DNA of 39,756 bases. Origin: Oscillospiraceae bacterium. Lineage in GTDB: Bacteria > Bacillota > Clostridia > Oscillospirales > CAG-272. Location: positions 1-39,756 of the forward strand of contig SVTO01000023.1 in NCBI GenBank assembly GCA_015063745.1, read 5' to 3'. A program made the position numbers and the translations under genes. The notes beneath the pieces are model-generated. The model was not told the DNA's origin, did no database searches, and saw only the letters and a program-made list of their open reading frames with translations. Below, one piece after another: positions 1 to 39,756 of the stretch. Position 1 is the stretch's first letter, and every line of letters begins with the position of its first letter.

Positions 1-2
1 AT

Positions 3-587
3 ATTCGGTTAGATAAGGATCGCTTTGTCAATATCCGTCACGGGTATAACGGTCAAAAAATATGGGTCCAATTCCCAGGTATTACGGACGGCGGTTGGGA
101 TGACCGATCGGTTGAAGTAACGCTTGTACGAGGGGGGAATGGCGAATATTCGGTTATGGAGGAAGGAATATATATCATAAGTCAGCAGGAGATTCAGAAG
201 AACCTCGCCATTTCGCAAATACAGAACAATATCCGCTATCTGGAGGAGATGATCGAAGCAAATCCCAGTAAATACGCCACAGATATTCCGAGAGATAGCG
301 ATTCCTACGAAAATATCTTCCGATATGGTGACACGCTTGTGCTCGAATATATCTTCAGCGAATTTCTTTCCGGTGGGCAGACCGATCTGCATGGATTTGT
401 ATTACAGCAGGTCATGACGGATCTGCTGAAAGAGAATGAAATCATAGCCTACGACGCTGAAAATGGTCAGGAGTATTTCGATCACTGGCTTGATTCTGCG
501 CGTTCTGTTGGAGAACAGCACGATGCTGTATGGCTTGATGAAAATGTCCCCGCCATTGCACTACTGCTGAAAATGATTAAGGAATAA
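3..587 (+). CDS. C-terminal part of an unidentified protein (5' end outside window)
   Basis: The reading frame is open from the first complete codon of the window to a TAA at 585-587, so this is the last 194 residues of a longer protein. An internal ATG at 156 exists, but the frame continues upstream through coding-looking residues and that ATG lacks a clear Shine-Dalgarno, so I treat the gene as truncated by the window. The N-terminal visible part is beta-rich (DGGWDDRSVEV). The C-terminal part is helical and acidic and contains YGDTLVLEYIFSEF and GGQTDLHGFVLQQ. That pattern resembles the helical tail I associate with clostridial BlaR1/M56-like sensor proteins, but this is recall, not a search. 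Function is unassigned. It is followed after 15 bases by a small membrane protein gene, probably in the same transcript. Confidence 0.6.
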   Translation: MRLDKDRFVNIRHGYNGQKIWVQFPGITDGGWDDRSVEVTLVRGGNGEYSVMEEGIYIISQQEIQKNLAISQIQNNIRYLEEMIEANPSKYATDIPRDSDSYENIFRYGDTLVLEYIFSEFLSGGQTDLHGFVLQQVMTDLLKENEIIAYDAENGQEYFDHWLDSARSVGEQHDAVWLDENVPAIALLLKMIKE

Positions 588-602
588 AGAAAGGCGCCGC
601 AT

Positions 603-821
603 ATGAAGAAACTGCAATATCTGTTCACGGTCCTTACCCTAATCCTCTCCCACCTCATGTGCTTTGTAGTAGCCTGGAACTACCGTGATATGCTCTGCGG
701 CATTGCACACGGCTGTTACAGCGCACCAGCGGAGATGGCATTTCTGACCGCCATTCCATATATGGTCGGAATACTCATCTGCGGGATCCTCGCATATATT
801 TTCCGAAGGAAAGCGAAATGA
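603..821 (+). CDS. Small two-helix membrane protein, function unknown
   Basis: A 72-residue protein that starts 15 bases after the preceding stop, behind a GAAAGG-type ribosome binding site, and ends just before a strong terminator, so it is the last gene of the transcript. Two hydrophobic segments are visible: residues about 6-26, which may also act as a signal anchor, and about 48-66 (AIPYMVGILICGILAYIF). The latter is followed by a basic tail RRKAK that should stay in the cytoplasm. Three cysteines (20, 32, 38) lie in or near the loop and could pair outside the membrane. I do not recognise a family. The size, membrane topology and place behind the preceding gene fit an accessory subunit, but that is inference. 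Confidence 0.6.
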   Translation: MKKLQYLFTVLTLILSHLMCFVVAWNYRDMLCGIAHGCYSAPAEMAFLTAIPYMVGILICGILAYIFRRKAK

Positions 822-822
822 T

Positions 823-865
823 AAAAGGCACAGCTTATACTTCTCCGTATAGGCTGTGCCTTTTT
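823..865 (+). terminator. Intrinsic terminator after the small membrane protein
   Basis: An 18-bp stem (823-840 with 847-864, one G-U pair) closes a six-base loop TTCTCC and ends in a run of T (861-865). It starts right behind the stop codon at 819-821. Confidence 0.9.
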
Positions 866-934
866 GCTGGCCACCGCATAAATTTTCTTTTCCTGGGGCA
901 TACTGAATCCAAATCGGAAAAGCAGGAGTGAATC

Positions 935-1525
935 ATGAAAACAGGATGGATCTTTCTTACAGCGGCATTGGGGATTGTACTGGCCGGCATTGTTTGGTGG
1001 GCTCTGCGGCTGCGGAAAACGGGGGCTGACAGCCCGCCGGTAACGGAATGTGAAAGGGAAAAGGAAACGGGCATCCTTACAGCACCACTCAGCGGAGTGT
1101 CGATCCCTCTTGAGCAGGTACGTGACGATGTATTCTCTGCCGGTATTCTGGGAGAGGGGGCCGCTATCATTCCGGACAGCGGGGAAGTGTACGCTCCGGT
1201 AAACGGCGTGATTGTCAATATTCCCGAAAGCTTGCACGCCATCGCCCTTACCGGTGAGGACGGTACGGAACTGCTGATTCACGTGGGCCTTGACACGGTG
1301 AATCTGAAAGGGGAGCATTTTACCCTACACGTAAAAGAAGGGGAAAGGGTACGCAGGGGTCAGCCGCTGATGACCTTTGCACTGGATAAGATCAAAGAAG
1401 CCGGCTACGATCCCGTGACGCCCATGATCCTGACGGAAACCGGCGGGCGAAAGTACACAGCCGTGAAAGGGAAGATCCGTGCCGGGGATGTGTGGATGGC
1501 CCCCGCAGAGGTCGAAAATACCTGA
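935..1525 (+). CDS. Membrane-anchored PTS EIIA-Glc (Crr-type) domain protein
   Basis: A 196-residue protein made of one N-terminal transmembrane helix (about 5-25), a basic stop-transfer stretch RLRK, a short linker, and a glucose-type EIIA domain (about 47-190). The domain carries both active-site histidines in their family context: His101 (SLHAIALTGEDG) and the phosphoacceptor His116 (ELLIHVGLDTVNLKGE). They are 15 residues apart, as in E. coli Crr (His75 and His90). Typical EIIA-Glc accepts phosphate from HPr and passes it to an EIIB or signals nutritional state; it is normally soluble or fused to EIICB. The positive-inside rule puts this domain on the cytoplasmic face. No EIIB, EIIC or HPr gene is nearby, which favours a regulatory or shared-EIIA role. 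The start follows GGAG at 925-928 with a six-base gap. It is a single-gene unit between two terminators. Confidence 0.85.
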   Translation: MKTGWIFLTAALGIVLAGIVWWALRLRKTGADSPPVTECEREKETGILTAPLSGVSIPLEQVRDDVFSAGILGEGAAIIPDSGEVYAPVNGVIVNIPESLHAIALTGEDGTELLIHVGLDTVNLKGEHFTLHVKEGERVRRGQPLMTFALDKIKEAGYDPVTPMILTETGGRKYTAVKGKIRAGDVWMAPAEVENT

Positions 1526-1533
1526 AATACCAC

Positions 1534-1595
1534 AGAAAATGCCGGAATTAAGAAAATCTCAAGAAAATTTTCCCAATCCGGCATTTTCTTTTTTT
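1534..1595 (+). terminator. Intrinsic terminator after the EIIA gene
   Basis: Inverted repeat AGAAAATGCCGGA (1534-1546) with TCCGGCATTTTCT (1577-1589), a 30-base loop, then a run of seven T. The long loop can itself form a small AGAAAAT/ATTTTC helix. Confidence 0.8.
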
Positions 1596-1603
1596 CGGAA
1601 ATG

Positions 1604-1612
1604 TGCTATACT
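1604..1612 (+). promoter_or_regulatory. Extended -10 promoter for the LtaS-family gene
   Basis: TGCTATACT is a textbook extended -10 element (TGn followed by TATACT). It lies directly behind the previous terminator; no good -35 is needed for this class. Transcription would start near 1619, so the in-frame ATG at 1601 cannot be the translation start. Confidence 0.65.
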
Positions 1613-1678
1613 ATAACAGTAGTTTTTCTTTGTCCCTGTGACGGACGAAAAAATCAGGAAAGACGGTTATTCGAAAAA

Positions 1679-3514
1679 ATGCGGAAAGAAGAGCAATATG
1701 CCCGTCTGCGAGGGGTTCTGCCGTGGTTTCTCGCTGCAGTCCTCTGGATCGTAAAAACGGGTGTTTTCTATGATTATGTACAGCTTGGCAGTCAGAAGGC
1801 GGTCATTACGGCGGCAGGTGCCGGTATTCTGCTCGGCGTGACCTGCCTTGTGGGACTGTTCTCCCGGAAAGCGGGAAAGATTCTGTTTGTACTGCTGTAT
1901 GTCGTTGTCGGCAGCTTTTTTATGGCTGTAGACAGCGTTTATTTTGCCTATGTCCATAAACTCCCCAGCATGGCGCAGATCACCATGGCGGGCCAGATTA
2001 TCGATGTGTGGGATACCGTGGTCAGTCTGCTCGGATGGAAGCAGCTGTTTCCGCTGATGGATCTGCCCCTATGGTTTCTGTGGCTGGTGAACCGCCGGAA
2101 AACGAAGCCCTCTGCAGAAATATCCGTGCAATATTCCATTGCCGGGCTTTTGACTGCCGCACTCTGCGGAATTGCGGTGGCTTTCTGCGGCGTTTTCGGT
2201 ACATTCCGGCCGGAATATATGCTGAATGAGGTTCTGTGCTACCATACATACGATACGTGGCATACAGTGGTTTCTGCGGCTTCTGACCGGGAAGTGGATA
2301 AAAGCCTGTACACCCTGCGTGACGACAGTGATTCCCCCTGGTTTGGGATTGCAGAAGGCCGGAATGTGGTGATCATCCAGATCGAAGCCCTGCAGAATTT
2401 TGTCATCGGCAATACATACAACGGAACGGAGCTGACGCCGAACCTGAATGAGCTGATCGCGAAGGATTCCGTATATTTTGACCGTTATTATTACCAGATT
2501 GGCGGTGGCAACACGGTGGATGCGGAATTTGCTGTGAACAATTCTCTGTTTGCCCCGGAAAGCCAGGCTGCATATGTGCAGTATACGGACAACGATTACT
2601 ATGGCCTGCCTTTCCTGCTGAAGGAAAACGGTTACAGCGGTACCCATGTGTTCCACAATTACAAAAAGAACTTCTGGAACAGAGAAGCAGCCTATCCCTA
2701 TCAGGGCTTTGATACCTTCACAGCCATGGAAGATATGGAACAGATGGAACCCTTCGCCCTCGGCCTTTCGGATAAGGAAATGTTCCGTCAGTCCATGGAA
2801 CAGGTTGTCCGCTGGGAAGAGCCTTTCTATGCCTTCTACATCACTGTTTCGTCCCATCATCCCTACGCCATTCCCGAAGAATACCGTACCCTGCAGCTGA
2901 AACCGGAGGACGAAGAGACTCTGTTCGGCCATTATCTCCAGGCCGTGCATTATACCGATCGGGCGATCGGATATTTCCTGGATCAGATGAAGGCGGCAGG
3001 ACTGTACGAAAATACCGTATTCGTCCTCTACGGGGATCATTATGCCCTGACCAATACGGACGAGACCATTGCGGAACAGGTGAAAGCCGTTACCGGGGAA
3101 GAGCATTACACCATTTTTGACGTGTTCAATGTGCCCTGTATCATGCATATTCCCGGCATGGGGAAAACGGAAACCATCCCGGTTGCCGGCGGACACATGG
3201 ACGTACTGCCGACCTTGCTGTGCCTGCTCGGGATAAACGAAACCCATACCGTTATGTTCGGTCAGAATCTGCTGACTGCGGAGAGCGGTATGGTATGTCA
3301 GCAGACCCATCTTTCCATCGGTTCCTTCATTTCCGACGAACTGTTTTTCTCCAAACCCTACAACAACATATTGGAGAACTATTCCGTCTATATGTATGGC
3401 ACCATGGCCTGGTCGGATCCCCTGAAGTATGAAGAAATTTCCGATTTGGCAGCTCAAAAGATACGTGATTGCGGTGTGCTGATGGCTAATAATGACCTAT
3501 TTGTGAATGAATAG
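1679..3514 (+). CDS. LtaS-family lipoteichoic acid synthase / phosphoglycerol transferase
   Basis: A 611-residue membrane enzyme of the LtaS/sulfatase superfamily, expected to transfer glycerol phosphate from phosphatidylglycerol to a growing teichoic acid or glycolipid on the outer face of the membrane. About five hydrophobic segments occupy residues 12-170, followed by the extracellular sulfatase-fold domain. Expected ligands are all visible: Glu236 (IQIEALQNF), nucleophile Thr279 in GGGNTVDAEF, His393/394 in SSHHPY, and Asp453-His454 in YGDHY, matching S. aureus Glu255, Thr300, His416 and Asp475-His476. I start at ATG 1679 because the ATG at 1601 overlaps the promoter; the Shine-Dalgarno AGGAAAG near 1656 is rather distant, so initiation may be weak. 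The gene is monocistronic. It could act on lipoteichoic acid or another glycerol-phosphate polymer; the sequence does not decide. Confidence 0.9.
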   Translation: MRKEEQYARLRGVLPWFLAAVLWIVKTGVFYDYVQLGSQKAVITAAGAGILLGVTCLVGLFSRKAGKILFVLLYVVVGSFFMAVDSVYFAYVHKLPSMAQITMAGQIIDVWDTVVSLLGWKQLFPLMDLPLWFLWLVNRRKTKPSAEISVQYSIAGLLTAALCGIAVAFCGVFGTFRPEYMLNEVLCYHTYDTWHTVVSAASDREVDKSLYTLRDDSDSPWFGIAEGRNVVIIQIEALQNFVIGNTYNGTELTPNLNELIAKDSVYFDRYYYQIGGGNTVDAEFAVNNSLFAPESQAAYVQYTDNDYYGLPFLLKENGYSGTHVFHNYKKNFWNREAAYPYQGFDTFTAMEDMEQMEPFALGLSDKEMFRQSMEQVVRWEEPFYAFYITVSSHHPYAIPEEYRTLQLKPEDEETLFGHYLQAVHYTDRAIGYFLDQMKAAGLYENTVFVLYGDHYALTNTDETIAEQVKAVTGEEHYTIFDVFNVPCIMHIPGMGKTETIPVAGGHMDVLPTLLCLLGINETHTVMFGQNLLTAESGMVCQQTHLSIGSFISDELFFSKPYNNILENYSVYMYGTMAWSDPLKYEEISDLAAQKIRDCGVLMANNDLFVNE

Positions 3515-3664
3515 AGAACATGTACAAAAGTTATTCAAATGCGAGAAAAGAATAAATAATAGTTTGTTTTTTTTGTCAAGCACTAATTTCAAAAAAATAT
3601 AAAAATCGGCAGGATATATAAAATTGTGCATGAAAATTTGTGCCATATTATGTCGTAATGGGTA

Positions 3665-3693
3665 TTGACAAAATGACCGAGTTGGATTATAAT
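3665..3693 (+). promoter_or_regulatory. Perfect consensus sigma-A promoter of nrdD
   Basis: TTGACA (3665-3670), a 17-base spacer and TATAAT (3688-3693). Every base matches the housekeeping consensus, so expression is likely set by repression. The gap 3515-3664 upstream is AT-rich and shows no gene and no clear terminator for the preceding gene. Confidence 0.9.
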
Positions 3694-3739
3694 ATACAAC
3701 GTACTGAGGATATAACAAAAACACCACAAGATATTGTGG
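3694..3739 (+). promoter_or_regulatory. Candidate tandem NrdR boxes in the nrdD leader
   Basis: The 16-mer at 3724-3739, CCACAAGATATTGTGG, matches the NrdR consensus acaCwAtATaTwGtgt at 13 positions including the conserved core. It is the heart of a perfect 13-bp dyad (3717-3729 with 3734-3746). A weaker copy, ATACAACGTACTGAGG at 3694-3709, matches at about ten positions and lies 30 bp away centre to centre, close to the three-turn spacing usual for NrdR pairs. Both sit between the -10 and the start codon, covering the transcription start. The strong dyad followed by T bases could alternatively work as an attenuator hairpin. The nrdR gene is not in the window. Confidence 0.6.
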
Positions 3740-3772
3740 TGTTTTTGATGAAAAAAGACGAAATGGGAGTAT

Positions 3773-6130
3773 ATGATGATTACCAGAATACGTAAAAGAG
3801 ATGGAAGAGAAGTACCGTTCAATCTGGAAAAAATCGCAAATGCAATCTTCCGCGCAGCAAAAGTGGTAGGCGGCAGCGATTACGACGAAGCCATGACCTT
3901 AGCCTGCGAGGTTTCCGAGAGAATCGAAGAATTGTCCAGAGAAAGCGGAGATATTCCTACAGTTGAAGAAATACAGGATATGGTAGAACGTGTTCTGGTG
4001 AAGAACGGCCACGCCCGTACTGCCAAGGAGTTCATCCTGTACCGTGCAGAACGGAACAAGGTGCGTGAAATGAATACATCTCTCATGCGTACATTTGAAG
4101 ATCTGACCTTCAAGAGTGCCATTGAAAGTGATGTAAAGCGTGAAAATGCCAATATAGACGGCGATACTGCCATGGGTACCATGCTGAAGTACGGTTCCGA
4201 AGGTGCCAAGCGCTTCTACGATTTGTATGTTCTGGCTCCCAAGCACTCCAGAGCACACAAGGACGGGGACATTCATATCCACGATATGGACTTCTACGGT
4301 CTGACCACTACCTGCTGCCAGATCGATATCATCAAGCTCTTTGAAAATGGTTTTGCCACGGGACAGGGACAGCATCTGCGCGAACCCAGCGACATCATGA
4401 GCTACTCTGCACTGGCCTGCATCGCCATTCAGGCAAATCAGAACGACCAGCACGGCGGTCAGTCCATTCCCAACTTTGAATACGGTATGGCCATCGGCGT
4501 ACGGAAGACCTATGTAAGACATCTGAAGCGCAATATCGCCAAGGCTTTGGATATGGGTGATGTACTGCCCGAAGGTACCGATGTGGATCTGTATACCGAA
4601 GATCTGCTGAAGAAGATCAAGGAAACCTACGGCATTGAACCCTGCATGAAATCCGCCAAGGAAATGACCGAAGCACTGACGAAGGAGTTTGCTCCTCTGT
4701 TCGGTGACAAGGCAGCCAAGGAAGCGGCGATCATTGAAAAATATACAAACAAGGAAATCGAACGCAGCACATACCAGGCAATGGAAGCACTGATTCACAA
4801 TCTGAACACCATGCATTCCAGAGCCGGTGCACAGGTTCCGTTCTCTTCTCTGAACTACGGTACCGACACCAGCCCGGAAGGCAGACTGGTAATGCGCAGC
4901 ATACTGATGGCTACCGACGCAGGCCTGGGCCACGGTGAAACGCCGATCTTCCCGATTCAGATTTTCAAGATCAAGGAAGGCGTGAACTACAATCCCGGCG
5001 ACCCGAACTACGACCTGTTCCAGTTGGCCTGCCGCGTGTCTGCCAAGCGTCTGTTCCCGAACTTCAGCTTCCTGGACGCACCGTTCAATGCCCAGTTCTA
5101 TAAGGAAGGCGATGTATCCACTGAAGTGGCATACATGGGCTGCCGTACCAGAGTTGTGGCAAACTACTACGATAAATCCCGCGAGACGGTCAATGGCAGA
5201 GGCAACCTGAGCTTTACCTCCATCAACCTGCCCCGTATCGCTATCAACGCCAGAGGTGATGTAGACTGGTTCTTCGAAGAACTGGAACGCAAGGTAAATC
5301 TGGTAGTCGATCAGCTGCTGGAGCGTTTCCAGATCCAGTGCAGCAAGCATGTACGCAACTATCCTTTCCTGATGGGTGAAGGCGTATGGATCGATTCCGA
5401 AAAGCTGAGCAAGGATGATTCCGTTGCAGAAGTACTGAAGCACGGTACGCTGACGGTAGGCTTCATCGGTCTGGCGGAATGTCTGAAGACCCTGCTTGGT
5501 GTACACCACGGTGAAAGTGCCGAAGCCCAGAAGATGGGTCTGGAAATCGTTGGCTTCATGCGCAAGCTGACCGACGCGGCAACCGTAAAGCACGGTCTGA
5601 ACATCACTCTGATTGCGACTCCTGCAGAAGGCCTGTCCGGACGTTTTGTAAGAATCGACAGAAAGAAGTACGGTGTAATTCCCGGTGTAACGGACAGAGA
5701 GTACTATACGAACTCCTTCCATGTACCGGTATACCACGATATTTCCGCTTATGACAAGATCCGTCTGGAAGCGCCCTACCACACACTGACCAACGGTGGT
5801 CACATCACCTACATTGAGCTGGACGGTGACCCGTGTGAAAATCTGGAAGCGTTTGAGAACATCATCCGCACCATGAAGGAAGCGGGCATCGGTTACGGTG
5901 CGATCAACCATCCGGTAGACCACGACCCTGTCTGCGGTTACACGGGCATTATCGGCAACACCTGTCCCGGCTGCGGTAGAGAAGAAACTCCGAATCTGCC
6001 GAAGTTCGAACGCATCCGCCGTATCACGGGTTATCTGGTGGGCACGTTGGATCATTTCAACGATGCCAAGCGTGCTGAGGTGGAAGACCGTGTTAAGCAC
6101 ACGGTAAAGAGCGAGATGGAAATGATATAA
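3773..6130 (+). CDS. nrdD: Anaerobic (class III) ribonucleoside-triphosphate reductase
   Basis: A 785-residue glycyl-radical enzyme that reduces ribonucleoside triphosphates to deoxyribonucleotides under anaerobic conditions in the cytoplasm. The N-terminal 95 residues are an ATP-cone (ITRIRKRDGREVPFNLEKIA) for allosteric control by ATP/dATP. The catalytic barrel contains the presumed thiyl cysteine Cys457 in YMGCRTRV. Near the C-terminus two cysteine pairs (VCGYTG and CPGCG) form the zinc site, followed by the radical loop RITGYLVG with the radical glycine near residue 753. Two adjacent ATGs occur (3773 and 3776); GGAG at 3766-3769 is spaced better for the second. No nrdG activase follows; the next feature is a terminator. 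The radical-SAM activase at the right end of the window has ferredoxin inserts and is not NrdG-like. Confidence 0.97.
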   Translation: MMITRIRKRDGREVPFNLEKIANAIFRAAKVVGGSDYDEAMTLACEVSERIEELSRESGDIPTVEEIQDMVERVLVKNGHARTAKEFILYRAERNKVREMNTSLMRTFEDLTFKSAIESDVKRENANIDGDTAMGTMLKYGSEGAKRFYDLYVLAPKHSRAHKDGDIHIHDMDFYGLTTTCCQIDIIKLFENGFATGQGQHLREPSDIMSYSALACIAIQANQNDQHGGQSIPNFEYGMAIGVRKTYVRHLKRNIAKALDMGDVLPEGTDVDLYTEDLLKKIKETYGIEPCMKSAKEMTEALTKEFAPLFGDKAAKEAAIIEKYTNKEIERSTYQAMEALIHNLNTMHSRAGAQVPFSSLNYGTDTSPEGRLVMRSILMATDAGLGHGETPIFPIQIFKIKEGVNYNPGDPNYDLFQLACRVSAKRLFPNFSFLDAPFNAQFYKEGDVSTEVAYMGCRTRVVANYYDKSRETVNGRGNLSFTSINLPRIAINARGDVDWFFEELERKVNLVVDQLLERFQIQCSKHVRNYPFLMGEGVWIDSEKLSKDDSVAEVLKHGTLTVGFIGLAECLKTLLGVHHGESAEAQKMGLEIVGFMRKLTDAATVKHGLNITLIATPAEGLSGRFVRIDRKKYGVIPGVTDREYYTNSFHVPVYHDISAYDKIRLEAPYHTLTNGGHITYIELDGDPCENLEAFENIIRTMKEAGIGYGAINHPVDHDPVCGYTGIIGNTCPGCGREETPNLPKFERIRRITGYLVGTLDHFNDAKRAEVEDRVKHTVKSEMEMI

Positions 6131-6136
6131 TACCTG

Positions 6137-6168
6137 AGGAGCTTTGGTTTTGACCAAGGCTCCTTTTT
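6137..6168 (+). terminator. Intrinsic terminator of nrdD
   Basis: A 12-bp stem AGGAGCTTTGGT (6137-6148) with ACCAAGGCTCCT (6153-6164), loop TTTG and a T run to 6168, starting seven bases after the nrdD stop. Confidence 0.92.
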
Positions 6169-6221
6169 GTATGTTTTTCCTTTTTTCTCTCTACGGTTGG
6201 TATGGCTAAATCGCTATTTTC

Positions 6222-6367
6222 TTTTTTGTCCTTGGCGGACGGGCAGTTGTTTACTACTCGATGAATCGTGCTGTCGTTTATTCTTTTTTGTCCTACACGG
6301 ACGGGTGGCTATTTACTACTCTTTGTTTGGCTTAAATCGTTTATTTTTTGTGTCCTGTGCGGACGGC
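6222..6367 (+). repeat. Left array: three tandem ~61-bp units
   Basis: Units start at about 6222, 6284 and 6344. Each begins with TTTTTTG, then a small dyad GTCC-nnnnn-GGACGG (inner bases TTGGC, TACAC, TGTGC), then in the first two TTTACTACTC and a TTTATT tail. The inner bases of the dyad vary while the arms are conserved, so the arms may be kept for pairing. Confidence 0.85.
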
Positions 6368-6418
6368 CGCAGTTGGATAAAGTACGACTAAAAGGGAGAG
6401 AGATACACCAACTGCTCG

Positions 6419-6444
6419 AGAATTACCTCAGAAGAGGTAATTCT
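6419..6444. repeat. Perfect 11-bp hairpin inside the foldback element
   Basis: AGAATTACCTC (6419-6429), loop AGAA, GAGGTAATTCT (6434-6444). It has no T tract behind it, so it is not an obvious terminator. It has no counterpart on the right side of the element. Confidence 0.7.
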
Positions 6445-6468
6445 CCAACGTGCTTCCTGTAGTGGGGA

Positions 6469-6506
6469 CCTGCAGGCGCGAGGCCCCTCTAAGAACTCCC
6501 CCGCTT
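6469..6506 (+). repeat. Left arm of 38-bp perfect inverted repeat
   Basis: Begins CCTGCAGGCGCGAGGCCCCT and ends CCCCCGCTT. All 38 bases are the exact reverse complement of 7068-7105. It contains a PstI-like palindrome CTGCAG and a GC-rich block unlike the flanking DNA. Confidence 0.92.
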
Positions 6507-6711
6507 TATTAAGAGCTACGTTGGTCCGGTATTGGTTGTTGGATTGGTCAAAGTAGTGGAGGATGCAAATCAGCGCTGACCGCGGGAGGGGTACGAGGGT
6601 GGGGGCATACTGTTGTGATTAGATATGTATTAGCCGTGTACAGTGATGTGGACTGGGTGCGTGCTCATCCGTGCTAACCGCGCGAAGACTGAATGGCAGT
6701 CCTAAAACATG

Positions 6712-7000
6712 GCGGTCAGCCGAAATTTATAATGCACCCAACCTTGTACTGTAGGCAGACCTACCCTTAGTCTGTACAACCTGTCAGCGGTCAAACTCCC
6801 CTATTCATCCCGCGGCAGCCTAATTAAAAAGAAACTCAACTACTGAACCCAACGAACCCACACCCAACAACCTCTCCCTACGCACCAAGCGGCAGCCAAA
6901 TTCTTTCTGCACGGCACATTCTTCTGTGCACAAACCCACTTTTCCACAAAACGAACCGTCAACGGTATCTCTCCACTAATGCACCCTCCGGCGGTTAGCC
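6712..7000 (-). repeat. Diverged inner repeat family GCGGYYAGCC
   Basis: GCGGTCAGCC (6712-6721), GCGGCAGCC (6812-6820), GCGGCAGCC (6889-6897) and GCGGTTAGCC (6991-7000), each followed within a few bases by an AATT block, at spacings of 100, 77 and 102 bases. Opposite-orientation copies (GCTGACCGC ending 6583, GCTAACCGC ending 6681) lie in the left half, so the family itself is part of the foldback symmetry. Confidence 0.55.
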
Positions 7001-7067
7001 ATAATTGAAAAACGAGCGTGCTAAACCCAAAGAACCGCCCGACCCAAAAAACTCAACCCTTCCACCT

Positions 7068-7105
7068 AAGCGGGGGAGTTCTTAGAGGGGCCTCGCGCCT
7101 GCAGG
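7068..7105 (-). repeat. Right arm of 38-bp perfect inverted repeat
   Basis: Exact reverse complement of 6469-6506. The arm also takes part in a local hairpin: 7081-7093 (CTTAGAGGGGCCT) pairs with 7104-7116 (AGGCCTCTCTAAG) with one mismatch. The corresponding local hairpin on the left side (about 6458-6493) has decayed. Confidence 0.92.
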
Positions 7106-7118
7106 CCTCTCTAAGTGC

Positions 7119-7259
7119 CGTCCGCATAGGACACCAAAAATAAACGATTTGCACGACACAAAGAGTAGTAAAAGAATAGCCGTCCGCACAGGACAAAAAA
7201 TTAAAGGATTTAAACCAAACAAAGAGTAGTAAAAAATATCCGTCCGCCAAGGACAAAAA
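7119..7259 (-). repeat. Right array: three tandem ~60-bp units, inverted
   Basis: The same unit as the left array on the minus strand: CCGTCCG-nnnn-GGAC dyads start at 7119, 7180 and 7240, and GAGTAGTAAAA blocks lie at about 7162 and 7222. The outermost copy shares TTTTTGTCCTTGGCGGACGG with the outermost left copy, in inverted orientation. Confidence 0.85.
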
Positions 7260-7273
7260 CTAAAAACCAAAGA

Positions 7274-7319
7274 AAATAAAAAAACTGCTGTACCAGGAAA
7301 AAATCCTTGGTACAGCAGT
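7274..7319 (-). terminator. Terminator of the secreted Ig-like protein gene
   Basis: On the minus strand, ACTGCTGTACCAAGGA (7319-7304) pairs with TCCTGGTACAGCAGT (7298-7284), with one bulge and a short A-rich loop, followed by a long T run (7284 downward). It lies 15 bases behind the stop codon. Confidence 0.9.
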
Positions 7320-7334
7320 AAATCTCAATAGAAC

Positions 7335-8705
7335 TTAAGCCAGCTGAGCCAGATAATAGTATCCCAGAACGGAATCCTTGAGGATGTCCTTGATGATCTG
7401 AGTGTACTTTTCGTCATAGTAGGAGAAGCCGTTTTCCTTGTAAGCTTCGATTACATCCAGAACCAGCTCCAGATCACCGCGGCACAGAGCGATCAGCTCG
7501 CGCAGAGTGAGAATCTTGGAAGGAATCACACCGGTAGGAGGAAGAATGGTTTCGGGCTTTTCACATTTCTTGATAACGGGAATGTAAATGCCGTTCACTT
7601 CAATCCAACCGCATACCATGTAACCGTCTTCACACCACAGATTGGGGTTCCAGATGTTGCCGCAGATACCGTTCTGAGTGGGCTTCCAGCTTCCGTCAAC
7701 GATGGAAGAAGTGTACTGACCAACATACAGAACCGCATAGCCGCATACTGCAGGATTGGAAGCGGAATAAGCACGGAGAATGATCGGACCGGTGCTCTTG
7801 GCAATTACAACATTTTCATTGATAGTAGCACTGCCGTATACAACCTTCAGCTCGATGTCCTTGCTGAAGGCTTCGGTAGCATAAACGGAAACGCTGGTGG
7901 AATCGCCAACCTTGGACAGACTCCACTGTGCAGGTCTGATGTCCACTACGGGAATGGTGGAGGTGGTGGGCTTGCCGGCATCCTTTACATTAACGGTAAG
8001 ACGCAGGAAGGGAACACCGCCGTTGGTGTAGAAGTATACATAAGCGGAACCTTCGCCAACAGCTTCCATTACCTGATTGGTGCCGTCATTGTATACGCGA
8101 ACTACATTGGTGGATGCGCTGTACATCTTGTAGTTCGCGTTCATCAGCTGAACCTGACCCTTGTTCATGGTGATCTCAAAATTGTGCTTCTTGAAGAACT
8201 TGTTGAGGTCTACCATGTTGGAAGGATAGTACTTACCGCCGGGCAGCAGGCAGGAACTGTGGATAACACCGTTAGTAGTGCCGGTTGCGGGGCCGGGATA
8301 TTTGATCTGCGTGTCGTCAGCCAGATTGGTTACTCTTCTTACAGCTGCCCAGGGCGCAGTGGGCTTGTAGGTCTTAACATACTTACCGTCCTCTACAACA
8401 TCCTTGGGAGTTTCGAATTCAACCTTGGTCAGACCGGAGAAATCCTTGTAGTAGCAGTAGATGTTGTTCCACCACCAGCAGTGATGCTTGTGGCAGTTTA
8501 CAAAACCTTCTTTGAGACAGTCATCGAACTTGTAGAAAAATTCGGTGTTGATGCCGGGGAAGGTGATTACATTACCGTTCTGTGCGAGGGGCACAGTCTG
8601 GTCGGTGTAAACGGGGGACTTGGCGGATACAGCTACTGCCGCTGCAGAAGACAGCAGGGTTACGGCAGCAAGCACACCGGCAAGAAACTTCAGACTTTTT
8701 TTCAT
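7335..8705 (-). CDS. Secreted protein with Ig-like domains, function unknown
   Basis: A 456-residue exported protein. Residues 1-28 are a classical signal peptide (MKKSLKFLAGVLAAVTLLSS, cleavage likely after AVSA). Residues 63-86 form an unusual cluster rich in cysteine, histidine and aromatic residues (CLKEGFVNCHKHHCWWWNN, then YCYY), which may bind metal or form disulfides. Residues about 180-250 look like a bacterial Ig-like group 2 domain (TNVVRVYNDGTNQVMEAVGEG, then a FLRLTVNV strand). A second all-beta domain lies at about 255-330. The last 70 residues, behind a proline linker, are helical (LRELIALCRGDLELVLDVIE). No cell-wall sorting signal is present, so the protein is probably released or held non-covalently. 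Start ATG 8703-8705 follows a perfect AGGAGG (8712-8717) with a six-base gap. Monocistronic; adhesion or ligand binding is only a guess. Confidence 0.85.
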   Translation of the reverse strand: MKKSLKFLAGVLAAVTLLSSAAAVAVSAKSPVYTDQTVPLAQNGNVITFPGINTEFFYKFDDCLKEGFVNCHKHHCWWWNNIYCYYKDFSGLTKVEFETPKDVVEDGKYVKTYKPTAPWAAVRRVTNLADDTQIKYPGPATGTTNGVIHSSCLLPGGKYYPSNMVDLNKFFKKHNFEITMNKGQVQLMNANYKMYSASTNVVRVYNDGTNQVMEAVGEGSAYVYFYTNGGVPFLRLTVNVKDAGKPTTSTIPVVDIRPAQWSLSKVGDSTSVSVYATEAFSKDIELKVVYGSATINENVVIAKSTGPIILRAYSASNPAVCGYAVLYVGQYTSSIVDGSWKPTQNGICGNIWNPNLWCEDGYMVCGWIEVNGIYIPVIKKCEKPETILPPTGVIPSKILTLRELIALCRGDLELVLDVIEAYKENGFSYYDEKYTQIIKDILKDSVLGYYYLAQLA

Positions 8706-8756
8706 GGTATGCCTCCTGTGATGAATGATATTATCAGATATGGTTATCTTACCATA

Positions 8757-8785
8757 ATTATACTATACAAATTCTGGGAAGTCAA
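8757..8785 (-). promoter_or_regulatory. Sigma-A promoter of the secreted Ig-like protein
   Basis: On the minus strand TTGACT (8785-8780), a 17-base spacer, TATAAT (8762-8757). The rest of the 427-base divergent gap 8706-9132 holds the opposing promoter, the dyad at 9002 and no gene. Confidence 0.85.
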
Positions 8786-9001
8786 TACTTTTTCCTTCAT
8801 TATCCGACATTTAAAAAATAATTAAACTGTTGGAAAATAACTGTCGGAACGGACAATATCCGTCCCCTTGATACATCTGCAAATTGTAGGAACAGACAGT
8901 ATAAATGCCGCCGCTTTTTCGCTTTTTTCGAAAAAACACATATAAACACCATAAAAAATCCTGTTCCGTATCCGCAGTAGGGGAAAATATATTCCCAAAC
9001 G

Positions 9002-9018
9002 GCATACACAGTGTATGC
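9002..9018 (+). promoter_or_regulatory. Perfect 17-bp dyad, candidate operator of the PAS regulator gene
   Basis: GCATACAC-A-GTGTATGC: two perfect 8-bp arms around one base, 45 bases upstream of the -35 of the PAS regulator. It lacks a T tract, so a protein-binding site is likelier than a terminator. The position upstream of -35 suits an activator, possibly autoregulation. Confidence 0.5.
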
Positions 9019-9063
9019 AGCCTGCCCGGAAATAATCCCCGTATCCGGAAAACGGAGAAAAAA

Positions 9064-9092
9064 TTGACAACGGTTTTCTAATGTGTTATAAT
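9064..9092 (+). promoter_or_regulatory. Perfect sigma-A promoter of the PAS regulator gene
   Basis: TTGACA (9064-9069), a 17-base spacer and TATAAT (9087-9092), a full consensus match. The ATG at 9091 falls inside the -10, which rules it out as start codon. Confidence 0.9.
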
Positions 9093-9132
9093 GGTCTTAT
9101 CAAACCCATACGAAAAAGACAGGTGTAATATC

Positions 9133-11142
9133 ATGATCAATCCGCCCGAAAAACAATTGATTCCTACCCCGGAAGATGTCCTGAACGAGTGTATCGAAGG
9201 ACTGCATATCTATTCCTTTGATCCCGTACCCCGTCTGGAATGGGTCAGCGACAGCTTCTGCCGTATGGTGGGATATGACCGGGCCGAACTGCCGGAGGAT
9301 GAGGAAGACAGCTATATCAAACTGATCCATCCGGAAGATCGGGACAGATACCGCGCGTTTCTGCTGTCATTCTGCGGCGAAAACGTATCTGCCTGTCTGA
9401 AATACCGGCTGATGCATAAGGACGGCTCCTTTATCCATGTGAACGATACCATGCATCTGCGCATTATGGAGGACGGCTCTCCCGCGGGATTTTCCGTTTT
9501 GTCCGACATCACGGATATTGTAACGGAAAACACCAACCTCCATTTTCTCAACGAAACCATCCCCTGCGGCTTTATCCAGTATACCTGCGGAGACCAGCCG
9601 GAGGTCACATTCATCAACGACCGTATGCTCCGTATGCTCCACTATTCCGAAGATGGGGATAACGTGTTTTTCGAACAGTGCCGGAAGAATATTTTTCTGA
9701 TGCTTCCCATTGAGGAAAGAGTGGGATTTTCCCATTTCCTGTCCCGGGTGGACGGCAGTGACGGGCCTGTTGCGGGAGAGTTGACTGTCATGCGCTTTGA
9801 CGGATCCCGTGCCCGGCTGTACGGCTGGATCGGACGTACCAGAGTGGGAGACGAGGACTATTATCAGTGTGTCTGCATGGATATTACGGAACGGTATATG
9901 CGCAAGAAGAATCAGATGGAACAGCGGTACATCCATGCCCTGTCCCAGATTTACAGTGAAATCTTCTCTTTCGACTTTACCAACCGTACCCTGCGCTGTA
10001 TCCACGGCCAGGACAGCGTGTACATGATTCCGGAAGGCATACCCATGGTGCTTGAGGAAGCCGCACAGTACTGGCTGAACAATATGGTGGCAGAGGAAGA
10101 CAGACCCGGTGTTTCATCGGTCCTGCGTCAGCTGCATCAGAGAGCCAGAGCGGATATTGACGGCAAGCCGCTGAATATTGAATTCAATACAACCGCATCC
10201 GGCGGTGTGAGCAGTAGGTATCAGGGTATCTTCCTGAAACTTTCCACCGGCGTATATCTGCTGTGCTGCCGGAATCTCTCTCCCCAGATGGAAGCGGAAA
10301 AGCTGAAGCACGAAAATTCCATGCTGCGGAACGTAAACGAACATATGCAGGAGCTTGTTATGCGCTTCACCGACGGTATGCTGGGCTTTGAAGTAACAAA
10401 CGGCATGGTACGCCCTCTGTACATCAGTGAAAACGTCTGCCGCTTCTTCGGCTATACCAGAGAAGAATGGCTGCCCATGATGCAGAGAAAGCAGTCCCTC
10501 GGCGAATTTGTATCCAAAAGCGGCATAGCCTACAGCGATTTTGCACGACTGCTGGAAAATAAAGAAGCGGAATTTGATTTTACCGGCGATAACGGTGAAC
10601 AGAGAAGGATCAAAGCCATCTGTACCACCGACGAAGGAGACAACGACGCACCTACCTATGTCATGCTGTATGACATCACGGTAGACTCTCTGCCCGTTAC
10701 CCCCGTTGATTCGGCTGTGTATATCCGGACCTTCGGCTATTTCGATGTGTTCGTGGACGGAAAACCCATCGCTTTCCGCAACGAAAAATCCAAGGAACTG
10801 TTTGCGCTTCTGGTGGACCGTCGGGGCGGGTTCGTTTCCTCCGGGGAAGCCATCAGCTACCTGTGGGAAAACGAGCCGGCCAATTCCGTGACCCTGGCAC
10901 GCTACAGAAAGGTCGCCCTGCGGCTGAAGAATCTGCTGGAGGAATACGGCATTGCGGATATCGTGGAATCCGTCGATGGCAAACGGCGCATCGTTACGGA
11001 GAAAGTACGCTGTGATTTGTACGAATACCTGTCGGGCGATCCGAAGACCGTACAGCAATACAACGGCTCCTATCTGCTGAATTACAGCTGGGGAGAAATC
11101 ACCGCCGCATCCTTAAACGGCATGACTATGGAAGAAATGTAA
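9133..11142 (+). CDS. Multi-PAS protein with C-terminal winged-helix DNA-binding domain
   Basis: A 669-residue cytoplasmic protein without transmembrane helices. At least three PAS-like domains can be read: about 10-130 (WVSDSFCRMVGYDRAEL, LIHPEDRDRY, then KDGSFIHV and a closing DITD), about 135-260 (closing VCMDITERY) and about 400-515 (LYISENVCRFFGYTREEW). The segment between the last two is PAS-like but weaker. The C-terminus (about 540-640) starts YIRTFGYFDVFVDGKPIAF and continues as an OmpR/BTAD-type winged helix, as in SARP-like regulators. There is no kinase, GGDEF or EAL module, so it appears to be a one-component sensor that binds DNA directly. I start at ATG 9133 behind AGGTG, because the earlier ATG lies in the promoter. 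It is followed after 15 bases by the TIM-barrel gene, which it may control. Confidence 0.82.
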   Translation: MINPPEKQLIPTPEDVLNECIEGLHIYSFDPVPRLEWVSDSFCRMVGYDRAELPEDEEDSYIKLIHPEDRDRYRAFLLSFCGENVSACLKYRLMHKDGSFIHVNDTMHLRIMEDGSPAGFSVLSDITDIVTENTNLHFLNETIPCGFIQYTCGDQPEVTFINDRMLRMLHYSEDGDNVFFEQCRKNIFLMLPIEERVGFSHFLSRVDGSDGPVAGELTVMRFDGSRARLYGWIGRTRVGDEDYYQCVCMDITERYMRKKNQMEQRYIHALSQIYSEIFSFDFTNRTLRCIHGQDSVYMIPEGIPMVLEEAAQYWLNNMVAEEDRPGVSSVLRQLHQRARADIDGKPLNIEFNTTASGGVSSRYQGIFLKLSTGVYLLCCRNLSPQMEAEKLKHENSMLRNVNEHMQELVMRFTDGMLGFEVTNGMVRPLYISENVCRFFGYTREEWLPMMQRKQSLGEFVSKSGIAYSDFARLLENKEAEFDFTGDNGEQRRIKAICTTDEGDNDAPTYVMLYDITVDSLPVTPVDSAVYIRTFGYFDVFVDGKPIAFRNEKSKELFALLVDRRGGFVSSGEAISYLWENEPANSVTLARYRKVALRLKNLLEEYGIADIVESVDGKRRIVTEKVRCDLYEYLSGDPKTVQQYNGSYLLNYSWGEITAASLNGMTMEEM

Positions 11143-11157
11143 CCAAGGAGGTTTGCT

Positions 11158-13287
11158 ATGCAGAACAATCGTGAAAGCTTTTTCATACGGAATGAATTTC
11201 CCACTGCCTGGCAGAGGGTCATTTTCCGCAACTACCGCATGGTACCGGCCGAAAACATCGCCAAAATCATCAATTGTACACCCGAACAGGTGGAAAAGGA
11301 AGCCCTGCGTATGGGGCTTCGGAAAGGAGATGCCGATCCGGAATGGCTGACGAAGGGTTATATTACCGTGATCCGTGACAACTGGCACATCCTGACCCGT
11401 TCCCAGATTTGTACCCTCATCGGTTTTTCTCCCGACAAACTGTCGTTTGTGCTGGCGAAAGACGATTTTCTCGGTGTCAAACTGAGCAGGGGACTGACTG
11501 CTGAAGAGGATGTACATTATGCTCCCCTGACCGATGCCCAGATAGCCGAAACGGAAAAGCTGGCCAAAATCGTGTCCGCCTATGATGTATCGGAACGGAA
11601 AATGTTCGATTTCTTCACCGATACAGCTGATACAATTCCCCAATACATCACATCAGCTGACGGCGGAACCAGAATGGTGCACGGTTTCCTGTCCCCCTGT
11701 GCCGATCCGTTCCTTGAGGATACCCGCAGCCATCTGCCCGACGTACTTCTGGACAGCTATGCGGAACAGGGCATCAATGTGCTGTTCATCCACGCCCTTT
11801 TGTCCACGATCTCACCCTATCCCTTCGATCCGGAAACAAGCCGTGACTATCCCGTCCGCCGTAAGAATTTACAGGACCTGATCGACCGTGCCGCTGCCAG
11901 AGGGATCCGTATTTACTTGTACTTCAACGAACCCCGAGCGGTTCTGCAGAATGCATTCGACGCATACGGCAAAACAGAACTCGCCGGCGTAAGCAACAGA
12001 AGCAGCACGGCAATCTGTCTCCAGACGGAAGCGGGAAGGGAATATCTGTACAATGCCACCCGGGATCTGTTTGAAAACGTATCGGGCATCGGCGGTATTT
12101 TCAATATCACCATGAGCGAAAACTTTACCCATTGCCGCTGCCATGGCGGAGAAGGGTGCGGACGTGATGTGTGCAGAAACCCCGGAGAACTGCCTGTGCT
12201 TATCAATAACATCATGCATAAAGCCATTCGGGATGCGGGAAGTGATGCCGAGGTAATCAACTACGCCTGGGGCTGGAACTGGGATAAGGAAGAACTGGAC
12301 CGCTCCATGGCCGCACTGCATCCGGAAATTGCCGTCATGCAGGTCAGCGAAAATGCACTGAAGATCGAAAAGGGCGGCGTGGAGGTGTCCGTTGACGACT
12401 ACTCCATCTCCAACCCCGGACCCAGCGAAAAATCCGAATTTATCCTCAGAACCGCCGCCAAGTACGGCCATAAGCTGTACGCCAAAGTCCAGATCAACTG
12501 CAGCTGGGAATGTGCCTGCGTGCCCTACCTGCCCCTGTTCGATATCCAGATCGAGCATCTGCAGAATCTGCATAAACTCGGCGTAAATGACCTGATGATG
12601 ACCTGGACCCTGGGCGGCTATCCCTCCATTGCCTACGACGAAGTGGCCGCCTATCTGGCTTCCCCGGAAACCTTCAGCGCCGATGCCTGGTATAAGAAAC
12701 AGTTCGGCGACAAGGCGGAGGAGATGCAGAAAGCCGTGCACCTGTTTTGCGAGGGCTTCAGAGAGTATCCCTTCAGCATCGGCACAGCCTATTTCTCCCC
12801 GAAAACGCTGGGCGCAGCCAACCTCTGGAGCTTCGGCGAAGAAACCAGAGGCAGTTCCATGGTCTGCTTTGCTTCCGACAACCCGGACGCCTGGGCACCG
12901 CCCTATCCGCTGGATGTATACACAGCCCAGTTCAGAAAAATGCTGGACGCCTGGGATAAAGCCTGCGATATATTCGAAGCAGCGGTGCAGGATGAGAAAA
13001 CTGCGGAGATCGCCCTGTTTGCCCGTTTTGCTGCTCTGCAGCTTCGTACGGACGTGATCCATACCGAATACACCGAAATCAAAAAAGGTCTGCCCGGTAC
13101 AAAGAATGCTTTTGCAGACCAACTTAAGGAGATGCGGGAGATTGTCATCAAACAGCTTCCTCTGATGGAAAAATCCTCCCTGATCGGCTACGAAACCTCC
13201 AACCATTATTTCTTCACGGAACGCAACTTCATCGAAAAACTGATCCAGATCGAAAATATGCTCGAAGAACTGGAATCCATGACCTGA
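11158..13287 (+). CDS. Glycoside-hydrolase-like TIM-barrel protein with N-terminal helix-turn-helix-like region
   Basis: A 709-residue cytoplasmic protein (no signal peptide). The first 110 residues contain two helical repeats that look like helix-turn-helix modules (AENIAKIINCTPEQVEKEAL and LTRSQICTLIGFSPDKL). From about residue 160 a (beta/alpha) barrel is suggested by GINVLFIHALLSTISPYPFD, RAAARGIRIYLYFNEPRA, GIGGIFNITMSENFTHCRCH and INYAWGWNWDKEEL. The motif SENFTHCRCHGGEGCGRDVC has the look of a GH20 or GH84-type acid followed by a cysteine-rich, possibly zinc-binding loop. I therefore call it glycosidase-like but cannot name family or substrate. A helical C-terminal region follows. It starts behind a perfect AGGAGG, 15 bases after the PAS regulator, so the two form an operon. 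Cytoplasmic location implies an imported oligosaccharide, if it is an enzyme at all. Confidence 0.7.
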   Translation: MQNNRESFFIRNEFPTAWQRVIFRNYRMVPAENIAKIINCTPEQVEKEALRMGLRKGDADPEWLTKGYITVIRDNWHILTRSQICTLIGFSPDKLSFVLAKDDFLGVKLSRGLTAEEDVHYAPLTDAQIAETEKLAKIVSAYDVSERKMFDFFTDTADTIPQYITSADGGTRMVHGFLSPCADPFLEDTRSHLPDVLLDSYAEQGINVLFIHALLSTISPYPFDPETSRDYPVRRKNLQDLIDRAAARGIRIYLYFNEPRAVLQNAFDAYGKTELAGVSNRSSTAICLQTEAGREYLYNATRDLFENVSGIGGIFNITMSENFTHCRCHGGEGCGRDVCRNPGELPVLINNIMHKAIRDAGSDAEVINYAWGWNWDKEELDRSMAALHPEIAVMQVSENALKIEKGGVEVSVDDYSISNPGPSEKSEFILRTAAKYGHKLYAKVQINCSWECACVPYLPLFDIQIEHLQNLHKLGVNDLMMTWTLGGYPSIAYDEVAAYLASPETFSADAWYKKQFGDKAEEMQKAVHLFCEGFREYPFSIGTAYFSPKTLGAANLWSFGEETRGSSMVCFASDNPDAWAPPYPLDVYTAQFRKMLDAWDKACDIFEAAVQDEKTAEIALFARFAALQLRTDVIHTEYTEIKKGLPGTKNAFADQLKEMREIVIKQLPLMEKSSLIGYETSNHYFFTERNFIEKLIQIENMLEELESMT

Positions 13288-13356
13288 AAACAAAAAACTG
13301 CCCGACCGGACAGCCAAAAATCCCCGTTATTGAAAAGTTTTTGAAAAGATGGGGGC

Positions 13357-13400
13357 TTGGGGGAAGGAAGACTTTTTTCAAAAAGTTTTCCTTCCCCCAA
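13357..13400. repeat. Long palindromic hairpin between convergent genes
   Basis: TTGGGGGAAGGAAGACTTTT (13357-13376) pairs with AAAAGTTTTCCTTCCCCCAA (13381-13400), 19 of 20 positions plus one G-T pair, around a four-base loop. Neither side is followed by a clean T run, although it lies between converging genes. It may serve as a bidirectional terminator or be a dispersed palindromic repeat; the preceding 13333-13356 (TTGAAAAGTTTTTGAAAAG) adds a partial second copy of the inner arm. Confidence 0.6.
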
Positions 13401-13408
13401 AAATATCA

Positions 13409-14389
13409 TTACAGCAGATTTTTCCTGAGTTCTTCCCCGGACGCAGGATGCAGATAAGCAGGCGCCACATCAAACAGCGTAACACAACCGCTCCTGCCTT
13501 CCGCTGCCATACGGTATACCGCCCGCGCACAGGCGCAGAGTACACTGGAGGTGAATTCGGGATTGGATTCCAGCGTCAGCTTGTATTCGATCACGTGCTT
13601 GTGCTCCTTCTGCAGACCGGTCACACCGGTGCGGATGACCATACCGCCGTGGGGGATGCCGGAGTGATCGCGCTTCATTTCCTCTTCGCTGATGAAGTGA
13701 ACGGTGGTGTGATAATCGGCGAAATAGTTGGGCATGGTTTTGATAGCCGTTTCGATTGCCTCCAAATCGGCACCTTCTTCGGCTACCACAAAGCATTCAC
13801 GGGTGTGCTTTTCGCCGGTGGAGAGAACGGGATTTTCACCGCGGCGTACACGTTCAACCGCTTCATCCACAGGAATGGTGTACTGACGGGCATCCTTTAC
13901 CCCGGGAATGCGGCGGACAGCATCGGAATGTCCCTGGCTGACACCCTTACCCCAGAAGGTATAATCGTTTCCGTTGGGTAGAATGGCCTGGGCATACAGA
14001 CGGTTGAGAGAGAACATACCGGGGTCCCAGCCGGCGGAGATCAGGGCAAGATGACCGCCCTCCTTAGCGGATGCATCCACACGGGCAAAATGTTCGGGAA
14101 TTTTCGCATGGGTATCAAAGCTGTCCACAACATTGTAAAGCTTGGCCAGAGCGGCGGTCTGTTTGGGCAGATCGTTTGCACTGCCGCCGCAGATGATCAT
14201 AACGTCAATCTGATCGGTCATTTTTTCCGCCTGTTCCATGGTGTATACGGGAACAGCGGTCAGAGGCTTGACGGAAGCGGGATCTCTGCGGGTGAAAATC
14301 CCCACCAGCTCCATATCCGCAGCCGCCGCAGCCGCACATTCCACACCTTTTCCCAGATTGCCGTAACCTGTGATACCAATACGAATCAT
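13409..14389 (-). CDS. ddh: meso-Diaminopimelate D-dehydrogenase
   Basis: A 326-residue NADPH enzyme that makes meso-diaminopimelate in one step from tetrahydrodipicolinate, ammonia and NADPH, supplying lysine and peptidoglycan. The N-terminal dinucleotide site reads IRIGITGYGNLGKGVE. Characteristic Ddh segments follow: TRRDP for the NADPH phosphate, DSFDTHAKIPEH, the substrate loop ISAGWDPGMFSLNR, WGKGVSQGHSDAVRRIPGV and the C-terminal NPEFTSSVL. Length equals the family norm of about 326. I choose ATG 14389 because AAGGAG (14398-14403 on the complement) lies eight bases from it and only two from the ATG at 14395. It is a single gene. Tetrahydrodipicolinate and its precursor also feed dipicolinate synthesis, whose genes dpaAB are elsewhere in the window. 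Confidence 0.95.
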   Translation of the reverse strand: MIRIGITGYGNLGKGVECAAAAAADMELVGIFTRRDPASVKPLTAVPVYTMEQAEKMTDQIDVMIICGGSANDLPKQTAALAKLYNVVDSFDTHAKIPEHFARVDASAKEGGHLALISAGWDPGMFSLNRLYAQAILPNGNDYTFWGKGVSQGHSDAVRRIPGVKDARQYTIPVDEAVERVRRGENPVLSTGEKHTRECFVVAEEGADLEAIETAIKTMPNYFADYHTTVHFISEEEMKRDHSGIPHGGMVIRTGVTGLQKEHKHVIEYKLTLESNPEFTSSVLCACARAVYRMAAEGRSGCVTLFDVAPAYLHPASGEELRKNLL

Positions 14390-14440
14390 ATACATTTCTC
14401 CTTAGAGTTAAGTGTTGTCGGGATGAAAAATTATACGTAT

Positions 14441-14469
14441 ATTATATCATAATTTGTATTTCCATGCAA
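14441..14469 (-). promoter_or_regulatory. Sigma-A promoter of ddh
   Basis: On the minus strand TTGCAT (14469-14464), a 17-base spacer and TATAAT (14446-14441). Confidence 0.75.
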
Positions 14470-14601
14470 GGTTTCGGAAAGAGGAATTTCATGTCATTCA
14501 GCATAAAATTTCGGGTAGAAAACGGTGGGATTTTTGTGGGCAGATCAAACAATAACCGAAAAACACAAACAGCGCTTGAGCAGAACACAAAAACGGCGTT
14601 A

Positions 14602-14630
14602 TTGACGAGGGATACTGCATCTGTTATAAT
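14602..14630 (+). promoter_or_regulatory. Sigma-A promoter of the XRE/TPR regulator
   Basis: TTGACG (14602-14607), a 17-base spacer and TATAAT (14625-14630). The bases 14470-14601 between the two divergent promoters hold nothing recognisable. Confidence 0.85.
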
Positions 14631-14681
14631 GTATTCAGACAGTACGTACAGTCATGATTCGTAATGAAAGGAAAATTGACA

Positions 14682-15836
14682 ATGATAGAATTAAAACTTT
14701 CCGAAAACATTATAAAACAGCGAAAAACACGGAACATGACTCAGGAAGAGCTTGCGTCATCTCTCGGAGTTACCGCACAAGCTGTTTCCAACTGGGAGAG
14801 AGGCGGATATCCGGATATCACTCTGCTTCCGGCGATTGCCAATTATTTTGAGATCACGATAGATGAATTGCTGGGAAATGATGATATTTCCCGTGAAGAA
14901 GATATCGAGAAATTCTTTTGGACACTCAGGGAAGGACTGTCTTGTGATGATGCTATGGCAGAAAGACTTATTCTTTGTAAAAAATACGCTGAGAAGTACC
15001 CCAAGAATTATGATATTGCTCTTGAACTGGGCTATGCAATTTCCATATCCGATCCGGAAATCAGAAAAGAACATCTGCCACTTCTTCGTGAGCAGTGTGA
15101 AAAGATCATGGCCGGTTCCACTGAACAGTCTTACCGTGATGCTGCGATTCGTCTGATGTGCAGAGCCGGCAATGATGATGATTTCGAAAAATGGTCAGCT
15201 ATGTGTCCAGAGGATTATTATGCTTGCAGGCGGGATGTACAGGAATTACGTCTTGTAGAGCAGGGAAATTATGATGAATTGCAGCTTCGCAAAGGTGCTA
15301 ATATGCTGGCGAGGTTCTGCTTTTTGATAGTGTCAAATACCGGAAACTGGAATGAGCCGCATAAAGTTGCTGCAGGGTTTGCATACCGTTTGGAGTTGAT
15401 ACAATCTTTGGGTGAAAACAAAGAGGTACCGCCAGCATGGCAAGGATGGTATGCTCAAAACCATGTTTGGTTAGCCCATCAATTGTTCAGAAGCGGGCAT
15501 GATGAAGAAGGATATACAAATCTGGAAAAAGCATATGAAATTTTTGTGGAATGGACAAAAATTCCAAACGGTACCACCCTTTCTCTCGGGCATGACTGGC
15601 TTTTCCATGGAGTTAAGGCAGTAAAAAATGAGCGGACCTATGAATTTCCGGACGGGAAAAGGGAACATTCGGACTATATGACGATATTTTCGGATCAAGC
15701 CGATTTTATGTATGCTGTAATGTCATCCCCTAGCAGATATTGGGGCGGCTTTGATCGTGTACGTGGTGAAAAACGATATCAGCAGATTCTGGAAAAGGCA
15801 AAGGAATTGGCAGATTCAGGTGAGAACAACGAATAA
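14682..15836 (+). CDS. XRE-family transcriptional regulator with helical C-terminal domain
   Basis: A 384-residue protein. Residues about 5-62 are a classical XRE helix-turn-helix (MTQEELASSLGVTAQAVSNW, then PDITLLPAIANYFEITIDEL). The long C-terminal part (about 75-380) is helical and tetratricopeptide-like, with repeated aromatic and leucine-rich helices such as CKKYAEKYPKNYDIALELGY. This architecture is common in clostridial regulators that sense a peptide or partner protein, but no ligand can be named. I start at ATG 14682, nine bases behind AAAGGA, rather than at 14664 which lacks a ribosome binding site. It is monocistronic, divergent from ddh, and ends at a bidirectional terminator. The target genes are unknown. 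Confidence 0.88.
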   Translation: MIELKLSENIIKQRKTRNMTQEELASSLGVTAQAVSNWERGGYPDITLLPAIANYFEITIDELLGNDDISREEDIEKFFWTLREGLSCDDAMAERLILCKKYAEKYPKNYDIALELGYAISISDPEIRKEHLPLLREQCEKIMAGSTEQSYRDAAIRLMCRAGNDDDFEKWSAMCPEDYYACRRDVQELRLVEQGNYDELQLRKGANMLARFCFLIVSNTGNWNEPHKVAAGFAYRLELIQSLGENKEVPPAWQGWYAQNHVWLAHQLFRSGHDEEGYTNLEKAYEIFVEWTKIPNGTTLSLGHDWLFHGVKAVKNERTYEFPDGKREHSDYMTIFSDQADFMYAVMSSPSRYWGGFDRVRGEKRYQQILEKAKELADSGENNE

Positions 15837-15849
15837 GTGACCACAACAA

Positions 15850-15882
15850 AAACTCCCACGACCAAACCGATCGTGGGAGTTT
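15850..15882. terminator. Bidirectional terminator between converging genes
   Basis: AAACTCCCACGA (15850-15861) pairs perfectly with TCGTGGGAGTTT (15871-15882). It lies between the ends of two converging genes, with A-rich DNA on the left and T-rich on the right. Confidence 0.85.
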
Positions 15883-15892
15883 CTCTATACAT

Positions 15893-16744
15893 TTATTGTA
15901 TTCCCTTCAGAATCTCACGCATCTTCACAACCGCATCGGTAAATGCATCCTGCGGCGTATCATATGTGTACGGATACTTAAATGTAGAATCCGTCAGATT
16001 CTTCAACCCGGTAAACTGAAGCAGATGGGGTTCCAGAGAGAGGAACACATCCTTGTCCACCGTCTTTGCATAGTCGGCAAGGATATCCGCAATTCTCGCT
16101 TCTCCCTTACCCGGAGGAACGATGCAGCCGTCTACGGTGCCATCCTTGATGTGGAAATATTCAATATGCTCCTTCAGTATTTCGTATGCCTTGTAGGGAT
16201 CATGCTTGTCCAGCGTGAAGTTGCCCATGTCCAGAACTACCTTCAGTCTGCCGCCGAAATGTTTCATCAGATCCAGTGAGTTTTCCGCCGTTTCTCCGTA
16301 CACCCGCGCTTCGTTTTCGTGACACAGAGTCATACCATATTCCTCAGCCAGATTCAGCATTCGATTCATCCGGCTGAGTACCTCGTCACGGCAGTCGTTG
16401 ATATTCTTGCCCTCTGCTGGGTAGAAACTGAAGACACGTATCCGGTTTGTGCCCAGCATATGCGCATTTTCAAACACACGCTTGGCGGTTTCCATATGTT
16501 TGTCCATGTCATCGTCCAGCTTGATTTTCCCGAGAGGGGAACCGATGGCGCTGACTTTAATGCCATATGCATCCAGATCAGCTTTTAATACCGCTGTTTC
16601 TTCGGACGTCAGGGCAGAAATGTTCTTTTCCCCCACAAAACGGACTTCCATATAGCCGATACCGTAATTGACCATGCCTTTGACCTGATTTGTGAAATTG
16701 CGGTCAAATTCATCGGAAAATCCGGATAAAATAAACTTTCCCAT
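15893..16744 (-). CDS. Xylose-isomerase-like TIM-barrel protein (sugar isomerase/epimerase)
   Basis: A 283-residue protein of the AP endonuclease 2/xylose-isomerase-like TIM-barrel family (IolE/IolI/YcjR type), which usually isomerises or epimerises keto-sugars or inositol derivatives with a divalent metal. Metal-site style motifs are present: MTLCHENEARVYGE (Glu), VVLDMGNF (Asp), YFHIKDG (His and Asp) and LSLEPHL (Glu). The start codon overlaps the stop of the upstream dehydrogenase by one base (TAATG), so the two are translationally coupled. A dehydrogenase plus this epimerase forms a typical two-step module for oxidised sugars, as in inositol or glycoside 3-keto chemistry. The substrate is not readable. 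The gene ends at the bidirectional terminator at 15850-15882. Confidence 0.88.
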   Translation of the reverse strand: MGKFILSGFSDEFDRNFTNQVKGMVNYGIGYMEVRFVGEKNISALTSEETAVLKADLDAYGIKVSAIGSPLGKIKLDDDMDKHMETAKRVFENAHMLGTNRIRVFSFYPAEGKNINDCRDEVLSRMNRMLNLAEEYGMTLCHENEARVYGETAENSLDLMKHFGGRLKVVLDMGNFTLDKHDPYKAYEILKEHIEYFHIKDGTVDGCIVPPGKGEARIADILADYAKTVDKDVFLSLEPHLLQFTGLKNLTDSTFKYPYTYDTPQDAFTDAVVKMREILKGIQ

Positions 16745-17610
16745 TACAGTACATACTCCTTCACCGGCTCTTCTTTACCGCTCTTAAGAGAACGGTCAAT
16801 GGCGTTCATGATGAATACGGGAGAAATGAAATCCGCATAACTGATCTTCTGTTCACCGCCGTGGAGCAGTTTGTGGAATTCTTCAAATTCCCTGCAGAAT
16901 GCATCACCGAATTCCATAATACCGCCCTGTGCACCTTCTGTCGTATGACGGATGATGTGGTAGACCTGCATGCCTTCGCCGTAAATACCAGATACCGCAA
17001 AATCTTCATAGTGGAAGAGTACGTTCTTTGTATTTCCGGATGTGCAGGCAGAAACGGATTTCGGATACCGGCCGAATACTTCGCAGGCCATCTCCACCAG
17101 ATGCTGCGCATAGAAATAGAATCCGCCGTAGGGGCTGTTGTAGTCCAGAGGTGCGCGAACGGTACCACCGACGGTTCTGCCGCCTTCCTCCGCCGCAGCC
17201 TTGGCCTTCAGCTCGTAAATCAGATCCGAATGTCTGACGGAAGAACCGCCGGAGATCCGGATATTCTTTTCTTTCAGCGCACGCATGAACTCTACGGCTT
17301 CCTCTTCATCAATGGTGATAGGCTTATCGATGAACATGGGAATACCGCTGTCCATGTAGGGCTTGGCATACTTATAGTGATTATCGCCGTGCCGTGCGGT
17401 GATTACAAGACCGTCGATCTTTCCGATTGCATCCGTGTAGTTTTCCATAACCGGTACACCGTACTGTTCATGGAGCTTTTTCGCCGCTTCGGGTTCATTA
17501 CTGTATATTCCCACAACTTCCACATCGGAAAACGCGGGCTTGGTCTGGATAAACTCAAGAAAATTACCCGCATGGGTGTTTTCACAGCCGAGAATTGCAA
17601 CTTTTTTCAT
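16744..17610 (-). CDS. Gfo/Idh/MocA-family NAD(P)-dependent oxidoreductase
   Basis: A 288-residue dehydrogenase. The Rossmann start is MKKVAILGCENTHAGNF, in which the usual glycine-rich loop is altered to GCENTHAG. It continues with VVGIYSNEPEAAKKLHEQYG, DGLVITARHGDNHY and the family lysine motif as FIDKPIT (EKP variant), followed by the C-terminal beta-sheet domain. These enzymes oxidise or reduce sugars or inositols at one carbon. The protein is shorter than typical family members (about 330-400), mostly through short C-terminal loops. The start follows AGGAGGTG by eight to ten bases. It heads a two-gene operon with the TIM-barrel epimerase, with which it overlaps by one base. Confidence 0.9.
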   Translation of the reverse strand: MKKVAILGCENTHAGNFLEFIQTKPAFSDVEVVGIYSNEPEAAKKLHEQYGVPVMENYTDAIGKIDGLVITARHGDNHYKYAKPYMDSGIPMFIDKPITIDEEEAVEFMRALKEKNIRISGGSSVRHSDLIYELKAKAAAEEGGRTVGGTVRAPLDYNSPYGGFYFYAQHLVEMACEVFGRYPKSVSACTSGNTKNVLFHYEDFAVSGIYGEGMQVYHIIRHTTEGAQGGIMEFGDAFCREFEEFHKLLHGGEQKISYADFISPVFIMNAIDRSLKSGKEEPVKEYVL

Positions 17611-17680
17611 AATTCTTACACCTCCTGATTCCGGAAATACGGATAGAGACCACTATCGTTTCATAGGGGACTTTATAAAT

Positions 17681-17709
17681 ATTATACATGGAATTTTGGG
17701 CAAAGTAAA
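17681..17709 (-). promoter_or_regulatory. Promoter of the dehydrogenase-epimerase operon
   Basis: On the minus strand TTTACT (17709-17704), a 17-base spacer and TATAAT (17686-17681). The weak -35 suggests dependence on an activator or modest expression. Confidence 0.6.
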
Positions 17710-17780
17710 TGGCAAAAAAGTGACAAATATATTGCAGGAAAATGAACTGATATGCCGTTTTACGCAGCAAACTCAAAATA

Positions 17781-17813
17781 AAAATCGCTGCCTGACATAG
17801 TGGTAGCGATTTT
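17781..17813. terminator. Terminator at the end of the fatty acid operon
   Basis: AAAATCGCTGCC (17781-17792) pairs with GGTAGCGATTTT (17802-17813), with one G-T pair. Flanking A and T runs give it terminator character on both strands; it lies 26 bases behind the last gene of the minus-strand operon. Confidence 0.8.
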
Positions 17814-17838
17814 ATTTTTACTGCATATAAACAGCGTG

Positions 17839-19482
17839 TTATTTTTCCGACCGGCTGCGCAGTTCATTCCGGCGGATTTTGCCGCTGATGGTTTTGGGCA
17901 TTTCTGTTACAAATTCCACCATACGGATCCATTTGTATTCCGCCAGACGACTGTTTGCGAAATTCCGCAGTTCATTCTCCATCTGTCTGTCACCGGTGTA
18001 ACCGCTGTTCAACATAACGACCGCCTTGATGGACTGGCCGCGGAGAGGATCGGGTACACCGATTACGGAACATTCCAGAACAGCGGGATGCTCCATGAGA
18101 ATATTCTCCACTTCAAAAGGTCCGACACGGAATCCGCCGGTTTTGATGATGTCGTCGAATCTGCCGTGAAACCAGAAATTGCCGTTCTCATCCTGCCATG
18201 CCGCATCTCCCGTATGGTATACACCGTCACGCCATACATAGCGGTACTGGGCTTCGTTGTCCAGATAACCGGAGAAAACACCGCCTGTGCTGCCGTCTTC
18301 GCCGGGGACGATCACAATTTCGCCGATCTCTCCCACCTGTGCGGATGTGCCGTCCTTCTGACGCAGTTCGATCCGGTAGAGGGGGGAAGCAGTGCCCATG
18401 GAGCCTTCCACCGGCGTTCTGCCCTTGAAATTGGCAAGCAGCAGGGTGGTTTCCGTCTGTCCGTAGCCTTCGTATAAGGTAAGTCCGGTGCGTTCCCTGA
18501 ATTTGCGGAATACTTCGGGTGCCAGCATTTCACCGGCTGTAACCGCATGATGGAGACCGGGCATATCGGGAAGTCCCTTACGCACCAGATACCGGTAAAC
18601 CGTAGGCGGTGCACAGAAGGTGGTGACGCCGTAGGTGTTGATGATATGCGTCAGCGCCTTGGGGTCGAAATTGTCGAAGTCATAGACCATAACCGCACTG
18701 CCCACCAGCCACTGACCGTAGATCTTGCCCCAGGAGGTCTTTGCCCATCCTGTTTCGGCAACGGAGAAGTGCAGACCGTCATCCTCCGCACACTGCCAGT
18801 ATTTCGCAGTAACAATGTGGGCAAGGGGATAGGTGAAATCATGAATAACTCCCTTGGGCTGACCGGTTGTGCCGGAGGTGAAATACAGCGCCATGGGATC
18901 ATGGGCATTTGTTTTTACTCCCGCAAACACTTCAGAAGCCGCTTCCATTTCTCTGTTGAAATTGGCAAAGCCCTCCACATCCTTCTGTACCGTCCACAGC
19001 TTCGGGGAAATACCGCATTCCGCTACTGCTTTGGCAACCTTTTCGGGTACATCATTCTGGGGCGTACATACAATGGCACATACACCGGCACTGCGGATCC
19101 GGTAAACCAGATCCTCCGGCAATAACATATGGGTAGCCGGGATCAGAACGGCCCCCAGCTTGTGCAGGGCCACGGTGATCACCCAGTATTCCCAATGCCG
19201 CTTCAGCAGTACCATGACCCGGTCGCCCTTGCCGATGCCGGAAGCGGAGAACATATTGGCCGCCTTGTCGCTGAGGGTTTTCAGTTCGCCGAAAGTGAAA
19301 ATACGTTCTTCGTTTTCCGTATTGCACCAGACGATGGCGCGCTTGTCGGGCGTCTCTTCTGCGATGGCATCCACCACATGGTAGCCGAAATTGAAATCTT
19401 CGGGATATTCCAGCTTCAAATCAAGCAGATTGCCGGATTCATCAAAGGTCTCGCGGCAGAATTTTTTGTAGATACAGCTCAT
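17839..19482 (-). CDS. AMP-forming acyl-CoA (or acetyl-CoA) synthetase
   Basis: A 547-residue adenylate-forming ligase that activates a carboxylic acid through an acyl-AMP to its CoA thioester. Family motifs appear in order: the ATP loop YFTSGTTGQPKGV near residue 185, the A5 motif YEGYGQTETT near 340, the hinge YHTGDAAWQDENGNFWFHGR with FDDIIKTGG near 430, and the terminal lysine motif PKTISGKIRR near 535. The layout resembles medium-chain or acetyl-CoA synthetases. It is the last gene of the fatty acid operon, two bases after accA. Co-transcription suggests supply of acetyl-CoA or recycling of free fatty acids, but substrate specificity cannot be read. The start is ATG 19482, not the in-frame codon at 19563 that lies deep inside accA. 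A GGGGG-type ribosome binding site lies within the accA end. Confidence 0.88.
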   Translation of the reverse strand: MSCIYKKFCRETFDESGNLLDLKLEYPEDFNFGYHVVDAIAEETPDKRAIVWCNTENEERIFTFGELKTLSDKAANMFSASGIGKGDRVMVLLKRHWEYWVITVALHKLGAVLIPATHMLLPEDLVYRIRSAGVCAIVCTPQNDVPEKVAKAVAECGISPKLWTVQKDVEGFANFNREMEAASEVFAGVKTNAHDPMALYFTSGTTGQPKGVIHDFTYPLAHIVTAKYWQCAEDDGLHFSVAETGWAKTSWGKIYGQWLVGSAVMVYDFDNFDPKALTHIINTYGVTTFCAPPTVYRYLVRKGLPDMPGLHHAVTAGEMLAPEVFRKFRERTGLTLYEGYGQTETTLLLANFKGRTPVEGSMGTASPLYRIELRQKDGTSAQVGEIGEIVIVPGEDGSTGGVFSGYLDNEAQYRYVWRDGVYHTGDAAWQDENGNFWFHGRFDDIIKTGGFRVGPFEVENILMEHPAVLECSVIGVPDPLRGQSIKAVVMLNSGYTGDRQMENELRNFANSRLAEYKWIRMVEFVTEMPKTISGKIRRNELRSRSEK

Positions 19483-19484
19483 GG

Positions 19485-20267
19485 TCAAACCCCCGGTCTT
19501 CCGATGGAACGAAAACGATTGTAACGCTTTTGCAGAAGTTCCGGATCTTCCTCCAGCTGACAAACGGTCTGGGAAAGCATTTTCTTCACTTCCGCATAAA
19601 AGGATTCTTCGCCGATATTCTTCTCGGGAATAATTTTTTCAATAATACCCAGTGTTTTGGCATCCTCCGCCGTAAGCTTCAGACTGACCGCGGCCGCTTC
19701 CGCACGGGTGGGATCCTTCCAGAGAATGCTGGCACATCCTTCGGGAGAGATCACGGAATAAACTGCGTTCTGCAGCATCCAGGCTTCATCGGCAACCGCC
19801 AGAGCCAGCGCACCGCCGCTTCCGCCTTCTCCGATGAGCACGGATACAATGGGAACACATAAAGTGGACATTTCCATCAGGTTTTCCGCAATGGCCAGTC
19901 CCTGTCCACGTTCTTCCGCGCTGACACCGCAGTACGCACCGGATGTGTCTACAAAGCAGATGATGGGTCTGCCGAACTTTTCCGCCTGCTTCATCAGCCG
20001 CAGAGCCTTGCGGTAGCCTTCGGGATGGGGAGCACCGGAATTGCGGAGCGCTCTTTCTTTTGCGGTATGTCCTTTTTCGATGGCAATAACGGTAACGGGC
20101 TTGCCGTCCAGCTGTGCAATGCCGCCCACCACTGCCTGATCGTCACCGAAACGACGGTCGCCGTGGAGTGCAAAGAACTCTTCGAATATTCCGGAAATAT
20201 AATCAAGGCCGGTGGGACGCTTGTTGTCCCGGGCCAGTTTTACCCGTTCATAAGGTGACTGCGTCAT
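19485..20267 (-). CDS. accA: Acetyl-CoA carboxylase carboxyltransferase alpha subunit
   Basis: A 260-residue cytoplasmic subunit that, with AccD, transfers the carboxyl group from biotin to acetyl-CoA to give malonyl-CoA. Recognisable segments are [60 protein letters not shown], the oxyanion-type loop [18 protein letters not shown] and [20 protein letters not shown], all classical AccA. It is shorter than E. coli AccA (319), lacking the N-terminal extension, as is common in clostridia. Its start overlaps the accD stop by four bases (ATGA), giving stoichiometric coupling. Confidence 0.96.
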
Positions 20268-21124
20268 TCTTTCTGACCTCCGTTGTGGATACGTAAAAGG
20301 GAAGTGATGATGCTGACCTGCTCACGGCGATGGACAATGGCATCAATGAAGCCGTGCTCCAGCACAAATTCAGCCTTCTGGAAATCCTTGGGCAGCGCCT
20401 TGCGGGTAGTCTGCTCAATGACTCTGGCACCGGCAAACCCCACGATCGCACCGGGTTCCGCCAGAAGGATGTCGCCTTCCATGGCAAAGCTGGCCGTTAC
20501 GCCGCCGGTGGTGGGATCGGTCAGAACTGTCAGATAAAACAGTCCCGCATCGCTGTGCCGTTTTACCGCCGCGCTTACCTTGGCCATCTGCATCAGGGAA
20601 ACAAGCCCTTCCTGCATTCTCGCACCGCCGGAAACGGTGAATCCCACAACGGGAAGCCGTTTTTCCGCCGCATATTCAAACAGGGAAGTAAGCTTTTCGC
20701 CCACCGCACTGCCCATACTGCCCATCATGAAGTACGGCTCCATGACAAACAGACAGCATTCCTCACCGCCGATCTTCGTTCTGCCGCAGATCACGGCTTC
20801 TTCCTCACCGCTGGCATTCCGCACGGTTTCCAGTTTGTCCTGATACCCGGGGAAAAACAGCGGATCGGCGGAGCGGATCTCGGAAAACAGCTCTGTAAAG
20901 CTGCCCTTGTCCACCAGCATATGGATGCGCTGTCTTGCCTTCATGCGGAAATGATGACCGCAGGCACAAGTGAGCTGATCCGCCCACAGCTTGCTGAGAG
21001 GAATGGATTTATGACAGTTGGGACAGGTCTTTTCGGGTTCTCCGGAATCCTGCTGTACAGGTGCCGCTTCTCTCCCGCCTGTTTCCAGTTCGTTTTTCGG
21101 TTTTAAGAATTGCAGAAATTGCAT
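20264..21124 (-). CDS. accD: Acetyl-CoA carboxylase carboxyltransferase beta subunit
   Basis: A 286-residue partner of AccA. The N-terminal zinc ribbon reads CPNC (Cys34, Cys37) and [10 protein letters not shown] (Cys53, Cys55). The second knuckle is C-x-C instead of the usual C-x2-C, apparently a one-residue deletion. The crotonase-fold core follows with [39 protein letters not shown] and [20 protein letters not shown]. The start ATG is preceded by GGAGG (21130-21134). A 51-base gap from accC contains a small GCAGCC/GGCTGC hairpin (21151-21175), the second largest of the few real gaps in the operon. Confidence 0.95.
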
Positions 21125-21175
21125 TGTATCCTCCGTCGTTTGAGATTTCGGCAGCCGTCAGATGGGATTGGCTGC

Positions 21176-22483
21176 TTAACGTCCGCCCATGAAGGTCAGA
21201 TCGTAGGAACCGGACATAAATCGGTCGTCGCTGATGAGCCGGAGCTGTTCTTCGATATTGGTGGGAATCCCTTCCACAACCAGCTCACAGAGTGCCGCTT
21301 TCATCTTCCGCAGCATCTCTTCCCTGGTCACCGCTCGGACAACCAGTTTGCCGAGCAGGGAATCATAATAAGGCGAAACGGTGGTACCGCCCACCAGATA
21401 GGTGTCAAAACGTACATTGGGACCGCCGGGCACGTGCAGCAGCTTCAGCGTACCGCACCCCGCCGCATTGATACGGCATTCCAGGGCGGATCCATCCAGC
21501 TTCACATCGTCCTGGGTAAAGGAAAGGGGAATACCCGCCGCAATACGGATCTGCCATTTGACCAGATCGATTCCGGTCAGCATCTCCGTCACACAGTGCT
21601 CTACCTGCAGACGTACGTTCATTTCCATAAACCAGAAGTTGCCTGCTCTGTCGTAGAGAAATTCCAGCGTGCCCGCACCCACATAGCCGATCTGCTTGAC
21701 CGCATGGATGACTTTGTCCATCACCTCGCGGCGTCTTGCGGGATCAATGGCAGGGGAAGGGGTTTCTTCGATCAGCTTCTGGTTGTGTCTCTGGAGGGAA
21801 CAGTCCCTCTCGCCCAGACAAACCACATTCCCGTCCTCATCTGCCAGAATCTGCATTTCGATGTGACGGGCAGGATATACGTATTTTTCCAGATACAGGG
21901 AGCTGTCACCGAAAGCGGACAATGCTTCGGCGGCTGCCTGGGGATAAGCGTTCTCCAGTTCTTCTGCGGTTTCGATCTTGCGGATTCCTCTGCCGCCGCC
22001 GCCGGAGGATGCCTTGAGCATCACGGGATAGCCGATCTTCTCCGCTTCCTGCTTGGCGTGCTGAATACCGGTAAGACATTTCGTGCCGGGGATCACCTGC
22101 AGTCCCGCCGCTTCCATGGTTTCCTTCAGCAAAGCCTTGTCGCTGAGATTTTCCATACTTTCGGGGGACGGTCCGATGAACACAATACCGTTCTTCTGGC
22201 ACAGTCTGGCAAAGGAGGCGTTTTCCGACAGGAATCCGTAACCGGGATGAATGGCCTGCGCACCGGACATGGCCGCTACGGAGAGAATGTGCTCCGTATG
22301 CAGATAACTGCTTGCGGCTTCTGCGGGACCGATGCAGTAGCTTTCATCCGCCAGTGCCGCGTGAAGACATCCCTCGTCGGCTTCGGAATAGACTGCCACT
22401 GTGGCAATGCCCATTTCCTTGCAGGCACGGATGATACGCACGGCGATCTCACCGCGGTTGGCTATGAGAATTTTTGAAAACAT
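21176..22483 (-). CDS. accC: Biotin carboxylase subunit of acetyl-CoA carboxylase
   Basis: A 435-residue ATP-grasp enzyme that carboxylates the biotin on AccB using ATP and bicarbonate. It opens with the hallmark FSKILIANRGEIAVRIIRAC. The glycine-rich ATP loop KASSGGGGRGI is at about 157-167, and the catalytic region reads FMEMNVRLQVEHCVTEMLTG, a mild variant of MNTRIQVEHPVTE. It is about ten residues shorter than E. coli AccC, missing only the far C-terminal tail. The start is three bases after the fabZ stop with an internal GGAGAATAAG ribosome binding site. Confidence 0.96.
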   Translation of the reverse strand: MFSKILIANRGEIAVRIIRACKEMGIATVAVYSEADEGCLHAALADESYCIGPAEAASSYLHTEHILSVAAMSGAQAIHPGYGFLSENASFARLCQKNGIVFIGPSPESMENLSDKALLKETMEAAGLQVIPGTKCLTGIQHAKQEAEKIGYPVMLKASSGGGGRGIRKIETAEELENAYPQAAAEALSAFGDSSLYLEKYVYPARHIEMQILADEDGNVVCLGERDCSLQRHNQKLIEETPSPAIDPARRREVMDKVIHAVKQIGYVGAGTLEFLYDRAGNFWFMEMNVRLQVEHCVTEMLTGIDLVKWQIRIAAGIPLSFTQDDVKLDGSALECRINAAGCGTLKLLHVPGGPNVRFDTYLVGGTTVSPYYDSLLGKLVVRAVTREEMLRKMKAALCELVVEGIPTNIEEQLRLISDDRFMSGSYDLTFMGGR

Positions 22484-22486
22484 TTC

Positions 22487-22903
22487 TTATTCTCCTGTTA
22501 TGACAAATGAAAATTCTGCCGTAACACAGACTTTACCGCCCACAACGGCTTTCCCTTCGGCAAAATAAAAGGGATGCTTTGCGCGGGTGATCGTGCACCG
22601 GGTTTCGATGGTGTCTCCGGGAATGACCGGCGCACGGAAGCGTACCTTGTCAAGCCCCGCATACATGGGGATGGTACCTTCCTTCATGGTATCCGACAGC
22701 AGTACACAGGCGGACTGCGCCAGAATTTCACATAAGATCACGCCCGGTACCACAGGTTTCCCGGGAAAATGGCCCTTCAGGAAAAACTCGTCCCCGCGTA
22801 CGTGATACTTACCGACAGCCTCTTCGCCTTCCTTTTCCACAGAATCCAGCAGAAGCATATTGTCTCTGTGGGGAAGCAGCTGCATCAGTTGTTCTCTGTC
22901 CAT
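22487..22903 (-). CDS. fabZ: 3-Hydroxyacyl-ACP dehydratase
   Basis: A 138-residue hotdog-fold enzyme that removes water from 3-hydroxyacyl-ACP. The active-site pair His45 (GHFPGKPVVPGV) and Glu59 (LCEILAQ) is intact, and the N-terminal LLPHRDNMLLLDSV matches the family. The longer frame starting at 22957 overlaps accB and is not used; ATG 22903 lies one base after the accB stop and is preceded by GGAGGG. Dehydratase isomerase FabA is absent, so unsaturated chains would have to come from another route. Confidence 0.96.
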   Translation of the reverse strand: MDREQLMQLLPHRDNMLLLDSVEKEGEEAVGKYHVRGDEFFLKGHFPGKPVVPGVILCEILAQSACVLLSDTMKEGTIPMYAGLDKVRFRAPVIPGDTIETRCTITRAKHPFYFAEGKAVVGGKVCVTAEFSFVITGE

Positions 22904-22904
22904 T

Positions 22905-23339
22905 TCAGTCCCTCCTGATCCGGAACAGTTCCGCGCCGTAATCCACAACCTGACCATTCTTCACGCAGATTTCCGCAATTACGCCGTCCTGTTCCGCGGT
23001 AATTTCATTCATAAGCTTCATGGATTCGATAATGCACAGTACATCCCCTTTTTTTACTGTGTCGCCGGTGTGCACGAAGGTTTCCTTGTCCTCTGCAGGA
23101 GCGGCATAAAATACACCAACCATAGGAGAACGGATGCTGGCAGTATCGCTGATCTGTCCCGTGGGAATGCTGTCCGCTGCGGGAGATGCCTGCGGAACAT
23201 TCTGGATTACGGCAGGAGCGGATGTTGCCGCCGCGGCACGTTCCAGACGGATCACAGTAGTATCTTCGGTAATTTCCAGTCCGGTAAGACCGAACTCTGC
23301 CATAAGGCGTGCATATTTACGGATGGTGGATTCTTTCAT
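22905..23339 (-). CDS. accB: Biotin carboxyl carrier protein
   Basis: A 144-residue carrier. It has an N-terminal helix (KESTIRKYARLMAEFGLTGL), a proline/alanine-rich flexible linker (about 36-66) and the C-terminal biotinyl domain with the acceptor Lys108 in CIIESMKLMNEI. Three in-frame ATGs exist (23366, 23345, 23339). I prefer 23339, two bases after the fabF stop, because AAAGG lies about seven bases ahead of it; the first two would sit inside fabF or too close to the ribosome binding site. Confidence 0.94.
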   Translation of the reverse strand: MKESTIRKYARLMAEFGLTGLEITEDTTVIRLERAAAATSAPAVIQNVPQASPAADSIPTGQISDTASIRSPMVGVFYAAPAEDKETFVHTGDTVKKGDVLCIIESMKLMNEITAEQDGVIAEICVKNGQVVDYGAELFRIRRD

Positions 23340-23341
23340 CT

Positions 23342-24583
23342 TCATACCTTTCTGAAAGCCAGACAAGCGTTGTGACCGCCGAAGCCGAGGGAGTTGGACA
23401 GCGCCAGATCACAATCGACTCGGATGGGTGTGTTGGGGATATAGTTCAGGTCACAGGCAGGATCGGCTTCCTTGAGATTGATGGTGGGGGGGAGAATACC
23501 GTTCTGCAGGGCAAGTACGCAGGCAATCGCTTCCACAGCACCTGCGGCACCCAGCATATGTCCGGTCATGGACTTGGTGGAACTGATGTAGGCTCTGTGT
23601 GCGGCATCGTCGCCCATGGCACTCTTGATGGCCGCGGTTTCCGTAGGATCGTTCATGGGCGTACCGGTACCGTGGGCATTGACGTATACCACATCGGAAT
23701 CCCTGTATCCGGCTTCGTTCATGGCCTGTACCATTGCTCTGGCACCGCCCTTTGCTTCCGGATGGGGGGAGGTAATGTGATAAGCATCGCAGGTGGAACC
23801 GTAACCGCAGATTTCGCCGTAGATCCTGGCGCCTCTGGCCACAGCGTGCTCGTATTCTTCCAGAATCAGAGCGCCCGCACCTTCGCCGATGACAAATCCG
23901 CCTCTGCGCTTGTCAAAGGGCAGGGAAGCCGCCTCGGGATCTTCGGAAACGGACAGGGCCTGCATATTGATAAATCCGGCCACACCGGTTGCGGCAATGG
24001 CAGCTTCCGCACCGCCGGTGATCATGGCATCCGCATAACCGTGACGGATCGCACGATAGGCTTCACCGATGGCATTGGAACCGGATGCACAGGCTGTAAC
24101 CGCGGGAAGTGCCGCACCTTCACAGCCGAAACGGATGGCGATCATACCGGCCGCCATGTTGGGGATCATCATGGGTACAAACAGGGGAGACACTCTCCGG
24201 GGACCCTTTTCCATCAGCTTGGTGTGCTCGATTTCAAAGGTCTGGATACCGCCGATACCCGCGCCGAAGTATACGCCGAAGCGCTCGGGGTCCACATTAC
24301 CCACAATTCCGCTGTCTTCCGCCGCCTGGGCAGATGCTGCCAGTGCGAAACGGGTGTAGGGGTCGGTGCGGAGAATCTCACTCTTGTCCATATACTGTGC
24401 GGGATCGAAATCCTTGACTTCCGCCGCCAGCTTAGCCTTGTAATCGGCTGTGTCGAACTTGGTGATGGGTACGATGCCGTTCTTGCCGGTCATGAGTCCA
24501 TCCCAGTATGCTTCGACTGTATTACCAATGGGTGTTACTGCACCGAGACCGGTGACAACAACCCGACGAATCTTGTTTTCCAA
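23342..24583 (-). CDS. fabF: 3-Oxoacyl-ACP synthase II
   Basis: A 413-residue condensing enzyme of chain elongation. The catalytic triad is complete: Cys165 (TACASGSNAIG), His304 (NAHGTGTPMNDPTE) and His342 (STKSMTGHMLGAAGAVEAI). The start codon is TTG (24581-24583), chosen because AAGGAG (24592-24597 on the complement) is eight bases away and the conserved ENKIRRVVVTGLGAVTP begins right there; no ATG fits. TTG may lower translation relative to its neighbours. It follows fabG after 35 bases and abuts accB. Confidence 0.95.
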   Translation of the reverse strand: MENKIRRVVVTGLGAVTPIGNTVEAYWDGLMTGKNGIVPITKFDTADYKAKLAAEVKDFDPAQYMDKSEILRTDPYTRFALAASAQAAEDSGIVGNVDPERFGVYFGAGIGGIQTFEIEHTKLMEKGPRRVSPLFVPMMIPNMAAGMIAIRFGCEGAALPAVTACASGSNAIGEAYRAIRHGYADAMITGGAEAAIAATGVAGFINMQALSVSEDPEAASLPFDKRRGGFVIGEGAGALILEEYEHAVARGARIYGEICGYGSTCDAYHITSPHPEAKGGARAMVQAMNEAGYRDSDVVYVNAHGTGTPMNDPTETAAIKSAMGDDAAHRAYISSTKSMTGHMLGAAGAVEAIACVLALQNGILPPTINLKEADPACDLNYIPNTPIRVDCDLALSNSLGFGGHNACLAFRKV

Positions 24584-24618
24584 TGTCTTTTCTCCTTATA
24601 TTCAAACATTCACTCTGC

Positions 24619-25347
24619 TCAGATGGCAATGCCGCCGTCGATACGAAGTACCTCACCGGTGATGTACTCGGCGCATACCAGATAGGCAACCCCATCCGCA
24701 ACTTCTTCCGCCGTGCCCATCCGTCCCAGAGGAACCGTGGCCAGAAGGGGACTTTCCGACTGATCTTCCGTCATATCGGTGGCAATAAATCCGGGGGCTA
24801 CCGCATTGCAGCGGATCCCCTTGGCTGCCAGTTCTCTGGCGGTGGCCTTGGTCAGTCCGATCAGCCCGGCCTTGGATGCGGAATAGTTTGCCTGTCCCGC
24901 ATTGCCCATGATGCCGGCAACGGAGCTGATGTTGATGATCACGCCGGTCTTCTGCCGGAGAAACAGTCCTGTGCAGTGACGGATCATGTTGAAAGCACCC
25001 TTCAGATTGGTGTCCACCACATTGTCGAAATCCTCTTCCCGCATCATGGCGATCAGGCCGTCACGGGTGATGCCTGCGTTGTTGATGAGAATGTGCGCAC
25101 CGCCGAAATCCGCTTTGATTTTCGCAACGGTTTCCTTGGCCGTGGTGAAGTCCGCAACATTACACTGATAGGCCATAGCCTTGATACCGTAGGAATCCAC
25201 ACAGCCTATGCAGACCTTTTCCGCCGCTTCCGTATTACCGGCATAAATCACGGCAATATCCGCACCCATGTACGCCAGCTTTTTCGCAATGGCCGCACCG
25301 ATACCTCTGGAGCCGCCGGTGATGATGGCTGTCTTACCCTTTAACAT
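24619..25347 (-). CDS. fabG: 3-Oxoacyl-ACP reductase
   Basis: A 242-residue short-chain dehydrogenase that reduces 3-oxoacyl-ACP with NADPH. It shows the cofactor loop TGGSRGIGAAIA (10-21), NNAG (89-92), and the catalytic Ser141/142, Tyr155 and Lys159 in ISSVAGIMGNAGQANYSASK. The C-terminal VAPGFIATDMT loop is typical. The start lies within the last seven bases of fabD, so the genes overlap. Confidence 0.95.
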   Translation of the reverse strand: MLKGKTAIITGGSRGIGAAIAKKLAYMGADIAVIYAGNTEAAEKVCIGCVDSYGIKAMAYQCNVADFTTAKETVAKIKADFGGAHILINNAGITRDGLIAMMREEDFDNVVDTNLKGAFNMIRHCTGLFLRQKTGVIINISSVAGIMGNAGQANYSASKAGLIGLTKATARELAAKGIRCNAVAPGFIATDMTEDQSESPLLATVPLGRMGTAEEVADGVAYLVCAEYITGEVLRIDGGIAI

Positions 25348-26249
25348 ACACCGACCTCCGCGAAAATTCTGTCCATGTCAGCGGTGGTGTAAATCTTCAC
25401 ATCTCCGCTTATTCTGCCGACCAGACCGCTTATAGTCTTGCCGGGACTGATTTCGATAAAGGTGTCTACACCGGCGTTTATCATATTCTCCACGATTTTC
25501 GCAAACCGTACGGGAGAGGCAATTTGCTTTGCCAGAAGTGCGGCGGGTTCTTCGCCATATACTTCCGCAGTCACATCCGAATACACGGGGATTGCGGGAG
25601 AGAGAAAATCCACATCTGCCAGCACCTTGCCGAAGGCTTCGGATGCGCCGGTCATGTAGGGGGAATGGAAAGCACCGTTGACCTTCAGCGGAAGCGCACG
25701 ACCGCCGGCAGCCTTGACCGATGCGGCAAAAGCATCCATTTCCTCAGCAGCACCTGCCACGGAAACCTGACCGGGACAGTTATAATTTACAGGATACATA
25801 TTGGCAAATCCCGCACAGATCTCTTCTACCTTCTCATCGGACAGCTTGACAACGGCCGCCATGGCAGTATCCGCCGCCTCAGCCGCCTGCTGCATCAGTT
25901 CTCCGCGTCTGGTGACAAGGGAAAAACCTGTTTTTTCATCCACCATACCCGCAAAGGTAACAGCGGCCACTTCCCCCAGGGAAAAGCCTGCCGTACAATC
26001 CGGTACAATGCCCTGTTCCTTCAGTACAGCCGCCGCTGCCAGTTCATAAGCGAACAGACAGGGCTGTGTGTTTTTCGTAATTTTCAATTCTTCCGCAGTA
26101 CCGGCGAAGCACTGGTCGGATGTGCCGGGGCGGATGGCATCCAGACGGGCAAACACACCTGCCGCCGCGGGATATTTTTCTGTGAGATCCTTGCCCATGC
26201 CGGGGAACTGATCGCCCTGACCGGCAAAAATAAAGGCTATCTTACCCAT
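25341..26249 (-). CDS. fabD: Malonyl-CoA:ACP transacylase
   Basis: A 302-residue enzyme that loads malonyl onto ACP. It has the N-terminal FAGQGDQFPGMGKDL, nucleophile Ser90 in TAGFSLGEVAAVTFAG (GFSLG instead of the common GHSLG), Arg114/115 in VTRRGELMQ that binds the malonyl carboxylate, and catalytic His195 in NGAFHSPYM. The start overlaps the end of fabK by 13 bases and fabG starts within its last codons. Confidence 0.95.
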   Translation of the reverse strand: MGKIAFIFAGQGDQFPGMGKDLTEKYPAAAGVFARLDAIRPGTSDQCFAGTAEELKITKNTQPCLFAYELAAAAVLKEQGIVPDCTAGFSLGEVAAVTFAGMVDEKTGFSLVTRRGELMQQAAEAADTAMAAVVKLSDEKVEEICAGFANMYPVNYNCPGQVSVAGAAEEMDAFAASVKAAGGRALPLKVNGAFHSPYMTGASEAFGKVLADVDFLSPAIPVYSDVTAEVYGEEPAALLAKQIASPVRFAKIVENMINAGVDTFIEISPGKTISGLVGRISGDVKIYTTADMDRIFAEVGVC

Positions 26250-27181
26250 TTCGATGCTCCTCCCAGGATTTCTTTCGTTTCAGCGGCGATTTCGGACAGG
26301 ATTTCGGCAGCGGGCTGTTCCTTGTTGACCATGGCGGCACACTGACCGGCGAGGAAGCAGCCTTTTTCCAGATCCCCTTCCTGTACAGCCAGTCTCAGCG
26401 CACCTGTGCCCAGTGCTTCCAGTTCTTCATCGGATGCACCGCCGAATTCCGCTCTTGTATATACTCTGGCGAAGGTTGTGCGCAGACTGCGAACCGGATG
26501 GCCGAGACGTTTACCGGTGACTGCCGTGCACAGATCCGTTGCCTTCAGAATTTTTTCTTTGTAAGTGGGATGGATGGAACATTCTTCCGCGCTGAGGAAA
26601 CGGGTACCCATCTGTACACCGCAGGCTCCCAGCATGAATGCCGCCGCCATCTGACGACCGTCCGCAATACCGCCGGCTGCCAGAACGGGAAGACTGGTGG
26701 CATCACAGATCTGGGGAACCAGCACCATGGTGTTCAGTTCCCCAATATGTCCGCCGCTTTCACCGCCTTCGGCAATCAGAGCGGAAGCACCCTGACGTGT
26801 CATCAGCTTTGCCATGGCTACGGAAGCCACAACGGGAATGACATGACTGCCGGCTTCCTTCCACATGGTCATGTATTTGGCGGGATTTCCGGCGCCGGTG
26901 GTAATGACCTCTACCTTTGCTTCCGCCGCCGCTTTGGCTACATCATCTACAAAAGGACTGAGCAGCATGATGTTCAGTCCGATGGGTTTATTTGTCAGGG
27001 AACGGGCAATACGGATCTGCTCGTTCACATAATCGGCAGGGGCATTTCCGGCTGCGATAATACCGAGACCGCCGCCTTCGGAAACAGCTGCTGCCAGTTT
27101 TCCATCGGCAATCCACGCCATCCCACCCTGGAAGATGGGATAGCGTATGCCGAGCATTTCACAAAGTCTGGAACGGATCAT
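26237..27181 (-). CDS. fabK: FMN-dependent enoyl-ACP reductase II
   Basis: A 314-residue flavoprotein of the nitronate monooxygenase/FabK family that carries out the last reduction of the elongation cycle. Diagnostic pieces are RYPIFQGGMAWIADGKLAAA, GGLGIIAAGNAPADYV, the central LIAEGGESGGHIGELNTM and AAGGIADGRQMAAAFMLGAC for FMN phosphate, then GTRFLSAEECSIHPTYKE. No FabI or FabL is present in the operon, so FabK is the presumed sole reductase; this would make the pathway insensitive to FabI-directed inhibitors, as known for FabK organisms. It starts three bases after acpP. Confidence 0.95.
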   Translation of the reverse strand: MIRSRLCEMLGIRYPIFQGGMAWIADGKLAAAVSEGGGLGIIAAGNAPADYVNEQIRIARSLTNKPIGLNIMLLSPFVDDVAKAAAEAKVEVITTGAGNPAKYMTMWKEAGSHVIPVVASVAMAKLMTRQGASALIAEGGESGGHIGELNTMVLVPQICDATSLPVLAAGGIADGRQMAAAFMLGACGVQMGTRFLSAEECSIHPTYKEKILKATDLCTAVTGKRLGHPVRSLRTTFARVYTRAEFGGASDEELEALGTGALRLAVQEGDLEKGCFLAGQCAAMVNKEQPAAEILSEIAAETKEILGGASKWVR

Positions 27182-27184
27182 GAC

Positions 27185-27409
27185 TTACGCCTGTGTCTTT
27201 TCGTCGATGAACTTTACCAGATCGCCCACGGTTTCCACCTTGCGGTCCAGTTCGATCTCACAGCCGATAGCGTCTTCCAGCTGCATCAGCAGTTCAACGG
27301 TGTCCAGAGAGTCGATACCCAGGTCGGAAAAAGTGCTTTCCAGGGTGATTTCCTCTACCTTACGGTCGGTTCTTTCAGCGATCAGATTAGCGATGGTTTC
27401 GAAATGCAT
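27185..27409 (-). CDS. acpP: Acyl carrier protein
   Basis: A 74-residue acidic four-helix protein with the phosphopantetheine attachment Ser34 in LGIDSLDTVELLMQLED. The true start is ATG 27409, preceded by GGAGG (27418-27422) with an eight-base gap; the upstream in-frame codon at 27496 would run through the promoter. It is the first gene of the fatty acid operon, which continues without a terminator through ten more genes. fabH and a FabT/FapR-type regulator, often found before acpP in clostridia, are not here. Confidence 0.97.
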   Translation of the reverse strand: MHFETIANLIAERTDRKVEEITLESTFSDLGIDSLDTVELLMQLEDAIGCEIELDRKVETVGDLVKFIDEKTQA

Positions 27410-27450
27410 AATGGTTTCCTCCGATAAAATAAGTTTTTTGGAACGCATAC

Positions 27451-27456
27451 AGTATA
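27451..27456 (-). promoter_or_regulatory. -10 element of the acpP/fab/acc operon
   Basis: TATACT on the minus strand (27456-27451), about 42 bases before the acpP start. At 17-base spacing the -35 position reads CAGAGG, which does not match TTGACA, and there is no TGn extension. Such a promoter would need help from an activator. Confidence 0.5.
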
Positions 27457-27467
27457 CTACAACCTCT

Positions 27468-27516
27468 GTTCCACCTCTGTTCCCATACAGTTCCAAAGGC
27501 GTTCCCGGATTTGTCC
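27468..27516 (-). promoter_or_regulatory. Four-to-five direct repeats GGAAC at exact 11-bp spacing upstream of acpP
   Basis: On the minus strand GGAAC occurs at 27505-27501, 27494-27490, 27483-27479 and 27472-27468, each precisely 11 bases apart, with a degenerate fifth (GGACA, 27516-27512) in the same phase. The two proximal units are identical over 11 bases (GGAACAGAGGT). An inverted copy lies at 27440-27444 near the expected transcription start. All copies face the same side of the helix and span about -24 to -72. This is neither the FapR nor the FabT operator pattern as I know them. It is probably a cooperative binding site for an unidentified regulator of fatty acid synthesis. Confidence 0.6.
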
Positions 27517-27616
27517 GAATTATGAAATCTTTGCAAATCCTGTGTGATTCTTCCCGTACCGGCCGAAAAACACCAGAAATATAAGGGAAGTTTTCATTCT
27601 CATAATAAAATCTTTA

Positions 27617-27645
27617 TTGTCACGGCAAAAAAGATATGTTATACT
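27617..27645 (+). promoter_or_regulatory. Promoter of the deacylase operon
   Basis: TTGTCA (27617-27622), a 17-base spacer and an extended -10 TGTTATACT (27637-27645). Confidence 0.8.
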
Positions 27646-27683
27646 ATAGAAAGAAAAATCATCGGACAAACGAGGGAATATAT

Positions 27684-28247
27684 ATGAATATTACGAAACT
27701 GACCGCAGGCAGACCGGAGAACATGGAAGATCGGCTGGAAAGAGAACGCCGCTGCTACGAATTTCTGGACGATCTGCAGATTACATACGACAGAGTGGAC
27801 CATGACCCGGCACAGACCATGGAGGACTGTACCCTGATCGACGTGGAGCTGGGCACAAGAATGTGCAAGAACCTGTTTCTGTGCAACCGTCAGCAGACCG
27901 ATTTCTACCTGCTCATGATCCCCGGCGACAAGGTCTTCAAAACCAAGGATCTGTCAGCGCAGCTGGGTACCTCCCGCCTTTCCTTTGCGGGGCCGGAGCA
28001 TATGGAGTTGTATCTGGACATCCTGCCCGGTGCGGTAAGTGTACTGGGACTGATGAACGATACGGAAAACAAGGTGCGTCTGCTGGTGGATGCGGATCTC
28101 TTGGGGGATGCCTATGTGGGCTGTCATCCCTGCGTGAATACCAGCAGTCTGCGGATTAAGCGGGATGTGATGTTTGACAAGATCGTTCCGGCCATGGGAC
28201 ATGATATGACCGTTGTGACCCTGCCCGTATACCCGACAGAAGCATAA
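27684..28247 (+). CDS. YbaK/ProX-type aminoacyl-tRNA deacylase (prolyl-tRNA editing domain protein)
   Basis: A 187-residue cytoplasmic protein of the YbaK/aminoacyl-tRNA-synthetase-associated family (PrdX/ProX group), which hydrolyses mischarged tRNAs such as Ala-tRNA(Pro). The N-terminus YEFLDDLQITYDRVDHDPAQ and the core CKNLFLCNRQQTDFYLLMIP with KVFKTKDLSAQLGTSRLSFA are typical. Next come the editing-site region GAVSVLGLMNDTENKVRLLV and the tail GCHPCVNTSSLRIKRDVM. I start at ATG 27684 behind GAGGG; the ATG at 27636 lies in the promoter. It leads a transcript that continues with the zinc-ribbon protein and the FliB-like protein. Confidence 0.9.
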   Translation: MNITKLTAGRPENMEDRLERERRCYEFLDDLQITYDRVDHDPAQTMEDCTLIDVELGTRMCKNLFLCNRQQTDFYLLMIPGDKVFKTKDLSAQLGTSRLSFAGPEHMELYLDILPGAVSVLGLMNDTENKVRLLVDADLLGDAYVGCHPCVNTSSLRIKRDVMFDKIVPAMGHDMTVVTLPVYPTEA

Positions 28248-28262
28248 GAAAGGCGGAACATT

Positions 28263-28667
28263 ATGAAAAGTATCAAACCTGGCAGAGGACCGTCCATGAA
28301 GGGCTTTGTCATGAGTATTTTCATGGCACTGTTCGGCGTACTCTGGACAATCGCGGCTCTTGCCATCGGCGGCGGATTTTTCGCCTTGTTCGGTGTGATC
28401 TTCATCGGTATCGCCATATTCGAAGCCGTGTACAATTACAAAAACGCTACATCGGAAAATCGGTATTCCGCCATGGACATTGTGGACAGCAGGGAAGAAC
28501 CCGATCCGCTGAACGAGAAGTATGGCAGAAAAACCGTGCAGAATACACCGGATCCCGTGACTGCATCAAAACCGGACACCGCCGAAACCAACTATTGTCC
28601 CTACTGCGGCAAAAAAGCGGAAGCGGATCATGCTTTTTGCAGCGGATGCGGCAAAAAACTGCCGTAA
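28263..28667 (+). CDS. Two-helix membrane protein with C-terminal zinc ribbon
   Basis: A 134-residue protein. Two transmembrane helices at about 13-34 and 36-57 (SIFMALFGVLWTIAALAIGG and FFALFGVIFIGIAIFEAVYN) form a hairpin. A charged linker follows, then a double-CxxC zinc ribbon at the end (NYCPYCGKKAEADHAFCSGC). The zinc ribbon should lie in the cytoplasm. No specific family role is known to me. It starts 15 bases after the deacylase gene, behind GAAAGGCGG, and is probably co-transcribed. Confidence 0.75.
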   Translation: MKSIKPGRGPSMKGFVMSIFMALFGVLWTIAALAIGGGFFALFGVIFIGIAIFEAVYNYKNATSENRYSAMDIVDSREEPDPLNEKYGRKTVQNTPDPVTASKPDTAETNYCPYCGKKAEADHAFCSGCGKKLP

Positions 28668-28711
28668 GGCGCCGAACGCAGAAACCGAAAACGGAGTAAA
28701 GGATTATTATT

Positions 28712-29644
28712 ATGAAGGAAGTTGTTCCCGGATACTATCCCCGGTTCCGCTGTATTGCCGGGGCGTGCCGTCACAGCTGCTGCATTGGCTGGGAAATCGA
28801 CATTGACGAGGATACGCTGCGGGAGTACCGGAGAGTTCCAGGCGATTTCGGCAGCCGCTTGTGTCGGAATATCGCAGAGGAGGACGGCGTACACCATTTT
28901 ATACTGGACGAACAGGAACGCTGTCCCTTGCTGAACCGTGAGGGACTCTGTGATCTGATCCTGCATCTGGGGGAAGACAAGCTGTGTCAGATCTGCCGGG
29001 ATCATCCGCGGTTCCGCAATGTGTATTCGGATCGGGTGGAAACGGGATTGGGACTGTGCTGTGAAGAAGCCTGCCGTCTGATTCTGACGGATCGGGAGAA
29101 AATGATCTTAACAGAAACGGGTACGGAAGAAATGTCGGAGGACGAGGCCTTCTTCTTTGACTGGCGCCGGCAGATTTTTTCTATGGTGCAGGACAGAAGC
29201 AAAACCATGGACGAGCGTATGGTAGATGTGCTGGCGTTCTGTCAGATCCGACTGCCGGAGAAAACCGCATCGGAGTGGGTGCAGGTCTACAGAGGACTGA
29301 CATCTTTGGAAGAAAAGTGGCAGACCTGTCTTGATGCCTGGGAGAAAAACACGCCCTCGGATGCCTGGTACACTTCTGCATGGGATACGGTGTGGGAACA
29401 GCTGCTGATGTATTTCCTGTACCGGCATCTGGCGGATGGAATCGAGGATGGCTGCCTGCCGGAGAGAGCGGCTTTTGCGGTATTGAACTGCAGAGTCATC
29501 CGGGATGTATGCGCGGCTGTGTCCCCGGAAGCGGATATGGAGACGGTACTGGAAACGGCACGGCTGTATTCGGCGGAAGTGGAATATGCGGAAGAGAACA
29601 CCGCTTCCCTGATCGATCTGATTTACGAAGAAAACGAAAACTGA
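28712..29644 (+). CDS. FliB-like lysine N-methylase family protein
   Basis: A 310-residue cysteine-rich cytoplasmic protein similar to FliB, the flagellin lysine N-methylase of enterobacteria, a family widespread in clostridia. The diagnostic N-terminal cysteine pattern is present: FRCIAGACRHSCCIGWEIDI, CPLLNREGLCDLI, LCQICRDHPRF and GLCCEEACRLIL, probably binding an iron-sulfur cluster or zinc. The remainder is helical. No flagellar gene is nearby, so a flagellin target is not supported here; the true substrate is open. It is last in the transcript started at 27645 and is followed by a terminator 11 bases after its stop. Confidence 0.85.
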   Translation: MKEVVPGYYPRFRCIAGACRHSCCIGWEIDIDEDTLREYRRVPGDFGSRLCRNIAEEDGVHHFILDEQERCPLLNREGLCDLILHLGEDKLCQICRDHPRFRNVYSDRVETGLGLCCEEACRLILTDREKMILTETGTEEMSEDEAFFFDWRRQIFSMVQDRSKTMDERMVDVLAFCQIRLPEKTASEWVQVYRGLTSLEEKWQTCLDAWEKNTPSDAWYTSAWDTVWEQLLMYFLYRHLADGIEDGCLPERAAFAVLNCRVIRDVCAAVSPEADMETVLETARLYSAEVEYAEENTASLIDLIYEENEN

Positions 29645-29654
29645 AAAGCATCGG

Positions 29655-29702
29655 AAAACGGCGCGGTAGGGCAGAAAGAATCTGCAGACCACAGCCGTTT
29701 TT
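29655..29702 (+). terminator. Terminator after the FliB-like gene
   Basis: Outer stem AAAACGGC (29655-29662) with GCCGTTTT (29694-29701), an inner hairpin GCAGA/TCTGC (29671-29685), then T bases to 29702. Confidence 0.75.
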
Positions 29703-29720
29703 CTTCTGCCCGCACCATGC

Positions 29721-29748
29721 ACAAATTTCCATGGCCCTACATACACTG
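29721..29748 (+). promoter_or_regulatory. Candidate mother-cell sporulation promoter (sigma-K or sigma-E type) of dpaAB
   Basis: CATACACTG at 29740-29748 resembles the sigma-E/K -10 (CATAnnnTA). An AC at 29721-29722, 17 bases upstream, fits the short sigma-K -35. It is the only promoter-like element between the terminator and dpaA; no sigma-A consensus is seen. In B. subtilis the same genes (spoVF) are read by sigma-K. Confidence 0.45.
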
Positions 29749-29783
29749 GAAGGAAACATCCCCACAGGTAAGGAAAGGGAAAC

Positions 29784-30677
29784 ATGAAAACCATACACAA
29801 AATCCTGCTCATCGGCGGCGATAAACGAACTGCCGTGATCGAACACAATCTCAGAAAAGCCTGCCCGGAGACTGAAATCCTCTCATTATGTGCAGAACAC
29901 AGCCCACCGGAATCCGCTTCTTCCGAAGAAATCCACCGTCAGGCAGAGGATGCGGATGTGCTGATCCTGCCTCTGCCCCTTTGTACGGACGGTGAAAACA
30001 TGACCGTCACTGCAGAAGGTATCCGTAAGAAACTCCCTCTGCGCCCGTTTCTCGAAACCCTCCCGCCCGGTAAACTGATCCTCGGCGGACAGATTCCCTA
30101 TTTTTTCAAACGGCTGATCGAAGAATGCGGCTCGGTTCCGGGGGATTATTTTGACAGCGAATCCGTACAGCTCCGCAATGCCGTGCCCACAGCGGAAGGT
30201 GCACTCGGGATTGCCGTAACCGAACTGCCGGTGACTGTGGCAGGCTGTCCCATTGTGATCACCGGCTATGGCCGATGCGGCTATGCGCTGGCGTCCAGAC
30301 TCCACCTGCTGGGGGCGGATGTGACTGTGGCGGTCAGACGGCGGGAAGCACAGATCATGGCAGAAGTGGACGGATGCCGCAGTATTCCCCTGAGGCAGCT
30401 GCAGACCGACCCGCCCCGGTGCCGGATGTTATTCAACACCATTCCTGCCCCGATCCTGACAGCGGACACCTTGCGGAAGCTGCCGGATGACTGTATTCTG
30501 ACGGAACTGGCATCGGGGGACATATCGGGGCTGGAGGCAGAAGCGAGGAAAGCCGGACTGCGGTACATCCGTGCTGCCGGCCTGCCGGGGAAAACCGCAC
30601 CCGAAACGGCAGGAAATATTCTGACGGAATCGATTTTGGAATGGATCGGCAATTACAGAGGAGAAGCATATGTCTGA
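29784..30677 (+). CDS. dpaA: Dipicolinate synthase subunit A
   Basis: A 297-residue NAD(P)-binding subunit of dipicolinate synthase (SpoVFA), which with DpaB turns a lysine-pathway intermediate into dipicolinic acid, the calcium chelator of the spore core. It shows the DpaA-specific N-terminal domain (KILLIGGDKRTAVIEHNL, DVLILPLPLCTDG, GKLILGGQIPYFFK) and a second Rossmann domain with VITGYGRCGYALASRLHLLG. The C-terminus GLRYIRAAGLPGKTAPETAG is also typical. It starts behind GGAAAGGGAAAC. The last eight bases overlap dpaB. Many Clostridium species lack DpaAB and use an Etf-type route, so its presence is a useful taxonomic clue. Confidence 0.93.
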   Translation: MKTIHKILLIGGDKRTAVIEHNLRKACPETEILSLCAEHSPPESASSEEIHRQAEDADVLILPLPLCTDGENMTVTAEGIRKKLPLRPFLETLPPGKLILGGQIPYFFKRLIEECGSVPGDYFDSESVQLRNAVPTAEGALGIAVTELPVTVAGCPIVITGYGRCGYALASRLHLLGADVTVAVRRREAQIMAEVDGCRSIPLRQLQTDPPRCRMLFNTIPAPILTADTLRKLPDDCILTELASGDISGLEAEARKAGLRYIRAAGLPGKTAPETAGNILTESILEWIGNYRGEAYV

Positions 30678-31245
30678 TAAACCCATCATCGGCTACGGCC
30701 TGTGCGGTTCCTTCTGCACCCACGCCAAAAGCCTCGGTATTCTGGAACAGCTGACGGCGGACTACCGTGTGATCCCGTTTGTCAGTTCCATCGTTGCCGA
30801 AACCGATACCCGATTCGGCAAAGCGGCGGATACGCTGGAGATTCTCGAAAAGCTATGCGGCCACCCCGTACTGCAGACCATACCGGAAACCGAACCCCTG
30901 GGACCGAAGGTGCATCTGGATGCTATGGTCATAGCCCCCTGTACCGGAAACACCCTTGCCAAGCTGGCACACGGCATTACCGATACCTGCGTAACCATGG
31001 CAGCCAAAGCCCATCTGCGTGCCGACCGTCCCCTGCTTCTTGCCGCGGCCACCAATGACGCCATGTCCGCCAATCTGGGCAACATCGGTATACTTTTAAA
31101 CCGCAAGAACATTTATTTTGTGCCCATGCGGCAGGACGACGTACAGGGTAAGCCCCATTCTCTTGTCGCAGAGTTCGACCTTCTGCCCCAGTCCCTGGCC
31201 TGCGCCCTTGCCGGTGTCCAGAAACGGCCGTTGTTCCTGGCATAA
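30670..31245 (+). CDS. dpaB: Dipicolinate synthase subunit B (flavoprotein)
   Basis: A 191-residue flavoprotein (SpoVFB) of the HFCD/UbiX-like fold. Hallmarks are IIGYGLCGSFCTHAKSLGIL, IPFVSSIVAETDTRFGKA, the flavin loop MVIAPCTGNTLAKLAHGITD, LLLAAATNDAMSANLGNIG and FVPMRQDDVQGKPHSLVAEF. Length matches the family of about 195. Its start overlaps dpaA by eight bases, giving coupled synthesis of the two subunits in the mother cell. No convincing terminator follows. Confidence 0.94.
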   Translation: MSDKPIIGYGLCGSFCTHAKSLGILEQLTADYRVIPFVSSIVAETDTRFGKAADTLEILEKLCGHPVLQTIPETEPLGPKVHLDAMVIAPCTGNTLAKLAHGITDTCVTMAAKAHLRADRPLLLAAATNDAMSANLGNIGILLNRKNIYFVPMRQDDVQGKPHSLVAEFDLLPQSLACALAGVQKRPLFLA

Positions 31246-31308
31246 ACGGTCAAAGGGTGTCGTTTTTATGCAAAAATACAGTGAAATGAAAATCCCATGC
31301 ATCAATTC

Positions 31309-31337
31309 TTGCATTTTTCCATAAGATATGGTATAAT
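31309..31337 (+). promoter_or_regulatory. Sigma-A promoter of the CapA-like gene
   Basis: TTGCAT (31309-31314), a 17-base spacer and TATAAT (31332-31337). Confidence 0.8.
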
Positions 31338-31390
31338 ATCCCGAGTGGATACTGCAAAATGACCGAATTCTGCGGAAAGGATGTACAAAT

Positions 31391-32428
31391 ATGACAGCCA
31401 ATACCAGGGAACGCATCATTCATGCCCTGCTTTTTGTGGTTCTGATCTCTCTTGTGCTGGGTGTGATTCTGTTCAATATCATATTCGGCGGAATCAATTA
31501 CAAGTCTGTACTGGCGGGCAGTGATCCCCTGCAGGAGGATACGGGTGCTGACAATGCATCCGGCATCACCGAACCGGAGAACGCCTACCATGCCATAAAA
31601 ATCCACTTTCTGGGCAGATGTATTGTCGGTTCCATGCTGGGAAGTGATGCGTACGGCACATTTAACGCCATGACGGAAGAAAAGGACCCCTCCTACTTCC
31701 TTGAAAATACAGAAAGACTGTTTACAAACGATGACTGGACCATCGGTCTTCTGAGTACGGTTCTGTCGGATAACGAAGAGCTGCCGCCCGTGACCTCCAG
31801 TATTGCTGCGGAAAGATTCCGCGGAGATGCCGCTTATGCGGAGATTCTGACCTCCGGCGGTGTGGATATAGTTTCTCTTGCTACCCTGCATACCCATGAT
31901 TACGGTACCGAAGGGTATACGGATACCATCGCTGCTGCGGAAGCGGCCGGAATGCGCTGGGGCGACGATGAACACGCGGTATATCTGGAAAAAGAAGGTG
32001 CAGTGGTCGGCGTATATCTGTGCAGCGTCGGAGCCTTTGAGGAAGACAGCACATCCCGGATCGTGAACTGGATCACCGGTGCAAAGGAAAAATGTGATAT
32101 GATCGTGATTTACCTGTCCGACAGAGGTGTGAAGGCAAAGTTGGACTGGTGGACACCGCTGGCACAGTCCTGTATTGACGCCGGCGCATCCGTTGTGCTG
32201 TGTGACCGTATCGGCGGTTCCATGCAGGTACAAACCTACGGGAACGGTATTATAATCGACTCTCTCGGCATATTCCTGAACGGCGGCGAGCGGTACGGCG
32301 AAAAGGAAAATTTTGTCTTGGCACTGACTGCTTATCCGGTAGACGGGGATATTACCGAATGGAAATACGAGATGCTTCCGTTTCATAATTACGAAGAAGC
32401 ATGGCAGCCGGTACAGATCATCGAATGA
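31391..32428 (+). CDS. CapA-family (metallophosphatase-fold) protein lacking metal-binding motifs
   Basis: A 345-residue protein with one N-terminal membrane anchor (about 11-33) and an extracellular domain that aligns by pattern with the CapA/PgsA family of poly-gamma-glutamate and capsule proteins. Conserved framework: IHFLGRCIVGSMLG (family FxGDxxLG), GGVDIVSLATLHTHDYGTEG (family ANNHxxDYG), AAAEAAGMRWGD (AGI..G), PLAQSCIDAGASVVL and NGIIIDSLGIFL (family NG..I.YSLGNF). Yet the metal ligands are replaced: the GD aspartate by Arg76, the NLE motif by LLS, NNH by TLH, the HWG motif by SDRG and the GHHPH motif by DRIGG. It is probably a catalytically inactive, binding-type member. The start is behind AAAGGAT; a strong terminator follows, so it is monocistronic. 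Confidence 0.8.
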   Translation: MTANTRERIIHALLFVVLISLVLGVILFNIIFGGINYKSVLAGSDPLQEDTGADNASGITEPENAYHAIKIHFLGRCIVGSMLGSDAYGTFNAMTEEKDPSYFLENTERLFTNDDWTIGLLSTVLSDNEELPPVTSSIAAERFRGDAAYAEILTSGGVDIVSLATLHTHDYGTEGYTDTIAAAEAAGMRWGDDEHAVYLEKEGAVVGVYLCSVGAFEEDSTSRIVNWITGAKEKCDMIVIYLSDRGVKAKLDWWTPLAQSCIDAGASVVLCDRIGGSMQVQTYGNGIIIDSLGIFLNGGERYGEKENFVLALTAYPVDGDITEWKYEMLPFHNYEEAWQPVQIIE

Positions 32429-32437
32429 ATCAAGCAG

Positions 32438-32484
32438 AAAAACGTATTCCGGAGAGGAAAATACTCCATCGGAATACGTTTTTT
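32438..32484 (+). terminator. Terminator of the CapA-like gene
   Basis: AAAAACGTATTCCG (32438-32451) pairs perfectly with CGGAATACGTTTTT (32470-32483), with an 18-base loop and a trailing T run. Confidence 0.9.
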
Positions 32485-32564
32485 ATCTGTATAAAAACAG
32501 CGGGCAGGGACATACTATTTCTCGGAACCCCGGGATTCCAAAAATACAAATTCGGGAGAATACC

Positions 32565-32768
32565 ATGGAAAACAAGAAGCCCAACCATTGCATTTCCTGT
32601 TCCGTCACCAACTGCGCCAACCATGCCCAGAGCGAAAACTACTGCGCCCTGGACCGCGTGGTGATCGGTACGCACGAAGCAAACCCCACTGTTACCCAGT
32701 GCGTGGACTGCGAATCCTTTGTCCTGAGCAATCGCTGCAAGGATGCCAAAGGAAACTGCGCCCGCTGA
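32565..32768 (+). CDS. DUF1540 cysteine-rich small protein
   Basis: A 67-residue protein with the cysteine spacing of DUF1540: CISCSVTNCANHAQSENYC, then VVIGTHEANPTVTQCVDCES, and a final CKDAKGNC. These small proteins occur mostly in spore-forming Firmicutes and are thought to bind a metal through their cysteines; their function is unknown. It starts behind GGGAG with a seven-base gap and ends before a bidirectional terminator. No promoter of good consensus is visible in the 80 bases between the preceding terminator and the start. Confidence 0.88.
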   Translation: MENKKPNHCISCSVTNCANHAQSENYCALDRVVIGTHEANPTVTQCVDCESFVLSNRCKDAKGNCAR

Positions 32769-32786
32769 CTCCTGAAAACCGCAAAC

Positions 32787-32823
32787 GAAAACCGGAGATA
32801 CTGCAGAAGTACCTCCGGTTTTC
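32787..32823. terminator. Bidirectional terminator between the DUF1540 gene and the first lipoprotein gene
   Basis: GAAAACCGGAGATACT (32787-32802) pairs with AGTACCTCCGGTTTTC (32808-32823), with one mismatch and a five-base loop. It lies between converging genes. Confidence 0.88.
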
Positions 32824-32829
32824 TGTTTC

Positions 32830-35637
32830 TTATTCAAAACTTATGCTTGTGAAGTATACATCCTTATCGCTTGCATAAACGATGCAGTCGATTACGTTAT
32901 TCTGTATAGAACCGCCTCTGGGAGAGCTGATGCTGAAGGATTCTGCGGTAAATTCACCCAGTTCCTTGATTGCGGTGAGCACCCAGTTGTTTTCACTTTC
33001 GAAGTATACGTTAATCTTATCCGTATCGCATACGATCAGATACAGCGTACCGTCCGTGGTTTCCGCCATTCTTACAGCGGCATTTTCGGATACACCGTCA
33101 AGTACAATTTCTTCCGTGGAAACAACGGTGGTTCCTTCCAGAACAGCGTGATACCGCTTGAAGGTTTCCGTCTTCAGTTCCGCATTGCCGAGGCCATCCA
33201 TGTCATCCAGGTCCACATGATGGTAAGTGTAGATCACGTGCAGTTTTCCTTCGGAATCCAGATAGGCATCCCCGTAGTCAGCCATATTCACGGTGGACCA
33301 GATGCCTTGGGCACCCTGTGCCGTGTAGGGAGCCTGAATTTCAATGATTTCGGGAGAAGCGTTCTTGTTCAGATTGGCCGGATGGATCAGAACAATGGAA
33401 TCCTTGATGGTGTTGGTGCGTCCGACGTATTCCACACCGTCGATATAACGGGGATAGGCAATCTTGGAAGCCACAACATAAGCGCCGCCGGCACCGTCGG
33501 AGAAGGTGTACAAATTGGTGTAATAACCGTCCAATTTGTTGGAGAGGATCATCTTGGCTCTCTTGGAGAAGGAAGCATCTTCCGTCTTGATGGTGTTGGT
33601 AAGCATACGGAAATGATCCAGATTCCAGCCGTTGCCGGTACCGTTGTAGGAAATCACGAAAGTCTTGCCGGATTCCGCATCGGTTACTGCATCGACCTGC
33701 TGGAGCAGGGTAGAATCAGATGCATTGACGTTTAAAGTGACAGCTTGTTCCGTAACCGAGTCATCGGCGGGGTTTACGATATACATAATATCCCCTGTGG
33801 GCGGGAATACGTAAATCTTACCGTCGGACAGCATACACATGTTCAGGAATTCTTCATTGTCCCCCACAAAAACACCATCGTACAGTACAGTAGACTTTCC
33901 GTTTGCATCTGTCTTGGTGATGCAGAAGTGCAGGTTGCTGTAATAGGGATCGTAGTATTTGTGATCATATTTGTATACAAAAGCAGAGTAGGTACCGTTT
34001 TCGGTATGGATTACCTGATTCTGGTGAGCAGAATAATAGGGCGGGAAGTATCTTGTTTCATTGTTAACCAAACCAAAGGTACCCAGCATATCTACTTCTT
34101 CGGTCATGGAGAAATCATCAAGAGAAAGACGGAATGTAAAGGCTTTGGCTCCGCCGGTCTCACGATTACCATATACAAAGAAGGCGATGGTATTATCCAG
34201 CGTGGAACCTCCGCGGGGTTCGCTGAGGGAAATTGACCGGCAACCTACATCTTCGAAAGTCTTTTCCGATACCATTGTCCAACTCTTGCCAAGGGCATCA
34301 TCCGCCTTGAACACACGAATGGACATAGGAACAAAAGGATTGCCGCCATTATACGTAAGTGCTTCCATCATATACAATGTTCCGTCAAGACTCTGGGCAA
34401 GCATAAACTTGGAGTTGTCCGGATCGGCATATGACGGAATCTGTTCGATTTTTTCGCTGTAGATGCACTCCATACCGTCGAAAATAACGTGACGATACTG
34501 CAGCTCAGGATCCAGATCCGGGAAATTACCGGTAATGTCATACAAATAGAACATGTAAATAATATGCAGATAACCGTCCGCGTCAATGAATACATGGCCG
34601 CTCTGTTCATGAGTTACTTCGGACCAGATACCTTCGCGAGCTTTTTCACGATAGGGTTCCTGAACAACTTTATATTCAATGTTTTCCGCAGAAGTAAGAT
34701 CCGGAATATGGAACAGGTAGAAAGTATCATGAGCATATTTGCCGTTAATGGAACCTTCATAAGAACCTTCATAACCTACTTCATCTGCTATCAAAGACAA
34801 ATTAACACCGGTACGGCCCATTACATAGGCACCACCGTTTCCATCCGGCAGGGGATAGAGATAATTTACACGTCCGAGGATATCAGGGAATATCTGGTGA
34901 ATACTGGTTGTTGTCCATTCCTTGGTTTCCATATCAAAGGTAAACCACTCCAGAACGTACTCGTTGGTTTCATAGCAGCTGACATAGAACTGATACAGCT
35001 TACGGTTCGCAAAATCGAACATGGTCTGGGAATAACTGGGGGAGTACGTGTACTTCTTTTCATCGGATTTTGAAGAGAATACAGCATCGGCACGGTGAAT
35101 TTCCACTTCATCGGTTTCCGCATCGAAAATATAGGTACGCAGATCCACCGTGGAACCGACAGTACCGATCACATCACCGTTGGCATCCTGACCGATGTTG
35201 AGCTGCATGGTGGAAGCATCGCTCTTGTATTCATCGTAATACAGAAGAGTTACGTTTTCCTCATTGTCCACTTTTACAAAGTAGAATTCGGAATTGCCGT
35301 GGTAAGTGTCATTGAAGAACTTGGCCACCACTGCATAGGTTGCTCTTTCGGTATGTACCACACGCATCTGATGACCACCGTGACAAACGTTATAGGCGCT
35401 GGCACCACCGGTGGATAAAGCCATTTCATTTGCCGCAAGAATGCTTCCCGCATCTGCCACAGTAATCGTATGGCCGGAGGGGGTCAGTACGGGTGCGGGT
35501 GCTTCGGTTTCGGCGGATTCGGTTTCCGTCAGCTCGGTCTCGGGGATTTCGGTAGTGTCAGTTTCATCATTGACAGCAGTATTACAGCCGGTAAGGAGAA
35601 GAATACCGGTCAGCAATAACAGAAATAGTTTTTTCAT
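32830..35637 (-). CDS. Large lipoprotein with two homologous halves (paralogue 1)
   Basis: A 935-residue exported lipoprotein: signal peptide MKKLFLLLLTGILLLTGC with a lipobox LLTGC and lipidated Cys18, then an acidic Thr/Glu/Pro-rich linker (about 25-52, ETELTETESAETEAPAP). The rest is beta-rich with many short repeats of the type DGNGGAYV, DADGYLHIIY and SDGKIYVFPP, as in beta-propellers. The two halves match each other: GGHQMRVVHTERATYAVV near residue 89 against SAHQNQVIHTENGTYSAFV near 535. Likewise GIWSEVTHEQSGHVFIDADG matches GIWSTVNMADYGDAYLDSEG, and SLSEPRGGST matches SISSPRGGSI. Each half is therefore about 445 residues. No enzyme motif is recognised. It starts behind GGAGG. It is a close tandem paralogue of the next upstream gene. 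It probably faces the outside of the cell membrane; binding of polymers or sensing is speculative. Confidence 0.85.
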   Translation of the reverse strand: MKKLFLLLLTGILLLTGCNTAVNDETDTTEIPETELTETESAETEAPAPVLTPSGHTITVADAGSILAANEMALSTGGASAYNVCHGGHQMRVVHTERATYAVVAKFFNDTYHGNSEFYFVKVDNEENVTLLYYDEYKSDASTMQLNIGQDANGDVIGTVGSTVDLRTYIFDAETDEVEIHRADAVFSSKSDEKKYTYSPSYSQTMFDFANRKLYQFYVSCYETNEYVLEWFTFDMETKEWTTTSIHQIFPDILGRVNYLYPLPDGNGGAYVMGRTGVNLSLIADEVGYEGSYEGSINGKYAHDTFYLFHIPDLTSAENIEYKVVQEPYREKAREGIWSEVTHEQSGHVFIDADGYLHIIYMFYLYDITGNFPDLDPELQYRHVIFDGMECIYSEKIEQIPSYADPDNSKFMLAQSLDGTLYMMEALTYNGGNPFVPMSIRVFKADDALGKSWTMVSEKTFEDVGCRSISLSEPRGGSTLDNTIAFFVYGNRETGGAKAFTFRLSLDDFSMTEEVDMLGTFGLVNNETRYFPPYYSAHQNQVIHTENGTYSAFVYKYDHKYYDPYYSNLHFCITKTDANGKSTVLYDGVFVGDNEEFLNMCMLSDGKIYVFPPTGDIMYIVNPADDSVTEQAVTLNVNASDSTLLQQVDAVTDAESGKTFVISYNGTGNGWNLDHFRMLTNTIKTEDASFSKRAKMILSNKLDGYYTNLYTFSDGAGGAYVVASKIAYPRYIDGVEYVGRTNTIKDSIVLIHPANLNKNASPEIIEIQAPYTAQGAQGIWSTVNMADYGDAYLDSEGKLHVIYTYHHVDLDDMDGLGNAELKTETFKRYHAVLEGTTVVSTEEIVLDGVSENAAVRMAETTDGTLYLIVCDTDKINVYFESENNWVLTAIKELGEFTAESFSISSPRGGSIQNNVIDCIVYASDKDVYFTSISFE

Positions 35638-35686
35638 TAAAAATCCTCCAGGCGTTATATATGGCAGCTTAATTACTGTTGGTGTA

Positions 35687-35715
35687 AGTATAACAAATAG
35701 ATAGAAATATTACAA
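35687..35715 (-). promoter_or_regulatory. Promoter of lipoprotein paralogue 1
   Basis: On the minus strand TTGTAA (35715-35710), a 17-base spacer and an extended -10 TGTTATACT (35695-35687). The paralogue therefore has its own promoter behind a terminator. Confidence 0.65.
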
Positions 35716-35755
35716 TTGGCAAAACAACTAAATATTTTTTTGCTTTTTGTGCAAC

Positions 35756-35800
35756 ATGAAAAGCCGGAAATACCCCAATGAAGGCATCCCCGGCCTTTTC
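35756..35800 (-). terminator. Terminator of lipoprotein paralogue 2
   Basis: On the minus strand GAAAAGGCCGG (35800 downward) pairs with CCGGCTTTTC (ending near 35756) with a bulge, the interior forming a second helix GGATGCC/GGGGTAT-like. It starts a few bases behind the stop. Confidence 0.65.
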
Positions 35801-35804
35801 GGAA

Positions 35805-38609
35805 TTATTCAAAAGTTACGTTTGTGAAGTATACATCCTTATCGCTTGCATATACGATGCAGTCGATTACATTATTCTGTACGGAACCGCTTCTGGGGGA
35901 ACTGATGCTGAAGGATGTTGCGGTGAATTCGCCAAGATCCTTGATCTGTGTCAGTGCCCATCCATCTTCGGTTTCGAAGTATACGTTAATCTTCGCACCT
36001 TCTTCACCTGTGTTGCATACCAGCAGATACAGCGTTCCGTCGGTGGTTTCCGCCATTCTCAGAGAAGCTGTTTCATTCAATCCCTCGATTGCCAGTTCTT
36101 CATTGGAAATCAGCTCACTGCCGCTGTAGACTGCATGATAACGCTTGAAGGTATTTGCCTTCAGTTCTGCATTACCGGGTCTGTCCATGTCATCCATATC
36201 CATATGGTAGTAGCTGTAGATTACATGCAGCTTACCTTCGGAATCCATGTAGGCGTCACCTTCGTCGGCCATATTTACTACGGACCAGATACCTTCCGCT
36301 GCCTGTTCTGCATAGGGAGCCTGAATATCAATCGGTTCAAGTGCACAGTTCTTATTCAGATTGTCAATGTAAATAAGGGCAATAGAGTCTTTAACATTGT
36401 CAGTACGGCCGAGGAAATTCAGTCCTTCCACATAATTGGGGTCAACCTGTCTGGTGGCAACTGCATATGCGCCTTCATTTCCGTCCGGGAAGAAATAGAA
36501 GTTGGTGTAGAATCCACCCACGTTGTCGGACATAAACATCTTTGCTCTCTTGGCAAAAGTAAGGTCTTCGGTATTCATGGATTTAGCATCCATACGGATA
36601 GATGCAGGAAGCCAACTATCTTTCCAATTCCAGCTCAATCCATTACCGGTAATGATAATTGCATAATCTTTTTCCTTAATGGGGTCGGTTACAATATTGA
36701 TCTGCTGCATCAACATATCGGTAGCAGGAGCCAAGCCAACTTCATGTTCGGTTACCGTATCCGTTGCGGGATCAACAACATACATATATTCGCCTGTGGG
36801 CGGGCAAACATAAATCTTGCCATCCGACAGCATCTGCATATTCAGGAATTCTTCATAGTCGCCAAGGAACATACCGTTGTACAGTACGGTAGATTTGCCC
36901 TCTGCATCGGTCTTGGTAATGCAGAAATGCAGCTCGCAGAAAAAGGGATCGTAGTATTCGTAACCGTATTTATATACGAAAGCTGCGTAGGTACCGTTTT
37001 CAGTATGGATTACCTGATTCTGGTGAGCGGAATAATAAGGATAGAAGTGCAGATATTCGTCAATCGTCAGATCGAATCTTCCCAGAGTATCAACGGGTTC
37101 GGTTATACTGTAATCTTCCAGTGACAGTTTGCAAATATAAGCATGGTAAGGGGTATTATGCGTATAGAAGAACAGACTGATGGTGTTATCCTGTGTGGAA
37201 CCATTGCGTACATTACTTACAGAACCGGACCAGAGTTCCAGATCTTCATAGATATGGGTAGCTTGCAGTGTCCAGGACGTACCAAGTGCATCGTTTGCTT
37301 TGTAGATCTCGATAGTTCCGGGCATGCTTTCCTGTCTGAAAAGGATCATATACAGCGTACCGTCTGTTGCCTGTGTAAGCATGGGTTTAAGCGCCCCATT
37401 GGAATCATTAAGCTGTACATCCAGTTTTTCATTGTAAACACTTTCCATACCTTTAAAGATGGCATGACGATGATGCAGTTCAGGATCCAGATCCGGGAAA
37501 TTGCCGGAAACATCTAACAGGTTGAACTGATAAATAATATGCAGATAACCGTCTGCATCCATGAATACATGGCCGTTATTTTCGTGGCTTACATTGGACC
37601 AGATTCCTTCAAAGGCTCTGGATCTGTCAGGTTCCTGTACAACTTTATATTCAATGTTTTCGGCAGAGGTAAGATCCGGAATATGGAAAAGATACATCGT
37701 ATCGTGGGCGTACTTGCCGCTGAGAGAACCTTCATATCCCACTTCATCTGCCAACAGTGTCATATCTACACCGGTACGGCCTGTTACATAAGCACCGCCG
37801 TTTCCGTCAGCAATAGGATAGATGTAATTGACACGTCCGAGAATATCGGGGAATGTCTGACAGATGCTGGTGGTTGTCCACTCCTTGGTTTCCAGATCAA
37901 AGGTAAACCATTCCAGCGCATATTCGTTTGTTTCATAGCAGCTGACATAGAACTGATACAGCTTCCGATTTGCAAAGTCGAACATGGTCTGGGAATAACC
38001 GGGAGAATACACGTACTGTTTCTCATCAGATTTGGAGGAGAATACCGGCTCAGCACGGTAAATTTCCACTTCGTCCGTTTCCGCATCAAAAATGTAGGTA
38101 CGCAGCTCTGTGCCGCAGCCAACGGTACCAATAACGTCGCCGTTGATATCCTGACCGATGTTGAGCTGCATGGTGGAAGCTTCGCTAGGATATTCATCGT
38201 AGTAAATGAGCGAGACGTTTTCTTCGTTATCGACCTTCACAAAGTAAAATTCAGAATTGCCGTGGTAACTGTCGTTGAAATACTTGACTACGATTGCGTA
38301 GGTACCTCTTTCCGTATGTACCACACGCATCTGATGACCGCCATGTACGGCATAATAGGGTCTGGAATCTTTAAGTCCCAGAGACATTTCGTTGGCTTTC
38401 AGAATGCTTTCTACATCCTCTACGGAAATCGTATGGGCGGAGGGGGTAAGCACGGGGGCAGGGGCTTCGGTTTCGGCGGATTCGGTTTCCGTCAGCTCGG
38501 TCTCGGGAACTGCCGATGTATCGGTTTCATCGGTTACGGGAGAGCCGCATCCGGCAAAGAGTAATGCGCCCGTAAGAAGCACGGTGAGAAGTTTTGCGTG
38601 TTTTTTCAT
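35805..38609 (-). CDS. Large lipoprotein with two homologous halves (paralogue 2)
   Basis: A 934-residue lipoprotein with signal peptide and lipobox MKKHAKLLTVLLTGALLFAG followed by the lipidated Cys21. Its acidic linker DETDTSAVPETELTETESAE is nearly the same as in paralogue 1, and the DNA of this part is almost identical. The domain order is the same: GGHQMRVVHTERGTYAIVVK in the first half, SAHQNQVIHTENGTYAAFVY in the second, ending NNVIDCIVYASDKDVYFTNV. Long stretches are identical with paralogue 1 (for example HGNSEFYFVKVDNEENV and SQTMFDFANRKLYQFYVSCY), while the segment around residues 390-480 and the middle of half two have diverged. It starts behind GGAGG (38618-38622). Recent tandem duplication explains the pair; function is unknown. 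Confidence 0.85.
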   Translation of the reverse strand: MKKHAKLLTVLLTGALLFAGCGSPVTDETDTSAVPETELTETESAETEAPAPVLTPSAHTISVEDVESILKANEMSLGLKDSRPYYAVHGGHQMRVVHTERGTYAIVVKYFNDSYHGNSEFYFVKVDNEENVSLIYYDEYPSEASTMQLNIGQDINGDVIGTVGCGTELRTYIFDAETDEVEIYRAEPVFSSKSDEKQYVYSPGYSQTMFDFANRKLYQFYVSCYETNEYALEWFTFDLETKEWTTTSICQTFPDILGRVNYIYPIADGNGGAYVTGRTGVDMTLLADEVGYEGSLSGKYAHDTMYLFHIPDLTSAENIEYKVVQEPDRSRAFEGIWSNVSHENNGHVFMDADGYLHIIYQFNLLDVSGNFPDLDPELHHRHAIFKGMESVYNEKLDVQLNDSNGALKPMLTQATDGTLYMILFRQESMPGTIEIYKANDALGTSWTLQATHIYEDLELWSGSVSNVRNGSTQDNTISLFFYTHNTPYHAYICKLSLEDYSITEPVDTLGRFDLTIDEYLHFYPYYSAHQNQVIHTENGTYAAFVYKYGYEYYDPFFCELHFCITKTDAEGKSTVLYNGMFLGDYEEFLNMQMLSDGKIYVCPPTGEYMYVVDPATDTVTEHEVGLAPATDMLMQQINIVTDPIKEKDYAIIITGNGLSWNWKDSWLPASIRMDAKSMNTEDLTFAKRAKMFMSDNVGGFYTNFYFFPDGNEGAYAVATRQVDPNYVEGLNFLGRTDNVKDSIALIYIDNLNKNCALEPIDIQAPYAEQAAEGIWSVVNMADEGDAYMDSEGKLHVIYSYYHMDMDDMDRPGNAELKANTFKRYHAVYSGSELISNEELAIEGLNETASLRMAETTDGTLYLLVCNTGEEGAKINVYFETEDGWALTQIKDLGEFTATSFSISSPRSGSVQNNVIDCIVYASDKDVYFTNVTFE

Positions 38610-38644
38610 GGGACAAACCTCCGTATTATATAATGTACGATTTC

Positions 38645-38653
38645 ATTATAACA
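38645..38653 (-). promoter_or_regulatory. Extended -10 promoter of lipoprotein paralogue 2
   Basis: TGTTATAAT on the minus strand (38653-38645), 36 bases before the start codon. The -35 position reads TATATT, weak, as allowed with an extended -10. Confidence 0.65.
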
Positions 38654-38670
38654 TAGTGCCGTGAAAAAAT

Positions 38671-38826
38671 ATAGGATTTTTATGACCATTTTTTCATATC
38701 CATCTTTTGCCTGAAAAAACAAAAAAATCGGGAAATTCCTGCAAAATCCCCGATTTTTTACGGATTGTTGTCGAAAAAAACAGTATTTTCAAAAGAAAAC
38801 GATAGGACTTTTATGACATTTTTTCA
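38671..38826 (+). repeat. Two direct copies of a 25-26-bp AT-rich motif
   Basis: 38671-38696 begins ATAGGATTTTTATGACCATT and 38802-38826 begins ATAGGACTTTTATGACATTT; both end TTTTCA. They differ by one substitution and one deleted base and flank the terminator at 38722-38759. The rest of 38610-38840 holds only that terminator and the promoter. Confidence 0.6.
38722..38759 (-). terminator. Terminator of the glycyl-radical activase gene
   Basis: AAAAAATCGGG (38722-38732) pairs with CCCGATTTTTT (38749-38759), with an inner GGAA/TTCC-like loop region. On the minus strand it ends in a T run, about 80 bases behind the activase stop. Confidence 0.75.
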
Positions 38827-38840
38827 AAAAAACGTGAACT

Positions 38841-39743
38841 TCAGGAAACGATAACGTCCTTATCGCATTTTGCGCCGATATAGTCACGGATTTCCTGCAT
38901 TTTTTCCTTGGAGGGCGGTTCGGTTGTAAAATCGTTCACTTTGTCGAACCGTTCCAGCTTGCCGGTACCCAGAGCGTGATAGGGCTCCAGATCCACCCGG
39001 AACACAGCAGATGTTTCGTTGGCCAGCGCCGCAATGGCATCGTAGTGCGCTTCGTTATCGTTCACACCGGGAATGATGGGACAGCGGAGAACGATGGGTG
39101 TACCGTTGTCACTTGCGGTGCGGAGATTGCGAAGGATCGGCTCAAAGGGAACGCCGGTGATCTCTCTGTATGCGTTTTCCCCCGTCACCTTGTAGTCGAA
39201 CAGCAGCAGATCCAGATAGGGAAGTACGGAGGTGAACACCTCATGGGAAGCAAAGCCGGAGGTTTCCATGGCCGTGTGCAGTCCTTTTTCCTTAGCGGCT
39301 TCCAGAAGCGCCTTGGTAAACGTATGCTGGAACAGAGGCTCCCCGCCGGAAACGGTCATGCCGCCGCCGCTTTTTTCATAGAACGCCTTGTCCGCCATAA
39401 CCTTTGTAATGACTTCCTCTACCGTGTATTCCTTGCCGATCAACTCCAGTGCACCGGTACAGCACCGATCCAGACACTTGCCGCAGACGGTACAGTCCCC
39501 GCGGAGATAGAGATGTCCTTTGTCATCGGTAACGGTATGACAGCCCTTTTCGCAGATGAGGCAGCCGCCGCAGCCGATGCATTTCCGTGCGGTATAGGCA
39601 ACTTCGGGACGGATCTCCAGCCCTTCCGGATTGTGGCACCAGGGACAGCGGAGGGGACAGCCCTTCAGAAATACCGTTGTACGGATACCGGGGCCGTCGT
39701 GGAGGGAGAACTTCTGTATATTGAAAACAATACCTTTTTCCAT
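38841..39743 (-). CDS. Glycyl-radical enzyme activating enzyme (radical SAM, PflA/HypD-activase type)
   Basis: A 300-residue radical SAM activase that makes the glycyl radical on a partner enzyme. The SAM cluster motif CPLRCPWC (Cys29, Cys33, Cys36) follows SLHDGPGIRTTVFLKG. A ferredoxin-type insert with two further 4Fe-4S motifs follows: CIGCGGCLICEKGC (from Cys55) and CTVCGKCLDRCC (from Cys84). Further markers are GGGMTVSGGEPLFQ for SAM binding, METSGF and LLLFDYKV. The double-ferredoxin insert separates it from NrdG and from classical PflA and points to activases of dehydratase- or lyase-type glycyl-radical enzymes (glycerol, hydroxyproline, choline or aryl acid group). The partner is not in the window and is probably encoded just upstream, beyond the right edge. 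The ATG at 39743 has only 13 bases of upstream sequence. Confidence 0.93.
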   Translation of the reverse strand: MEKGIVFNIQKFSLHDGPGIRTTVFLKGCPLRCPWCHNPEGLEIRPEVAYTARKCIGCGGCLICEKGCHTVTDDKGHLYLRGDCTVCGKCLDRCCTGALELIGKEYTVEEVITKVMADKAFYEKSGGGMTVSGGEPLFQHTFTKALLEAAKEKGLHTAMETSGFASHEVFTSVLPYLDLLLFDYKVTGENAYREITGVPFEPILRNLRTASDNGTPIVLRCPIIPGVNDNEAHYDAIAALANETSAVFRVDLEPYHALGTGKLERFDKVNDFTTEPPSKEKMQEIRDYIGAKCDKDVIVS

Positions 39744-39756
39744 AGTAAAAATTCCT

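Follow-up and report, generated by a model that had tools for sequence, protein, structure and literature searches.

A dispersed gene-free repeat with covarying hairpin ends in a genus of the Oscillospirales

The element between two convergent genes

The stretch of DNA analysed here, a contig of 39,756 nucleotides from an Oscillospiraceae bacterium (the window), contains a gene-free element of about 1 kb, located at approximately 6186-7259 in the spacer of two convergent genes and flanked by the terminator-like hairpins of these genes (Table 1). A similar hairpin is present 3´ of the orthologous reductase-like gene in the related genome G008, at a site that lacks the element.

The anatomy of the element had been described in an earlier note from the letters alone, and this description is confirmed: the architecture is real and far from chance. 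The three tandem units per end, in opposite orientation, can be followed with TGTCCNNNNCGGACGG, which occurs six times in the window, on the plus strand at 6227, 6289 and 6351 and on the minus strand at 7118, 7180 and 7240, with zero occurrences expected from 100 shuffles. Its spacing (62 and 62 nucleotides on the left, 62 and 60 on the right) agrees with the unit period of about 60 bp that had been noted. Read in opposite orientation, the outermost 20 bases of the two ends (6223-6242 and 7240-7259) are the same, and the inner inverted repeat (6469-6506 and 7068-7105) has 38 nucleotides and is 100% complementary. The opposite base skew of the two halves was likewise found, with a T+G fraction of 0.57 on the left and 0.35 on the right; this difference of 0.22 compares with a maximum absolute difference of 0.14 among 727 overlapping stretches of identical length from the rest of the contig. 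An ORF check of the window copy revealed no ORF of at least 80 amino acids. The fold energy of this copy is -455 kcal/mol, compared to a mean of -298 kcal/mol (sd 7.5) in 30 dinucleotide shuffles, which places it about 21 standard deviations below the mean.

The left boundary extends to about 6186 through a diverged outer unit, which is present in other copies too; sequence resembling this left cap unit was also found outside the copies of G008. The foldback character that had been proposed holds for the ends but not for the inner 561 bp, which gave an arm-arm score of 58 compared to a mean of 54 and a maximum of 76 in shuffled sequences. In the window copy, about 100 bp of other sequence interrupt hairpin C on the left, an interruption seen in one further copy only (L009) among the copies compared. 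Elsewhere in the window (32830-38609), two adjoining ORFs of 935 and 934 amino acids on the minus strand appear by eye to be close paralogues with lipoprotein-like starts.

Table 1. Features of the element and its flanks in the window (G000 is the genome from which the window comes)
Feature	Position	Strand	Evidence
Terminator-like hairpin of the upstream gene (reductase-like ORF 3773-6130); flanking, outside the element	6136-6165	+	scan: 13 pairs, T-rich tail
Left outer cap unit (TCTCTCTACGGTTGGTATGGCTAAATCGCTATTTTCTTTTTT); soft outer boundary	6186-6227	+	also present beyond the arrays in many copies of G000
Left array unit 1, 62 bp	6228-6289	+	repeat search and copy comparison
Left array unit 2, 62 bp	6290-6351	+	repeat search and copy comparison
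Left hairpin A (GTCC-TGTGC-GGAC), then GG	6352-6366	+	loop TRYGC and complementary stem kept in 81 distinct ends from 8 genomes
About 100 bp of other sequence in place of the 5´ arm of left hairpin C	6368-6468	+	comparison with other copies
3´ remnant of hairpin C on the left plus the conserved GAACTCCCCCGCTT tail; left arm of the 38-nt inverted repeat	6469-6506	+	copy comparison
Core without gene; mosaic of blocks common to copies, GCTRACCGCG motifs in both orientations	6507-7067	.	alignment of 15 copies; four-gamete test on 14
Right end module, 67 nt: hairpin A, GGCAC, hairpin C, GAACTCCCCCGCTT; intact	7068-7134	-	alignment A1, pair counts; model R1, 97.2 bits
Right array unit, 62 bp	7133-7194	-	repeat search and copy comparison
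Right outer array unit, 60 bp	7195-7254	-	repeat search and copy comparison
Terminator-like hairpin of the downstream gene (ORF 7335-8705, minus strand); flanking, outside the element	7284-7319	-	inverted repeat I11, 12-nt loop, T run on the minus strand

Copies, empty sites and mosaics

The element is not a single-copy sequence. In its own genome (G000, 2.44 Mb), the window copy gave 128 blastn matches with 72-100% identity, and the end module defines 24 loci, of which 16 have both ends, seven are cut by contig ends and one has a single end inside a contig; relatives were found in the genus. Of 15 copies measured, one has a length of 558 bp over both 38-nucleotide inner repeats and the others 634-639 bp, and the cores of 14 copies are 83-92% identical. 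The arrays have between one and four units on each side, every unit about 60 bp long, with a diverged outer cap unit outside many of the arrays, and since the number of outer units varies between copies the boundaries are soft. Furthermore, G000 contains core-less mini copies (L031, L034 and L032) and, on contig C65, a diverged subfamily with a core that is a clear foldback. Among the seven elements tested for foldback cores, those from C65, G008, G004, G009 and G017 lie above the shuffle maximum, those of the window and of G013 do not. The copies inspected are placed between genes, and the counts at gene ends are opposite by genome, with 25 at 3´ and 11 at 5´ ends in G000 and 4 and 13, respectively, in G009. 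Just outside the right arm of L023 (contig C36 of G000), a copy that lacks about 80 bp of the core, the sequence resembles by eye the end of an IS3-type transposase gene.

Contigs of G000 start or end inside copies at seven of the 24 loci, which could point to an artefact of the assembly of metagenome data; such breaks are, however, an expected consequence of a real repeat. With both ends in one contig at 16 loci, most of them with unique flanks on both sides, and with the same architecture in the assemblies of other species, an artefact is extremely improbable.

A covariance model built from the 67-nucleotide end module (R1, cut-off E <= 0.001) matched 8 of the 295 genomes of the family. Six of these, including G000 itself, belong to the genus, and two (G145 and G277) to other genera. 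A 16-base end motif gave matches in 12 of the 25 genus genomes, nine of which carry 12-43 matches each, and none in the remaining 13, with one match over all 25 genomes in the backward control. Diverged forms can escape this motif search, as seen in G007, which has R1 matches but no match of the motif. Outside the genus, the motif occurred once or twice in 14 of the other 393 genomes of the order, which is chance level (15 in the backward control). Viral contigs gave no match to a 24-base piece of the element, and phage and plasmid records no match to the element. A degenerate 21-base pattern gave a single viral match, which lies in a coding stretch that has no other part of the module and was taken as chance. 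Our literature search, which lay mostly outside subscription journals and preprints, found no publication pointing to this element family.

Across species, the order of the parts is kept (outer hairpin or array, hairpin A, GGCRC, hairpin C, GAA, core, followed by the inverse), and arms, cores and stems vary. The length of the element is 524-525 bp, module to module, in G008 (four copies), 375-398 bp in G004 and G013 (seven copies), 285-320 bp in G009 (four copies) and 931-937 bp in G017 (three copies). A minimal form was seen in G009 (L095:1767-1884), where hairpin A occupies each end of one near-perfect palindrome that has no core, and another end motif comes after it.

Ten sites of G000 could be placed in G008, where seven are empty (the window site, L009, L011, L013, L015, L016 and L021) and three are occupied as in G000 (L012, L020 and L029). 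In a blastn control, the element was absent from the seven empty stretches and was detected in the three occupied ones, which served as positive controls. Eleven sites were queried in G008 in one search; no answer was obtained from L017, whose flanks are 5.5 kb apart, from L018, which had no match, and from L023, where only one flank was found. At the window site, the flanking genes are about 0.1 kb apart in G008 compared to 1.2 kb in G000; the reductase gene is 96% identical over the 376 amino acids searched and the convergent neighbour 53.7%. Absence in G008 could result from loss instead of gain, and the two are not separable site by site. The earlier note had suggested searching relatives for other copies, empty sites and target duplications; the first two were found, and target duplications were not seen by eye in the flanks. 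The empty-site junctions are not base-exact because the spacers have diverged.

Sites are also common to G004 and G013 (L147/L159, L146/L158 and L141/L151, all sequence-checked). At these three sites the flanks match and the core type is species-specific; the L141 copy has no right half. The pair L130/L155 was left out of the shared sites, since it has the same neighbouring gene on a different side. Near an HMGL-like gene, G000 and G004 have the element on the upstream side and G009 has it on both; there is none in the G013 stretch, and in G022 it is found at apparently the same spot as in G004. Part of the element positions is old: three of ten G000 sites are filled in G008 and at least three are common to G004 and G013.

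The copies of G000 are recombinant mosaics. In a four-gamete test on 14 copies (L023 was left out for its 80-bp deletion), incompatible site pairs in the cores amounted to 34% (117/342) at distances of up to 15 bp versus 69% (3157/4560) at 100 bp or more, and none of 500 permutations gave a short-range incompatibility as low. One G008 copy out of four carries a flipped apex loop, as arm-arm recombination would give.

Because part of the sites is old, the element might be maintained by the host, as a chromosomal element of the BIME kind that offers sites for nucleoid, topoisomerase or recombination proteins between genes and is homogenised by gene conversion. The positions common to species (three of ten for G000 and G008, and the three of G004 and G013 with their own cores) are in line with this, as are the intergenic location of the inspected copies and the motif GCTRACCGCG, which is kept in the cores of G000, G008 and G013. 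However, seven of ten placeable sites are empty in G008, no binding protein is known, and 13 of 25 genus genomes have no motif match, although diverged forms can be missed there. We regard a host-maintained element as rather unlikely.

Covarying hairpins at the ends

Each end consists of hairpin A, with the constant loop TRYGC and a variable stem, followed by GGCRC, hairpin C, again with a variable stem, and GAA. The stems of hairpin A include GTCC/GGAC, TCCC/GGGA, CCCC/GGGG, CCAC/GTGG, CTCC/GGAG and TGCC/GGCA. When ends were collected without requiring a stem, 319 of 324 inner pairs of hairpin A were Watson-Crick pairs (81 distinct ends, 8 genomes), compared to a mean of 73% and a maximum of 81% in shuffles. 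In hairpin C, 638 of 676 positions in 55 distinct hairpins form Watson-Crick pairs, in a sample that was selected for pairing. A 15-sequence alignment of the end module from G000 and G008 contains four pairs changed on both sides; its covariation score is 0.119 versus 0.045, and none of 500 shuffles reached it. The count of further pair types in the module was not above shuffles (73/500). Covariation is present in the hairpin A stems and in the end-module score.

Covarying stems are equally expected for folded DNA and for structured RNA. Transcription of the element into a putative large structured RNA, or into two divergent ones, would match the hairpins that covary around a constant loop, the very low fold energy and the terminator-like outer hairpins with changing stems beside the G004 and G013 elements, and the strong covariation supports this option of the earlier note. 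RNA stems, however, are expected to contain more wobble pairs. In hairpin A, 1 G-T and 1 A-C pair stand against 319 Watson-Crick pairs, and in the selected sample of hairpin C 9 G-T and 20 A-C pairs (inward reading) against 638, and these partly represent one lineage repeated or misaligned inserts. Since wobble pairs are rare in both reading directions, selection for folded DNA or repair of quasi-palindromes fits better than RNA, and we infer from this rarity folded DNA more than RNA. The same folds are, furthermore, located on opposite strands in the two halves, and there is no sigma-70-like promoter inside the element, the sole match in 5900-7500 being located outside it at 6127-6156. Rfam searches were negative for the window at gathering score, for 6100-7340 with E values of up to 1 and, again at gathering score, for seven loci of relatives and variants. 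A classical structured RNA on one strand is less likely because wobble pairs are rare and the halves fold on opposite strands, and we consider it improbable that the element is a locus of structured RNA. An asymmetry of the wobble pairs was discarded as a guide to the RNA strand, since at least five A-C cells are misaligned hairpins with an inserted palindrome and the others repeat one lineage.

Some hairpins contain inserted small palindromes with the outer stem retained, for example in G004 and G009. Short palindromes (e.g. GGAGTTCAC..GTGAACTCC) were seen inside the end-module hairpins of L139, L140, L141, L142, L147 and L149 in G004 and of L067 and L074 in G009, as if smaller hairpin repeats land in larger ones. 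The outer hairpins at the G004 and G013 loci (L130-L160) are composed of an A-tract, a changing GC stem and a T-tract and resemble bidirectional terminators; other ends carry GTCTGCGAGTGCAGAC. No clear association was found between the type of the outer module and the orientation of the neighbouring gene, with gene ends taken from ORFs and therefore error-prone: type TERM was counted 14 times at 3´ and 12 times at 5´ ends in G004 and twice at each in G013, type Q 4 and 8 times in G004 and 11 and 6 times in G013.

Proposed mobility and comparison with known systems

The preferred reading is that the element is a non-autonomous, gene-free dispersed repeat, MITE/foldback-like, that inserts into intergenic spacers, and we consider this probable. 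The earlier note had left the choice between a foldback/MITE-like element and a large structured RNA; dispersed copies, empty sites and inverted gene-free ends agree with the former, but neither a target duplication nor a transposase was found with them. Among the loci inspected, neither a transposase partner nor an autonomous copy was found. Array remnants located 3.3 kb apart on contig C76 of G000 were considered as a candidate autonomous copy, but the ORFs between them look ordinary, as do those of a G013 stretch between two ends.

RAYT/IS200 as the likely mover was rejected. PF01797 was found in 8 of 25 genus genomes and NF047646 in 11 of 25, none over cut-off, with 5 of nine element-rich genomes and 6 of 16 others among them. 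Two element-rich genomes that are 93% complete (G017 and G024) have no Y1 or RAYT match. The Y1/RAYT matches are not associated with the element, and the RAYT-like gene of G000 (69.8 bits with NF047646, cut-off 80) is flanked by its own GTAGGGGA-type repeats. RAYT does not fit as mover because of these own repeats, the lack of association across genomes and the two element-rich genomes without Y1/RAYT. At L082:560-1900 (contig C13 of G000), the RAYT-like gene (195 amino acids) precedes a stretch of about 900 bp made up of GTAGGGGA/GGGAGGATCAAGATCCTCCCC palindromic repeats, and what appears by eye to be a pair of these repeats is located inside the reading frame of the gene.

MITEs and foldback elements share with the family described here gene-free inverted ends, many dispersed intergenic copies and presence or absence between relatives, and foldback elements in addition tandem units within long inverted arms. 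Unlike them, the element has a length of about 0.3-1 kb with complex hairpin ends, neither a target duplication nor a parent transposase was found, and the end stems vary in sequence with fold and loop preserved. As target duplication and transposase were not found, the element does not merit the name MITE.

In REP/BIME repeats with RAYT, a GTAG or CGTC tag is located at the stem end (PMC3733652). REP, BIME and REPIN repeats resemble the element as extragenic palindromic hairpins in inverse pairs, with mosaic arrangement and high copy number (PMC3733652). The element, in contrast, is much larger, and its stem has no direct GTAG or CGTC tag: hairpin C is flanked by GGCRC and GAA, and CGTC is found four bases beyond the stem in outward reading. 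There is also no association of the element with a RAYT gene, and the REP/RAYT hallmarks that were tested do not apply to it.

For the element we propose a mode of recognition as in integron attC sites and IS200/IS605 ends, in which the strand is recognised in its folded form and little of the sequence is conserved. Unlike at attC sites, no cassettes were seen, and IS200/IS605 ends are not known to be inverse copies of each other. With the large structured RNAs of Rfam the element has in common many covarying hairpins and a size of about 0.5-1 kb, but it has no Rfam match, forms the same folds on both strands and rarely contains wobble pairs.

For the spread of a MITE/foldback-like element we suggest the following route. 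For an enzyme supplied in trans, the recognition signal would be the loop and shape of ends folded into hairpins of single-stranded DNA, and this enzyme would move or copy the element; gene conversion would then homogenise the copies within each genome, and deletion would yield the core-less mini copies. The ends may thus be recognised by their folded shape. As a tentative and possible extension, the family could represent a new class of non-autonomous mobile DNA, with ends recognised as folded single-stranded hairpins through loop and shape instead of stem sequence, and a candidate recombinase that is neither RAYT nor IS200-type, in which the stems are free to change between species and the copies of one genome change together.

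Since copies of the element end contigs, they affect the assembly of these genomes. If the proposed reading is true, a repeat family with ends that retain fold and loop, and not sequence, is present in many species of a single genus. The family would then be a natural test case for the recognition of DNA by its folded shape, as well as a test case for how non-coding repeats dispersed in bacterial genomes evolve in concert and for finding the enzyme behind the family.
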